NCBI GenBank assembly: GCA_017504265.1
Contig: JAFVRN010000010.1
Span: 1-53,601, forward strand
Source: Alistipes sp.
GTDB taxonomy: Bacteria > Bacteroidota > Bacteroidia > Bacteroidales > Rikenellaceae
Direction: 5' to 3'
DNA length: 53,601 nucleotides
Shown one piece after another: positions 1-53,601 of the stretch. Positions within the stretch are counted from its first letter, which is position 1. Each line of letters begins with the position of its first letter. The notes under the pieces were generated by a model. That model made no database searches. It had not been told where the DNA came from and was given only the letters and a program-made list of their open reading frames with translations. The translations under genes and the position numbers were made by a program.

Positions 1-215
1 GATACTTGAATATTCCTTGCATAAGATTAGATTTTAATTTGTTTATAGATTTAATAGATTATTGTGTAGGTTTCATTACTTATGATATTGTTTGATATGT
101 ATAACTCATTTAACCTTTCTAATGTTTTGTAGCATCATAGTACTTTACGGATACCACTCGCGAGGCAAATATACGAAAACTTTTTAGATAATACCTTAAC
201 ATCATAAAAAAGAAG
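1..215. other. Gene-free left edge
   Basis: This AT-rich stretch before the insertion sequence holds no open frame with a recognisable product on either strand, and I see no RNA gene or strong hairpin. It may be the edge of an intergenic region that the insertion sequence split from the repeats at 1687. Confidence 0.6.
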
Positions 216-250
216 GAGCGTGCCCAAACTTTGAAGTGACCCCAAAAGTT
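216..250. repeat. Left terminal inverted repeat of the IS3 element
   Basis: It begins GAGCGTGCCCAAA and carries the inner block GACCCCAAAAGTT. It matches the reverse complement of 1642-1680 apart from a short divergent stretch in the middle, as expected of a transposase binding end. Confidence 0.85.
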
Positions 251-270
251 TAGACAAAAAACTTTTGGGG
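239..270 (+). promoter_or_regulatory. Perfect 11-bp hairpin just upstream of orfA
   Basis: CCCCAAAAGTT (240-250) is repeated in inverted form as AACTTTTGGGG (260-270) with a 9-nt loop, and the orfA ATG follows at 278. In a transcript reading in from outside the element, this hairpin would form immediately before the start codon. Some insertion sequences use such structures to mute transposase translation after read-through; applying that here is inference. Confidence 0.6.
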
Positions 271-277
271 TTTCTTT

Positions 278-805
278 ATGCGCAAAAAGCACGATTATGG
301 AGCATTGCTCAAATATATGAGGATGCTCGAAGAAGGTTATTCTATTCGTTACCTTCACTTGAAGTATGGAATAGGTGAAAGTCGCCTAAAACGCTTATGG
401 CTTTTATATCAAGAGCAAGGTTTATCAGTTCTACACCGTAAACACTACACTCAAACAAGTGGAGAATTAAAACAACACATTGTATCGGATATTGAGAAAA
501 ATCACTTAACTTTGGTGCAAGCCTCGTTAAAATACGATGTGAGTGCCAGTCGGTTGAGTATTTGGTTAAAGATAGCCAGAGAACAAGGTATAGATGCACT
601 ACTCATCACCAAGAAGCGAGGGCGACCACCTATTATGGGAAGACCTAGAAAGAAGAAACCAGAAGAAATGACCGAGCTGGAGCTATTGCGAGTGCGAGTT
701 AGGCAACTTGAAATAGAGAATGCTCTGTTAAAAAAAGTGAAAGCCTTAGTCGAGGAGAGGAAAGCCCGTCTGCGTGCGATTGGGCGTGGGCAATCCGAGA
801 ACTAA
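278..805 (+). CDS. IS3-family transposase OrfA (helix-turn-helix and leucine zipper)
   Basis: This 175-residue basic protein has two helix-turn-helix modules (about residues 1-60 and 60-110), a basic GRPP/GRPRKKK segment, and a heptad-repeat stretch near residues 130-155 that would be the leucine zipper. OrfA proteins of this family bind the terminal repeats and dimerise. The A7 run at 730-736 lies inside the zipper codons, and a -1 slip there joins this frame to orfB. On its own, OrfA normally acts as a regulator of transposition. The ATG at 278 follows a hairpin at 239-270. The frame is intact. Confidence 0.93.
   Translation: MRKKHDYGALLKYMRMLEEGYSIRYLHLKYGIGESRLKRLWLLYQEQGLSVLHRKHYTQTSGELKQHIVSDIEKNHLTLVQASLKYDVSASRLSIWLKIAREQGIDALLITKKRGRPPIMGRPRKKKPEEMTELELLRVRVRQLEIENALLKKVKALVEERKARLRAIGRGQSEN
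730..737 (+). promoter_or_regulatory. Programmed -1 frameshift site (A7 then G)
   Basis: Seven adenines at 730-736 followed by G occur in orfA codons TTA AAA AAA GTG. Slipping back one base enters the orfB frame, which is open through this point. This matches the A6/A7 slippery sites of IS150-like elements. I did not identify a downstream pseudoknot. Confidence 0.8.
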
Positions 806-1623
806 GGCTACATCAAGATGATTTACTTTTTGCTTTAAGGTGTGTTAATATAGCACGCTCTACTTACTACTACCACACCTCAAAGCAACGAGAGGATAAG
901 TATGCTGATATACGCAAGCGTATCAGCGAGATATTTGCTTTACATGGCAAACGCTATGGCTATCGCCGTGTGTATCAGCAACTACGCAATGAGGGCTACA
1001 CTCTAAACCATAAGACTGTGCAGCGACTAATGCAGGATATGAACCTCAAATCAAAGGTGCGCAGAGTTAAGTATCGCTCGTATCGTGGAGAGATAGGCAA
1101 GACTGCTCCTAATATACTCAATCGTGAGTTTGCTGCTACACGACCTAATGAGAAGTGGGCAACAGATGTTACGGAGTTTAAGGTGGCAGACCGCAAGGCA
1201 TACCTATCGCCAATTATAGATATGTTTAATGGCGAGATTATAGCCTACACCATATCCGATAGACCCGATTTGAAAATGGTGATGGATATGATGCACTCGG
1301 CAAAGCGTAAGATTAAGGATACAAGCGGAGTGATGTTGCACTCAGATCAGGGGTGGCACTATCAGCATATACAATACCAGCAGACGCTGAAAAAGTATGG
1401 CATTACGCAGAGTATGTCACGCAAAGGGAACTGCTTGGATAATGCTGTTATGGAAAACTTTTTTGGAATTATGAAATCTGAATTGCTATATTTGCAGCAG
1501 TTTTCTGATATGGAAGTTTTCAAGCGTGAGTTGCGAAAGTATATTAACTACTATAATAACGACCGTATTAAACTAAAATTAAACGGAAAGAGTCCGGTGC
1601 AATACCGAACTCTTTACCAGTAA
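730..1623 (+). CDS. IS3-family transposase OrfB (DDE integrase core), made by -1 frameshift
   Basis: The frame is open from the A7 slippery run (730-736) to the stop at 1621-1623 and lies in the -1 frame relative to orfA. The first in-frame ATG is only at 970, so the region before it (a basic helical segment then an HTH_21-like domain) is expected to be translated as part of an OrfAB fusion. The integrase core shows the catalytic triad: Asp in ATDVTEF, Asp in LHSDQGWHY and Glu in NAVMENFFG. In the IS3 family the fusion is the active transposase that makes circular intermediates. No stop or frameshift interrupts it. Confidence 0.92.
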   Translation, partial: KKSESLSRGEESPSACDWAWAIRELRLHQDDLLFALRCVNIARSTYYYHTSKQREDKYADIRKRISEIFALHGKRYGYRRVYQQLRNEGYTLNHKTVQRLMQDMNLKSKVRRVKYRSYRGEIGKTAPNILNREFAATRPNEKWATDVTEFKVADRKAYLSPIIDMFNGEIIAYTISDRPDLKMVMDMMHSAKRKIKDTSGVMLHSDQGWHYQHIQYQQTLKKYGITQSMSRKGNCLDNAVMENFFGIMKSELLYLQQFSDMEVFKRELRKYINYYNNDRIKLKLNGKSPVQYRTLYQ

Positions 1624-1641
1624 AATTCTTTTTATTAATCA

Positions 1642-1680
1642 GTCCAACTTTTTGGGGTCAGATCAGTTTTGGGCACGCTC
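1642..1680. repeat. Right terminal inverted repeat of the IS3 element
   Basis: Read in reverse complement it begins GAGCGTGCCCAAAAC and contains GACCCCAAAAAGTT, matching the left end at 216-250. Confidence 0.85.
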
Positions 1681-1686
1681 TTTATC

Positions 1687-1816
1687 TTAGAAGTTGTATA
1701 ACAAGAGCCATTTTGAAGCTGCTCGCAGGCTGGAAAAGCGGAGTTTACTTGAAGTAAATGAGCATTTTCCCAGACAAGGCAGATGCCAAAAGAGCCTTGT
1801 TAGAGAACTTCATATT
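1687..1816. repeat. 130-bp imperfect palindrome, copy 1 of a tandem pair
   Basis: The unit starts TTAGAAGTTGTATAACAAG, and the same sequence recurs exactly 130 bp later. Each arm is about 60 nt. The left arm (GAAGTTGTATAACAAG, then TTTTG, CTGC, TTTACTT) is matched by the reverse complement of the right arm (GAAGTTCTCTAACAAG, then TTTTG, CTGC, TTTACTT). No ORF crosses it convincingly. It lies between the insertion sequence and the 3' end of the S9 peptidase gene, so it could act as a terminator or be a dispersed palindromic element. Confidence 0.8.
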
Positions 1817-1940
1817 TTAGAAGTTGTATAACAAGAACTATTTTGAAGCTGCTTGCAGGCCGTAAAAACTAAGTTTACTTAGCGTAAAGACCATTTTCGG
1901 ACAACGCAGATGCCAAAAGAGCCTTGTCAGAGAGTCTCTT
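1817..1940. repeat. 130-bp imperfect palindrome, copy 2 of the tandem pair
   Basis: This is a diverged copy of 1687-1816 with the same ends, the same AGATGCCAAAAGAGCCTTGT block near its right end, and the same two-arm structure. The loop segments differ most. It ends about 20 bp short of the stop codon of the S9 peptidase gene, which reads towards it, so its transcript would fold here. Confidence 0.75.
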
Positions 1941-1959
1941 CAATAGATCCTCTCCTGTA

Positions 1960-4077
1960 CTATTTGAGATACTTATCCAGCCATCCGAAGAACTCTCTGT
2001 TCCATACAACAGAGTTCTGTGGTTGGAATACCTGATGTGCCTCATTCTCGAACGATACAAGGCGTGCATCTATGCCTCGCACGCGGGCTGCCGTAAAGGC
2101 CTCCAACGACTGCGTATAAGGTATACGGTAGTCCTTCTCGCCGGTGATAATCATAATTGGGGTATCCCACTTAGCAACAAGTTTATGTGGCGAGTTGGCA
2201 TACGAGCGCATTGCTGTTGCATTATCCTCGTCCCAATATGCACCGCCATAGTCGTTTGTGACGAAGAAGAGCTCCTCGGTATGGCCATACATCGACTCGA
2301 AATTAAAGATGCCGCAGTGCGCGATAAATGCCTTGAAACGACCCTCGTGTACACCTGCCATATAGTATGTCGAGTAGCCACCATACGATGCACCCACACA
2401 GCCACGACGCTCCACATCTACCCAAGGCTCCTTAGATACCTCGTCGATAGCCGACAGATAGTCGCGGATATTCTGACCAGAGTAGTCACCCGAAATCTGG
2501 TCGGTCCACTCCTGACCGAACGAAGGACAACCACGACGGTTAGGAGCTACAATAACATAGCCCTGGGCTGCCATAAGTTGGAAGTTCCAACGATAGCTCC
2601 AGAACTGCGACACGGTGCTCTGCGGACCACCCTGACAGTATAGCAACGTAGGATACTTCTTCGTAGGATCGAAGTCGGGAGGAAGAATCACCCACGTAAG
2701 CATCTGCTTACCATCGGTAGTGGTAATCCAACGCTTCTGCACCTCGCCAAACTTGATATTGTCATACACCTCACGGTTTACGTCGGTAAGCTGTGTCAAT
2801 GCACCCGTTTCGAGATTAACGTCGTAGAGCTCGACAGCCTTGGAGATAGTATTCATATTGGCTACGATACGGCCGGCGGCCATAGTGAAGGTGTTGATGT
2901 CATGGTCACCGTCGGTGACAAAGGTTAGATTGCCCGCCATGTCGATACGTGCAATCTGGTGAGTACCACGCCAAGGCACTACAAAGTAGATTGTCTGGTT
3001 ATCTGCCCATACCACCTCCGTAGCACATAGGTCATGGTCACGCGTGATGTAGTCGGCCTTACCCGTAGCAAGGTCGAATACCCACAGACGCTGCTGGTCC
3101 GCCTCGTTACCGGGACGACGCTGCGAGCGGAAAGCTATCTTTTGTCCATCGGGCGAGAATACAGGATACTTATCATAACCCACAAACTTCTCGTCGGCCG
3201 TAGCAGCCTCCTTAGAGATGTTACGTGTGGTAGAGGTAGCAAAATCATAGAGGAATACATCCGAATCGGTAGATAGAGCATACTCCGTACCCTTCAACGG
3301 CTTGCATGTATACGCCAGCATCGAGCCATCGGGCGACAGACGTATCTCGGCAACATCGAAGTAGGGGGCAAGGGGAGCATCCCACGCCGACTCCTTGCCA
3401 ATGATATCTACACCCTCCGTAATCTTACCATCCTTGTAGTCGGCAGCAAAGATATGGAGGTATGAGCCATCATCCCAATAGTCCCAATGGCGCACCATAA
3501 GATCATCATAGAGGCGCACCTTCGACTTCTGCATATCGGCATACTTATCCGAGCCTTTGAGCGGAGCTACCTTCACGCGCTGCACGTAGAATGCCTTATC
3601 GGCGGCTATGCCGAAACCCTCGACATCCTTATCGAATGAGGTAAGCTGCGTAACACGGCCGCTCTCTATATCCATAGCCCACACCTGCGACGAGCCCGTA
3701 CGATTCGACATAAAGGCGATAGTCTTGTCGTCCAACCACTGTGGCGCACTATTCGACGAGCTGTTATCCGTAAGGCAACGCTCCTCGCCGCTTACCATAT
3801 CCTTCAACCAGAGGAAGGTGATACCGCGGTTCTCGGCCATATTGTACTGCGTGAGTGTGTAGATGAGCTTTGTGCCATCGGCCGACAGGGTCTGCGCACC
3901 GATACGCGACATCTTCCACATAACCTCGGCTGTGAGGCGACCCTCTGCCTTCTCGGCATCTGTCAAGGCATTGTCTATAACAAGAGGCTCGGGCACACCC
4001 TGCGCTCCACCATTCTCGCTACAAGCCGTTGCAGCAAGAAACATCGTAAAAGTCATAAGATAGAGTAATTTTTTCAT
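1960..4077 (-). CDS. S9-family prolyl oligopeptidase-like serine peptidase, lipoprotein
   Basis: This 705-residue protein hydrolyses short peptides, by analogy with dipeptidyl aminopeptidase/acylaminoacyl peptidases of family S9. The N-terminus MKKLLYLMTFTMFLAATAC is a lipoprotein signal with a lipobox and Cys19, so it is probably anchored on the periplasmic or surface side of a membrane. Residues of about 50-420 contain repeated LSPDG/FSPDG and similar strands of a TolB/WD40-like propeller. The C-terminal alpha/beta hydrolase domain carries the nucleophile in GASYGG (Ser564), Asp649 in GEKDYR and His681 in NEAHQVF, spaced as in the family. It is a single gene, divergent from the Nudix gene. 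Its 3' end runs into the tandem palindromes at 1687-1940. Confidence 0.93.
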   Translation of the reverse strand: MKKLLYLMTFTMFLAATACSENGGAQGVPEPLVIDNALTDAEKAEGRLTAEVMWKMSRIGAQTLSADGTKLIYTLTQYNMAENRGITFLWLKDMVSGEERCLTDNSSSNSAPQWLDDKTIAFMSNRTGSSQVWAMDIESGRVTQLTSFDKDVEGFGIAADKAFYVQRVKVAPLKGSDKYADMQKSKVRLYDDLMVRHWDYWDDGSYLHIFAADYKDGKITEGVDIIGKESAWDAPLAPYFDVAEIRLSPDGSMLAYTCKPLKGTEYALSTDSDVFLYDFATSTTRNISKEAATADEKFVGYDKYPVFSPDGQKIAFRSQRRPGNEADQQRLWVFDLATGKADYITRDHDLCATEVVWADNQTIYFVVPWRGTHQIARIDMAGNLTFVTDGDHDINTFTMAAGRIVANMNTISKAVELYDVNLETGALTQLTDVNREVYDNIKFGEVQKRWITTTDGKQMLTWVILPPDFDPTKKYPTLLYCQGGPQSTVSQFWSYRWNFQLMAAQGYVIVAPNRRGCPSFGQEWTDQISGDYSGQNIRDYLSAIDEVSKEPWVDVERRGCVGASYGGYSTYYMAGVHEGRFKAFIAHCGIFNFESMYGHTEELFFVTNDYGGAYWDEDNATAMRSYANSPHKLVAKWDTPIMIITGEKDYRIPYTQSLEAFTAARVRGIDARLVSFENEAHQVFQPQNSVVWNREFFGWLDKYLK

Positions 4078-4119
4078 AAATATTGTGTTGTAGTTTTAAG
4101 TTATTATCTGCGTTTTTAG

Positions 4120-4127
4120 TACCTTTG
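4120..4127 (+). promoter_or_regulatory. -7 box (TACCTTTG) for the Nudix/porX genes
   Basis: TACCTTTG fits the Bacteroidetes -7 consensus TAnnTTTG. The start codon lies only 8 bases after it, so transcription would begin within about 5 nt of the ATG. A convincing -33 TTTG is not visible; TTTT at 4094-4097 is the nearest candidate. Confidence 0.55.
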
Positions 4128-4135
4128 CACAAAAT

Positions 4136-4768
4136 ATGGAGCAACACATACAACATACAATACACATAGGTACGGCCGAGATTGCTATAAGCGACATCGA
4201 GCCCGATACGCCACGTGCCATAATCGTCGCAGAGGATAATCTCTCGGTTTCGAGAGCGAAAATAATAAAAAAAGTTGAAACAGACAAATATATAACCATC
4301 CTTAGCCCCGACCCCGAGGCTACGTTTCAATCCATACGCGAGCAATTCGTAGCTGTTCAGGCGGCGGGAGGTGTCGTAACAAACGAGCGTGGCGAGCTAC
4401 TGATGATACGCCTGCGAGAGAGGTGGGATCTACCCAAAGGGCATATAGAAGCCGGCGAGAGCAGCTCCTCGGCAGCCATACGAGAGGTACGTGAGGAGAC
4501 CGGCATAGATGCTGAAATCATTGGCAAAGAGCCACTTATAACCACATGGCACGCCTACGACACCTATGGTCGCTGGGAGCTTAAAAGCACCATATGGTGG
4601 GCAATGCGCGCCACAACCGAGCAGACCGCGGCACAGGCCGAAGAGGGCATAACCGAGGCTCTTTGGTGCGATGCCGAGCTTGTAGAACGTAACCTCGAAG
4701 ATAGCTATCACACAATTAAAAAGGTGGTTGCCGCGTTAGCTCATAAACAAATAAGGAAGATGCTATGA
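4136..4768 (+). CDS. Nudix hydrolase
   Basis: This 210-residue protein has a complete Nudix box at residues 102-124 (Gly102, Glu108, REVREETGI), the Mg-binding signature of enzymes that cleave nucleoside diphosphates linked to another group. The substrate cannot be read from the sequence. About 75 residues precede the Nudix domain and look like a small separate domain. The gene's last bases overlap porX in ATGA (4765-4768), which suggests translational coupling with that response regulator and with tsaE further on. The start at 4136 is the only in-frame ATG near a good -7 box; the transcript would be almost leaderless. Confidence 0.92.
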   Translation: MEQHIQHTIHIGTAEIAISDIEPDTPRAIIVAEDNLSVSRAKIIKKVETDKYITILSPDPEATFQSIREQFVAVQAAGGVVTNERGELLMIRLRERWDLPKGHIEAGESSSSAAIREVREETGIDAEIIGKEPLITTWHAYDTYGRWELKSTIWWAMRATTEQTAAQAEEGITEALWCDAELVERNLEDSYHTIKKVVAALAHKQIRKML

Positions 4769-6324
4769 ATAAGATATTATGGGTTGATGACGAAATCGAC
4801 CTGCTCAAACCCCACGTAATGTTTCTCTCGGGCAAGGGCTACGATGTAGACACCTGCAACAATGGCTACGATGCCGTGGATATGATATCGACTACGGCCT
4901 ACGACCTTGTCATCCTCGACGAGATGATGCCCGGTATGACCGGCCTCGAAACGCTGCCTCTGATTAAGGCGGCACGCCCCTCGTTGCCCGTTATTATGGT
5001 TACGAAGAGCGAGGAGGAGAATATTATGGACAAGGCCATAGGCTCGAAGATAGCCGACTATATCATCAAACCGGTGAATCCCAATCAGGTGCTACTCTCG
5101 ATAAAGAAGAACCTACACTCACAGCAGCTTGTCACGGAACAGACTACGGCAGATTACCGCATGGAGTTCGGACGCATTGCCGCACAACAGCAGGCGGCGA
5201 CATCATTTGCCGAGTGGGGACAGCTGTATCGCAAGATTGTAGGTTGGGAGATAGAGCTTGCCGGCTCTTCGGACAGGAGCATCGGCGAGGTGCTTAGCTA
5301 CCAGAAGAACGAGGCCAATCAGGAGTTCTGCAAATATGTGCGTCGCAACTACTACGACTGGATAAATCGCCGAGTTGCGGATGACGAGATTCCCGTGATG
5401 TCGCATACGCTGATGCGCCGTCGCATACTTCCCGAGGTGGATAAATCGGAGCATACCACACTGATTCTTATCGACAATATGCGCTACGACCAATGGCGCA
5501 CCATTGAGCCTCTGCTACGTGGCTACTACGACACCGAGGTGGATGACTTCTACTGCTCAATATTGCCCACGGCTACGCAGTATGCACGCAACGCCCTGTT
5601 TTCGGGACTTATGCCCCTGGCTATAGATAAGCTTATGCCCGACAAATGGCTTAACGACAATGAGGATGGTGGTAAAAATATGTACGAGGAGGAGTTTCTC
5701 AATCGCCTTGTAACACAGGCGGGACTTAATATAAAGGTGTCGTTCGACAAGTTGGTGCGCCCCGAGGCGGGACGTAAGCTTCTCGATAATATGCAACGCA
5801 TATACGATGCCCGCTTATCGGTTATCGTATACAACTTCCTCGATATCCTCTCGCATGCGCGTACCGAGACCGATATCATCCGAGATCTTACCGACGACGA
5901 GGCCGCCTTCCGCTCGCTGACACGCTCATGGTTCGAGCACTCCGAGCTATACACGCTGCTAAAACTCCTTGCCGAGCGTGGCCACAAGGTTATCATCACC
6001 TCCGACCACGGCACAATACGTGTGGATAACCCAGTACGAGTGACCGGCGACCGCGAGACCTCTGCGAATCTGCGATACAAGACAGGTCGTAACCTCGCAT
6101 ATAACTCACGCGAGGTATACGAGGTACTACGCCCCGAGGATGTGCAGCTCCCTTCGGGAAACCTCACATCGAGCTACATATTTGCATACAACCGAGATTT
6201 CTTGGTTTACAACAACGACGCAAATAAATATATCAGGTATTATAAGAACACGTTCCAGCACGGCGGAATATCCATGGAGGAGATGATTGTACCCTACGTT
6301 GTGCTGAAATCGAAGAGTAAATAG
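4765..6324 (+). CDS. porX: PorX: response regulator with PglZ phosphatase-like domain
   Basis: The 519-residue protein starts with a CheY-like receiver domain (about residues 1-120) with the acidic pair Asp8/Asp9, phospho-acceptor Asp52, Thr80 and Lys102. A linker follows, then a PglZ domain of the alkaline phosphatase superfamily with LILIDNMRYDQW and TSDHGTIRV metal-site motifs. This architecture is that of PorX, which with the histidine kinase PorY controls the type IX secretion system in Porphyromonas; other work ties the PglZ domain to oligonucleotide hydrolysis. No porY or type IX structural gene is in this window. It overlaps the Nudix gene by four bases and lies 11 bases before tsaE. 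Confidence 0.92.
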   Translation: MNKILWVDDEIDLLKPHVMFLSGKGYDVDTCNNGYDAVDMISTTAYDLVILDEMMPGMTGLETLPLIKAARPSLPVIMVTKSEEENIMDKAIGSKIADYIIKPVNPNQVLLSIKKNLHSQQLVTEQTTADYRMEFGRIAAQQQAATSFAEWGQLYRKIVGWEIELAGSSDRSIGEVLSYQKNEANQEFCKYVRRNYYDWINRRVADDEIPVMSHTLMRRRILPEVDKSEHTTLILIDNMRYDQWRTIEPLLRGYYDTEVDDFYCSILPTATQYARNALFSGLMPLAIDKLMPDKWLNDNEDGGKNMYEEEFLNRLVTQAGLNIKVSFDKLVRPEAGRKLLDNMQRIYDARLSVIVYNFLDILSHARTETDIIRDLTDDEAAFRSLTRSWFEHSELYTLLKLLAERGHKVIITSDHGTIRVDNPVRVTGDRETSANLRYKTGRNLAYNSREVYEVLRPEDVQLPSGNLTSSYIFAYNRDFLVYNNDANKYIRYYKNTFQHGGISMEEMIVPYVVLKSKSK

Positions 6325-6335
6325 AGTATATAAAT

Positions 6336-6749
6336 ATGGAGAAGATTATAACGATAAACTCGCTGGACGAGCTTGACAAGGTCGCACGCAGCGTTATCGA
6401 GGCGTTGGGCGATCGTACGGTGGTGGCATTCGATGCCCCGATGGGTGCAGGTAAGACCACGCTTATCAGCCGCATAGCAGCTCAACTTGGTGCCGAGGAT
6501 GATGTCACCAGCCCCACATTTGCCATTGTCAATCAGTATGAGGGCGAGCGCACCATATACCACTTCGATATGTATCGCATAGAGCGTATCGAAGAGGCGC
6601 TGGATTTCGGTTGCGAAGAGTACCTCTCATCGGGTGAGCTATGTCTTGTGGAGTGGCCCGAGAAGATAGAGGCTCTACTACCCGAAGATTGTATGGTTGT
6701 ACGCATAGAGATTCTTGGCGAGGAGGAGCGACGTTTTGTAATTAGGTAA
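6336..6749 (+). CDS. tsaE: TsaE, tRNA threonylcarbamoyladenosine biosynthesis ATPase
   Basis: At 137 residues this matches the usual size of TsaE, the ATPase that works with TsaB and TsaD to make t6A37 in ANN-decoding tRNAs. The P-loop reads APMGAGKTT (residues 34-42); its first glycine is replaced by Ala34, while Gly39, Lys40 and Thr41 are kept. SPTFAIVNQY and HFDMYRI follow, which are conserved in the family, and LVEWPEKI near the C-terminus is typical. It sits 11 bases after porX, probably in one transcript with it. Confidence 0.93.
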   Translation: MEKIITINSLDELDKVARSVIEALGDRTVVAFDAPMGAGKTTLISRIAAQLGAEDDVTSPTFAIVNQYEGERTIYHFDMYRIERIEEALDFGCEEYLSSGELCLVEWPEKIEALLPEDCMVVRIEILGEEERRFVIR

Positions 6750-6764
6750 AAAAGACTAACTTTG
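6735..6764 (+). promoter_or_regulatory. Promoter of the SRPBCC gene (TTTG, 18 bp, TAACTTTG)
   Basis: TTTG at 6735-6738 and TAACTTTG at 6757-6764 match the Bacteroidetes -33 and -7 elements with an 18-bp spacer. The -33 lies inside the end of tsaE, and the start codon at 6785 would follow a leader of about 17 nt. Confidence 0.65.
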
Positions 6765-6784
6765 CACCTCAAAACAGATAAACT

Positions 6785-7195
6785 ATGGAGAAGTACGAAT
6801 CAAAACAACAACAGATACACCACCCTGCATCACTTATATTCCCTGTGATATCGCGCCTCGATTTACTCAGCCCCGCAATGCAGGACAAGGTCGAGGAGTG
6901 GAGTGCCGACGAGGATAGCTGCACCTTTAAGGTCAAGGGCATTAAGATGGGACTACGTATCGCCGAGAGAGTTGAGAACAAGCATGTTAAGTTTGTTGCC
7001 GACGGCAATGGCGTACCCGTCGATTTCAGTTTCTGGATTCAGCTGCACGAGGTTGATGCCCACGACACGCGTATACGTATGGTCTTGCATGCCGAGCTCA
7101 ATATGATGATGCGCATGATGATAGGCGGCAAAATACAATCCGGCCTGGATCAGGCAGTCGAGGGATTAGCCAACGCTCTTAACAGTTTTCGATAG
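6785..7195 (+). CDS. SRPBCC-superfamily (START/Bet v1-like) protein
   Basis: This 136-residue cytosolic protein has the strand order and composition of the SRPBCC fold: an N-terminal strand, two short helices (HHPASLIFPVISRLDLLSPAMQ), a run of beta strands and a long C-terminal helix (GLDQAVEGLANALN). Members bind hydrophobic ligands in a pocket; no ligand can be assigned here. It has its own promoter-like site overlapping the end of tsaE. It could be annotated simply as a conserved hypothetical protein. The fold assignment is from pattern only. Confidence 0.75.
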   Translation: MEKYESKQQQIHHPASLIFPVISRLDLLSPAMQDKVEEWSADEDSCTFKVKGIKMGLRIAERVENKHVKFVADGNGVPVDFSFWIQLHEVDAHDTRIRMVLHAELNMMMRMMIGGKIQSGLDQAVEGLANALNSFR

Positions 7196-7280
7196 GCTGA
7201 CCGACACTGATATTTGGTATAGAGATATTTAAGTATTTCTGTCAGAATAAAAACAAAGAATTTTATTTTTTGCTTTTTTG

Positions 7281-7311
7281 TTGCAAATTAATACAATAAG
7301 ACGTATATTTG
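7281..7311 (+). promoter_or_regulatory. Promoter of the HU gene (TTG, 20 bp, TATATTTG)
   Basis: TTG at 7281-7283 and TATATTTG at 7304-7311 fit the Bacteroidetes consensus with a 20-bp spacer in a very AT-rich stretch. The predicted leader to the HU start codon at 7411 is about 95 nt. I found no known riboswitch or other structure in it. Confidence 0.75.
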
Positions 7312-7410
7312 CACGCCTATTCGGAGATTAACCCTTCGATGCAGGCATTTTAGGAGAGATATTCAAAACGAATACTTGTTATTAATAAACTAAAATAAAC
7401 TATTAAAATT

Positions 7411-7683
7411 ATGACAAAGGCAGATATCGTAAATCAGATTGCGAAGTCAACCGGCGTAGAGAAGGTGCAGGTTCAAGCCATCGTAGAGGCTTTCATGGAT
7501 AATGTTAAGCAGGCTATGGCCGAGGGTCAGAATGTATACCTCCGTGGTTTTGGTAGCTTCATCATCAAGAAGCGTGCTATGAAGGTAGCTCGTAACATCT
7601 CTAAGAACACTACCATCACCATCCCAGAGCACAACATCCCAGCTTTCAAGCCTTCTAAGAGCTTCGCAAGCGAGATTAAGTAG
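7411..7683 (+). CDS. HU-family DNA-binding protein
   Basis: A 90-residue nucleoid protein of the HU/IHF family. It has the helical dimerisation half (MTKADIVNQIAKSTGVEKVQVQ), the conserved GFGSF turn (about residues 46-50) before the DNA-binding arm, and a basic C-terminus. In this family the arm intercalates at kinks in the minor groove. Codon choice is less C/G-ending than in the neighbours, as expected for a highly expressed gene. It is followed after 34 bases by the small basic protein and then a terminator. Confidence 0.95.
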   Translation: MTKADIVNQIAKSTGVEKVQVQAIVEAFMDNVKQAMAEGQNVYLRGFGSFIIKKRAMKVARNISKNTTITIPEHNIPAFKPSKSFASEIK

Positions 7684-7717
7684 TTTCGACACAATCAACC
7701 AAATAATATTTTAAGTT

Positions 7718-7807
7718 ATGCCAAACGGAAAGAAGCACAAGCGTCATAAGATGGCGACGCACAAGCGCAAGAAGCGTCTTCGCAAGAATCGTCATAAGAA
7801 GAAGTAA
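7718..7807 (+). CDS. Very small basic protein, bS22/mS38 (COX24-C)-like
   Basis: The ORF encodes 29 residues, starting MPNGKKHKRHKMATHKRKK and ending RLRKNRHKKK. Nearly two thirds are Lys, Arg or His. The pattern KRHKM..HKRKKRLRKNR resembles the C-terminal motif of mitochondrial mS38 (AURKAIP1/COX24) and the small bacterial bS22-type proteins, which bind rRNA in the small subunit. Near-identical short proteins are, to my memory, common in Bacteroidetes upstream of RNase G. It lies between HU and a strong terminator at 7831. A ribosomal role is inference from composition and motif. Confidence 0.82.
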   Translation: MPNGKKHKRHKMATHKRKKRLRKNRHKKK

Positions 7808-7830
7808 TTTTCTCTTACGCACAGAGAGAT

Positions 7831-7856
7831 GAAGCTAAGGCATCGTCCTTAGCTTC
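7831..7856 (+). terminator. Hairpin terminator after HU and the small basic protein
   Basis: GAAGCTAAGG (7831-7840) and CCTTAGCTTC (7847-7856) form a perfect 10-bp stem with a 6-nt loop, followed by CTCTATTT. It separates the short HU transcript from rng. Confidence 0.8.
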
Positions 7857-7931
7857 CTCTATTTAGTGAGTGCGGCAGGGATGTGACATCGCCCCACCGC
7901 AGTATGTACAACCCGATTTACGTTGAAAATT

Positions 7932-9482
7932 ATGAACAGAGAACTCATTATCAATGTAAATCCAACGGAGGTCTCGATAGCACTATGCGAAGATAAAGTG
8001 CTTGTCGAGCTAAACAAAGAACAATGCCAGACAGGCTTTGCCGTAGGCGACATCTACTTGGGTCGTGTACGTAAGATTATGCCGGGACTGAATGCAGCGT
8101 TCGTAAACATAGGTCACGAGAAGGATGCCTTTATCCACTACCTCGACCTTGGTGCCAATTTCGAGTCACTACGACGTGTGGTACACAGCCACGAGCCGGG
8201 CAAGCGTCCGACAAGAGTCGAGAATATGAAGCTCGAGCCGGCATTAGCCAAGGAGGGACGCATAGGCGACCATCTGCAAGTGGGACAGACCATCATGGTT
8301 CAGATAGCCAAGGAGGCTATATCGACAAAGGGACCACGTCTTACTGCCGACATATCGCTTGCAGGGCGCAACGTAGTGCTGGTACCATTCTCTAACAAGG
8401 TGTTCGTATCGACGAAGATACGCTCCAACTCCGCAAAGAAACGACTAAGAAAGGTTGCACAGGAGGTGCTACCGCAAAACTTCGGTGTCATAATACGTAC
8501 GGCCGCAGCCGATGCAGAAGACATCGATATTATGCAAGACATACTCTCTCTTGTCGAGAGATGGAACAAGGCTCTGAGCGTACTGCGCAAGAGCGAGGCT
8601 CCCACCCGCCTGATGAGCGAGATGAGCCGCGTAAACACCATTATTCGCGACTCTCTGAACGACACCTTCTCGCAGATAAGTGTCGATGACGAGACGATGT
8701 ACAACGAGATACGTAGCTACGTGCGTGCCATAAAGCCCGACATGGAGCATTTGGTAAAGCACTACAAGGGCAAGGTATCGATATTCGAGAATTTCGATGT
8801 CGCGAAACAGATTAAGTCGTTATTTGCGAAGTATGTTTCACTGCGCAGAGGTGCCTACCTGATTATCGAGCATACCGAAGCTATGCACGTCATCGACGTA
8901 AACTCGGGAAATAGAACTAAGGCCGAGGATGATCAAGAGCAGACAGCCTTGGAGGTAAACCTCGCTGCGGCAGCCGAGATAGCACGACAGCTGCGACTCA
9001 GAGATATGGGCGGTATAGTCATCGTGGACTTTATCGATATGCGTAAGGCGCAGAGCCGCCAGACGCTGCTCCAAGAGATGCAGAAGCTGATGGCTAAGGA
9101 TAAGGCCAAGCACACTATTCTGCCACTCTCGAAGTTCGGTTTGATGCAGATTACACGCCAGCGTGTGCGCCCTATCGCTATGCAGGAGACATCGGATGTA
9201 TGTCCTACGTGTCATGGTACGGGCAAGGTAGAGCCTACGATACTTTTGGAGAAGAAGATCGAGAGTCAGGTGCAGCTCCTTGCGTCGAGCGGATGCAGAG
9301 AGGTAACACTCAAAGTGAGCCCCTATGTTGCAGCATACCTCAAGAGAGGCTTATGGTCGCTACGACTTCGTTGGATTTTTAAGTACAAACTCCGCATAGG
9401 AGTTATCGCCGACCAGAGTGTCGGTATGATTGATGTGGATTACCTTGACAAACAGGGTAAATCGCTTCTACGAAATGATTAA
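7932..9482 (+). CDS. rng: Ribonuclease G (RNase E/G family)
   Basis: The 516-residue endoribonuclease processes rRNA 5' ends and degrades mRNA. It has an N-terminal S1-type RNA-binding region (GDIYLGRVRKIMPGLNAAFVNIG, near residue 40), the metal-binding aspartates Asp322 in VIDVNSGN and Asp366 in VDFIDMR, and a Cys424-x-x-Cys427 pair (CPTCHGTG) matching the zinc link that joins dimers. It lacks the long degradosome tail of enterobacterial RNase E. I chose ATG at 7932 over an in-frame TTG at 7923 because the family begins here. It follows a terminator and precedes mfd by 11 bases. Confidence 0.95.
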   Translation: MNRELIINVNPTEVSIALCEDKVLVELNKEQCQTGFAVGDIYLGRVRKIMPGLNAAFVNIGHEKDAFIHYLDLGANFESLRRVVHSHEPGKRPTRVENMKLEPALAKEGRIGDHLQVGQTIMVQIAKEAISTKGPRLTADISLAGRNVVLVPFSNKVFVSTKIRSNSAKKRLRKVAQEVLPQNFGVIIRTAAADAEDIDIMQDILSLVERWNKALSVLRKSEAPTRLMSEMSRVNTIIRDSLNDTFSQISVDDETMYNEIRSYVRAIKPDMEHLVKHYKGKVSIFENFDVAKQIKSLFAKYVSLRRGAYLIIEHTEAMHVIDVNSGNRTKAEDDQEQTALEVNLAAAAEIARQLRLRDMGGIVIVDFIDMRKAQSRQTLLQEMQKLMAKDKAKHTILPLSKFGLMQITRQRVRPIAMQETSDVCPTCHGTGKVEPTILLEKKIESQVQLLASSGCREVTLKVSPYVAAYLKRGLWSLRLRWIFKYKLRIGVIADQSVGMIDVDYLDKQGKSLLRND

Positions 9483-9493
9483 TCGGAGGCGAT

Positions 9494-12400
9494 ATGAATC
9501 TTCTAAAATCGCTTGTTAGCGGCTCCAAACACGCCAACGAGCTACTAAAATGTTTGGAAAACATAGGCTCCACCGTCCATCTCAAAGAGTTGGTCGGCGG
9601 AGCTTATTCGCTTTATGCGGCAGGTATTGTGGAGCGGCGTGGCGGTGTACACATCTTCCTATGCGAGGATCGCGACCGTGCCGCCTACCTTGTCAATGAC
9701 CTCTATGAGCTACTCGACGAAGAGCGTGTTCACTTCTTTGCCTCGGGATATAAACGCTCGGCAGCCTATGGTGGCGAAGATGCGCAGGGCGTAGTGCGAC
9801 GCACCGCAACGCTAAATGCCATATCGGGCCTTACGAGTGGATATATCGCCATATGTACCTACCCCGAGGCTGTTGCCGAGGCTGTTGCCGACCGCAGCCG
9901 TTTGACGGAGCAGTCACGCACAATCACCGTGGGCGAGCACCTGCAACAGAGTGAACTCGTGGAGTGGCTTGTTGAGCATGGCTTTACGAAGGTGGACTTT
10001 GTCTACGAGCCCGGGCAGTATTCGGTACGAGGAGGTATCGTCGATATATTCTCGTATGTCGAATCGAAACCCTACCGTATAGACCTCTTTGGCGACGAGG
10101 TAGACTCGCTTCGCCGCTTCGACATATCGAGTCAGCTCTCGGCAGAACGTCCCGACAGAGTCGAGATAGTACCCAACCTCACACGTGATGGAGAGGGCGA
10201 GGAGCGTGTATCGTTAGCACGCTTTGCCGAGGGTGCAACATGGTGGATGGAGGATGGCGACTATGCCCTTCGCAAGATTAACGACATACGCAAAAAGGTC
10301 CTCGAACAATGCGACGATAGCGAGGAGGCCGCAAAATTGGGGCGCGAAATAACATCACGCCAAACGCTCCTGAGGGAGTTGGAGGGCAGTTCGTTGCTAC
10401 TGCTCAAAGATAACCTGAGAGAGCGACCCGCTACACATAACATAGCCTTCAACACCACGCCACAGCCATCGTTCAATCGCAACTTCGAGATGCTTGCCGA
10501 CGACATACGTTGGAATAGCGAGCGAGGATACCGCACCTACATACTCTCGAAGAATAAGGCACAGATAGAGCGTCTGGACAACATCTTCCATCAGGTAGGT
10601 CGTCGCAGTGTCGATTTTACGGCCAACGACACTCTGCTGCACGAAGGTTTTGTGGATAACGCATTGAAGATATGCGTATATCCCGACCATCAGATCTTCG
10701 ACCGCTATCAACGCTACCGCATACGTGGCGAGATAAAGCGTGACGAGCAGATGACCGTCGCCGAGCTTAATGCCCTGAAAATAGGCGACTACGTGGTACA
10801 TATAGACCATGGCGTAGGACGCTTCGGAGGCCTTGTCAAGCTCAACGAGAATGGTCGCAGCAAGGAGGTTATCAAACTAATATACAAGGATAACGACATC
10901 CTCTTTGTCAATGTTCACGCTCTGCATCGTATCTCACGATATAAGAGTGGCGAGGGCGAGCCGCCAAAGATATACAAACTCGGCAACGGTGCATGGCAGA
11001 AGCTCAAAGCCACCACCAAGCGTGCCGTGAAGGATATATCACGAGAGCTTATTGCGTTGTATGCCAAACGTAAGGCCTCTAAGGGTTTTGCCTTCTCCGA
11101 AGATGGCTACCTGCAACAGGAGCTCGAAGCCTCGTTCAAGTGGGAGGATACCCCCGATCAGCAGACCGCCATCGCCGCTGTCAAGCGTGATATGGAGTCC
11201 GATCAGCCGATGGACAGATTGGTATGCGGCGATGTTGGCTTTGGCAAGACCGAAGTGGCAATACGTGCTGCCTTCAAGGCTGCGGTAGATGGCAAGCAGA
11301 CAGCTGTATTGGTGCCGACAACAATCCTTGCACTACAACACTACCGCTCCTTCTCGGAGCGTCTGCGTGACCTTCCCGTAACGGTGGAGTATCTCAACCG
11401 TACGAAGTCGGCCAAGGAGACACGACGCATCGTCGAAGAGCTAAAATCGGGTAAGATAGACATCCTCATCGGCACACACAAGATATTATCCAAGCAGATA
11501 GAGTTCCACGACCTCGGACTGTTGGTAATCGACGAGGAGCAGAAGTTTGGTGTAGCAGCCAAGGAGAAGCTCACACAGATGGCCGTATCGGTTGATACGC
11601 TGACACTTACAGCCACGCCGATACCCCGCACGTTGCAGTTCTCGCTGATGGGCTCACGCGACCTGTCGGTAATATCTACCCCGCCACCCAACCGTCAGCC
11701 TATTGTTACCGAATCACACCTCTTCTCCGAAGATATCATTAGAGATGCCATTGAGGAGGAGCTGTCACGTGGCGGACAAGTATACTTCGTACACAACAAT
11801 GTCGAAGAGCTGACAACAATTCAGGGTATGCTGTCACGCCTATGCCCCAAGGCACGTATAGGCGTAGGACACGGCCGTATGGCTGCCGACCAGCTCGAAA
11901 AGCTCATCATGGACTTCATCTATGGCGAGTTCGATGTGTTGCTTGCCACCACCATCATCGAAAATGGCATAGATATTGGCAACGCCAACACCATCATCAT
12001 AAACGATGCACACCGCTACGGTCTGAGCGACCTGCATCAGCTGCGCGGACGTGTAGGACGCTCCGACCGCAAGGGCTTCTGCTATCTACTCTCGCCTCCC
12101 GACGAGCTTATAGGAGGCGATGCCCGTCGCCGTCTGCGTGCCATTGAGGAGTTTTCCGACCTCGGCTCGGGATTTAATATCGCTATGCAGGATCTCGATA
12201 TACGCGGTGCCGGCAACCTGCTTGGTGCCGAGCAGAGCGGCTTCATCGCCGATGTGGGTATCGAGACATATCAGAAGATATTGCAACAAGCCATCTCGGA
12301 GCTACGCGCCGAGGGTCTTGACACATCGGGACTGTCGCAAGCCGAGAACGATGCGATGAAGGAGATATCGTTTGTCGATGATGCCACTATCGACATCGAT

Positions 12401-12844
12401 GTCGATGCCTCGATACCAGACAGTTATGTTCGCTCGCAGGCAGAGAAGCTACGACTATATCGCGAGATTGACACGATGCGTAGCGACGAGCAATTCGAGG
12501 CCTTTGCCACACGTCTTAAAGATCGCTTTGGCGAGCTTCCACAACCTGTACTCGAACTCATCGAGGTCATCAAACTGCGCCGCGAGGCCGTGAACCTCGG
12601 TATGGAGCACATTAAGGTGAAGAATGGGCTAATGATAGTACGCTTTGTCGGGGACAACAACTCTCCGTTCTTTAAGACCGACACCTTCCTCAACCTGCTG
12701 CGACGTGTTGTTGCCGAGCCGGAGAGGTTTGTTGTCAAGCAATACAATAATAGGCTTTCGATGACCGTTAGAAAGATATACTCCATTGCCGAGGGTGTGG
12801 CTATGCTGCGCAGGTTGGCCTCCGAGGCTGAGGGTAAAAATTAG
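9494..12844 (+). CDS. mfd: Transcription-repair coupling factor Mfd
   Basis: This 1116-residue ATP-dependent translocase removes stalled RNA polymerase and recruits UvrA. In order I see the UvrB-like N-terminal modules (residues about 1-350), the CarD-like RNA-polymerase interaction domain (IGDYVVHIDHGVGRFGGLVKL, about 430-500), the RecG-like motor with Walker A GDVGFGKT (579-586) and DEEQ box (680-683), TATPIPRTL, the helicase C half with RGRVGRS, and the C-terminal TRCF domain. The length is normal for Bacteroidetes. The stop codon falls inside the first of three short repeats that fill the gap to coaX. Confidence 0.97.
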   Translation: MNLLKSLVSGSKHANELLKCLENIGSTVHLKELVGGAYSLYAAGIVERRGGVHIFLCEDRDRAAYLVNDLYELLDEERVHFFASGYKRSAAYGGEDAQGVVRRTATLNAISGLTSGYIAICTYPEAVAEAVADRSRLTEQSRTITVGEHLQQSELVEWLVEHGFTKVDFVYEPGQYSVRGGIVDIFSYVESKPYRIDLFGDEVDSLRRFDISSQLSAERPDRVEIVPNLTRDGEGEERVSLARFAEGATWWMEDGDYALRKINDIRKKVLEQCDDSEEAAKLGREITSRQTLLRELEGSSLLLLKDNLRERPATHNIAFNTTPQPSFNRNFEMLADDIRWNSERGYRTYILSKNKAQIERLDNIFHQVGRRSVDFTANDTLLHEGFVDNALKICVYPDHQIFDRYQRYRIRGEIKRDEQMTVAELNALKIGDYVVHIDHGVGRFGGLVKLNENGRSKEVIKLIYKDNDILFVNVHALHRISRYKSGEGEPPKIYKLGNGAWQKLKATTKRAVKDISRELIALYAKRKASKGFAFSEDGYLQQELEASFKWEDTPDQQTAIAAVKRDMESDQPMDRLVCGDVGFGKTEVAIRAAFKAAVDGKQTAVLVPTTILALQHYRSFSERLRDLPVTVEYLNRTKSAKETRRIVEELKSGKIDILIGTHKILSKQIEFHDLGLLVIDEEQKFGVAAKEKLTQMAVSVDTLTLTATPIPRTLQFSLMGSRDLSVISTPPPNRQPIVTESHLFSEDIIRDAIEEELSRGGQVYFVHNNVEELTTIQGMLSRLCPKARIGVGHGRMAADQLEKLIMDFIYGEFDVLLATTIIENGIDIGNANTIIINDAHRYGLSDLHQLRGRVGRSDRKGFCYLLSPPDELIGGDARRRLRAIEEFSDLGSGFNIAMQDLDIRGAGNLLGAEQSGFIADVGIETYQKILQQAISELRAEGLDTSGLSQAENDAMKEISFVDDATIDIDVDASIPDSYVRSQAEKLRLYREIDTMRSDEQFEAFATRLKDRFGELPQPVLELIEVIKLRREAVNLGMEHIKVKNGLMIVRFVGDNNSPFFKTDTFLNLLRRVVAEPERFVVKQYNNRLSMTVRKIYSIAEGVAMLRRLASEAEGKN

Positions 12845-12886
12845 ATACGAGTCTAATTAGATACGAGTCTAAGAGATACGAGTCTA
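12842..12886 (+). repeat. Three tandem short repeats (TAGATACGAGTCTA) between mfd and coaX
   Basis: TAGATACGAGTCTA occurs at 12842-12855 and 12858-12871, and AGATACGAGTCTA at 12874-12886. Each of the first two can form a small hairpin (TTAGA / TCTAA). The first copy contains the mfd stop codon and the last ends on the A of the coaX start codon, so the whole gap is made of the repeat. Confidence 0.9.
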
Positions 12887-13614
12887 TGAATCTGATTATC
12901 GATATAGGAAACAGCAGAATGAAGGTCGTGGCCATCGAAGGGATGGAGATTCTCGGCACGGAGGTATGCGAGAGCCTTGACACGAAGTGGCTACGACACG
13001 TAGTATCGCTCTACCCCAAGGCCTACCGAGCTATCCTATCCTCGACACGTGGCGAGGTAGAGCAGGTGGAGGCCACGCTGCGAGAGTGCATCGACAGCGT
13101 TATTAGCTTCCGCCCCGGTATAACCCCCATTCCCATCGGCAACGACTACCTCACGCCCACGACATTGGGTGCCGACCGCCTTGCCGCTGCCGTAGGTGCA
13201 GCAGCACTATATCCCGACAGCGACATAATGATTGTCGATTTCGGCACGGCAATCACCATCGACTATGTGGAGAACGGCATCTTCAAGGGAGGTAACATAT
13301 CGCCTGGTATGACTACCCGTTTTAGAGCATTGGCCGACTACACCGCCTCGCTACCTCTATGCTCGGCAAGTGACGAGCAACTGAGCTACGGTCGCACCAC
13401 GCAACAAGCCATAGAGCAAGGTGTGATGCAGGGTATAACACATGAGATTGAGGGATATATTGAGGCTTTTTCGAAGAAAAAGGGCAAAAAATACATAATT
13501 TTTACCGGTGGGGATGCAAAATATTTTGCAATGCGAATTAAAAATGCGATATTTGCAGACTGTGAACCGGTAGTATACGGACTGAGCAGAATTTTGGATT
13601 ACAATGCAGTTTAG
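12886..13614 (+). CDS. coaX: Type III pantothenate kinase
   Basis: This 242-residue enzyme phosphorylates pantothenate in the first step of coenzyme A synthesis. It belongs to the ASKHA fold: DIGNSRMK near the N-terminus binds phosphate, GADRLAAAVGAA is the conserved middle motif, DFGTAITIDYV supplies the catalytic Asp region, and GGNISPGM follows. FTGGDAKYF near the end is the adenosine motif. The length is typical. It overlaps the next gene by 11 bases. Its start codon is fused to a tandem short repeat, so its leader has no room for a separate ribosome-binding site. Confidence 0.95.
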   Translation: MNLIIDIGNSRMKVVAIEGMEILGTEVCESLDTKWLRHVVSLYPKAYRAILSSTRGEVEQVEATLRECIDSVISFRPGITPIPIGNDYLTPTTLGADRLAAAVGAAALYPDSDIMIVDFGTAITIDYVENGIFKGGNISPGMTTRFRALADYTASLPLCSASDEQLSYGRTTQQAIEQGVMQGITHEIEGYIEAFSKKKGKKYIIFTGGDAKYFAMRIKNAIFADCEPVVYGLSRILDYNAV

Positions 13615-15013
13615 ATTTAACACTACATACCGAGTATTTTGGGTGGCTGTCGTCGCTTTGCTACTGCTACCGCTAAGCGTATCGGCACAGACAAGCAGTG
13701 TCAATGCCTACTCGCCATACTCGATGTATGGTCCTGGTGAGTTGCTTACACCCGGAAATGTGCAGATGCGCTCTATGGGCGGCATCGGCATAGGTCTGCG
13801 TGCCTTGGGTCAGATAAACACCCAGAACCCTGCATCGGCAAGTGTCATGCCCCGCAAGAGTTTCCTTCTGGATTTTGGTTTCGACGGCACACACTATCGC
13901 AACAGCCAGCCTAAGTACAACTCGACGGGTGCATATCTCAACACCGCAAAGACTGCATACAACACCGTAAATATCCACAATATCGCACTCTCGTTTCCTT
14001 TGGCCAAAGGTCTCGGCACAATAATCTCGGTAGCACCATACAGCAGTGTGGGTTACAAATTAAAAAACACCGACGAACAAGAGGATAACTGGGCAGATAT
14101 AGGCCGTGTTCAGTATCTGCACGAAGGCGAGGGTGATATTACGGAGGTAAAACTTGCCATAGGCTGGGCACCGTGGAAAAGGCTCTCGATAGGTGTGGCG
14201 GCAAAATACTACTGGGGAAATATATCTCGCAGCTACACTACGGCCTTTACAAATGTTATCACAGGCTCGGGCAGCTACGCCTCAACGGTAGGCCGCGACC
14301 GCTATGTTGTAAACAACTTCAAGATGCAGGTAGGCTTGCAGTGGAATATCTTCCAGAACGACAACCGTATGCTCACCTTGGGTGCCACATACGACCTCGG
14401 CGGCAAGCTTAACCCCAAGCGTGATAGTTACGTCTACAACGACAATGTTGTAAATACGATTAACCCCTACCCTATTCGCGACCGCATAGAGGCTGTCGAG
14501 CTACGCGTACCACATCAGGTGGGTGTCGGCCTATATTACGTCGATAGAAGTATTGCCTGTGGTGTGGACTATGTATATGCCGCATGGGGCTCGTCAAACG
14601 AGGGATATAGCGAGGATATAAGCAACCGAATGGATGTGGTGGCATACACCAACACTCACACCATTAAGGCAGGTATTGAGCTTACACCGCGTCGTACCGA
14701 TGTACGCAACTACCTCAATCGTATGAGCTACCGCTTAGGAGCGCGTGTAGGCAACTACTACCAGACATTCGCCGGTGAGAGGGTAAACCAACTTGCCATC
14801 ACCGCAGGTATAGGTCTTCCCGTGAAGATATGGGGAGCATCCTCTATCAACATAGGCTTTGAGTATGGCCGAAGCTCATCCCCCGGCACACTGGATATGG
14901 CGGGACAGAAGGTGGGACTTGTAACGCAGAACTACTACAAGGTGGCAGTAGGCATCAACATCTTCTCGGCCGACATCTCAGACTACTGGTTCGTACGCCA
15001 GAAGTACGATTAA
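13604..15013 (+). CDS. Outer-membrane beta-barrel protein
   Basis: This 469-residue protein has a basic N-terminus, a hydrophobic core and a signal-peptidase site near VSAQ (about residue 29), followed by many alternating amphipathic strands rich in Tyr, Gly and Asn, as in FadL/OmpP1-like barrels. NPASASVMP and MRSMGGIGIGLR near the N-terminus resemble the start of Bacteroidetes barrel families. The function is unknown; transport or assembly of a hydrophobic ligand is possible. It overlaps the end of coaX and precedes the TPR protein, an order I recall as conserved in Bacteroidales envelope loci. Confidence 0.8.
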   Translation: MQFRFNTTYRVFWVAVVALLLLPLSVSAQTSSVNAYSPYSMYGPGELLTPGNVQMRSMGGIGIGLRALGQINTQNPASASVMPRKSFLLDFGFDGTHYRNSQPKYNSTGAYLNTAKTAYNTVNIHNIALSFPLAKGLGTIISVAPYSSVGYKLKNTDEQEDNWADIGRVQYLHEGEGDITEVKLAIGWAPWKRLSIGVAAKYYWGNISRSYTTAFTNVITGSGSYASTVGRDRYVVNNFKMQVGLQWNIFQNDNRMLTLGATYDLGGKLNPKRDSYVYNDNVVNTINPYPIRDRIEAVELRVPHQVGVGLYYVDRSIACGVDYVYAAWGSSNEGYSEDISNRMDVVAYTNTHTIKAGIELTPRRTDVRNYLNRMSYRLGARVGNYYQTFAGERVNQLAITAGIGLPVKIWGASSINIGFEYGRSSSPGTLDMAGQKVGLVTQNYYKVAVGINIFSADISDYWFVRQKYD

Positions 15014-15057
15014 CGGAGCGTGAATAATTGACAGAAACAAACAATAAAACTAACATT

Positions 15058-16404
15058 ATGAAAAGTGTAAAATTTCTTTTGGCTGCCGTAGCCGTATTTA
15101 TCGGTATGTCGGTATCGGCTCAGGACTTCAGCGATGATGTCAAGTATGGTATGTGGGGCGCAACAAACGAGGAGCGTGCATCGAACATTGGTGCGAGCAA
15201 CTACCTCAAAGATGAGCTCGAAGCAAAGAACTTCGACGCTGCCACTGTATACTTGCAGCAGTTGCTCAACAACTGCCCCGGAGCATCGCAGCAGACCTTT
15301 GCTCGTGGTGTAACCCTCTACAAGAATAAGGCTAATCGCGCCCGCACCGTAGAGCAGAAGAAGATGTATATCGACTCTATTCTTCTTATCTATGACCTTC
15401 GTTTGGAGTACTTCGGTAACCACCCAAAGAACGGTAAGGACTACATCCTCGATATGAAGGCACGCGATATGTTGCGTTTCTGCACCACAAACCGTCCTTT
15501 GCTTCGTGAGGGTTTGAAGGCTGCCGTAGATGCTGCTATCGAGAGTGGCCGTATCCACCACGATATTGCATCGAGCTACTTCAAGTATCTCTGCGAGGAC
15601 TTCGAGTATGATGACAACGTAACCAGCGATATGATTCTTTCGGAGTACGAGCGTCTATCGCCTATCTTCGCTGAGGTATCGGCCGAAGATGAGCAGTATA
15701 AGGATATCTTCGAGACAAGCTTCGGTACCAGCGGTGCTGCAAGCTGCGAGAACCTCGAGACACTATTTAGCGAGAAGCTCGCTGCAAACCCCGACAGCGA
15801 AGAGCTCCTGGCACAGGCCGTGGCACTTATGTCACGTGCGCAGTGTACCAGCGATTTCTTCTTCGCAACAACCGAGAAGTATTACAGCGTTAAGCCTTCG
15901 TCGGAGACTGCCCTCTTCCTTGCACAAGGCTTCCAGAACCGTGGCGAGAACGACAAGGCACTGAAATATTTGCGCGAGGCATTGGCCGTTGAGACCAACC
16001 CATCAGCCAAGGAGCCTCTGTACGTACAGATTGCTCTTATCGAGATTGGCGGACATAACTATGCGGCAGCAGCCGAGGCAGCACGTGAGCTCCGCAATAT
16101 CAACCCCGATAACGGCTACTCATACTTCATCCTCGGTCAGTGCTATGCATCGACACCATGTCAGGAGGATAAGGTAGGTGGCACTTCGGTATATTGGGCA
16201 GCATACGACGCTATGGCACAGGCTGTAAACCTCCTCAAAGATGAGCCAGAGGTACAGAAGGCGGCACAGCAGCTTATGAGCGCATACCGCAGCGCATTCC
16301 CTGTTCAGGAGAGCTGCTTCTTCGCAGAGCTTACTCAGGGTGACCGCTACACTATCCTATGCGGCTTCGCTGCCGGACAGTCTACTACGGTTCGTTACCG
16401 CTAA
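15058..16404 (+). CDS. Exported tetratricopeptide-repeat protein
   Basis: The 448-residue product begins MKSVKFLLAAVAVFIGMSVSAQ, a type I signal peptide with cleavage after SAQ. The rest is alpha-helical, with TPR-like pairs in the second half (for example ALFLAQGFQNRGENDKALKYLREAL and YFILGQCYAS), which usually carry protein contacts. It is probably periplasmic. I start at ATG 15058; a TTG 30 bases upstream would add a hydrophilic extension in front of the signal peptide, which is unlikely. It lies between a barrel protein and lptC and may belong to an envelope assembly operon. No exact function is known to me. Confidence 0.85.
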   Translation: MKSVKFLLAAVAVFIGMSVSAQDFSDDVKYGMWGATNEERASNIGASNYLKDELEAKNFDAATVYLQQLLNNCPGASQQTFARGVTLYKNKANRARTVEQKKMYIDSILLIYDLRLEYFGNHPKNGKDYILDMKARDMLRFCTTNRPLLREGLKAAVDAAIESGRIHHDIASSYFKYLCEDFEYDDNVTSDMILSEYERLSPIFAEVSAEDEQYKDIFETSFGTSGAASCENLETLFSEKLAANPDSEELLAQAVALMSRAQCTSDFFFATTEKYYSVKPSSETALFLAQGFQNRGENDKALKYLREALAVETNPSAKEPLYVQIALIEIGGHNYAAAAEAARELRNINPDNGYSYFILGQCYASTPCQEDKVGGTSVYWAAYDAMAQAVNLLKDEPEVQKAAQQLMSAYRSAFPVQESCFFAELTQGDRYTILCGFAAGQSTTVRYR

Positions 16405-16429
16405 TAGCTTAGACCGGTAACCGACGGTT

Positions 16430-17488
16430 ATGTATCGTAACATTATAATACGTTATGCAGTGTTAGCACTCTCCATACTGGGGAGTGCTACGTTGCTATA
16501 CTCCTGCTCGGGAAAGGGTGACGCCGTTGTCTACGACTACGAGACGCTACTAACCGAGTCGAGCGAGAATCGTACTATAACAATGATGGAAAATGGACAA
16601 CGCTCCTACATCTTTACGACACCTCTAATCGAGGGTTACAGCATGGCAACCAACCCATATCAGGAGTTTCGTCGCGGTATAGAGATGACCACGTTTACCT
16701 CCGACTCCCTATCGCTGGTAGATGTCATCATCACGGCAAACTATGCCATATACTACGAGAAGCAGAAGCTATGGGAGGCAAAGGGTAACGTCATCATCAA
16801 CAAGTTCAATCGCAAGGCAGAGAGCCACGAGATAACCGACACCACGAAGGTGTATACGCAGCAGCTCTTCTGGAACGGAATAACAAAGAAGGTATACTCA
16901 AACGTAGACACCAAGGTGCTGCAAAAAGATGGATGGCACTTTGGCGTGGGTTTCGATGCCGATGAGGATCTAAAAAACATCCATTTCCGTAAGTACAGCT
17001 CCGAGATAGAGTTCGAAATGCGCGAGGCCGAGCGTCGCAACGACGACGAGGGAGCGACCGGTAGCGAACATAGCAACGAGGCCGCGAAGGGAGCGAAGGG
17101 AGCAAAGGGGGCGAACAGAGATAGCGATGTCAAGACGGCGGGCAAGGATAACTCCTCTAAGGAGAGTGACAGCCGAGCCACAAGTGTAAAGAGCACGCCT
17201 CAGAGTACCGGCCGCAAGGGAGGCTTCGATAGAGGTGTGCCTCAGAGACCACAGAGTGCCACTGCTACACCCGAGGCCAAGGTCGCACCTCCTACCAAGG
17301 GGCTATCAACAGGCATAGAGCGTCCGCAAGTAGATCAGCAGCGAGCTGTGCCCACTAAGGCCACGATAAGCCGTGAGGCAACAATACCCAAATCATCAAC
17401 GGATGACCCGACATCGTTGCAGACCTCAACCGAGACACTCACACCTAAGCTCGATGTGGAGCGTCCAACCACCAATGAGCAAAAATAG
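16430..17488 (+). CDS. lptC: LptC-family LPS export protein with a long low-complexity tail
   Basis: The N-terminal 200 residues are LptC-like. They have a lipoprotein-type signal with Cys26 (LLYSCSGK) and then the OstA/LptC-like strand ladder (EMTTFTSDSLSLVDVIITANYAIYYEKQKLWEAKGNV and on). LptC bridges the inner-membrane LptBFG and the periplasmic LptA in LPS export. Residues of about 200-352 are an added tail rich in Lys, Gly, Ser, Thr, Pro and Glu, including a short GAKGAKGA repeat, with no visible fold. Most family members end near the start of that tail. The order TPR protein, lptC, CBS-DUF21 protein and PPIase fits other Bacteroidales. Confidence 0.85.
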   Translation: MYRNIIIRYAVLALSILGSATLLYSCSGKGDAVVYDYETLLTESSENRTITMMENGQRSYIFTTPLIEGYSMATNPYQEFRRGIEMTTFTSDSLSLVDVIITANYAIYYEKQKLWEAKGNVIINKFNRKAESHEITDTTKVYTQQLFWNGITKKVYSNVDTKVLQKDGWHFGVGFDADEDLKNIHFRKYSSEIEFEMREAERRNDDEGATGSEHSNEAAKGAKGAKGANRDSDVKTAGKDNSSKESDSRATSVKSTPQSTGRKGGFDRGVPQRPQSATATPEAKVAPPTKGLSTGIERPQVDQQRAVPTKATISREATIPKSSTDDPTSLQTSTETLTPKLDVERPTTNEQK

Positions 17489-17531
17489 CTATCATATAGG
17501 AAGATACCACACATAATAATTGATAGAAGAA

Positions 17532-17541
17532 GGGGGGGGGG
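17532..17541 (+). repeat. G10 homopolymer tract in the lptC to CBS-DUF21 gap
   Basis: Ten consecutive G residues stand in a 107-bp intergenic gap, 54 bases before the next start codon. The tract is long for this genome's composition, and tracts of this kind are prone to slippage. Confidence 0.9.
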
Positions 17542-17595
17542 AGATAAAAGATAAATGCCCAGCAGATAACCTCAACTACGTAACAAATAAATGAT

Positions 17596-18846
17596 ATGGG
17601 GACAACAGTGATAACAATAGCCGTGATGCTGCTCTTCTCGGCATTCTTCTCCGGTATGGAGATTGCATTCCTTGGACGCAATCGCCTGCGCGAGGAGATT
17701 GACCGAAAGCAAAATCCGTTGTTTGACCGTATTGCCGAGGTCTTCTCACACAATGCCGGCAACTACATAACCACAATTCTTGTGGGTAACAACATCGCTC
17801 TTGTAATATACTCCATGTCGATGTCTACGCTGCTTGTAGAGCTGTTCAATATGGAGAATGCGCTGCTACAAACAATAGTCTCGACAATCGTCATACTCTT
17901 TATCGGAGAGTATATTCCCAAATCGGTATTTAAGCGCAATCCCAACTTCTACTACTCGCTGTTCGCACCCGTCATCTATCTCTTCTATATTATATTATAC
18001 CCCATATCGCGCCTAACCACGCTTATCTCCTATGCTCTGATACGCCTTACAGGTAGCCGTGTGGAGCAACGCGAGGAGCCTACGGAGTTCAACCGCAACG
18101 ACTTGGCATCACTTGTCGAGGCCGACAACGTGGAGGTGCAGCAAGAAGATGAGGAGGATATCCGCCTCTTCCAAAATGCCCTCGACTTTGCCGACCTCAG
18201 AGTACGTGACTGTATGGTGCAGCGTGTCGATGTTGAGGCCGTAGACTTAGAATCGACGACCATCGAGGAGCTCACCGCACGCTTCGTCGATACCCACTTC
18301 TCGCGCATCTTCGTATGGCACGACACCATAGACAACATCATCGGATATGTCAATTCGAAGAGCCTTTTCGAGAGGCCGGAATCCATATCCGACATCCTTA
18401 TCAAGACTATATATGTTGCCGAGACCATGCCCCTTCAGGCTATGTTGGAGACCTTCACGAAGCGTAAAGCGAGTATCGCTGTTGTCATCGATGAGTTTGG
18501 CGGCACGGCAGGTATCATCTCGTTGGAGGATGTCTTGGAACAGATATTCGGAGAGATAGAGGATGAGCACGACGTGCAGGAGAGCATAGAAAAAGAGCTT
18601 GGCGAGGGTGAATGGCTCTTCTCGGCACGCCTCGATGTGGAATATCTCAACGAGAAATACGACCTAAACATCCCCGAAGATGACGAGTACGACACCTTGG
18701 CAGGATATATCATAACCGAACACGGAGGCATACCTCACGAGGGCGAGGAGCTAAGCATTGGCGAGTTCGATATAAAGATTATGCGCCGCGAGCAATCACG
18801 TCTGGAACTGATATCGCTCAAGAAAACGAGCAAAAAAAGCAGTTAA
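17596..18846 (+). CDS. CNNM/CorC-HlyC family membrane protein (GldE-like)
   Basis: The 416-residue protein has an N-terminal DUF21 (CNNM) transmembrane domain with about four membrane segments (FSAFFSGMEIAFLG, TTILVGNNIALVIYSMSMSTL, IVSTIVILFIGEYIPKSVF, LFAPVIYLFYIILYPISRL), a pair of CBS domains (about residues 200-325) and a C-terminal CorC_HlyC domain. Relatives transport Mg or Co ions; in gliding Bacteroidetes the homologue is called GldE. No other gliding genes are nearby, so a general ion-homeostasis role is likelier. A G10 tract lies in its leader. Confidence 0.9.
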   Translation: MGTTVITIAVMLLFSAFFSGMEIAFLGRNRLREEIDRKQNPLFDRIAEVFSHNAGNYITTILVGNNIALVIYSMSMSTLLVELFNMENALLQTIVSTIVILFIGEYIPKSVFKRNPNFYYSLFAPVIYLFYIILYPISRLTTLISYALIRLTGSRVEQREEPTEFNRNDLASLVEADNVEVQQEDEEDIRLFQNALDFADLRVRDCMVQRVDVEAVDLESTTIEELTARFVDTHFSRIFVWHDTIDNIIGYVNSKSLFERPESISDILIKTIYVAETMPLQAMLETFTKRKASIAVVIDEFGGTAGIISLEDVLEQIFGEIEDEHDVQESIEKELGEGEWLFSARLDVEYLNEKYDLNIPEDDEYDTLAGYIITEHGGIPHEGEELSIGEFDIKIMRREQSRLELISLKKTSKKSS

Positions 18847-18872
18847 TGTGGTGTATATTAACAAAAAATTAC

Positions 18873-18880
18873 TACCTTTG
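18873..18880 (+). promoter_or_regulatory. -7 box (TACCTTTG) before the PPIase gene
   Basis: TACCTTTG fits TAnnTTTG and lies 39 bases before the ATG at 18920. No clear -33 element stands at the right distance. Confidence 0.5.
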
Positions 18881-18919
18881 GGGGTTTAATTGAATATAAC
18901 GATAAATCAATAAATTTTT

Positions 18920-20881
18920 ATGGCAACATTAAACACACTAAGAACCAAGTACGGCATTGTGCTTTCAATAGTCATTGCCATCGTACTTTTGGCATTTATT
19001 CTTGGCGATCAGCTTAGCTATCGCGGTGGCAATCAGGAGATTGTAGACGACACTGTTATGATTGTTGATGGTAACGAGGTTAAGGCATCGGAGTATGCAA
19101 ACCTCTATGCTTACCTCTCTGACGCTCTACGTAACAGCGGCATCTCACAGGATCAGATTGCAAATATTGTAGCAAGCACCTTCATCTACGACAAGTTCAC
19201 AGCACCGGCACTTGCAGCAGCCGGTCTTGAAGTGACCCCTGCCGAGATTGATGCTTATGCCAAGAGCTTTGGCGAGATGACAGCATTGCAGCTTCAGCAG
19301 TATGGCTGGCCAGCTGACCAGATTGAGCCTATGGTACGTTACCAGTGGGAGTTGGAGTCATTGACAGCTGTACAGACCATCGCACAGCAGAAGCTATCAT
19401 CTATCGTTGCTGCCAGCAACTATGTAAACCGTCTTCAGATCGAGAAGAAGATGCGCGAGGAGAACCTCACATTTGATGGTCGCTACGTTATGGTACCTTA
19501 CAGCGCAGCCGGCGAGGTAGAGGTTAGCGAGGCCGAGATCGATGCATACTATGAGGCTAACCGCACCGAGAACCCTCAGTTTGGAGCACGCACCCTCAGC
19601 TATGTAACATTTGAGGTTGAGGCTACCGAGGAGGATAAGGCAGCCGTAGAGGCTTTGGTAATGGGTGTTGATAAGGAGGTTGCAGCTGCAGGTGGCGACA
19701 TCGATGCTATCAAGCGCGCTGTACGTGCCATCGGTGGCAAGGCCGACACATACAAGCTGCACAGCTCACTCGATGCCAAGGTTACCGACGCTTTGAAGAG
19801 CAAGAAGCAGTATGGTCCTGTTCTTGAGAACAATGCTTGGAAGGCAAGCTACCTTCTTTCGGATGTTACAGCTCCTGCAAGCTACGAGTTTGAAGTTGCA
19901 GTGTGCAACAACGTAATGGAGGCTAACGCTCTCGTCGAGGAGCTCAAAGCAAATGGCGGTGACTTCTCGAAGCTCGCAACAGCAGTAGACGTAGATACCG
20001 ACAGCCGCGCCATAACAGCTATGGGCAACACCGAGGCTATGCCATTCATCAACAGCAAGGTAGGCGACATCTTCACATATACCTACAACCACAAGCCTGC
20101 GGTAGTTAAGATTACCAAGCTTGGCGACAAGGATCGCTTCGTGCTTACTGCCGATGTTGAGAAGAGCATCGCAGCAAGCGAGGATACACGCAACCGCATT
20201 GCTACAAACGTAGACAACTTTACTAAGGCTGCCGGCGAGAGTGCCGAGAGTTTCAACGAGGCTGCTAACGCTGCCGGCTATCAGGTGCTTGCAACGACAG
20301 CCAACCGCAACGACTACAATCCTAACTATGGTATGGGTCGTAACGTACGTGGTATAGCCAACTCACGCAATATGGCTGTTTGGGCTTACAACGCAGCTGT
20401 TGGCGAGAGCAAGACATTCCACATTGGCGATGTTATCTACGTAGCTATGGTAACAGCTATCGACAACAATGAGTATGCACCAAAGAACTCATCACTCATC
20501 GAGCGCACCATCAAGCGTGACAAGCAGTACGATATTCTTCGTTCACAGCTCACTATGGATACAACCCTCGAAGGTGCTCAGAATGGCACATTCAGCGGTG
20601 TTAAGTTTGCTGACAACAACGTAGACGGCAAGTACGAGGCTGCGTTGGTAGGAGCTATTGCCAACAGCCGTGAGACAGGTGTAGCTACTGTTGTTAAGGG
20701 TCAGACAAATGCCTTCGTATTTGTTGTGGACGCTATCAATGGTGAGATTGATGCCGAGGCTATCGAGGCTGAGCGCACTCCTCTTATGACTCAGCGCGAG
20801 AACGTTATGCGTCAGGTAGGTGCTTCGGCTCTTCTCTACAAGGCCAACATCGAGGACATGCGTGGCGAGGCTCAGTTGTAG
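18920..20881 (+). CDS. SurA/PpiD-type peptidyl-prolyl isomerase, membrane-anchored
   Basis: This 653-residue periplasmic folding factor has an N-terminal membrane anchor (residues about 13-30, IVLSIVIAIVLLAFILGD), a SurA N-like chaperone region (VDGNEVKASEYANLYAYL) and a long helical and mixed body in which parvulin domains would lie. The catalytic parvulin motifs are weak to my eye, so it may be mainly a chaperone, as PpiD is in enterobacteria. It has its own -7 box and ends before a hairpin terminator. Codon use favours highly expressed choices (for example GCT, GAG, AAG), suggesting abundant expression. Confidence 0.85.
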   Translation: MATLNTLRTKYGIVLSIVIAIVLLAFILGDQLSYRGGNQEIVDDTVMIVDGNEVKASEYANLYAYLSDALRNSGISQDQIANIVASTFIYDKFTAPALAAAGLEVTPAEIDAYAKSFGEMTALQLQQYGWPADQIEPMVRYQWELESLTAVQTIAQQKLSSIVAASNYVNRLQIEKKMREENLTFDGRYVMVPYSAAGEVEVSEAEIDAYYEANRTENPQFGARTLSYVTFEVEATEEDKAAVEALVMGVDKEVAAAGGDIDAIKRAVRAIGGKADTYKLHSSLDAKVTDALKSKKQYGPVLENNAWKASYLLSDVTAPASYEFEVAVCNNVMEANALVEELKANGGDFSKLATAVDVDTDSRAITAMGNTEAMPFINSKVGDIFTYTYNHKPAVVKITKLGDKDRFVLTADVEKSIAASEDTRNRIATNVDNFTKAAGESAESFNEAANAAGYQVLATTANRNDYNPNYGMGRNVRGIANSRNMAVWAYNAAVGESKTFHIGDVIYVAMVTAIDNNEYAPKNSSLIERTIKRDKQYDILRSQLTMDTTLEGAQNGTFSGVKFADNNVDGKYEAALVGAIANSRETGVATVVKGQTNAFVFVVDAINGEIDAEAIEAERTPLMTQRENVMRQVGASALLYKANIEDMRGEAQL

Positions 20882-20902
20882 TAGTCGAACATAATAGATA
20901 TT

Positions 20903-20939
20903 AGTAGAGGTGCCGCCAATTGTGGTCGGCATCTCTACT
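20903..20939 (+). terminator. Hairpin terminator after the PPIase gene
   Basis: AGTAGAGGTGCCG (20903-20915) pairs with CGGCATCTCTACT (20927-20939) with one G-T pair and a further small inner stem, followed by TTGTTT. It closes the transcript before pfkA. Confidence 0.8.
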
Positions 20940-20997
20940 TTGTTTGGTGGCAAGGATAATGTTGTTTGCGGGCATAGACTATTTGGTATATTTTTAG

Positions 20998-21005
20998 TAC
21001 CTTTG
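20998..21005 (+). promoter_or_regulatory. -7 box (TACCTTTG) before pfkA
   Basis: TACCTTTG lies 26 bases before the pfkA start codon, after a terminator, and so is well placed. No good -33 TTTG is at the usual spacing. Confidence 0.55.
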
Positions 21006-21031
21006 CCTTATCTATATTAAAATAAGGCATT

Positions 21032-22012
21032 ATGGCAACAATCAAGACTATCGGTATACTCACCTCGGGAGGTGATGCCCCGGGGATGAATGCAGCAATA
21101 CGTGCCGTGACACGTGCTGCTATCTATAACGGCTTTCGTGTGATGGGCATCAAACGTGGTTACTATGGCCTGGTATACAACGAGATAGGGGAATTCGACA
21201 CTAAGTCCGTAAGTAATATCATTCAGCAAGGAGGCACAATACTGAAAACTGCCCGTTGCAAGGAGTTTACCACCGTCGAAGGTCGCCGTGCCGCTTATGA
21301 GAATATGTGTCGTCACCAGATCGATGCATTGGTTGTCATCGGTGGTGATGGCTCGCTCAGCGGCGCACGTATCTTTGCCGAGGAGTACAACATAGCGATT
21401 GTCGGCTTACCAGGCACCATCGACAACGACCTTGGTGGTACGGATAGCACCATAGGTTACGATACGGCTCTTAACACAATAGTCGAGGCTGTTGATAAGA
21501 TACGAGATACGGCGACAAGCCACGAGCGACTATTCTTTGTCGAGGTTATGGGACATATGGCCGGCTATTTGGCACTTAATGGTGCTATAGCCTCGGGAGC
21601 CGAGGCCGCCATCATCCCTGAGATGGAGACTGAGATAGACCAACTTGCCGACTTGGTGAGCAGAGGTTTCCGCAAGAGTAAAAATTCGGCTATCGTCCTC
21701 GTTGCCGAGAATCCCGAGACGGGAGGTGCTATGGGGCTTGCCGAGCGTGTCAGAAGAGAGTTTCCCGAATATGATGCACGTGTCACTATACTCGGACATC
21801 TGCAACGAGGAGGCTCACCTACGGCTGCCGACCGTATCCTTGCCTCACGCATGGGAGCGCAGGCTATCACCGCACTTATCGAAGGTCAGCGCAACGTGAT
21901 GATAGGCATACGCAATGGTGAGTTGGTATACACACCCTTTGCCCAAGCCACAAAGCATAAATGCAAGTTAGATGCAACGGCAATCGAGATAGTGAAGATG
22001 CTATCTATATAG
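21032..22012 (+). CDS. pfkA: ATP-dependent 6-phosphofructokinase
   Basis: This 326-residue enzyme makes fructose 1,6-bisphosphate in glycolysis. It has [10 protein letters not shown] (residues 11-20), GGDGS (104-108, the glycine form that marks ATP rather than pyrophosphate as donor), and TIDND (129-133) with the catalytic Asp131. [13 protein letters not shown] and [15 protein letters not shown] are the usual substrate and allosteric-interface motifs. The length matches the bacterial PfkA type. It stands alone between two hairpins. Confidence 0.97.
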
Positions 22013-22038
22013 AGCCGTCATAGATAATGTATAAAGAG

Positions 22039-22060
22039 CCTATATTTCTACCAATATAGG
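22039..22060 (+). terminator. Weak hairpin after pfkA
   Basis: CCTATAT (22039-22045) and ATATAGG (22054-22060) form a 7-bp stem followed by ATTTTGG. It is short and AT-rich, so its terminator strength is doubtful. Confidence 0.45.
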
Positions 22061-22086
22061 ATTTTGGTAACACATAACCCTCCCCA

Positions 22087-23361
22087 ATGAAGATACAACG
22101 TATAGTCGCTATAATGCTTACCACGCTACTCTGTGTGGGTGCAGCATCTGCGCAGAGTAACAGGCATAATAAGATAGGTAACGATAGGTTTGCCATCAAG
22201 CTACAGCCGTTTATGGGTGGCTATCTTATGGCCAGCAGCAACCTCAAAGAGATTAATCCCAATGGGCCTGTGGGTATAAACTTCGGCATCGAATTTCCAT
22301 CGACACGCCAACGCCCGTGGCAGCAATACCTCAACGACCCTACCGTAGGTCTTGGTATCTCGTATATCGACTTTGGTGCTAAGACCATGGGTAAAGGCGT
22401 CGCTATGTACCCCTACATTATGATAAATGGGGTTCGCTCAGAGCATTTTCATCTGAAGGTAAAGCTCGGCTCGGGACTTTTGGCCCTCAACGAACATTAC
22501 TATACGACACTCGATGAGCCTACGCCCAACAAGACCTTCTCGACAACGATAAATGCCTACCTCACGGGAGGCCTTAACTTTGAGTTTCCTATCACCCGTA
22601 ACTTTGCCATAAATAGCGAGTTAGGATTCTTTCACGCAAGTAATGGCCGTACTAAGGAGCCTAATAAGGGAGCTAATGTACTCTACGGCGGTGTAGGCCT
22701 TGTGGCGACAATCAATCCCGAAATCGAGGAGTACGAGCCGATAGAGTTCCCCGATCTACCCTATAAGTGGAGCTTGAATATCACCGTATCGTCGGGCATA
22801 CATGCTGCCGATAGTAGTGATTCTCACCGCTTTTTTATCCTCACTTCACACATAGGAGCCATATACAGCACCTGCAACTGGCATGGCATAGGTCTTGGCG
22901 CCGACCTATTCTACAACGATGCCATAGGCAATAAGGATAGCAACCGAGGCATGTATGTCACTACGGAGGATAATTGGCGCAGAATGCGTGGCGGCATATC
23001 TATAAACAACGAGTTCAAATTTGGCAATTTTACGGCTATGGTGGACTGGGGAGTATACCTCTTCAATCCTGTACGTAACCTCTATGACAACGACCATCCT
23101 ATATATGGTCGCGGGCCACGTCCCCTCTTCTATAAATCGACAGAGGTGGGCGTGGACGAGGCCTTCCACTATATACGCTTCGGCGTAAAGTACCGCATTT
23201 GCGACAACGTATACCTTCAAGCCCTTGCCAAGACTCATATGCACATATGTGAGTTTATAGAGTTTGGAGTAAGCTACCAGATACCATTTATCGAGAAGAG
23301 TAAGCGTCATAATGGCAAGGTTGTATTCCACCATAAACGAAATTGGTGGAAGGAGTACTAA
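22087..23361 (+). CDS. Acyloxyacyl hydrolase / PagL-like lipid A deacylase
   Basis: The 424-residue outer-membrane protein has a type I signal peptide (cleavage near SAQ, residue 23). The region around residues 85-205 resembles the PagL barrel, ending in the HxSN signature FFHASNGR (His183, Ser185, Asn186). PagL enzymes remove an acyl chain from lipid A. The acid of the PagL triad lies 12 residues after the serine in Pseudomonas; here that position is Asn197, so the third residue is uncertain. The C-terminal half is a further set of barrel-like strands, which makes the protein about twice PagL length, as in other Bacteroidetes homologues I recall. It precedes the PfkB kinase by 30 bases. Confidence 0.8.
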   Translation: MKIQRIVAIMLTTLLCVGAASAQSNRHNKIGNDRFAIKLQPFMGGYLMASSNLKEINPNGPVGINFGIEFPSTRQRPWQQYLNDPTVGLGISYIDFGAKTMGKGVAMYPYIMINGVRSEHFHLKVKLGSGLLALNEHYYTTLDEPTPNKTFSTTINAYLTGGLNFEFPITRNFAINSELGFFHASNGRTKEPNKGANVLYGGVGLVATINPEIEEYEPIEFPDLPYKWSLNITVSSGIHAADSSDSHRFFILTSHIGAIYSTCNWHGIGLGADLFYNDAIGNKDSNRGMYVTTEDNWRRMRGGISINNEFKFGNFTAMVDWGVYLFNPVRNLYDNDHPIYGRGPRPLFYKSTEVGVDEAFHYIRFGVKYRICDNVYLQALAKTHMHICEFIEFGVSYQIPFIEKSKRHNGKVVFHHKRNWWKEY

Positions 23362-23391
23362 CGATATGTAATGAATAGGAAAATATAAAGA

Positions 23392-24399
23392 ATGAATATG
23401 AAGAGTGTGATTGGTATTGGTAATGCACTTACCGATATGCTTGTCAATCTATCAAACGACGAGGTTCTCGCACGTTACTCTCTGGCTAAGGGGTCGATGA
23501 GTCTTGTCGATGGCGAGCTGCAAAACGAGATATCTAAGTTCGTGGCCGGCTGTCCCCACTCCCTATCGTTGGGCGGCTCGGCAGGCAACACCATACGAGC
23601 AATGGCCCGTCTTGGCACACGTGTAGGCTTTATCGGCAAGGTTGGAGAGGATGGCACAGGCGAGTTCTACGAGCAGGCACTGCGCAACACGGGTGTCGAA
23701 CCCTTCATACTGCGCTCCGAGCAACGCTCAGGCAAGTGCGTATCGCTGGTATCCAAGGATGGCGAACGAACACTTGTCACACACCTCGGTGCTGCTGCCG
23801 ACCTGCATAGCAGCGATATAGATGCCTCGGTGTTCGAGGGCTACGACTGTCTATATATTGAGGGTTACTTAGTGCAGGACCACGACCTTATACGCTCGGT
23901 GATGCGTAGCGCCAAGGCTCACGGCTTGAAGGTGGCCATCGACCTTGCCTCGTTCAATGTCGTGGAGGAGAATAGAGATTTCCTAAACGAACTCGTTGAG
24001 GAGTATGTAGATATACTCTTTGCCAACGAGGATGAGGCACGAGCCTTCACCCTTGAAGAGGAGCCCGTAAATGCCTTGCAGCAGATAAGCCGCAAGTGCG
24101 AGCTCGCTATCGTAAAGATTGGCACACGTGGCGCGCTTATCAAGCGTGGTGACGAGGTTATCCACGTCGGTATTATGGCTGCAGCCAAGCGTGTTGATAC
24201 TACGGGAGCGGGTGACTTCTATGCAGCAGGCTTCCTCTCGGCACTATGCGAGGGTCTCGATCTAAGAGCGTGCGGCACCATAGGAGCTATCGCCGCCGGT
24301 AAGGTTATCGAGGTTGTCGGCACAACCTTTGGCGAGGAGGCGTGGCAAGATATATTTAACCTACGAGAGAGAGTACGCAACGAGCGTTATCTCTTCTAA
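23392..24399 (+). CDS. PfkB-family carbohydrate/nucleoside kinase
   Basis: At 335 residues this is a normal-length ribokinase-superfamily kinase. It shows the GGSAGNTIRAMARLG signature near residues 62-76 and the C-terminal DTTGAGDFYAAGF motif with catalytic Asp275 (residues 269-281). VKIGTRGALIKRGDEV is the usual strand before it. The substrate is not certain: Bacteroidetes members are often annotated as adenosine kinase or generic sugar kinase. It is followed 14 bases later by rmuC. Confidence 0.9.
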   Translation: MNMKSVIGIGNALTDMLVNLSNDEVLARYSLAKGSMSLVDGELQNEISKFVAGCPHSLSLGGSAGNTIRAMARLGTRVGFIGKVGEDGTGEFYEQALRNTGVEPFILRSEQRSGKCVSLVSKDGERTLVTHLGAAADLHSSDIDASVFEGYDCLYIEGYLVQDHDLIRSVMRSAKAHGLKVAIDLASFNVVEENRDFLNELVEEYVDILFANEDEARAFTLEEEPVNALQQISRKCELAIVKIGTRGALIKRGDEVIHVGIMAAAKRVDTTGAGDFYAAGFLSALCEGLDLRACGTIGAIAAGKVIEVVGTTFGEEAWQDIFNLRERVRNERYLF

Positions 24400-24413
24400 A
24401 CGCAAACAATAGT

Positions 24414-25904
24414 ATGGAGATATACCTCATAATTGCCATTGTGGCCATCGTTGTTATGGCCGTTGTGGGATATGTTGCAGGACGACGCAATGGCAGTAGC
24501 GATGTGGATGCTGCACGTATCGGACTATACGAGCAGCAACTCGCCGATAGCAAAGCAGAACTTACGGAGCGTGACCAGCGCATCGAACGACTTCTCGACG
24601 ATATAAAGAGCATCAGCTCGGAGCGCGACGTATATCGCACCAGTGCCGAGAATATGCAACTTCGCTTAGAGGAGCAGCGTAAGGAGCATCACGACGCACT
24701 CGACAAGCAGTATAAGACGCTCAAAAGCTCATTCGACGAGCAGCTTGCTATGCTACGCGATATGAACAAAAAACAGGTGGAGGATCAACTCGCCCTTATC
24801 AAAGAGCAGATGCGTTCTACATCGGAAGAGGTGCTAAAACAACGTCAGAGGGAGCTTGGCGAACGTAACGTAGAGCAGGTGTCAAAGATTGTAGACCCAC
24901 TGCAACAGAGTCTTCGCCTTATGCGTGAAGCACTTAACGACTCCAAGGAGAGGCATCAGGAGGCTCTGCATCGCCTCGATGCCACCATTCAAGCCAATAT
25001 GAAGAATAGCCAGACGCTGGGCGAGACGGCCGAACGCCTTACACGCGCACTCACCGGAGAGGTTAAGGTGCAGGGTAACTTCGGAGAGTTGAAATTAAAG
25101 CAGCTCCTCGAAGATCTGGGGTTGCGTGATGGCGAGCAGTACTCCTCACAGGAGCATCTGCGTGACAATCTCGGCAAGCGCATCAGAGATGACCAGGAGC
25201 GCGGACTCATCCCCGACTTCGTGCTTCATTTCCCCAACAAGCGAGATGTTGTAGTTGATTCTAAGATGTCGTTTACGGCATATGAACGATATATCAATTC
25301 GGAGGATGCTGCCGAGCAGAGTGTGGCCCTCAAAGAGCATCTGCGTAGCGTGCGCGCTCAAGTGGAACGCCTCGCAAAGAAGGATTACAGCAAGTATCTG
25401 CAAGAGGGTTACAACAAGCTGAACTTTGTGATAATGTATATACACACCGAGGGTGCTTTGAACCTCGCACTGCTCAACGACACATCGCTATGGCGTGAGG
25501 CATACGACCGTGGTGTGCTTATCCTCGGCCCGCAGACTATGTATATGAACCTTCGTATCTTGGAGCTTATGTGGACACAGGTACGACAGCTACACAATCA
25601 GGAGGAGATGATGCGTGCCGCCAACCAAATTATCGACCGCACGCAGGACTTCGCAGCTCGCTTTACCGAGGTTGAGACCAAGATGCACGACACCGTAGCG
25701 AGCATAAATAAGTTGAAGATAACCACTGCCGAGGAGGGTAAGAGCATCATAACGGCAGCGCGTAACCTGCTTAGAGCCGGAGCCCGCGAGAATAAGAAGA
25801 AGCGTACGATAGCCGATGAGGAGAGTGTTATGTTCCTTGACGAGGAGAAGAGAGAGCTTTTCGAGATAGAGCCTGCGGAACACACCTCGCAAGAGGAGGC
25901 TTAA
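24414..25904 (+). CDS. rmuC: DNA recombination protein RmuC
   Basis: The 496-residue protein has an N-terminal membrane segment (residues 2-22, EIYLIIAIVAIVVMAVVGYVAG), a long coiled coil (about 35-190), and the RmuC nuclease-like domain (GNFGELKLKQLLEDLGL, PDFVLHFPNKRDVVVDSKMSFTAYERY and GPQTMYMNLRI), related to the PD-(D/E)XK fold. RmuC limits inversion at short inverted repeats, which is of interest in a genome with large palindromes. A strong hairpin terminator follows at 25927. Confidence 0.95.
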   Translation: MEIYLIIAIVAIVVMAVVGYVAGRRNGSSDVDAARIGLYEQQLADSKAELTERDQRIERLLDDIKSISSERDVYRTSAENMQLRLEEQRKEHHDALDKQYKTLKSSFDEQLAMLRDMNKKQVEDQLALIKEQMRSTSEEVLKQRQRELGERNVEQVSKIVDPLQQSLRLMREALNDSKERHQEALHRLDATIQANMKNSQTLGETAERLTRALTGEVKVQGNFGELKLKQLLEDLGLRDGEQYSSQEHLRDNLGKRIRDDQERGLIPDFVLHFPNKRDVVVDSKMSFTAYERYINSEDAAEQSVALKEHLRSVRAQVERLAKKDYSKYLQEGYNKLNFVIMYIHTEGALNLALLNDTSLWREAYDRGVLILGPQTMYMNLRILELMWTQVRQLHNQEEMMRAANQIIDRTQDFAARFTEVETKMHDTVASINKLKITTAEEGKSIITAARNLLRAGARENKKKRTIADEESVMFLDEEKRELFEIEPAEHTSQEEA

Positions 25905-25926
25905 TAGTCCACATACATCTTGGCAA

Positions 25927-25970
25927 ATAATACGGGGATGACTATTATATTTTAGTCATCCCCGTATTAT
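25927..25970. terminator. Strong bidirectional hairpin between rmuC and the lipoprotein gene
   Basis: An 18-bp perfect stem (25927-25944 with 25953-25970) encloses an 8-nt loop TTATATTT. The arm reads ATAATACGGGGATGACTA. It lies between two convergent genes and can end transcripts from both sides. Confidence 0.85.
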
Positions 25971-26095
25971 CTTAAAGCCGCAGCTTGAGACTATTGAAAC
26001 CCTAACGTGCTTTTACTCAGCGTAAATATAGATTTCAAGTGCGAGCGAATAAGCGGTGTTATCCGTTCAGTCTCAATCTACGATGCGCAATGCTG

Positions 26096-26455
26096 TTACT
26101 TTACGCGCTTTGCACCCGTACCTGCCTGCTCAATCTTCTTAGGCTCTTCGCTCTTCTCAACCACGGTCATATTAGATACCTTAAGGCCAGACTCCTTCAT
26201 TTCAGCCTTTGCCTCAGCCTTCTCATCAGCCTTTACTTCTGCAGGTGCCTGCAACTCAACCTTTGGCTCTGCCTCTACTACAGCAGCACTCTCCTCAACA
26301 ACAGGAGCGGCCTCAACAACGGGAGCGGCCTCAACAACAGGAGCTGCAACCTCAACCTCGTTTGTCTGCTCTACTGCCTCATCATTGCTCTTCTCTGCGC
26401 CACCACATGCAACTGCAAAAGCAAGCATTGCAGCCATAAACATCATCTTCTTCAT
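26096..26455 (-). CDS. Small lipoprotein with tandem APVVEA repeats
   Basis: The 119-residue protein starts MKKMMFMAAMLAFAVAC, a lipoprotein signal with Cys17, followed by an acidic, Ala/Val/Glu-rich region. Residues of about 36-54 are three copies of the six-residue unit APVVEA/E, encoded by three 18-bp DNA repeats (26293-26346). The rest is Glu/Lys-rich with no fold that I recognise. Function unknown; such proteins may act as spacers at the cell surface. It has a good promoter lying inside the 3' end of ygiQ, so it can be expressed separately from that gene. Confidence 0.8.
   Translation of the reverse strand: MKKMMFMAAMLAFAVACGGAEKSNDEAVEQTNEVEVAAPVVEAAPVVEAAPVVEESAAVVEAEPKVELQAPAEVKADEKAEAKAEMKESGLKVSNMTVVEKSEEPKKIEQAGTGAKRVK
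26293..26346 (-). repeat. Three 18-bp in-frame tandem repeats in the lipoprotein gene
   Basis: The unit on the plus strand is CCTCAACAACAGGAGCGG, repeated at 26293, 26311 and 26329 with single-base differences. It encodes the APVVEA repeats. Copy number could vary without breaking the frame. Confidence 0.85.
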
Positions 26456-26498
26456 ACTTTGATATTTTTATAAGTTTAACAATAAATATTTCTTGATA

Positions 26499-26530
26499 CA
26501 AATGTAATTCTTTTATTTCTTTCTTACAAA
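26499..26530 (-). promoter_or_regulatory. Promoter of the lipoprotein gene (TTTG, 20 bp, TACATTTG), inside ygiQ
   Basis: On the minus strand, TTTG (26527-26530) and TACATTTG (26499-26506) are separated by 20 bp, a full match to the Bacteroidetes promoter consensus. Half of it overlaps the last codons of ygiQ. The leader to the start codon at 26455 would be about 40 nt. Confidence 0.75.
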
Positions 26531-28294
26531 TTTATCCGATACAACTTTACGCCGTGATAACCTACCACCTGCTTGCACATTGTGCTGTGGAAGTTTACCC
26601 CCAAAGAAATAGGACTTCTGGCGACGCTTATCATCCTGTGAGCGTGCTACATATACACTCTCGCCCGTATAGGGATTACACCCCGTATAGAACATCACCG
26701 ACGATAGCGTCATAGGCGTTGGCGTTAGGTCCTGCACCTGTTCCAGGTTGAAGTGCAGACGGCCGAGCACCTTGCCTGCCAATGCCTGCATATCGCACTC
26801 TCTGCATCCCGGATGCGACGATATAAAGTAGGGAATAAGCTGATATTTAAGGCCTTCACGCCTGCATATCTGCATAAAGCGACTATTGAGGCGTTCGAAC
26901 TGTTCGAACGGAGGCTTACGCATAAGTCGTAGCACGTGCTCCTCGGTATGTTCGGGTGCGACCTTCAACCTTCCCGACGTATGGTGTTTAACCACAGTCT
27001 CGAAGTATGACGAGTCGTCGAACAGATCGTAGCGTATGCCACTTCCGATAAACGCCTTCTTAACACCCTTTATCTCGCGTATCTTGCGATATAGCTCCAA
27101 TAATGGGGTGTGGTCGTTATTCATATTCGGGCATAGCTTGGGATGCAGACACGATGGTCGCTTACACTTGCGGCACATATCCTCGTTGCTGCCGCGCATA
27201 CGATACATATTTGCCGAGGGAGCACCCACATCCGAGAGGTAACCCTTGAAGTCGGGCATCTCGGTCACACGTCGCACCTCCTCCAATATAGAACGCTCCG
27301 AACGCGAGTTTATGAACTTGCCCTGATGTGCCGAGATGGTACAGAACGAGCAACCGCCGAAGCAACCTCGATGTATGTTTACCGAGTGCTTTATCATCTC
27401 CCAGGCAGGGATATCACCCTTACCCTTATAACGTGGATGTGGGGCACGCTCGTATGGCAAATCGAACGAGTGATCCAACTCCTCGGTTGTAAGCGTAGCA
27501 TATGGCGGTGTGATTACAACATAGCTATCACCGGCCTGCTCAACCAGCGTCGTGTCGCACTCCATCATATTGCTCAACGTCTCTATATGCTTGAAGTTAT
27601 CACCAAACTTCTGCTTGTCACTCTGACACGCCTCGAAGGAGTTGAGTACTATTGTCTTGCCATTGTACAGCCTCTCGACATATGTTTTATCGGCGACAAA
27701 TCCCACCTGACGCAAGCCTCTCAACAGCTTCATATTAAAGCCATTACGCATAGCACGCGCCACCTCCGGAAGCACCTTGTCGCCCATACCGTATACCAGC
27801 AGATCGGCACCGCTGGTCAGCAACACCGAGCGTTGCAGCCTATCGCTCCAATAGTCATAGTGTGTAAGGCGACGCAACGAAGCCTCGATACCGCCTATAA
27901 CCACCGGTGTATGAGGATAGAGACGCTTGAGTATCTTGGTATAGGTATCTACCGTTCTGTCGGGGCGGAAGCCGGCACGTCCACCCGGCGTATAAGCATC
28001 ATTCGAGCGTAGACGCAGGTTGGCCGTATAGTGGTTCACCATTGAGTCCATGGCACCTGCCGTAACGGCAAAAAAGAGTCGTGGCTTGCCCAACTTCTTG
28101 AAGTCACGCAGGTCATCCCTCCAATTGGGCTGTGGCACAATGGCAACACGATAGCCTTCGGCTTCAAGCAGGCGGCCGATGACCGATGCTCCGAAGGCGG
28201 GGTGGTCGATATAGGCATCGCCCGAGAAGATGATCACATCGAGTTCATCCCAGCCTCGTGCCTCGACCTCTTTTATGGTTGTTGGTAGAAACAT
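26513..28294 (-). CDS. ygiQ: YgiQ-family radical SAM protein
   Basis: The 593-residue protein has the conserved N-terminus (PTTIKEVEARGWDELDVIIFSGDAYIDHPAFG), the segment GGIEASLRRLTHYDYWSDRLQRS, and the radical SAM cluster motif Cys311, Cys315, Cys318 (RGCFGGCSFC). KVAPEHTEEHVLRLM and GCNPYTGESVYV follow. The family has no settled biochemical role. It is the last long gene of a minus-strand run (tgt, LptF/G, mqnE-PASTA, rluD, ygiQ) and lies 15 bases from rluD. Confidence 0.93.
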   Translation of the reverse strand: MFLPTTIKEVEARGWDELDVIIFSGDAYIDHPAFGASVIGRLLEAEGYRVAIVPQPNWRDDLRDFKKLGKPRLFFAVTAGAMDSMVNHYTANLRLRSNDAYTPGGRAGFRPDRTVDTYTKILKRLYPHTPVVIGGIEASLRRLTHYDYWSDRLQRSVLLTSGADLLVYGMGDKVLPEVARAMRNGFNMKLLRGLRQVGFVADKTYVERLYNGKTIVLNSFEACQSDKQKFGDNFKHIETLSNMMECDTTLVEQAGDSYVVITPPYATLTTEELDHSFDLPYERAPHPRYKGKGDIPAWEMIKHSVNIHRGCFGGCSFCTISAHQGKFINSRSERSILEEVRRVTEMPDFKGYLSDVGAPSANMYRMRGSNEDMCRKCKRPSCLHPKLCPNMNNDHTPLLELYRKIREIKGVKKAFIGSGIRYDLFDDSSYFETVVKHHTSGRLKVAPEHTEEHVLRLMRKPPFEQFERLNSRFMQICRREGLKYQLIPYFISSHPGCRECDMQALAGKVLGRLHFNLEQVQDLTPTPMTLSSVMFYTGCNPYTGESVYVARSQDDKRRQKSYFFGGKLPQHNVQAGGRLSRRKVVSDKFVRKK

Positions 28295-28309
28295 TCTCCC
28301 TATCTCGAT

Positions 28310-29407
28310 TTATACTTCGTCCAAATTTAACCCAACCGCATCTGTATAGCTATCCCACTTCTGCAAAACGGCGCGCATATCGTCGGGCAGCTCCGACTCA
28401 AACTGCACATACTTACCCGTTGTCGGATGGTCAAAGCCCAGGGCTCTGGCATGCAACGATTGTCGTGGAATGAGCTTAAAGCAGTTCTCTATAAACTGCT
28501 TATATTTTACGAAGGTTGTACCTTTGAGTATTCTGTTACCGCCATATCTCTCGTCGTTAAAGAGCGGATGTCCCTGCCACGACATATGCACACGTATCTG
28601 ATGCGTACGTCCTGTCTCCAAGCGACACTCTACAAGTGTAACATAACCATAGCGGCGCAACACCTTAAAGTGCGTTACGGCATGCTTGCCATCCTCGCCG
28701 TTGGGGAATACAAACATCTGCAACCTATCCTTGGGATTACGGCCAATGTTGCCGATGATAGTACCCTCATCCTCCGTTATATTACCCCACACCAGAGCCA
28801 CATAGCGACGATATATGGTGTGGTCGAAGAACTGCTTGGCCAACGAGGCGTGCGCCCTCTCGTTCTTTGCCACGACAAGCAGACCCGAGGTATCCTTATC
28901 GATACGGTGTACAAGGCCGGCACGGGCATTGCCCTCGCTAAACATCTCCAAGTCACGCAGATGATACGATAGGGCATGTACGAGTGTTCCGCTGTGATTA
29001 CCGACACCGGGGTGTACCACCATACCTGCCGCCTTATTTACGACGATAACATCATCGTCCTCGTAGACGATGTCGAGCGGAATATTCTCGGGAACAATCT
29101 CTGATTCTCGCCTTGGATAGGGCATCACAATAGATATTTTATCCAACGGCTTGACCTTATAGCTCGACTTCTGCGGCACACCGTTTACCAAGATGTTACG
29201 GCTATCGGCAGCCGTCTGTATACGGTTACGGGATGTATGCTCCATACGTGCCGTAAGGAACTTATCAAGGCGCATCAGCGACTGCCCCTTATCCACCACT
29301 ACCGAGAAGTGTTCGTACATCTCATCGCCCTCATCCATAATGTCGGAGGTAACACCCGCATCGGACAAAAGCTCTATATCGTCATGATATCTACTCTCTT
29401 CAACCAC
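28310..29407 (-). CDS. rluD: RluD-type 23S rRNA pseudouridine synthase
   Basis: This 365-residue enzyme has an S4 RNA-binding domain (RLDKFLTARMEHTSRNRIQTAADSR, near residues 42-68) and the RluA-family catalytic core with HRIDKDTSGLLV, where Asp170 is the nucleophile. ETGRTHQIRVHM is the later conserved motif. It is expected to make pseudouridines in the H69 region of 23S rRNA. The first 35 residues before the S4 domain are acidic and may not be translated; a start at an internal Met (MDEGDEMYEHF) is possible. It lies 25 bases after the mqnE-PASTA fusion. Confidence 0.94.
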   Translation of the reverse strand: MVEESRYHDDIELLSDAGVTSDIMDEGDEMYEHFSVVVDKGQSLMRLDKFLTARMEHTSRNRIQTAADSRNILVNGVPQKSSYKVKPLDKISIVMPYPRRESEIVPENIPLDIVYEDDDVIVVNKAAGMVVHPGVGNHSGTLVHALSYHLRDLEMFSEGNARAGLVHRIDKDTSGLLVVAKNERAHASLAKQFFDHTIYRRYVALVWGNITEDEGTIIGNIGRNPKDRLQMFVFPNGEDGKHAVTHFKVLRRYGYVTLVECRLETGRTHQIRVHMSWQGHPLFNDERYGGNRILKGTTFVKYKQFIENCFKLIPRQSLHARALGFDHPTTGKYVQFESELPDDMRAVLQKWDSYTDAVGLNLDEV

Positions 29408-29432
29408 GCTGCTTTACTCTTTCGTTTACTAT

Positions 29433-31682
29433 TTATATAGCCTCTTCGGCCTCGGCCTTACGTCGCTGCTCCTCCTTGCGTCGTTGCTCTTCAAGACGCT
29501 TGGCCTCCGCCTCGGCAACCTTACGCAACGAATCTACCAGAGCCTCATCACACGACAGATAGAGCGATACCGAGGTACCCCTTGATGCCGAACTACCCTG
29601 ATATAAAGACTGGCGATATACCCTCGCCTTGCGACGCATAACTATATCCTCGACACTATCGTCGTATACCACATTGCCGATATTCAGACCGCTGTCCCAC
29701 ACCGATGAGCGCGCCTGCACATAGCTTAGACCTATAAGGCGTGGCACTACGCCGTGAGCATCCTCGCTCTTGTAGCTCACATATAGAGTTACACCCGAGC
29801 CGACGTGTACACGCATAGATGTCGTAGGCTCTATCTCACGGCCATCGACCATCTGACGCAAGACATAGTCCGTAGAGGTCATATCCGGCTCGTATATAAG
29901 TTTATCCACCGTAAGTCCCACTCGTTCGAGTTGGTTTAGTGCCTGACGTAATGTCTGCTTTGCCACGTATGGCACCTCGACCATACGTCGGTTGTAGGCA
30001 TTGACCGTGACATATATCTTACGCCCCGGCTTGACGGTAACATCGCGCACATCCGATGTTCGAGGCAGCTGGTCTACCACCGTACCACCCGGCAAATCGA
30101 CATCGAAGATAGAGTCACGCACGATGATACCAAGGCTATGGTCATCGGCTATACCACGAGCATCCTCTATCGACATTCCTCTGAAATCGGGAACAACAAT
30201 CGTCTTGCCGTGACGCGTGCCGCTGAGCAGACCTATGTACAGAACCACAATCAGCAGCAACGCAAATATACCTATGAGGAGTATATGTGCAATGACCGGA
30301 TAGCGATTACGATACTCTTTGAGTCTGCCACGACCCTTATTCGCATCAGCCTTTTTAGGCTTCATCGCCATCTTGCCCTCTGCAACACTCCCTGTCGCAG
30401 CACTCCTCGTAGGTCGTGTTGCTGCACGCCTCGCCTCCTCTTTACGCTTTTCAACCATAGGTTCTACACTCTTTTCGGCACGATCGCCTGTTATATCACT
30501 CTTCCGGCTATCGACTACGTCCTTCTCCCTCTTTACCTCTTTTTTCTCCGTTCTCGCCTCGCTCGCCGCATTATCCTTGTATGAGGCAAGCTGCGCCGCC
30601 CACCTCTCGGCATCCACCTCGTTGTAGTGCGTGTCGCGCTCCACAGGGACAAAGCCTGCGCTGCGTACCAATGCCTCCAACTCCTCAACGCTCATATGCG
30701 GCTTGGCATCGGCACCCGCCATAGAGTATATCTTCGTGGTATCCTCTATCGTGCCATCTATATCGTCAGCACCAAAGCTCAGCGCCATCTCCGTTGTGGG
30801 CTTTCCGTATGCCACCCAATATGCCTTAATATGGGGTATATTGTCCAGATAGATACGGCTCATGGCTATCATTCGCATATCATCCTCTACCGAACACTCG
30901 CCCACGGCCGACATACGGTTGTTACGACTACGGTATTTAAGCGGTATGAAGGCATCGAATCCGGGAGCCTCGTCCTGCAACTTACGCAGTCGCTCCAGGT
31001 GGTCTACACGCTGCTCCAATGTCTCGATATGGCCGTAGAGCATAGTACAGTTTGTCGCTATACCCATATTGTGTGCCGCGCGGTGCACGGCAAGCCACTC
31101 CTCCGAGCTACACTTATCGGGACAAATCTTCTTGCGCAGCTCCGTGTCGAAAATCTCGGCACCGCCACCCGGGATAGCCTCCATACCGGCATCCACCAGA
31201 CGGCGCAAACCCTCGACTACCGAGATACCCTCACGACGTATCATATAGAATATCTCGACTGCCGTGTATGCCTTGACCGCAACATATGGTAAGGCACGTT
31301 TCACACGACGTATCATGGCACAATATGTATCCAAGTCGTGGTTGGGATGCACACCACCCACAATGTGTACCTCCGTAATGTTACGTCCACGCAACGCACG
31401 CGCACGCGCCTCTATATCGTCCAACGACATATACCACGCATCGCTATCTCCCTCACGACGGCGGAACGAGCAAAACTCGCAGTTGAACAGACATATATTC
31501 GATGGCTCGATATGTACATTACGATTGTAGTAGACCTTCTCGCCACTCATCACCCGTTTACGCTCTGTGGCCAACTCACCGAGCAACCACAGCGGAGCCT
31601 CACGCCACAGCGTAAGGGCATCATCTACGTTAATACGTTCGCCACGACGTACACTCGCAGCAATCTCTGTAATATTACGCAT
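29433..31682 (-). CDS. mqnE: Aminofutalosine synthase (MqnE) fused to a PASTA-repeat membrane protein
   Basis: One open frame of 749 residues joins two proteins. Residues 1 to about 370 are a radical SAM enzyme of the MqnE/MqnC/CofH group with Cys64, Cys68, Cys71 (NICLFNCEFCSF), PGGGAEIF and FIPLKYRSRNN; closest in pattern to MqnE, which makes aminofutalosine for menaquinone. A charged linker follows (about 375-455), then one membrane segment (461-487), three PASTA-like repeats (about 490-705) and a Glu/Lys/Arg-rich tail. In Bacteroides I recall the PASTA protein as a separate gene next to rluD. An internal ATG at 30371 (residue 438) could yield a separate 312-residue PASTA protein. The topology is consistent: enzyme inside, PASTA outside. 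Confidence 0.9.
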   Translation of the reverse strand: MRNITEIAASVRRGERINVDDALTLWREAPLWLLGELATERKRVMSGEKVYYNRNVHIEPSNICLFNCEFCSFRRREGDSDAWYMSLDDIEARARALRGRNITEVHIVGGVHPNHDLDTYCAMIRRVKRALPYVAVKAYTAVEIFYMIRREGISVVEGLRRLVDAGMEAIPGGGAEIFDTELRKKICPDKCSSEEWLAVHRAAHNMGIATNCTMLYGHIETLEQRVDHLERLRKLQDEAPGFDAFIPLKYRSRNNRMSAVGECSVEDDMRMIAMSRIYLDNIPHIKAYWVAYGKPTTEMALSFGADDIDGTIEDTTKIYSMAGADAKPHMSVEELEALVRSAGFVPVERDTHYNEVDAERWAAQLASYKDNAASEARTEKKEVKREKDVVDSRKSDITGDRAEKSVEPMVEKRKEEARRAATRPTRSAATGSVAEGKMAMKPKKADANKGRGRLKEYRNRYPVIAHILLIGIFALLLIVVLYIGLLSGTRHGKTIVVPDFRGMSIEDARGIADDHSLGIIVRDSIFDVDLPGGTVVDQLPRTSDVRDVTVKPGRKIYVTVNAYNRRMVEVPYVAKQTLRQALNQLERVGLTVDKLIYEPDMTSTDYVLRQMVDGREIEPTTSMRVHVGSGVTLYVSYKSEDAHGVVPRLIGLSYVQARSSVWDSGLNIGNVVYDDSVEDIVMRRKARVYRQSLYQGSSASRGTSVSLYLSCDEALVDSLRKVAEAEAKRLEEQRRKEEQRRKAEAEEAI

Positions 31683-31684
31683 CG

Positions 31685-32800
31685 CTATTTTGGAGCTTTA
31701 AGATATACTATTACTGCTATGACACTAAATATCATATTGGGCAACCACACACATATCCACGGCTCCATAGAGCCGCTAACGGCAATCTGCTCAAAGACTC
31801 TACCCAGCATAATATAGCTGAAACATAGTGCTATGCCCACACCAAGCTGCATACCCATACCTCCTCGCACCTTACGTGACGACAGTGCCACAGCAATCAC
31901 CGTGAGGATGAAGGTTGAGAAGGGGTAGGAGTAACGCACGTGACGCTCCACCTCGATGATAAAGACATCGTCCGAGCCTTTGCGTCGCTGCTGCGCGAGG
32001 AAGTCGTTAAGCTCGTCTATGGTAAGCGTCTGCGACAGCGACTTGATATCGCTAAGCTCACGGGCATCGAGGTTGATAAGCGTATCGAGATTTCGATATT
32101 GCTTATATCCGAGCGTTCCATCCTCCGTACGTGAGTATATTACATAGCGGGGTGCTGTCCAACGTCCCGTTTCGGCATCGTACGAGGCACTTGCAGCATT
32201 CAGCGTCTCGACCATCTCCGAGCCCTCGAAACGCTCCATGGCAAAGAATGGTATTCTGCTTGCCGTAGGCGAGAAGCCGCGGACATAGACATAGGTGTCG
32301 GGCTCTATCTGGCGGTATGCGTGACGGTCGTAGATAATAACCTGATTCTTCTTCAAATATTGGCTCTGGAAAGCGATACTGTCACGCTGTGCAACAGGTA
32401 TAACCCACAGGTTGAGCGCGATACTCGAGAAGGCGATAATAGAGGCTCCCACGAAATATGGCCACATAAGTCGCCTAAAGCTGACACCACCCGAGAGTAT
32501 CGCCACTATCTCGGTCTGCATCGCCATCTTCGAGGTGAAGAATATGACGGCGATAAAGGTAAAGAGCGCACTAAACTGATTTACGAAGTAGGGGATGAAG
32601 TTGAGGTAATAGTCCTTGATAATGGCACTCCACGGTGCTTTAAGCTCGGTAAAGTCATCCACCTTCTCGACATAATCGAACACAACGACGATTACAATCA
32701 TCATCATCAGTCCAAAGATGTAGGTACGCAGGAACTTACCCAGAATATATCTATCCAGAGTTCTGAAACCGGGTATCGAGGGTATGAGTTTAATCTTCAT
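31685..32800 (-). CDS. LptF/LptG-family LPS export permease
   Basis: The 371-residue inner-membrane protein is of the YjgP/YjgQ family. It has an N-terminal membrane pair (LRTYIFGLMMMIVIVVVFDYVEKVDDF and FIPYFVNQFSALFTFIAVIFFTSKMAMQTEIVAILSGGVSFRRLM), a long periplasmic beta region and two or three C-terminal membrane helices. Bacterial LptF and LptG pair with the ATPase LptB to extract LPS; I cannot say which of the two this is. It lies two bases before the mqnE-PASTA gene and after tgt. With lptC at 16430 this adds a second LPS-export component to the window. Confidence 0.9.
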   Translation of the reverse strand: MKIKLIPSIPGFRTLDRYILGKFLRTYIFGLMMMIVIVVVFDYVEKVDDFTELKAPWSAIIKDYYLNFIPYFVNQFSALFTFIAVIFFTSKMAMQTEIVAILSGGVSFRRLMWPYFVGASIIAFSSIALNLWVIPVAQRDSIAFQSQYLKKNQVIIYDRHAYRQIEPDTYVYVRGFSPTASRIPFFAMERFEGSEMVETLNAASASYDAETGRWTAPRYVIYSRTEDGTLGYKQYRNLDTLINLDARELSDIKSLSQTLTIDELNDFLAQQRRKGSDDVFIIEVERHVRYSYPFSTFILTVIAVALSSRKVRGGMGMQLGVGIALCFSYIMLGRVFEQIAVSGSMEPWICVWLPNMIFSVIAVIVYLKAPK

Positions 32801-32813
32801 AACAGGCTACGTA

Positions 32814-33944
32814 CTATAATCTGCGACCCAACTTGACAACCATCTGCTCCTTCCAACTCTTGAAATCGCCTAAGATGATATGGCGGCGTGCCTCACCCAC
32901 AAGCCATAGATAGAAGGCCGTATTGTGCAACGATGCTATCTGTGCCGCAAGCATCTCCTTGCACACCACCAGGTGGTGAAGATATGCCTTGGTGTAGACC
33001 TTATCGACAAACGTAACGCCATTCTCGTCTATCGGCGAGAAGTCACTCTCCCACTTCTTGTTGCGTATGTTGATAACACCCTCCGAGGTAAAGAGCTGCC
33101 CATTGCGACCATTACGCGTAGGCATCACACAGTCAAACATATCCACACCTCGGTCTATGGCTTCGAGGATGTTTATAGGCGTACCCACACCCATCAAATA
33201 GCGTGGTTTATCCTCGGGCAACACCGCATTTGTAGCCTCAATCATAGCATACATAACATCGGTAGGCTCACCCACGGCAAGGCCTCCTATGGCATAGCCA
33301 TCGGCATTATACTGCAAGACGTTACGTGCCGCTCTCTCACGCAGGTCGGCATAGCCTGCACCCTGCACTATTGGGAATAGCGATTGGTAGTGTCCCCACT
33401 TAGGTGCAGTCTGATGATAGCGGTTGAAGCATCTGTCGAGCCAGCGCTCGGTCAGCGCAAGCGACTTTGCAGCATAGTCATACGGAGCATCTCCCGGAGG
33501 GCACTCGTCGAAGGCCATCATAATATCTGCACCGATGATACGCTCGGTATCTATGACATTCTCGGGTGTGAAGATATGACGAGAGCCATCTATATGCGAC
33601 TGAAAGTGGCATCCATCCTCCTTGAGCTTACGGCAAGCAGCCAACGAAAAGACCTGAAAGCCGCCACTGTCGGTAAGCATAGGTTTCGACCACGACGAGA
33701 AGCGATGCACACCACCCGCAGCCTCCAATATGGCTGTACCGGGGCGTAGATAGAGGTGGTACGTGTTGGCCAAAATAATCTGAGCCTTAGCCTCCTGCTC
33801 TATATCGCGATGGAATATACCCTTCATCGCCGCAGCAGTACCTACGGGCATAAATATCGGGGTCTCGATAGTACCATGGTCGGTCTCTATGAGAGCGGCA
33901 CGTGCTCGGCTGTCCGAGACGGTATGTTGCAAAGTAAACTTCAT
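32814..33944 (-). CDS. tgt: tRNA-guanine transglycosylase (queuosine)
   Basis: The 376-residue enzyme exchanges guanine 34 for a queuosine precursor in GUN-decoding tRNAs. Motifs seen: TPIFMPVGTAAAMKG, LTDSGGFQVFSL with a catalytic Asp, GLAVGEP, and DMFDCVMPTRNGRNGQLFT with the nucleophile Asp. The C-terminal Cys-x-Cys-x2-Cys zinc motif of the Zymomonas/E. coli enzymes is not present here; a His in ASLHN remains. I start at ATG 33944, because the longer frame (33965) would begin upstream of the predicted transcription start. Confidence 0.93.
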   Translation of the reverse strand: MKFTLQHTVSDSRARAALIETDHGTIETPIFMPVGTAAAMKGIFHRDIEQEAKAQIILANTYHLYLRPGTAILEAAGGVHRFSSWSKPMLTDSGGFQVFSLAACRKLKEDGCHFQSHIDGSRHIFTPENVIDTERIIGADIMMAFDECPPGDAPYDYAAKSLALTERWLDRCFNRYHQTAPKWGHYQSLFPIVQGAGYADLRERAARNVLQYNADGYAIGGLAVGEPTDVMYAMIEATNAVLPEDKPRYLMGVGTPINILEAIDRGVDMFDCVMPTRNGRNGQLFTSEGVINIRNKKWESDFSPIDENGVTFVDKVYTKAYLHHLVVCKEMLAAQIASLHNTAFYLWLVGEARRHIILGDFKSWKEQMVVKLGRRL

Positions 33945-33962
33945 ATCTATATATATAACGCA

Positions 33963-33970
33963 CAAAGGTA
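33963..33970 (-). promoter_or_regulatory. -7 box (TACCTTTG) for the tgt operon
   Basis: CAAAGGTA on the plus strand is TACCTTTG on the minus strand and would start a transcript about 15 nt before the tgt ATG. The five genes from tgt to ygiQ follow with gaps of 2 to 25 bases, so this probably serves the whole run. Confidence 0.6.
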
Positions 33971-34119
33971 ATAAAAAATCTACAACTATCCGAGCTTACC
34001 GCCACATTTTCTCTCTCGATGGAACAAAAATCGGCCAAGCGAAATATCCAAATCGGCTCTTGGCGAAGAACTTCTCACTATCTTTTTTCGTTGCTATTCT
34101 ATTATTCACATTTTTTGCG

Positions 34120-34127
34120 TATCTTTG
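34120..34127 (+). promoter_or_regulatory. -7 box (TATCTTTG) before the glycosyltransferase gene
   Basis: TATCTTTG fits TAnnTTTG and lies 26 bases before the ATG at 34154. The nearest TTG (34091) is a few bases further than the usual spacing. Confidence 0.5.
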
Positions 34128-34153
34128 TGCGATTATAGCCGAATACGAAAACA

Positions 34154-35314
34154 ATGACATTTTTTAGCGACATATTATCCCACTATCAATGGTCGGGTTT
34201 GGCACTTGTCTTGCTGCTTACAATACTATTTTTTGTACAGCTATACTACTATGCCATAGTCTATAACCGCATCTACCGCTACCGCCTTATGCGTCGCCGC
34301 AAGCTACGCTGCGAGCAGCCTCCGGTATCGGTCATCGTGGCACTGCGCGGCGAGAACGAGTCGTTCCTAAGCATCGAGCTGCCCTTGTTGCTTGCACAGC
34401 ACTACCACACATTCGAGGTCGTGGTGATATACATCGGCAGCGACATAGACTACTTCCGCGAGCTACAACGCCTTCGCGACAACCACGCACATATGCGTCT
34501 GACGAAGCTCAGTGGCGGCAGCGAGAGCATATACATATCGACGAAGCAGGCGATGAACATCGGTATCAAGTCGGCGCAGTACGACAATCTGCTCTTTACC
34601 GTGCCCGGGGCAACGCCACGCAGCGAGGAGTGGGTGTCATACATGGCAAAGGGCTTTGAGCGAGGAGAGGTGGTGGCAGCACCCGCCGTACCTCACTTCG
34701 AAGATGACAACATAAAGAGCTACTTGATGCGTATGGTCGAGTTTAACCATCAGCGTACGGCATTTGCAAGTGCCGTAAACGGCAAGTTCTACTATGCGCC
34801 ACGCAGCAACTATGGCTTCACGCGTTCGATGTACGAAGCCACACGAGGATACAACCACCTGAACATAGATATCGGCGACAACGACCTATACCTTCAGGCG
34901 TTTGCAACACCACAACGCACAGCCGTGGTACTCACTCCGCACTCCGTAGTTACGGAGGAGCGCAACGGTGCATGGGGCGAGTGGACAGAGCTTATGCGTT
35001 ACTACAACTCCACATCGGCATACTACCCCGCGTGGGCGAGACGTGGTAAGAGCCGTGAACTTGGCAGCCGCACACTCTTCTTCCTGTGTGCCATTGCCGC
35101 CATGGTGCTTCTACCGCACGAGTTACGCATATTTGCGGCACTGCTCGTCGTAGTGCGCTACATAATCGCAGTGTGGTCGTCACGACGTACCGCACGTAAA
35201 CTTGGCGAACGGAACATAGCATCGCGCTATTGGATATATGACCTTATAGGGCCAATGATTGAGTATATGATTGGTCGAGGTAAGAGCCACAGCAACCCCA
35301 AATTATGGAGATAG
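34154..35314 (+). CDS. Membrane-bound family 2 glycosyltransferase-like protein
   Basis: This 386-residue protein has an N-terminal membrane segment (about residues 15-36), a GT-A-like cytoplasmic domain (PVSVIVALRGENESFLSIELPLLLAQHYHTFEVVVIY, about 56-95) and a C-terminal hydrophobic pair (LFFLCAIAAMVLLP and IFAALLVVVRYIIAVW). A classical DxD is not clear: TVPGATP stands where one would expect it, and GDNDLYLQ may be the acceptor-side acid. The sugar substrate is unknown. It overlaps the sigma factor gene by ten bases. Confidence 0.78.
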   Translation: MTFFSDILSHYQWSGLALVLLLTILFFVQLYYYAIVYNRIYRYRLMRRRKLRCEQPPVSVIVALRGENESFLSIELPLLLAQHYHTFEVVVIYIGSDIDYFRELQRLRDNHAHMRLTKLSGGSESIYISTKQAMNIGIKSAQYDNLLFTVPGATPRSEEWVSYMAKGFERGEVVAAPAVPHFEDDNIKSYLMRMVEFNHQRTAFASAVNGKFYYAPRSNYGFTRSMYEATRGYNHLNIDIGDNDLYLQAFATPQRTAVVLTPHSVVTEERNGAWGEWTELMRYYNSTSAYYPAWARRGKSRELGSRTLFFLCAIAAMVLLPHELRIFAALLVVVRYIIAVWSSRRTARKLGERNIASRYWIYDLIGPMIEYMIGRGKSHSNPKLWR

Positions 35315-35862
35315 AGGAGTATATCGTAGCCGGCGATAGCAGGCTGTTACAACTAGCCGCCGATGGTGACCAGCAGGCCTTCGAACACCTCTTCATGCGT
35401 TATCGAGAGGCTATCAGTCGTCTGTTTGAGACCCGCATAGGCGACAAGGGCATCACCGACGACCTGGTGCAGGAGACCTTCATCAAGGTATACCTACACC
35501 TGGAACGCTACTCCGAAGAGTATACCTTTGGACAATGGGTATATACCATTGCCCGCAACACCTTGGTAGACTACCTGCGTCGTCGCACCGATGACATCTC
35601 TATCGACCAGACCAACAAGGCCCCGATAGCTACCACTCCGACACCCGAGGAGAGCGTCATCCTCAACCAACGCAGAGCACACTTCGAGGCATCGTTGGAG
35701 GCACTGAGCGACGATTATCGCCGCATTATCGAGATGCGCTACTTGGAGGAGTACTCCTACGAGGAGATTGCCGAGCGACTGGGACGACCGCTAAACACCG
35801 TAAAAACACAGATACGCAGAGCTAAGGCTCTGGTATGCAAGATGATATTAGATAACGAATAG
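35305..35862 (+). CDS. ECF-type RNA polymerase sigma factor
   Basis: At 185 residues this is a sigma-70 family factor with regions 2 and 4 only. Region 2 includes FEHLFMRYREAISRLFETR and DDLVQETFIKVYLHLERY, and region 4 includes YRRIIEMRYLEEYSYEEIAERLGRPLNTVKTQIRRAK, a helix-turn-helix that reads the -35 element. No anti-sigma factor gene is adjacent; rsmG follows after 25 bases. The gene begins inside the last codons of the glycosyltransferase, so the two are probably co-transcribed. Confidence 0.92.
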   Translation: MEIEEYIVAGDSRLLQLAADGDQQAFEHLFMRYREAISRLFETRIGDKGITDDLVQETFIKVYLHLERYSEEYTFGQWVYTIARNTLVDYLRRRTDDISIDQTNKAPIATTPTPEESVILNQRRAHFEASLEALSDDYRRIIEMRYLEEYSYEEIAERLGRPLNTVKTQIRRAKALVCKMILDNE

Positions 35863-35887
35863 TCAAACCAACGAATTGGCGTAGAAC

Positions 35888-36517
35888 GTGAAAAGTGATA
35901 TAATAGTAAAATATTTCCCTGATATTACACCTCGACAGCAAGAGCAGTTCGAGGCACTTGGGTCGCTCTACGAGGAGTGGAACAGCCGCATAAACGTCAT
36001 ATCACGCAAGGATATGGAGTATCTCTATACCCGCCACGTGCTACACTCTTTGGCCATAGCCAAGGCGTGCAGGTTTAATGCCGGAGCCAAGGTGTTGGAT
36101 ATAGGCTGTGGAGGAGGCTTTCCCTCTGTGCCTCTGGCAATAATGTTTCCCGAGGTGGAGTTTACTGCCGTAGACTCGATAGGCAAGAAGATACGTGTTG
36201 TCGAGGGTGTCAAGGCGGGTGCAGGCATCGAAAATCTCACAGCCATAAACTGCCGTGCCGAGCAACTCGACCAGCGTTTCGACTATGTGGTATCACGTGC
36301 CGTGACCGAAATGGCAAGGTTTATGCCGTGGGCGTGGCCGTTGCTGCGTCGCGGCAAACAGGGGACGCTGGATAACGGCATCCTCTACCTCAAAGGCGGA
36401 GAGTTGGCCGAAGAGCTTGCTGCAACACGTCGCCGCTGGGATATATTCTCTATCGGAGAATGGTTCGAAGATGAGTTCTTCGACACCAAACGTGTAGTAT
36501 ATACAAAGAGAGATTAA
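35888..36517 (+). CDS. rsmG: 16S rRNA (guanine-527 N7)-methyltransferase RsmG
   Basis: The 209-residue enzyme has the SAM-binding motif KVLDIGCGGGFPSVPLAI (residues 68-85) and the RsmG-type N-terminal helix region (RINVISRKDMEYLYTRHVLHSLA). Loss of this enzyme in other bacteria gives low-level streptomycin resistance. The start is GTG at 35888; no in-frame ATG lies before the conserved N-terminus. It is 25 bases after the sigma factor gene and 4 bases before the DUF4954 gene. Confidence 0.94.
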   Translation: MKSDIIVKYFPDITPRQQEQFEALGSLYEEWNSRINVISRKDMEYLYTRHVLHSLAIAKACRFNAGAKVLDIGCGGGFPSVPLAIMFPEVEFTAVDSIGKKIRVVEGVKAGAGIENLTAINCRAEQLDQRFDYVVSRAVTEMARFMPWAWPLLRRGKQGTLDNGILYLKGGELAEELAATRRRWDIFSIGEWFEDEFFDTKRVVYTKRD

Positions 36518-36521
36518 CCAA

Positions 36522-38243
36522 ATGGGTGCAAAGGTGAGATTACTCAACGATAGCGAACGCACGTCACTCGCAGCCCGAGGCTGTACCTCGACCAATTGGG
36601 ACGAGGTATACGTATGCTCGGACTTTAGTGTCGAGCAGCTGCTCAACGTACACCTCATAGGCAGCGTGCATATAGGTTCGGGCAGCCGCATCAGTAATGC
36701 CACCATAGAGAACTACCACATAGGTAGCAATTGCCATATCGACTCGGTGCTACGCCTCGAATGTCGTCACGCCACATCGTTTGGCGAAGGAGTTGTGGTA
36801 GCTGCCGTAAACGAGAATGGAGGACGCAGTGTCACCATCTATCGAGATCTCACAGCGCAGATAGCCTACATCATGACTATGATGCGCAACAGAGGCGAGG
36901 CGGTGAACTATCTGAGGGGGTTGGCCGAGCGAGAGGCAGCAATACATCGCACGACGGTGGGCATAATCGAGGATAATGTATCGATTGTCGGCGTGCGTTT
37001 CATACGCGAACTGCATATCGAGGAGGGTGCAATAATAGAGGGGTGCTCACTGCTTGAAAATGGCACGGTAGGCAGAGGCTCGAAGATAGGCATAGATGTT
37101 CGTGCCCGTGACTTTATTGCCGACAGCAACTCCCGCATCGATGGAGCGGCAAGCATCGAACGTTGCTACATAGGCGAGAATAGCGTTATCGCCAACGGCT
37201 TCACGGCTGTCGATACCCTCTTTTTTGCCAACTGCCACTGCGAGAATGGCGAGGCAGCATCGGTATTTGCAGGACCTTTTACGGTATCGCATCATAAGTC
37301 GTCGTTACTTATTGCAGGTATCTTCTCGTTCTTCAATGCCGGTAGCGGCACAAACCAGTCGAACCACCTCTTCAAAAGTGGGGCTGTACATCAGGCCGTA
37401 CACCAGCGAGGCACGAAGTTCGGCAGCAGCGCATATGTCATGGCACCCTCGATTGAAGGTGCATTCAGCGTGGTACTCGGACGACACACCCGCCACCACG
37501 ACACGCAGGATATGCCTTTTTCGTACCTTATCGAGGAGGGTGGCCGCACGATGCTTATGCCGGCACTATCGCTCAAAAGCTACGGTACGGTACGCGATAT
37601 AGAGAAGTGGAAGTCGAGAGATAAGCGCACCGAGCGACGAGATAACATCAACTTCGAGGAGTTTAACCCCTTCCTCACGGGTAAGATGCTACGCGGTGTA
37701 GACATCCTCACCCGTCTATATGAGGCTGACCCCGAGGCCAAAAGCTTCATATATAACCGTACGGAGATACGTTCGTCGATGCTCACACGAGGCATCAAGC
37801 TATACAATAGTGCCATCGCTGCATCGCTCGGTTTTATGCTCGAGGCGGGCGACTATGAGCGTATAGAGGACGATGGCAGCGAGTGGATAGATATGGGCGG
37901 GCAGTACATCTCGCTGGGCGATACCGAGAGAGTACTATCACGTATGGTGGAGAGCAAGGCATCGCTCGACGAACTACGAGGCCTACTCCACGATATGCAC
38001 CTCGGCTATGCCGATAGGGCTGCGGCTTATGCCTACGCCATACTTGGCCATATGCTGGGGCACAAACCCTCACACGAGGAGGTAGCCGATATTATAGAGG
38101 CTTCGCACAACATATATGCACGTATGCGTGAGGTTACCGAGGCGGATCGCCAGCGTGACTGTGGCACGGATATGATGGTGGGCTACGGCTACGACTTCCG
38201 CGACGAGGAGGAGCGTGCCGCCGATTTCTACGCAACACGTTAG
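36522..38243 (+). CDS. DUF4954-family protein with left-handed beta-helix repeats
   Basis: This 573-residue protein is rich in hexapeptide-type repeats typical of a left-handed beta-helix (IGSVHIGSGSRISNATIENYHIGSNCHIDSV, and again VSIVGVRFIRELHIEEGAIIEGCSLLENGTVGRGSKIG), as in nucleotidyltransferases and acyltransferases. The middle (HHKSSLLIAGIFSFFNAGSGTNQSNHLFKSGAVHQ) is the conserved core of DUF4954 as I recall it. No activity is established. The C-terminal third is mostly helical. It is somewhat short for the family. It follows rsmG by 4 bases, probably in one operon. Confidence 0.85.
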   Translation: MGAKVRLLNDSERTSLAARGCTSTNWDEVYVCSDFSVEQLLNVHLIGSVHIGSGSRISNATIENYHIGSNCHIDSVLRLECRHATSFGEGVVVAAVNENGGRSVTIYRDLTAQIAYIMTMMRNRGEAVNYLRGLAEREAAIHRTTVGIIEDNVSIVGVRFIRELHIEEGAIIEGCSLLENGTVGRGSKIGIDVRARDFIADSNSRIDGAASIERCYIGENSVIANGFTAVDTLFFANCHCENGEAASVFAGPFTVSHHKSSLLIAGIFSFFNAGSGTNQSNHLFKSGAVHQAVHQRGTKFGSSAYVMAPSIEGAFSVVLGRHTRHHDTQDMPFSYLIEEGGRTMLMPALSLKSYGTVRDIEKWKSRDKRTERRDNINFEEFNPFLTGKMLRGVDILTRLYEADPEAKSFIYNRTEIRSSMLTRGIKLYNSAIAASLGFMLEAGDYERIEDDGSEWIDMGGQYISLGDTERVLSRMVESKASLDELRGLLHDMHLGYADRAAAYAYAILGHMLGHKPSHEEVADIIEASHNIYARMREVTEADRQRDCGTDMMVGYGYDFRDEEERAADFYATR

Positions 38244-38295
38244 CATAACATTGCATTGCAACAAACATAAACCAAACAACATAAAAACTACAATT

Positions 38296-39219
38296 ATGGA
38301 GAAAGTTAAAGTTTTAATTATCGGTAGCGGTCCTGCCGGTTTCACTGCCGCAATCTACACCTCACGTGCCAATCTGTCGCCTGTGCTCTACGAGGGTATC
38401 GAGCCTGGCGGTCAGCTCACTACAACCACCGAGATTGAGAACTTCCCGGGTTATCCCGAGGGTATCACCGGTACTGCTATGATGGAGGATTTGAAGAAGC
38501 AGGCTATGCGTTTCGGTGCCGATGTACGTCGTGGCATCATCACCGACATCGACCTCTCGCAGCGTCCTTTCCGTGTTAAGGTAGACCACGAGCACGAGAT
38601 TGAGGCCGAGGCAGTTATCGTAAGCACAGGTGCTTCGGCAAAGTATCTTGGTTTGGAGTCTGAGCAGAAGTATCGCGGTATGGGCGTTAGCGCATGTGCT
38701 ACGTGCGACGGTTTCTTCTACCGCAAGCGTGATGTTGCCGTTGTTGGTGGCGGTGATACTGCCTGCGAGGAGGCTACATACCTTGCATCTATCTGCCGTA
38801 AGGTATACCTTATCGTTCGCAAGAACTATCTTCGTGCCTCTAAGGCTATGCAGGAGCGTGTCTTCAACACACCTAACATCGAGGTACTCTTCGAGCATAA
38901 CACAGCCGAGGTTCTCGGCGACGAGGGTGGCGTAACAGGCGTACGTGTTGTTAGCACCTCGGGCGAGGAGCGCGTGCTCGACATCATGGGCTTCTTCCTC
39001 GCTATCGGTCACCACCCCAATGTTGAGGTATTCAAGGGTCAGTTGGAGCTCGACGAGCAGGGTTACATCAAGGTTGTACCCGGCACATCTAAGACATCGG
39101 TTGAGGGCGTGTTTGCCGCAGGCGATGTTAAGGATCCACACTACCGTCAGGCTATCACTGCCGCAGGCTCGGGCTGTATCGCAGCTCTCGACTGCGAGCG
39201 TTGGCTCTTGGCTCAGTAA
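38296..39219 (+). CDS. trxB: Thioredoxin reductase
   Basis: The 307-residue FAD enzyme passes electrons from NADPH to thioredoxin. It has the FAD motif GSGPAG (residues 10-15), the redox pair Cys134-Ala-Thr-Cys137 (SACATCDGFF), the NADPH motif GGGDTACEEA, and GVFAAGDVKDPHYRQ for FAD. I start at ATG 38296, since the longer frame upstream shows no family similarity. Its codons favour GTT, GCT and CGT, as in other highly expressed genes here. rnz begins 3 bases after its stop. Confidence 0.96.
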   Translation: MEKVKVLIIGSGPAGFTAAIYTSRANLSPVLYEGIEPGGQLTTTTEIENFPGYPEGITGTAMMEDLKKQAMRFGADVRRGIITDIDLSQRPFRVKVDHEHEIEAEAVIVSTGASAKYLGLESEQKYRGMGVSACATCDGFFYRKRDVAVVGGGDTACEEATYLASICRKVYLIVRKNYLRASKAMQERVFNTPNIEVLFEHNTAEVLGDEGGVTGVRVVSTSGEERVLDIMGFFLAIGHHPNVEVFKGQLELDEQGYIKVVPGTSKTSVEGVFAAGDVKDPHYRQAITAAGSGCIAALDCERWLLAQ

Positions 39220-39221
39220 TT

Positions 39222-40145
39222 ATGGGGTTTAGCGTAACCATACTTGGCAACTCATCTGCTAAACCTACACCTACGGCCCACCCCTCATCACAGGTAGTAA
39301 ACCTCAACGAGCAATACTATCTTATGGATGCCGGTGAGGGTGTACAACAGCAGCTCATAAGGCGCGGTATCAATCCACTGCGCCTTAGGGCTGTCTTTAT
39401 TTCACATCTCCATGGCGACCACTGCTTCGGTCTCTTTCCGCTGATATCGACACTCGGCCTAATGGGTCGTCGCACACCCCTTGTGGTCTATGCTCCGGCA
39501 CCTATGGGCGAGATTCTGGCGCACCATATGCGCTACTTCGATACTGACCTGCCGTACGAGGTAAAGTGTATCGAGGTGTCTACCACCGAGCACAAAATGA
39601 TTATGGAGAACAACACACTGGAGGTGTGGAGCATACCCCTGCGACATAGGGTACCTACGACAGGTTATCTCTTTCGGGAGAAGCAGCCGCCACTGAACGT
39701 CGATAAATGGAAGATAGAGCGTTACGGCCTTAGCATAGCACAGATCGTAGCAGCCAAGAGGGGCGAGGATATCTGCCTTGACAGCGGCGAGACGATAGCC
39801 AACAGCGAGCTGACCTATATCCCCTACAAGGCACGCTCGTATGCCTATCTATCCGATACGGCCTACTCGCCACGTGCCGCAGAGCGCATCAAGGGCGTAG
39901 ACCTTCTATACCACGAGACTACATATGCAAACGGCGATAGTATGTGGGCTCGAGGCCGTGGACACTCGACAACCATCGAGGCTGCGAAGGTTGCCGTGAT
40001 GGCCGAAGCCGAAAGACTTATTATCGGACACTTCTCGTCACGCTACAAGCAGCCTGAATCGCTTGTGGAGGAGTGTCGCACGATATTTCCAAACAGCCAC
40101 ATCGCCACCGAAGGCGAGACATTTACAATAGAGGAGAAGAGATGA
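39222..40145 (+). CDS. rnz: Ribonuclease Z
   Basis: The 307-residue metallo-beta-lactamase fold nuclease cuts tRNA precursors after the discriminator base. It has the metal motif SHLHGDHCFGL (His62, His64, Asp66, His67), LSDTAYSP with a further Asp, HETTYAN and GHSTTIEAA, and the later HFSSRY. The encoded tRNA-Gly at 47087-47159 lacks CCA, so such processing is needed. The start is ATG 39222, right after trxB. The last four bases (ATGA) overlap the methyltransferase gene. Confidence 0.95.
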   Translation: MGFSVTILGNSSAKPTPTAHPSSQVVNLNEQYYLMDAGEGVQQQLIRRGINPLRLRAVFISHLHGDHCFGLFPLISTLGLMGRRTPLVVYAPAPMGEILAHHMRYFDTDLPYEVKCIEVSTTEHKMIMENNTLEVWSIPLRHRVPTTGYLFREKQPPLNVDKWKIERYGLSIAQIVAAKRGEDICLDSGETIANSELTYIPYKARSYAYLSDTAYSPRAAERIKGVDLLYHETTYANGDSMWARGRGHSTTIEAAKVAVMAEAERLIIGHFSSRYKQPESLVEECRTIFPNSHIATEGETFTIEEKR

Positions 40146-40879
40146 CACGTGCCGAAATACAATTTGTGCGTTCGCTCAGCGATAAGCGTACACGAGATTG
40201 CGAGGGACTATTTATTGCCGAGGGCGAGAAACTCGTGCGAGAGATTATCGACTCTACGCTACGCATACGTCGCATCTATACCACACGCCGAGATATTGTC
40301 GCTGAAATGGTCGATATTGTCGAGCAGCGCGATATGGAGCGCATATCGCAACTCAAAAGTGCAAGCGACACACTCGCTGTTGTCGAGCAACCTCGCCACG
40401 TACTCAGTAGCGAGAATCTTGGAGAGCTGGCACTCGCCCTGGACGGCGTTCAAAACCCCGGAAATATGGGCACGATAATACGTCTTGCAGACTGGTTTGG
40501 CATAAAAGATATAGTATGCTCGGCGGAGTGCGCCGACTGCTACAACCCAAAAGTCGTGCAAGCCACAATGGGTGCAATACTCCGCGTACGCGTACATTAC
40601 AGCGACAACCTCGCATCGCTGCTTGACACTGCGGCAAAACGCGGCACAGCCATATACGGCACACTGCTCGATGGCGACAACATATATTCCCAGGAGCTGC
40701 GCTACCCCGCCATTGTAGTTATGGGTAACGAGGGCCGTGGCCTTACGGCGGAGTGTCGCAGGAGCATCACCGACAAGCTATACATACCGCCATATCCGGC
40801 AGAGAGTCCCACCTCCGAGTCACTCAATGTAGCTATGGCAACAGGCATTGTCCTTGCCGAGTTCCGTCGTCCCAAATAG
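40142..40879 (+). CDS. TrmH/SpoU-family RNA 2'-O-methyltransferase
   Basis: The 245-residue enzyme has an N-terminal substrate-binding domain (TRAEIQFVRSLSDKRTRDCEGLFIAEGEKLV) and the knotted SPOUT methyltransferase domain with DGVQNPGNMGTIIRLADWFG, VVMGNEGRGLT and PPYPAESPTSESLNVAMATGIVL, the three standard motifs. The RNA target is not known; homologues modify 23S rRNA or tRNA. The start ATG overlaps the rnz stop in ATGA, which indicates coupled translation. Confidence 0.92.
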   Translation: MTRAEIQFVRSLSDKRTRDCEGLFIAEGEKLVREIIDSTLRIRRIYTTRRDIVAEMVDIVEQRDMERISQLKSASDTLAVVEQPRHVLSSENLGELALALDGVQNPGNMGTIIRLADWFGIKDIVCSAECADCYNPKVVQATMGAILRVRVHYSDNLASLLDTAAKRGTAIYGTLLDGDNIYSQELRYPAIVVMGNEGRGLTAECRRSITDKLYIPPYPAESPTSESLNVAMATGIVLAEFRRPK

Positions 40880-40920
40880 CATACTTTTTACTCCGTCGCA
40901 TTATTTTATTTGCTCGATGG

Positions 40921-40950
40921 TTGCATATTGCACAACTTTTTGTATATTTG
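40921..40950 (+). promoter_or_regulatory. Promoter of pdxA (TTG, 19 bp, TATATTTG)
   Basis: TTG at 40921-40923 and TATATTTG at 40943-40950 match the Bacteroidetes consensus with a 19-bp spacer. The leader to the start codon at 40971 would be about 17 nt. Confidence 0.75.
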
Positions 40951-40970
40951 TAGGTTGAAACAATGTAACT

Positions 40971-42062
40971 ATGAGCAACAGACTAAAAATAGGAATAACC
41001 CAAGGCGATACCAACGGTATAGGCTGGGAGGTTATATTAAAGATATTTGCAGATGCCCGACTGACGGAGCTATGCACACCCATTATCTATGGTTCGAGTA
41101 CGGCAGCTGCCTTCTACCAGAAACGCATCAAAGAGTATGAGCCGGTACGCTTCAATATCGTAGAGAGTGCGGAGTATGCTCAGGCGGGCAAGGTAAATCT
41201 CGTGGAGTGTGGCAGCAAGGAGCTCTATATCACGGCAGGCACACCCTCCAAGGCGGGTGGCGAGGCCGCAGCGGCAGCACTGCGCGCAGCAATCGAAGAG
41301 CTCAAAGAGGGCAACATCGATGCAATGGTGACAGCACCCATCGACAAGGAGATGATTCAGAGCGAAGAGTTTCCATTCACAGGACATACCGAGTTCATGG
41401 CTAAGGAGCTCGACGGTGAGCCTCTGATGATTATGACCTCGGAGCTGATGCGTGTAGGTCTTGCCACGATACACATTCCCGTATCACGTGTCGCCGAGGC
41501 ACTATCTCGCGAATTGATAGTATCTCGCATAGAACAGATTAATACATCAATGCGTCAGGACTTCGGCATAGTTCGTCCCCGCATCGCCGTACTTGCACTC
41601 AACCCACACGCTGGCGACGGAGGTCTGCTTGGCCAGGAGGAGGGTGAGATAATCAAGCCGGCAATAGTCGAGGCCTTCGAGAACGATATTCTCGCCTTTG
41701 GGCCTTTTGCTGCCGACGGCTTCTTTGCCTCGGGACAGTACAAAAACTACGATGCCATACTCGCTATGTATCACGATCAAGGCCTTGCACCATTCAAGAC
41801 CCTGACACCCAATGGCGTAAACTATACAGCATCGCTTAGCGAAGTACGCACATCGCCCGACCACGGTGTAGCCTACGACATTGCAGGCAAGGGTATCGCC
41901 AACGAGGAGTCTATGCGCAACACCATATATGAGGCGATAGACATCGTACGCCGCCGCAGAGAGTGGGAGGAGTGGAACGAGAATCCATTGCAGCACTTCG
42001 AGCGTGAGAAGGGTCGTGACATTTCGATTAAAGATCTGCCAGACACCGAGCATAACGATTAA
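40971..42062 (+). CDS. pdxA: 4-hydroxythreonine-4-phosphate dehydrogenase
   Basis: The 363-residue enzyme belongs to pyridoxal phosphate synthesis by the deoxyxylulose route. Its motifs are GITQGDTNGIGWEV at the N-terminus, MVTAPIDKEMI, FTGHTEFMA with a metal-binding His, LNPHAGDGG and AMYHDQGLAPFKTL with further metal ligands, and TSPDHGVAYDIAGKGIA near the end. It has its own promoter. Its stop codon lies in the first of two 17-bp tandem repeats. Confidence 0.95.
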   Translation: MSNRLKIGITQGDTNGIGWEVILKIFADARLTELCTPIIYGSSTAAAFYQKRIKEYEPVRFNIVESAEYAQAGKVNLVECGSKELYITAGTPSKAGGEAAAAALRAAIEELKEGNIDAMVTAPIDKEMIQSEEFPFTGHTEFMAKELDGEPLMIMTSELMRVGLATIHIPVSRVAEALSRELIVSRIEQINTSMRQDFGIVRPRIAVLALNPHAGDGGLLGQEEGEIIKPAIVEAFENDILAFGPFAADGFFASGQYKNYDAILAMYHDQGLAPFKTLTPNGVNYTASLSEVRTSPDHGVAYDIAGKGIANEESMRNTIYEAIDIVRRRREWEEWNENPLQHFEREKGRDISIKDLPDTEHND

Positions 42063-42084
42063 GCCAACATAACGATTAAGCCAA
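42051..42084 (+). repeat. 17-bp tandem duplication at the end of pdxA
   Basis: CATAACGATTAAGCCAA occurs at 42051-42067 and again at 42068-42084. The first copy contains the pdxA stop codon. This is a recent-looking exact duplication. Confidence 0.9.
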
Positions 42085-42090
42085 AGGGCC

Positions 42091-42297
42091 ATGAAGGAAA
42101 AGATACATATCATCGTAAGCATCGTCATCAGTGCCGTACTTCTCGGCCTTGCAGTATCGTTCTGCATCACGAATTGGATGCCCTCAAAACCCGCAGATTG
42201 GATTTTGTGGGGTGCATCGGTATTGATTAGCATAATGGCCATATACCGCATATCCTCGCTTGCCCGCGCATTAGGGCGGAAGGAGGAGCAAGAGTAG
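42091..42297 (+). CDS. Small membrane protein, two transmembrane segments
   Basis: The 68-residue product has two hydrophobic segments (about residues 6-27 and 38-54) separated by a short loop with Trp-Met-Pro-Ser-Lys, and a charged C-terminus. Function unknown. It lies 28 bases after pdxA, in the same direction, and 92 bases before thrS. The composition supports a real membrane protein rather than chance. I recognise no family. Confidence 0.65.
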   Translation: MKEKIHIIVSIVISAVLLGLAVSFCITNWMPSKPADWILWGASVLISIMAIYRISSLARALGRKEEQE

Positions 42298-42389
42298 AGA
42301 AACAAGGAGTGCAACTGAGTAGTAATCCGTCTCGTTATTGTGGAGCTACGAAGGCACTCAAACTATAAACACTAAAAACACATTTTATT

Positions 42390-44330
42390 ATGGTTAAAGT
42401 AACCTTTCCCGATGGCTCGGTAAGAGAGTATGCCAAAGGGACAACTGCCTTTCAGGTGGCAGAGAGCATCAGCCCTCGTTTAGCTGCTGACTCACTTGCA
42501 GCCGAGGTAAACGGCGCAACGGTAGATATGATGCGCCCTATCGACAGCGATTGTTCGATTAAATTCTTCAAGTGGGACGATGCCGAGGGTAAGCACGCCT
42601 TCTGGCACACCTCGTCGCACCTGTTGGCCGAAGCTTTGGAGGCCCTCTATCCGGGCATCAAGTTTGGTATCGGACCGGCAATCGACAACGGTTTCTACTA
42701 CGATGTGGACTCACCGGTGGCCATTACGGAGGCCGACCTCGAAACCATCGAGAAGAAGATGGTGGAGCTCTCTCGCAACAAGGAGCAGCTCGTACGTACC
42801 GAGGTATCTAAGGCCGATGCGTTGAAGACCTTTACCGAGAAGGGCGACCAGTACAAGGTAGAGCTTATCACCGACCTTGAGGATGGTACCATCTCGTTCT
42901 ACACAAATGGTGCTTTTACAGACCTATGCCGTGGTCCACACATCCCAAATACAGGATATATCAAGGCTATCAAGCTGACATCGGTAGCCGGTGCATATTG
43001 GCGTGGTAACGAGAAGAACAAGATGCTTACACGTATCTATGGTGTATCTTTCCCCAAGAAGTCGATGCTCGACGAGCACCTTGCGTTGCTGGAAGAGGCC
43101 AAGAAGCGTGACCACCGTAAGCTCGGCAAGGAGCTCGAACTGTTTATGTTCTCACAGCGTGTAGGCCAGGGTCTTCCTATGTGGTTGCCTAAGGGTGCCG
43201 AGCTACGCGACCGTTTGGAGCGTTTCTTGCGCCAGATACAGAAGGAGTATGGCTACCAGCAGGTTATAACCCCACATATTGGTAACAAGGATTTGTACGT
43301 TACCTCGGGACACTATGCCAAGTATGGCAAGGACTCGTTCCAGCCAATACACACTCCATTTGAGGGCGAGGAGTATCTGCTCAAGCCTATGAACTGTCCT
43401 CACCACTGCGAGATATATCGTTCGAAGCCTCGTTCATACAAGGATCTTCCTGTACGTTTGGCCGAGTTCGGTACGGTATACCGTTACGAGCAGTCGGGCG
43501 AGTTGCACGGTCTTACACGTGTACGTTCGTTCACACAGGATGATGCCCACCTCTTCGTACGTCCCGACCAGCTCTTGGAGGAGTTCGAGAAGGTTATGGA
43601 CATCGTGCTATATATCTTCCGCACATTGAAGTTCGACAACTATACAGCACAGATATCTCTGCGTGATCCTAACAACAAGGAGAAGTATATCGGTTCGGAC
43701 GAGAATTGGGAGAAGGCCGAGGCGGCTATCATCAAGGCCTGCGAGGATAAGGGTCTTAAGACCACCGTTGAGCTTGGTGAGGCAGCATTCTATGGTCCTA
43801 AGCTTGACTTTATGGTCAAGGATGCGTTGGGTCGTAGTTGGCAGCTTGGTACAATTCAGGTAGACTACAACCTTCCTGAGCGTTTCGACCTTACGTATAA
43901 GGGTTCGGACGACAAGCTACACCGTCCTATCATGATTCACCGCGCACCATTCGGCTCTATGGAGCGTTTCGTAGCGGTTCTGTTGGAGCACACCGGTGGT
44001 AAGTTCCCATTGTGGCTCACACCCGATCAGGTTGTGGTATTGCCTATCTCGGAGAAGTACAACGACTATGCCGAGGAGGTAGCCCGAGAGCTCAACATCC
44101 ACGATGTACGTACTCAGGTGGATGACCGTAATGAGAAGATTGGCCGCAAGATTCGTGACAACGAGCTCAAGCGTATCCCCTATCTGCTTATCGTAGGTGA
44201 GAAGGAGGCTGCCGAGCGTAAGGTATCGGTACGTGCTCAGGGCGAAGGCGACAAGGGTCAGATGACCGTTGAGGAGTTCACAGCCTTTATGAAGGAGTTG
44301 GTAGCCAACGAGATCGAAGCAAACAAATAA
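42390..44330 (+). CDS. thrS: Threonyl-tRNA synthetase
   Basis: The 646-residue class II synthetase has the N-terminal TGS domain (residues 1-60), the editing domain with [11 protein letters not shown] and GPHIPNTG, the catalytic core with [10 protein letters not shown] (zinc Cys), [32 protein letters not shown] (motif 2) and [11 protein letters not shown] (motif 3), and a C-terminal anticodon-binding domain. No T-box or operator-like structure is evident in its 92-base leader. infC follows after 27 bases. Codon use is that of a highly expressed gene. Confidence 0.97.
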
Positions 44331-44357
44331 TATAAGTCTAACTAACAATTAACCAAT

Positions 44358-44978
44358 TTGGCAGGACAATTTCCATTCCGCCCGCGCCCGCAGGTGCAGG
44401 GGAATAACCAGAACAACCAACAACAGCAGCAGCAACGTGACCCTCGCGGACGTCGTCCGGTGCAGGAGAACCCACATCGTATCAACGACGACATCACAGC
44501 ACCCGTTGTACGCGTCGTAGGAGAGAACGTTGAGCCCAACCTTGTACTACCTATCAAGGAGGCTATACGTCTGGCTGACGAGATGGAACTCGACCTTATC
44601 GAAATATCGCCTAAGGCCGATCCTCCCGTATGCCGCATTGCCGACTATCAGAAGTTCCTTTACCAACAGAAGAAGAAGGCTAAGGAGATCAAGGCTAAGC
44701 AGGTGAAGGTTGTTATCAAGGAGATTCGTTTTGGTCCTCAGACCGACGACCACGACTACAACTTCAAACTAAAACACGCCGAGAACTTCCTAAAAGAGGG
44801 TGCTAAGGTTAAGGCATATGTCTTTTTCCGTGGCCGCTCTATCGTATTCAAGGAGCAGGGTGAGATACTACTACTGCGCTTCGCCAACGATTTGGAGGAG
44901 TTTGGACGCGTGGAGCTTATGCCTAAGCTCGATGGCAAGAAGATGAATATGATTTTGGCTCCTAAGTCAAAAAAGTAG
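44358..44978 (+). CDS. infC: Translation initiation factor IF-3, TTG start
   Basis: The 206-residue protein has a Gln/Pro-rich N-terminal extension ([15 protein letters not shown]), the IF3 N-terminal domain ([21 protein letters not shown], from about residue 40) and the C-terminal domain ([26 protein letters not shown]). IF3 separates ribosomal subunits and rejects poor start codons. The only plausible start is TTG at 44358: the frame has a TAA at 44343-44345 and no ATG before the conserved domain. In E. coli infC starts with AUU, which lets IF3 repress itself; the TTG here may work the same way. rpmI and rplT, usual partners, do not follow. Confidence 0.93.
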
Positions 44979-45014
44979 TCGTCAGAGGGTTTATTGACTA
45001 CTAAACGTAAGTGT

Positions 45015-45041
45015 AGGTGGCTAAAAGTTAATTAGCCACCT
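45015..45041. terminator. Hairpin terminator after infC, shared with the opposite gene
   Basis: AGGTGGCTAA (45015-45024) and TTAGCCACCT (45032-45041) form a perfect 10-bp stem with a 7-nt loop, followed by CCATTTTGTT. It lies between convergent genes and can act on both. Confidence 0.85.
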
Positions 45042-45132
45042 CCATTTTGTTATGAGGTTGGATAGAGGTCCGATGACAAGAGAGACCTTCATGCCATCTT
45101 CTACCTATACAATCTCTATCTAATGAGTGACC

Positions 45133-45351
45133 CTACTCAATGGTCAGGGTATCGGGGAGGATTAGCGCATCTGCTGCAACAGAGTCCGCAACCTCCATAA
45201 TAGGCTCTGACTCATTCTCGACAGATACCTCGGTGGTTGCAATATCGCCGTCGAATATCATAGAGCTGTAACTGTCGCGCTCGATGATGGCGTAGGCTAT
45301 TGCAGCTAAGCATAGAATAGTAAATATTATACCTATCAACCTATTAATCAT
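45133..45351 (-). CDS. Small single-pass membrane protein
   Basis: The 72-residue product has an N-terminal membrane segment (about residues 4-22, RLIGIIFTILCLAAIAYAI) and an acidic tail with many Glu and Asp. Function unknown. It starts two bases after the stop of the S41 protease gene on the same strand, so co-transcription and perhaps co-function are likely. No homologue comes to mind. Confidence 0.6.
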   Translation of the reverse strand: MINRLIGIIFTILCLAAIAYAIIERDSYSSMIFDGDIATTEVSVENESEPIMEVADSVAADALILPDTLTIE

Positions 45352-45353
45352 AG

Positions 45354-47069
45354 CTATCTTCTTTTATTCTTTTTACTTTTAAGCTCCTTGACAGCACGCT
45401 GCATAACATCGTCTATGGCGTATATATTGTAGTAAAATCCCGCCTCGTCGCTGAGCGTATTACGACCGATGTATGCTCTTAGCTGCGCCTCGATTATGTG
45501 TCGTGACTCCTCCAAGCCTTTGGGATCTGCCTTGATATCGTGCTCCGAGGCATAACGGGCAAAATCCTCGACAAGGTTGCTGCGCGACAGCAACTCGTCG
45601 AGTTCATCGAGTGAGGTTATGGCATCAAGCTCGCTGCGATGCTTATCCGAAAAGTCGAGCGTATAGCGATATAGCACATTGCTGTTCCATACCTCCTCGT
45701 AATAGTCGCTACGACCCAGCGTGTCGAGCGGTATGAAGATGTCGGGCATTATACCGCCACCGCCATATACCGTGCGGCCACCGGGCGTGGTAAACTTCAT
45801 CGAGTCGTCGAAATGTATCGAATCTGCCGAGAAGAACTCGTTATTGTTATAGCGGTTCAAAATCTCCATATGGTAAGATAGCTCGTCACCATTTGTATAT
45901 GGCTTCTGTATGGAGCGTCCCGTAGGCGTGTAGTAGCGAGCTACGGTAAGACGTATCGCCGAGCCATCCTTGAATGGTATCTGTGACTGCACCAAGCCCT
46001 TACCAAAGGTGCGGCGACCAAGAACAAGACCTCGATCGTTATCCTGTATAGCACCTGCCAATATCTCACTCGACGAGGCACTTGTCTCGTCTACAAGGAT
46101 GGCCAAGGCTATATCCGTCGCACTGCCACGGCCATTGCTATATTGACGCTGCTGATGACCGTTGCGATCCTCGGTATATACTATAAGCCGCTTCTCGGGC
46201 AGGAACTCATTTGCAATGCGTATTGCCTGGTCGAGAAATCCGCCGGAGTTGCCTCTAAGGTCGAGTATCAACGAACGCATACCCTCGCCACGCAACTTAT
46301 CCATCGAGGCTGTAATCTCGTCGTAGGATGTACGCGCAAACTGCGACAGACGTATGTAGCCTATGCCGGCCGCCTTATCGAGCATAAATGCCGTTTCGAT
46401 GCTTCGTATCTCAATGGCATCGCGCTCTACTTCGACCTCTACCTCGCCATCCAATCCTATACGCTGTATGGATAGCTTGACACGTGAGCCTCGCGGACCA
46501 CGCATAAGGCGTACCATAGAGTCCTGCGCAATCTTCTGTCCCGCCACATTGCGGCCGTCGATGCGTACTATGCGGTCACCGGCTCTTACTCCCGCCCTAT
46601 CCGATGGCCCTTGCGGGATGACGTTGAGCACCATGATGGTATCTGTCGAGCCGTTGAAGACTATGCCTATACCATCGAACTCGCCTTCGAGATGCTCGTT
46701 TACGGCATCGAAATCACGTGCCGGAATATATTCCGAATGGGGATCGAGTTTAGATAGAAGTGCCGGAATGGCCATCTCGTATATGGTGTCGAGCGACAAA
46801 CGGTCTACATAGCTGTTGCGCAGATGCATAACAGTCAGCATAAGTTTATCGTCACCCGCCATATAGTTTTTTAGCTTCTCGACATCCTCGTTAAACTCCC
46901 GGATGTCGCTACGGTTGCGGTCTATATACTCTATAACCTCAGCCATTGCCGCTGCCGAGCGTCTACGCTCACCATGGCGACCGAGAATTACACCCAACCA
47001 CACTGCTGCAACTACAATAATAAGGATAGTTATTGCAGCCCATATTCTTATTTTTGTACTACGTTCCAT
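45354..47069 (-). CDS. S41-family C-terminal processing peptidase (CtpA/Prc-like)
   Basis: The 571-residue protease has an N-terminal signal anchor (MERSTKIRIWAAITILIIVVAAVWLGVILG), a PDZ domain (GEFDGIGIVFNGSTDTIMVLNVIPQGPSDRAGVRAGDRIVRIDG) and the S41 core with SASSSEILAGAIQDN carrying the serine and FGKGLVQ carrying the general-base Lys. Homologues trim or degrade envelope proteins recognised by their C-termini. I start at ATG 47069, because the longer frame runs through the tRNA-Gly gene upstream. tRNA-Gly lies 18 bases upstream, so the transcript may begin at or before the tRNA. A small membrane protein follows. Confidence 0.93.
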   Translation of the reverse strand: MERSTKIRIWAAITILIIVVAAVWLGVILGRHGERRRSAAAMAEVIEYIDRNRSDIREFNEDVEKLKNYMAGDDKLMLTVMHLRNSYVDRLSLDTIYEMAIPALLSKLDPHSEYIPARDFDAVNEHLEGEFDGIGIVFNGSTDTIMVLNVIPQGPSDRAGVRAGDRIVRIDGRNVAGQKIAQDSMVRLMRGPRGSRVKLSIQRIGLDGEVEVEVERDAIEIRSIETAFMLDKAAGIGYIRLSQFARTSYDEITASMDKLRGEGMRSLILDLRGNSGGFLDQAIRIANEFLPEKRLIVYTEDRNGHQQRQYSNGRGSATDIALAILVDETSASSSEILAGAIQDNDRGLVLGRRTFGKGLVQSQIPFKDGSAIRLTVARYYTPTGRSIQKPYTNGDELSYHMEILNRYNNNEFFSADSIHFDDSMKFTTPGGRTVYGGGGIMPDIFIPLDTLGRSDYYEEVWNSNVLYRYTLDFSDKHRSELDAITSLDELDELLSRSNLVEDFARYASEHDIKADPKGLEESRHIIEAQLRAYIGRNTLSDEAGFYYNIYAIDDVMQRAVKELKSKKNKRR

Positions 47070-47086
47070 ACTCTGATTATGCTGTG

Positions 47087-47159
47087 AGCGGCAAACGGGG
47101 CTCGAACCCGCGACCCTCGGCTTGGGAAGCCGATGCTCTACCGACTGAGCTACTGCCGC
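47087..47159 (-). tRNA. tRNA-Gly (anticodon CCC)
   Basis: On the minus strand the sequence folds into a full cloverleaf of 73 nt. The acceptor stem is GCGGCAG with TTGCCGC, with a G-U pair at the last position. The D arm is AGCTCAGTCGGTAGAGC, the anticodon stem CGGC/GCCG with loop TTCCCAA, and the T arm GCGGGTTCGAGCCCCG. The anticodon CCC reads GGG. The 3' CCA is not encoded, since the bases after the discriminator T are CAC. It lies 18 bases before the S41 protease start. Confidence 0.95.
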
Positions 47160-47376
47160 AAAAAGCTGACCACGGTAAATTTCGTGCCAACCATAACAAT
47201 ACAATAACGCCGTGCTGTGTGAGGAATTTTATCCTCACCACGGAACTGATGTGACCAATAGGAGCTATAAGACCGCTACGACCTCTCTGCCGCAACCATC
47301 TCAATGGTCTCAACTGCCCTAAGCATCTCATCGGAACTTGATACTGTTCACAATTCAGAACCCACAAAACCCATTA

Positions 47377-47408
47377 TTGCAGGGCAAAGCCCTGCCACTG
47401 CAAAGCAG
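47377..47408. repeat. 32-bp double-hairpin (REP-like) element, copy A
   Basis: The element has a 7-bp stem GCAGGGC/GCCCTGC with loop AAA, then CA, then a 4-bp stem CTGC/GCAG with loop AAA. Only one base differs from copy C at 53433-53464. It is flanked by 9-bp arrays on both sides. Confidence 0.85.
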
Positions 47409-47567
47409 CGTGGGTCAGATGGGTTAAATGTGTCCAATGGGTTAGATGGGGATTCTTCCACCGCGTTCACAGAACCCACAGAACCCACAGAACCCATAGA
47501 ACCCATAGAACCCACAGAACCCACAGAACCCGCAGAACCCATAGAACCCACTGAACCCACTGAACCC
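47409..47567. repeat. Two inverted arrays of degenerate 9-bp units
   Basis: Five units of the type ATGGGTTAG run from about 47409 to 47453. After about 15 bases come eleven units of the type ACAGAACCC (47469-47567), which is the opposite orientation (its reverse complement is GGGTTCTGT). The two arrays can pair into a long stem. Confidence 0.85.
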
Positions 47568-47599
47568 ACAACACTCGGGATAATCAGCGGTTAAACCCC

Positions 47600-47728
47600 A
47601 ATTTGTTGTCAGAAGGGGTTAGATACAACGCTCGGCGAATTTCGAGGCGATGGGCTGTACTTAGGCGTACTGCCCATTGCTGAGATAATTCGTTAGCGGC
47701 AGTAGATGACCCCTTATCACAACAAATT
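47600..47728. repeat. 129-bp imperfect palindrome next to the DUF3078 gene
   Basis: The ends AATTTGTTGT (47600) and ACAACAAATT (47719-47728) are perfectly inverted. The arms of about 61 nt pair through most of their length, including AGGGGT, CGAA and ATGGGC blocks and a central GTAC/GTAC stem. It abuts and slightly overlaps the stop codon of the DUF3078 gene, which reads into it, so it may terminate that gene or be a miniature mobile element. Confidence 0.75.
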
Positions 47729-48791
47729 ACTTGTTTTTGAAGGTATAGGTAAGACCTACAGATAACATTGACTGTACCTGCAACTTATCTATCTCGGCCT
47801 TGTTGTAGTATAGCTGTACGTAGATCTGCGTAGAGAGATACTTAGAGGCCTTGATATCGATGGTATTCTCCCAACGTAGAGTAGGTACTATATGCTCGTA
47901 GGCCGACTTGTCCTCGGCCTTGGCCATCTGTGACAGGTCGCTAATCCAACCGTAGAATGAGTAGGCTGTCGTGCGGTAACGCAACCAGCCATTCTTACCC
48001 CACGACTTATCGAAGTCAAGCTGAACAGAGAGACCACCCTCATACTTAGATTTACGTCCCTCAGGAACACCGTAGCGGTTTGTGACGGTGCTATCTTCAA
48101 GATAGGTGGCACTCATGGCAATGGGCGCAAGGTTAAGCTTCAACGGGAACTTCTCCGAGGGGATGACATAGGTGAAACCGACAGAGGCATCGAGGTATCC
48201 TGGAGCCATGAAGTTTGACACGCGTGCCTCACCATTATACTTCGAGGTGCGTGCCGCATAGCCCGGAGCAAACTGTGTACGGAACTTGATGTTGGCACCA
48301 TATGTCCAGTTCTTTACCATATCCCACTGGGGAGCAGTGGCAATGGCTATCTCGTCTACATTCTTAAACCATAGACCCTTCTGCTGACCATCACCGATGT
48401 CGGTCTTCATATTGTTGTAGCCGAACTTTGCCGAAGCGGTATTGTTGATGGTAAACTTACCCTTCTTGAAGGTGTGCAGGAAGTTTACATTGGCAAGGAG
48501 CGTGATGGTGTTATCGCCCGATGCCTGCCACGACTTACTGAATGCAGTGAGCGAGCCGTGAAGATTGGCCGAGAAATCTATGGTGTTACGCTCCTGACGT
48601 ATAGCACGACGCTCGGCACGGTAGGCCGCCTCCGAGAAGTACTCTGCATCGACCTCACCACTCTTAACTTCGTTTTCAAACTCCTTCTTTTCGGGGTTAG
48701 ATGCTACCTCGTCGATAGTTACCTGTGCCATTGTCTCTGTCGCAAAGAGCATAGCAACAAATAAACAAATAGAATAGATGTGTTTCATCAT
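47727..48791 (-). CDS. DUF3078-family outer-membrane protein
   Basis: The 354-residue protein has a type I signal peptide (MMKHIYSICLFVAMLFATETMAQ), a short acidic linker and a series of barrel strands alternating aromatic and polar residues (for example ITLLANVNFLHTFKKGKFTINNTASAKFGY), ending in a Phe-containing strand VGLTYTFKNK. The family is a Bacteroidetes barrel of unknown role. I place the start at 48791 (48788 is equally likely); the longer frame reaches back over the predicted promoter. The stop overlaps the palindrome at 47600-47728. Confidence 0.82.
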   Translation of the reverse strand: MMKHIYSICLFVAMLFATETMAQVTIDEVASNPEKKEFENEVKSGEVDAEYFSEAAYRAERRAIRQERNTIDFSANLHGSLTAFSKSWQASGDNTITLLANVNFLHTFKKGKFTINNTASAKFGYNNMKTDIGDGQQKGLWFKNVDEIAIATAPQWDMVKNWTYGANIKFRTQFAPGYAARTSKYNGEARVSNFMAPGYLDASVGFTYVIPSEKFPLKLNLAPIAMSATYLEDSTVTNRYGVPEGRKSKYEGGLSVQLDFDKSWGKNGWLRYRTTAYSFYGWISDLSQMAKAEDKSAYEHIVPTLRWENTIDIKASKYLSTQIYVQLYYNKAEIDKLQVQSMLSVGLTYTFKNK

Positions 48792-48831
48792 GATAGTTTT
48801 TGCTAATAGTGATAACAGATTTATTGATGCA

Positions 48832-48839
48832 CAAATGTA
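48832..48839 (-). promoter_or_regulatory. -7 box (TACATTTG) for the DUF3078 gene
   Basis: CAAATGTA on the plus strand reads TACATTTG on the minus strand, about 40 bases before the start. It lies back to back with the nfo -7 box at 48861-48868, with 21 bases between them. Confidence 0.55.
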
Positions 48840-48860
48840 CACATTTTTCTCAAAATTTCC

Positions 48861-48868
48861 TATCTTTG
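48861..48868 (+). promoter_or_regulatory. -7 box (TATCTTTG) for nfo
   Basis: TATCTTTG fits TAnnTTTG and lies 29 bases before the nfo start at 48898. Its -33 position would fall on the -7 box of the divergent gene. Confidence 0.55.
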
Positions 48869-48897
48869 TACATTATTAAATGATAAATAGTAGGATT

Positions 48898-49743
48898 ATG
48901 AAATATATTGGAGCACACGTAAGTGCATCAGGAGGTATAGAGAATGCTATAAAGAATGCACAAAGCATCGGGGCTACGGCCTTTGCCCTATTTACCAAGA
49001 ACCAACGACAGTGGCTTGCACCACAGCTAAGCGACGAGCAGATAGCCACATTTAAGCGCGCTATGGCCGAGGCCGGATATGCGGCATCTGTGGTACTACC
49101 CCATGACAGTTATCTTATCAACCTCGGACATCCCGATAGCGAGGGCCTCAACAAGTCACGCGAGTCGTTCTTCGAGGAGATGCATCGCTGCGAGTTATTG
49201 GGACTCGATCGTCTAAACTTTCACCCCGGAAGTCATCTCAAACAAATCTCGGCCGAGGAGTCTTTGGAGCGTATCGCCGAGTCTATAAATATGGCATTGG
49301 AGCGCACATCAGGCGTGACGGCTGTCATAGAGAATACTGCCGGACAGGGTTCAAACCTCGGATATAGGTTTGAACATCTGGCATATATCATCGAGCGAGT
49401 TGAGGATAAGAGTCGTGTGGGTGTCTGCCTCGACACGTGCCACTCGTTTGCTGCGGGCTACGACCTGCGTACCAAGGAGGCGTGCGACGCTACGTTCGAG
49501 GCATTCGAGCATATCGTTGGCTTCAAATATCTGAGAGGTATGCACCTCAATGATGCTATGCGCCCCTTGGGCAGTCGCGTCGACCGCCACTCTCCACTGG
49601 GCGAGGGAGAGATCGGCTGGGAGTGCTTCCGATATATTATGCAGGATAGCCGCTTCGACAACATACCGCTTATCTTGGAGACACCCAACGAGGCGCTGTG
49701 GAGCGAGGAGATAGCCAAGCTCAAAGGGTTTGCAAACATCTAA
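48898..49743 (+). CDS. nfo: Endonuclease IV (AP endonuclease)
   Basis: The 281-residue TIM-barrel enzyme cuts DNA at abasic sites in base-excision repair. Family motifs are present: GAHVSASGG at the N-terminus, [62 protein letters not shown] and LETPNE, which supply the three-metal site. I start at ATG 48898 because the family begins [10 protein letters not shown]; six more codons precede it in the open frame. Confidence 0.96.
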
Positions 49744-49754
49744 ACTGTAATATT

Positions 49755-50723
49755 ATGAAGAGGCTTATACTTATCGCTATCTGCTTTGCTGCCATAGGTA
49801 GCATCTCAGCACAGGTGACAATTGAAAAGCCCTACGCTACGGGGGCTGACATATCGTGGTTGCAGTCACAAGAGGATGAGGGCATACGCTTTTCGGACGG
49901 AGGTGTCGAGGGCGATGCCTTGGCTATTTTGCGCGACAACGGCTTTAACTACATTCGTCTGCGCCTATTTGTAGATCCCAAGTCGGAGTTAGGATACTCA
50001 CGTCGGGATGGCTACTGCGACTTGGAACACACCTTGCAGATGGCCAAGCGCATAAAGGAGGCGGGGATGTACTTTCTCCTCGACTTCCACTACTCCGATA
50101 ATTGGGCCGACCCACAGAAGCAGATAATGCCTCAGGCGTGGCAAACATACTCCTATGATGAGGTGTGCTGTGCGGTATACGAACATACGCGTGAGGTGCT
50201 CGAAGCCCTCAATGCGCAACATACCACACCCGACATGGTACAGGTGGGTAACGAGGTGAGCAACGGTATGTTGTGGCCATACGGCTCGGTGCGCCATTCG
50301 TTCGAGGGTCTTTGCGGGCTACTCAAAGAGGGTGTGCGCGCCACAAGGGAGTGCTGCCCCGATGCCGAAATTATGCTACACGTAGCACTTGGAGGACAGG
50401 CCGAGGAGTCGGAGCGTTTCTTTGACGCTATGGCCGAATATGGCGTTGAATACGACATCATCGGTCAGTCGTACTACCCCGAATGGCATGGCACATTGGA
50501 GGAGTTGGAGGCAAATGCCAACGCTTTGGTCGCTAAGTACCAGAAGCCGCTTATCGTAGTGGAATATCGCGATCACTACCTCGCCATCGAGCGTATAGTG
50601 CGCGCTCTCCCCGACAACCTTGGTCGTGGCACTTTCATCTGGGAGGCCACCTCGCCACAGTGGGGTAAGCTCTTCGACAAGGAGGGAGCTGCAACACCCG
50701 CCCTCGACGACTACAATAGATAG
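49755..50723 (+). CDS. GH53 arabinogalactan endo-beta-1,4-galactanase
   Basis: The 322-residue exported enzyme cleaves beta-1,4-galactan in pectin side chains. It has a type I signal peptide (MKRLILIAICFAAIGSISAQ), then the GH53 barrel with GADISWLQSQE, YIRLRLFVDP, FLLDFHYSDNWADP, acid/base Glu167 in VQVGNEVSNGMLWP, and nucleophile Glu270 in PLIVVEY. No SusC/SusD genes or other glycoside hydrolases lie nearby, so it is outside any recognisable polysaccharide-utilisation locus. It follows nfo by 11 bases. Confidence 0.92.
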   Translation: MKRLILIAICFAAIGSISAQVTIEKPYATGADISWLQSQEDEGIRFSDGGVEGDALAILRDNGFNYIRLRLFVDPKSELGYSRRDGYCDLEHTLQMAKRIKEAGMYFLLDFHYSDNWADPQKQIMPQAWQTYSYDEVCCAVYEHTREVLEALNAQHTTPDMVQVGNEVSNGMLWPYGSVRHSFEGLCGLLKEGVRATRECCPDAEIMLHVALGGQAEESERFFDAMAEYGVEYDIIGQSYYPEWHGTLEELEANANALVAKYQKPLIVVEYRDHYLAIERIVRALPDNLGRGTFIWEATSPQWGKLFDKEGAATPALDDYNR

Positions 50724-50735
50724 AGATATTAATAT

Positions 50736-51293
50736 ATGGGAAGTTTCGAGATACTGCTTATAGCTATAGGTGTTGCCATGGATGCCTTCGCCGTATCCAT
50801 CAGCAAGGGTCTTACGCTCAGTCGCATAGAACTGCGACACACGCTACTTGCCGGCATATGGTTTGGCGGATTTCAGTCTCTGATGCCAATCATAGGCTAC
50901 TTCATAGGCATAAGTTTCTCGGAGATTGTAGGCAGCATTGACCATTGGATAGCCTTCGCACTACTGCTTGTCATTGGCCTGAATATGATACGAGAGGCTG
51001 TTTGGGGCGAGGAGGAGAGAGTCAATAACGACTTCGGCTGGCGCACGATGTTACTGATGGCCATAGCGACAAGTATCGATGCCTTAGCTATCGGTATATC
51101 TATGGCATTCATAGGTGCTGATATATGGATGGCAGCAGCCGTAATCGGCGTGGTGACCTTCATACTATCTGCATCGGGCATATATCTCGGACGTGTGGTA
51201 GGCTCACACCTCGGCTCTAAGAGCGGCATTATCGGCGGCATTGTACTTATCGCCATTGGCATAAAAATCCTCGCAGAGCATCTCGGAGCATAA
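50736..51293 (+). CDS. mntP: MntP-family manganese efflux pump
   Basis: The 185-residue inner-membrane protein is predicted to have six transmembrane helices. It carries the duplicated DUF204 signature: AMDAFAVSISKGL near the N-terminus and SIDALAIGISMAF in the second half, where the Asp residues are thought to bind Mn. MntP exports excess manganese. In some Gram-negative bacteria its leader is a manganese riboswitch; the 12-base gap from the galactanase leaves no room for one here. Confidence 0.94.
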   Translation: MGSFEILLIAIGVAMDAFAVSISKGLTLSRIELRHTLLAGIWFGGFQSLMPIIGYFIGISFSEIVGSIDHWIAFALLLVIGLNMIREAVWGEEERVNNDFGWRTMLLMAIATSIDALAIGISMAFIGADIWMAAAVIGVVTFILSASGIYLGRVVGSHLGSKSGIIGGIVLIAIGIKILAEHLGA

Positions 51294-51325
51294 CAAGGGG
51301 ACAATTCACTACATATACATAACGC

Positions 51326-51355
51326 GAGGAGGGTGTTCGTTTGAACACCCTCCTC
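51326..51355. terminator. Bidirectional hairpin terminator between mntP and the POT transporter
   Basis: GAGGAGGGTGTTC (51326-51338) and GAACACCCTCCTC (51343-51355) form a perfect 13-bp stem with a 4-nt loop between convergent genes. Confidence 0.88.
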
Positions 51356-51377
51356 ATTATTTGTGTGGTAGCGGATA

Positions 51378-53177
51378 CTACTTTGTAACGCTCTCTAAAC
51401 GCTTCATCATCACAAACATAAATAGTGCTGACAGTAAGCAGAGTACGATGAATACTGTCCATACAGACCACAATGGAATACCTGCCCAGAGGAAACCGCC
51501 AACCGCAACAAGCATATTACCGATGGCAGTTGCCACAAACCAGCCACCCATCATCAAACCCTTGAGCTTTGGAGGAGCAACCTTCGATACGAATGAGATA
51601 CCCATGGGAGAGAGCAAGAGCTCAGCAAAGGTAAGGATAAGGTAGGTTACAATCAACCAATAGGGCGATGTACGTGTCTCAGGCTTGGTATCAGCCTTGA
51701 TAGCAGCCAACGTAGCCTCTGCCTCGGCAACAGATGCGTCAGACTCACCATCGACTGCCGATGTCTCAGCATTGATGATGGCTACACTTGCATTGTAAAC
51801 ATCGAAGAAGATAGGCTTCGTATTCTTATTAAGCTTACCCATAAAGTCGGTGGCAGGCTTGATTGTAGCAACCACAGCAGCATCCGCCTTCAATGTCTCG
51901 AAATCCTCAGCAGTAGCTGCAACTGCGTGATACTCCTGAGCAAAGGTCTCTGCCTTCTCCACAGCGATGGCGCGCTGCTGCTCGTTAGGGGTATTCAAAC
52001 CGTCAGAACCTACGGCCATAATCACGAAGCCGATAGCCGCAACCAACATACCGTAAGCGATCTTACGTGGTGCAGAAGGCTCCTTACCCTTACGCGCCAA
52101 AGAGCCGAATATTGCCATCGACACAGGAGTCAGGGCAACAACATAGAATGGATTGAACTGCTGGAAGATAGGAGCAGCAACCGTAATCTCTGCGGTAGCC
52201 TCGATGCCCATAGCACGGTATACGAGGAACGCAAGGATTGCCGATGCAAGCACTCCCGAGAAGATCTTAGCCTTAGCACCCTCGCTCTGGAAGATAGAGA
52301 AGGTAGCGTATACCGCTATGATGATAAGGGCCAAGTTCCATACGTTGAACAACATCGTGTCGAAGCCAAAGGCCTGAGTACGTGTGAACTCGTCGGCGAA
52401 GTATGTCAAGGTCAAACCGTTCTGGTGGAAGGCCATCCAGAAGAAGATAACAACGGCAAATACGAGGCAGAGAGCCACGATGCGCTGTTTGGTCTGCTCG
52501 GGAGTGAGGTTATCCTCAACAACAGCAGCCTCGCCCTTCTTCTTGCCACCCTCAACATGACGGAATGTTGAACGGAATACATAGTAGATAAGAATCGAGA
52601 GTATCAACGCTGCACAAGCCACCATAAACGAGAAGTGGTAAGCATCATTAGAGCTGTAACCGAGCGATGTCTCAGCCCAGTGCTTGATGCCCACCGCAGT
52701 GGTAGGAGCAAACAACGAACCTACATTGATAGCCATATAGAAGAGCGAGAAACCTGAGTCACGCTTCGAGGCATACTTAGGATCGTCGTAGAGGTTACCA
52801 ACCATAACCTGCAAGTTACCCTTGAACAGACCTGTACCAACGCTGATAAGCACCAATGCTGCCATCATCGCTATCATAGCAACAGTCTCGCCACCAAGAG
52901 GCACAGAGAGAAGCAGGTAACCGCCAAACATCACCGAGATACCGAGTGTTACCATGCGGCCGAAACCAAACTTATCGGCCATCATACCACCTACAAGGGG
53001 CATAAAGTAAACCAAGCCGAGGAAGGTAGAGTATATTGCACCTGCAACACCTGCCTCCAACCCGAAGTTCTCACGAAGGAAGAGGGCAAATACCGCCAAC
53101 ATCGTGTAGTAGCCAAAGCGCTCACCGGTGTTTGCAAGAGCCAAGGCATAAAGACCTTTAGGATGTCCTTTGAACAT
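51378..53177 (-). CDS. POT/PTR-family peptide transporter
   Basis: The 599-residue inner-membrane protein has about 14 predicted helices and imports di- and tripeptides in this family. Motifs: NTGERFGYY (residues 16-24) where most members have E-x-x-E-R-F-x-Y-Y, so the first Glu is Asn16, and a conserved FYMAINVGSLFAP later. A hydrophilic insertion of about 100 residues (about 415-510, Ala/Glu/Lys-rich) splits the late helices. The codons are those of an abundant protein. It has a promoter at 53241-53270. Confidence 0.92.
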   Translation of the reverse strand: MFKGHPKGLYALALANTGERFGYYTMLAVFALFLRENFGLEAGVAGAIYSTFLGLVYFMPLVGGMMADKFGFGRMVTLGISVMFGGYLLLSVPLGGETVAMIAMMAALVLISVGTGLFKGNLQVMVGNLYDDPKYASKRDSGFSLFYMAINVGSLFAPTTAVGIKHWAETSLGYSSNDAYHFSFMVACAALILSILIYYVFRSTFRHVEGGKKKGEAAVVEDNLTPEQTKQRIVALCLVFAVVIFFWMAFHQNGLTLTYFADEFTRTQAFGFDTMLFNVWNLALIIIAVYATFSIFQSEGAKAKIFSGVLASAILAFLVYRAMGIEATAEITVAAPIFQQFNPFYVVALTPVSMAIFGSLARKGKEPSAPRKIAYGMLVAAIGFVIMAVGSDGLNTPNEQQRAIAVEKAETFAQEYHAVAATAEDFETLKADAAVVATIKPATDFMGKLNKNTKPIFFDVYNASVAIINAETSAVDGESDASVAEAEATLAAIKADTKPETRTSPYWLIVTYLILTFAELLLSPMGISFVSKVAPPKLKGLMMGGWFVATAIGNMLVAVGGFLWAGIPLWSVWTVFIVLCLLSALFMFVMMKRLESVTK

Positions 53178-53240
53178 AGTAAAATAGTTTTAGTTAATAT
53201 ATAAATTATTTGTTGTTACAAAAATAACACAATTCGGGCG

Positions 53241-53270
53241 CGAAGGTACAAAAAAAAATCAAATAACAAA
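53241..53270 (-). promoter_or_regulatory. Promoter of the POT transporter gene (TTTG, 18 bp, TACCTTCG)
   Basis: On the minus strand TTTG (53267-53270) and TACCTTCG (53241-53248) are 18 bp apart, with one mismatch to the -7 consensus. The leader to the start codon would be about 60 nt. Confidence 0.55.
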
Positions 53271-53327
53271 GTGTTATGTATATAATACCAATGCAATAGC
53301 GGCAAATTGCAGGGCGAGGCCTTTGTG

Positions 53328-53360
53328 TTGCAGGGCTTTGCCCTACCCTCTGCTGTGCAG
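53328..53360. repeat. Double-hairpin (REP-like) element, copy B (diverged)
   Basis: GCAGGGC, loop TTT, then GCCCTAC (last two bases unpaired), CCT, and the second hairpin CTGC, loop TGT, GCAG. The stems match copies A and C while loops and spacer differ, which suggests that the fold is what is kept. Confidence 0.75.
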
Positions 53361-53432
53361 AGGAAAGGGTAGTTCACGCCTACGGCGTTAAAGGGTAGTT
53401 GAAGGGTAGTTAAAGGGAGCGTGGATTTTGTG

Positions 53433-53464
53433 TTGCAGGGCGAAGCCCTGCCACTGCAAAGCAG
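53433..53464. repeat. 32-bp double-hairpin (REP-like) element, copy C
   Basis: Identical to copy A at 47377-47408 except for G in place of the first loop A. It is followed directly by the 9-bp array at 53463. Confidence 0.88.
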
Positions 53465-53567
53465 TTTAAGGAGTATAGGGATATTAGGGAGTTTAAGGAA
53501 TATAGAGAGTTTAATGCTATTTAGTTGATTTCCCTAAACTCCTTAAATTCTCTAAATTCTCTAAATT
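53463..53567. repeat. Two inverted arrays of degenerate 9-bp units, second locus
   Basis: Six units of the type AGTTTAAGG or AGTATAGGG (53463-53516) are followed by a 15-base spacer and four units of the type CTCTAAATT or CCCTAAACT (53532-53567) in the opposite orientation. The layout is that of 47409-47567, with different unit sequences. Confidence 0.82.
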
Positions 53568-53601
53568 CTCTTTGGTTTCGAAATCAAAAAAGCCCTCCCA
53601 A

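Follow-up and report, generated by a model that had tools for sequence, protein, structure and literature searches.

The window, that is, the whole stretch of DNA that was analysed, is the entire contig JAFVRN010000010.1 (53,601 nt) of the assembly GCA_017504265.1 from Alistipes sp. Two copies (A and B) of a composite intergenic element were located in it, with the following features.

47086..47159, minus strand, tRNA-Gly, on the opposite side of copy A from the protein-coding gene
47355..47374, plus strand, two reverse-type 9-bp units (CAGAACCC/CAAAACCC), upstream of copy A
47379..47408, plus strand, module D of copy A, a double hairpin with 3-nt loops (pattern match, shuffle control)
47409..47452, plus strand, module F, a G-rich forward 9-bp array (GGGTNNNAT; TRF and repeat reading)
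47468..47570, plus strand, module R, a C-rich reverse 9-bp array (GAACCCAYA; TRF, 11.4 copies, score 164)
47573..47593, plus strand, linker ACTCGGGATAATCAGCGGTTA, between module R and hairpin H of copy A
47600..47728, minus strand, module H hairpin of copy A, its outer stem overlapping the stop codon (TAA) of the gene that runs leftward
47727..48842, minus strand, 371-aa gene (DUF3078), ending at H
53328..53432, plus strand, module U of copy B, mini-hairpins and an 11-bp array (GTTAAAGGGTA, 53387-53417)
53435..53464, plus strand, module D of copy B, a double hairpin (pattern match, shuffle control)
about 53463..53515, plus strand, forward 9-bp array of family B in copy B (TTTARGGAR type)
about 53530..53571, plus strand, reverse 9-bp array of family B (TAAATTCTC type; TRF), near the contig end

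The layout of both loci as described in the initial annotation, a double hairpin followed by facing 9-bp arrays, was found to be real by TRF and repeat reading, with 0 matches to the double hairpin in 100 shuffles. The double hairpin of copy A reads GCAGGGC-AAA-GCCCTGC-CA-CTGC-AAA-GCAG (47379-47408); the forward 9-mers after it were delimited by TRF at 47411-47450 (4.4 copies), and the array starts at 47409. The two reverse-type units described ahead of copy A are present as well and are probably a remnant. Module U is missing from copy A, and the arrays of copy B stop near 53571 because the window, being the whole contig, ends there. The Rfam scan of the window at gathering score gave tRNA only, and the scan for intrinsic terminators (G+C-rich hairpin plus T run) from 47160 to 47800, covering copy A only, gave 0 sites (shuffles averaged 0.6), so that an identity as intrinsic terminator or Rfam RNA was rejected.

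The two loci sample something larger, namely about forty copies of a composite element. Module D was detected at 42 places in the genome of the window (at most one mismatch, free loops), and the reversed-pattern controls for D, the linker, U and the array patterns gave 0 matches. The stems of D were mismatch-free in 38 of 41 contexts, and its two loops took 12 and 8 different triplets, respectively. According to the arrays following D, the 40 contexts in the fetched loci (41 with 3 unclassified in an earlier cut; one possibly counted twice) were assigned to family A (GGGTTAGAT/GAACCCACA; 33), to family B (TTTAAGGAG/TAAATTCTC; 5) or left unclassified (2). Other copies of D are thus next to 9-bp arrays as a rule (38/40), and 21 of 22 intergenic 9-bp arrays in 400 kb of other stretches of this genome lay in a D-linked block. 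The unit sequences do differ between copies A and B, because the window contains one copy from each of two families; genome-wide there are two families only, and the proposed replacement of the unit locus by locus within the genome is contradicted by these counts. All 5 family B contexts open with identical array text and stop 135-137 bp past D, at assembly breaks.

The linker was found at 35 places in the genome (at most 3 mismatches; control 0) and module U at 25 places (at most 3 mismatches), the latter within 140 bp upstream of D in 20 of the 33 family A contexts. Downstream modules were counted in the 27 family A contexts with at least 600 nt of downstream sequence: 24 contained the linker, and 24 contained at least one H core (one in 15, two in 7 and three in 2). 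The element is a mosaic scattered through the genome, with D and the arrays among its modules and, in most copies, H at a stop codon as its last part. Since D gave 0 matches in 100 other Alistipes genomes searched, it cannot be the general driver of the process that was linked to it initially.

The two arms behave differently in this genome: module F is near-constant (pairwise identity 0.940 on average among 29 contexts), whereas module R has anywhere from 3 to 26 units (a single context scored 0), and its majority unit varies too. As F is near-constant while R varies, a templated process between the arms, as previously suggested, is not favoured, although a small in-register signal exists (see below). 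One long stem per locus, also proposed, is weakly indicated: folded alone, the arrays of copy A gave z -2.4 (4/200 shuffles as good) and those of copy B z -1.35 (23/200), and longer stretches folded more strongly (z -6.5 and -3.2) but included D, H or U. The long stem as the purpose of the facing arrays was rejected on the weak folding of the arrays alone. A G-quadruplex motif was predicted in module R of copy A (47475-47567, minus strand) and none in its module F. Of 29 such motifs in 453.6 kb of this genome, 27 lay inside 9-bp arrays; G-quadruplex formation as a general reason for the period suits this genome but was rejected, since among the 143 intergenic arrays of the named loci of the genus only 19 had the motif. 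These named loci are 80 of at least 116 stretches listed in the genus scan (L145-L224).

Module H is a hairpin of about 126-129 nt with internal loops, located at stop codons. By a covariance model it was recognised in 66 of 101 genus genomes (sampled from a larger number of Alistipes genomes), with up to at least 34 matches per genome (34 candidates scored), and at least 122 H cores, every context distinct, were found in the 80 named loci. An ORF end was present on the gene strand within 400 nt upstream of 93 of the 122 H cores listed, within 75 nt upstream of 68 and at 46-49 nt in 52; H commonly overlaps the stop codon or begins within about 3 nt of it. Between gene pairs, H was found in 26/62 convergent, 29/275 co-directional and 6/59 divergent cases. 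At the ends of aspS, H was detected at 7 of 30 by script, with 4 further H-like starts by eye, and none of these ends was seen to be a clean empty site carrying a duplication.

For the alignment of H, 98 of 123 distinct hairpins were taken by start motif and reduced to 48 without near-copies and, after three were dropped, to 45 sequences. In this alignment 98.4% of cells were paired, a clean pairing favoured by the omission of divergent H forms. Both-sided changes were found in 22 of 30 pairs, with 0/500 shuffles as high, and among 1339 cells 5 were G-T, 10 A-C and 11 other. As a yardstick, 27 tRNA acceptor stems picked by best Watson-Crick fit gave 8 G-T and 1 A-C in 189 cells; the G-U tolerance of covarying RNA helices was therefore not seen in H. 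Two-sided changes together with almost no G-T wobble point to a structure at the DNA level. The invariant T-C and A-C mismatches of H were kept in 45/45 sequences. H also stands out as a large conserved gene-end structure without a match to any Rfam family in the window.

Facing arrays were also found in relatives, with units of 7-11 bp and other sequences than in the genome of the window. In the 80 named loci, 65 adjacent intergenic array pairs gave 14 inverted matches of at least 0.75 and 2 direct ones, compared with 65 inverted and 70 direct among 2000 random array pairs at the same cut; for adjacent arrays of equal period, the inverted match averaged 0.673 against 0.539 for period-matched random pairs, and the direct match 0.496. 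The claim that the layout is kept while the units change therefore holds across Alistipes, though not within the genome where it was made. A single hub, CGARGTCGGGTATCA, is flanked by arms from two unit families (16 and 7 of its 32 matches), and a given unit family turns up at many loci within one genome. Arrays go with H at the level of genomes, with 65 per 600 kb in H-rich genomes versus 5 in genomes without H, a comparison that ignores descent: the 9 genomes without H are possibly one clade, and 5 of the 9 were so classed by elimination from the covariance-model list, with no core in their stretches. Only 15 of the 65 arrays of H-rich genomes had a recognised H core within 600 bp, and in 3 of the 12 H-rich genomes no array was seen in the stretches read. 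The named loci share some contigs with the later genome sample, and the two array surveys are not fully independent.

Orthologous sites were compared in two related species. At aspS (G082 and G096; coding sequence 92.7% identical over 357 nt), H differs solely in two apical-loop bases and the facing arrays align without unit gain or loss and with one single-base gap, while a block of other arrays is present in G082 only. Among ten informative sites (from 13 pieces, of which 2 without a true orthologue in G082 and 1 repeat inside a gene were dropped), one had the same arrays, six had a shared family plus further arrays in one species, and three had no shared facing-array family. The folded-arm comparison at five sites gave 33 unchanged pairs, 1 with a one-sided and 2 with a two-sided change, from few pairs and with one extraction incomplete.

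The element is probably a composite repeat of modular make-up, dispersed between the genes of an Alistipes species and mostly ending in H, with an inherited facing layout and slippage in R. Its modules would run in the order U (in some copies), D, F (about four G-rich 9-mers), R (3-26 C-rich 9-mers), the linker and, in most cases, one to three H, and family B copies would carry their own facing arrays after D, cut by contig ends. The facing layout would be passed down with the element, and R would then lengthen or shorten by ordinary slippage. H may be maintained as a DNA structure, single-stranded or cruciform, possibly marking the boundary where a gene ends. In many of the copies, F and R might fold into G-quadruplexes, one on each strand, or else pair weakly with each other. 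As for array content, species would diverge chiefly because whole array modules are gained, lost or exchanged out of a common stock, while the units themselves drift slowly.

The arrays could instead be ordinary satellite expansions without a role of their own, carried by a REP- or MITE-like mobile repeat, a possibility that we regard as real if somewhat doubtful. The length of R varies as in a minisatellite, and the arrays alone fold weakly. Porphyromonas gingivalis shares its phylum with Alistipes. A minisatellite inside a MITE has its precedent there in BrickBuilt, an element with flanking subunits around a tandem array and small inverted-repeat ends, present in 19 copies in one strain (PMC4596501), and the Alistipes mosaic resembles it as a composite intergenic element with a tandem array; the BrickBuilt unit is 23 nt, and the part of that paper used here mentions neither facing arrays nor a stop-codon hairpin. 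Different unit families, however, show one and the same facing layout: the G-rich arm came first in 21 versus 2 of 27 inverted pairs, and in 6 versus 1 of 9 pairs from additional stretches that overlap in part. This recurrence counts against neutral expansion, which does not predict it unless the families share descent.

It is unlikely that the elements are RNA devices, in which transcribed 3'-end hairpins and arrays halt transcription or translation or protect mRNA ends. The position of H at stop codons and between convergent genes would suit such a device, ribosomes in E. coli are stalled by hairpins lying no more than 15 nt from a stop codon according to the portion of PMC12306157 consulted, and PMC4692102 states that most of the G-rich repeats it deals with are transcribed; yet H has no excess of G-T wobble, and the scans described above gave no intrinsic terminator from 47160 to 47800 and only tRNA from Rfam in the window.

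It appears rather improbable that the arms are written from one another, with fold-back synthesis or template switching at a hairpin renewing the units of each locus while layout and hub stay. The excess of inverted over direct matching between equal-period neighbours, the one hub amid two unit families, the two-sided changes of H with few intermediates and the constant stems of D with varied loop triplets are consistent with such copying, as is the in-register matching of the arms beyond unit composition. By a unit-permutation test between arms, the latter had a mean z of 0.65 in relatives (33 pairs, combined z 3.7) and of 0.75 in the genome of the window (11 pairs, combined z 2.5), but single pairs reached p<=0.05 in just 1/33 and 0/11, respectively. 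Against arm copying also stand the constant F beside a variable R in this genome, the two mismatches of H, which general copying would erase, and the recurrence of unit families at many loci of one genome, which fits an exchange of ready-made modules. Equally improbable in our judgement is a broader class of elements in which the architecture and not the letters would be heritable, with facing arrays placed around a hub or hairpin and their units exchanged or rewritten by a DNA-level fold-back that also keeps H strictly Watson-Crick. The combined in-register z values exceed what inheritance and slippage alone predict.

BOX elements of Streptococcus pneumoniae are modular, with a middle module of variable copy number and pairing ends, and the Alistipes mosaic is likened to them in its modules and variable-copy middle by description, not by sequence. 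REP elements, REPINs and BIMEs are many-copy extragenic palindromes, partly near stop codons and in mosaics with other motifs, and a RAYT-type Y1 (HUH) transposase is defining for the REP/REPIN system. A RAYT/REPIN origin was rejected, since PF01797 (Y1 transposase) was detected in 0 of 37 Alistipes genomes but in 19 of 24 from other families of the order, the genomes being incomplete. H, at about 126 nt with internal loops, differs from these palindromes as well; the likeness lies in high-copy extragenic palindromes (H in 66/101 genomes, D at 42 places), as far as the portion of PMC12306157 consulted describes them.

TAACTGA and other heptamer repeats of Beggiatoaceae, Cyanobacteria and some Bacteroidetes (PMC4679880) are likewise intergenic short-unit arrays with a patchy distribution and, in some regions, mixed heptamers. 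According to the part of that source used, they differ in being direct repeats except for one and in lying, for the most part, immediately ahead of start codons in the main genome, and a mosaic with stop-codon hairpins is not mentioned in it. The nearest precedent is that of the convergent GGGAATC repeats of Xanthomonas, for which the sections of PMC4692102 considered give 70 convergent close array pairs in X. campestris pv. campestris (186 patterns in all) and 75 in X. axonopodis pv. citri (183 patterns), together with a Nostoc repeat of the same kind, the heptamer GGGGA(T/C)T; no cause for the facing arrays was found stated in these sections. In Alistipes, intergenic short-unit arrays also face each other with G-rich arms converging, the Xanthomonas order being taken as the same. 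The units are heptamers there (GGGAATC or GGGGAYT), and 9 bp here or 7-11 bp in Alistipes relatives; Alistipes has several unit families in one genus, with arrays in a mosaic with hairpins D and H, and as regards quadruplexes, motifs are predicted in this genome while most arrays of relatives have none. Facing short-unit arrays were thus already known (PMC4692102, as far as considered), and Alistipes adds several unit families, the hub and the companion hairpin H.

With several unit families, a shared hub, species that differ by whole arrays at one site and a covarying H, origin and function of the elements become testable. Assembly breaks also fall at the repeats, which moreover give rise to spurious reading frames, one of them at 47304-47594. 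ORFs were called here by length alone, so that some arrays were scored as coding.

The double hairpin D, which carries two 3-nt loops, was found at 42 places in the source genome and at no place in 100 further genomes from the genus (free loops, at most one mismatch), and its flanks revealed one mosaic, made up of U (mini-hairpins and an 11-bp array), D, F (the forward G-rich 9-bp array), R (the reverse C-rich 9-bp array), a linker and H (hairpins of about 126 nt at gene 3' ends). No match to D was obtained in shuffled sequence, and the reversed-pattern control gave no match for the D, linker, U and array patterns. The Alistipes mosaic is real and unusual. Both loci of the window, copy A and copy B, were laid out as described in the initial annotation; copy A was without U, and copy B was with U and ran into the contig end.

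Features of the two D loci in the window
47379-47408: D double hairpin of copy A
47409-47452: forward 9-mers of copy A, then spacer
47468-47570: reverse 9-mers of copy A
47600-47728: H hairpin, about 126 nt family, stem at stop codon
53435-53464: D double hairpin of copy B
From D to about 53515: forward 9-mers of copy B, then spacer
About 53530-53571: reverse 9-mers of copy B, near the contig end

U and the linker occurred at 25 and 35 places in the source genome, respectively. The D contexts (n=40) comprised 33 with family-A arrays, 5 with family-B arrays and 2 unclassified, and therefore the two units which the initial annotation had taken as apparently replaced locus by locus are two families, each recurrent. 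U lay at most 140 bp upstream of D in 20 of the 33 family-A contexts; among the 27 family-A contexts with at least 600 nt of downstream sequence, the linker was present in 24 and at least one H core in 24 (one core in 15, two in 7 and three in 2). All five family-B contexts stopped at contig ends 135-137 bp after D (window 53601 and four others), which suggests that assembly was interrupted within the repeat. D stems were mismatch-free in 38/41 contexts and nearly invariant, with 12 and 8 different triplets in the two loops. F was 94% identical between 29 contexts; R had between 3 and 26 units (a single context gave 0, and contig ends shorten some of the counts), and its majority unit also differed between contexts. 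Most probably the mosaic spreads as one unit in the source species, the facing layout arrives with the element and R is then altered by slippage. G-quadruplex motifs (453.6 kb of the source genome scanned) fell in 9-bp arrays in 27 of 29 cases, F on one strand and R on the other; F of copy A and most arrays of relatives were without such a motif. By eye, in L112, L125 and U (window 53362-53400), mini-hairpins with different stems seem to interrupt the 11-bp array at one constant phase (AGTTC, hairpin, TAAAGGG). The ORF at window 47304-47594 translates the R array as EPT/EPI repeats and could be mis-annotated as protein.

Facing arrays were surveyed in 80 named Alistipes loci (L145-L224, 589.7 kb; period 7-12, at least 2.9 copies), which yielded 159 arrays, 143 of them scored intergenic. 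Adjacent intergenic arrays formed 65 pairs, of equal period in 34; an inverted match of at least 0.75 was recorded for 14/65 adjacent pairs versus 65/2000 random pairs, and a direct match of at least 0.75 for 2/65 versus 70/2000. With periods matched, the 34 adjacent pairs scored 0.673 inverted and 0.496 direct, and random pairs 0.539. The G-rich arm came first in 21 of 27 inverted pairs, the C-rich arm in 2 and neither in 4. Nine genomes without an H match (four on the covariance-model list as such, five by elimination) contained 5 intergenic arrays per 600 kb and no adjacent pair; twelve genomes with at least 32 H matches contained 65 intergenic arrays per 600 kb and 33 adjacent pairs, of which 9 were inverted (G-first 6, C-first 1), with only 15/65 arrays within 600 bp of a recognised H core and 3/12 genomes without arrays in the stretches covered. 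G-rich-arm-first order prevailed in the facing arrays of L145-L224 and L329-L385.

Hub loci
L176, L378, L379, L387-L398 and others: hub CGARGTCGGGTATCA between arms of two unit families

This hub, a short sequence between facing arms, gave 32 matches in all fetched sequence (at most one mismatch), 16 flanked by TTAAGACC/GGTCTTA arms and 7 by GAGACGAAA/CTCTGTTGT arms; the 9 unclassified were by eye one of the GAGACGAAA/CTCTGTTGT kind, three one-sided TTAAGACC/GGTCTTA and five without arrays.

H was matched in 66/101 genomes of the genus by covariance model and, with one hairpin as a plain DNA query, in 14/61 genomes, all of the same genus, the source being included in both. Read on the same strand as the adjacent gene, it overlapped the stop codon or began within a few nt of it. 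The 80 named loci (of at least 116; chosen for H) held 122 H cores in distinct contexts; an ORF of 80 or more codons ended within 400 nt upstream of 93 and within 75 nt of 68 (TAA 56, TAG 7, TGA 5), at 46-49 nt in 52. Cores about 175 and 300 nt past the ORF end seem to be the second and third members of tandem hairpin series. In these loci chosen for H, it occupied 26/62 convergent, 29/275 co-directional and 6/59 divergent gene pairs. In an alignment of 45 hairpins, 98.4% of cells were paired and 22/30 pairs had two-sided changes; none of 500 shuffles reached this pairing and covariation, and slid structures paired at 39-46%. Among 1339 cells there were 5 G-T pairs and 10 A-C mismatches, and one T-C and one A-C mismatch were kept in 45/45 sequences; 27 tRNA acceptor stems, placed by best Watson-Crick fit, had 8 G-T and 1 A-C in 189 cells. 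Because of this pairing, the two-sided changes, the few G-T pairs, the invariant mismatches and the tRNA comparison, H is read as being used, or preserved, as structured DNA. Correction of its arms from each other is conceivable. H, at gene ends, is most probably a DNA hairpin.

REPIN-system Y1 transposases, the only type searched, were absent from 37 genomes of the genus. The nearest kind is the convergent GGGAATC short-unit repeats of Xanthomonas (PMC4692102); BrickBuilt of Porphyromonas gingivalis is a minisatellite inside a MITE (PMC4596501), mixed heptamer arrays occur in some Bacteroidetes (PMC4679880), and a catalogue of candidate RNAs from Bacteroidetes contains large palindromes, one of them 132 bp long (PMC8040213), among which H may already be. 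No description of these Alistipes repeats was found in top-ranked titles and abstract openings, a scope outside most subscription journals.

Folds better than those of dinucleotide shuffles were obtained for 47376-47727 (z -6.5) and 53300-53590 (z -3.2), stretches that take in D, H or U. Folded alone, the arrays of copy A gave z -2.4 (4/200 shuffles equally good) and those of copy B z -1.35 (23/200); the one long stem per locus suggested by the initial annotation is therefore weak. With units permuted within arms, arm matching had a mean z of 0.65 in relatives (33 pairs, 1 at p≤0.05; combined z 3.7) and 0.75 in the source genome (11 pairs, 0 at p≤0.05; combined z 2.5). The in-register signal is small, yet above chance, and the combined values speak for a templated process in which the arms of each stem are written from one another; such templating, also raised in the initial annotation, is not favoured and is considered unlikely.

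Gain or loss of whole modules was seen directly, since arrays and H differed between related species at shared sites. Downstream of aspS (best 30 loci among 101 genomes with a match), H was present at 7/30 ends by script, with four more H-like starts by eye, and arrays of several different units at 6/30. In the species G082 and G096, whose coding identity at aspS was 92.7% over 357 nt, H differed at two apical-loop bases and the facing TTTAGGGAG-type arrays aligned with no unit gained or lost; a block with other arrays was in G082 only. By our reading, ten further informative sites showed the same array at 1, a common facing family with extra arrays in one species at 6 and no common facing family at 3, and at some of them H was present in one species and absent in the other. 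Separately, a 130-bp tandem duplication was observed at window 1683-1933; by eye, L273 and L282 seem to carry similar text downstream of aspS, as does L394, and the duplication is perhaps another dispersed Alistipes repeat.
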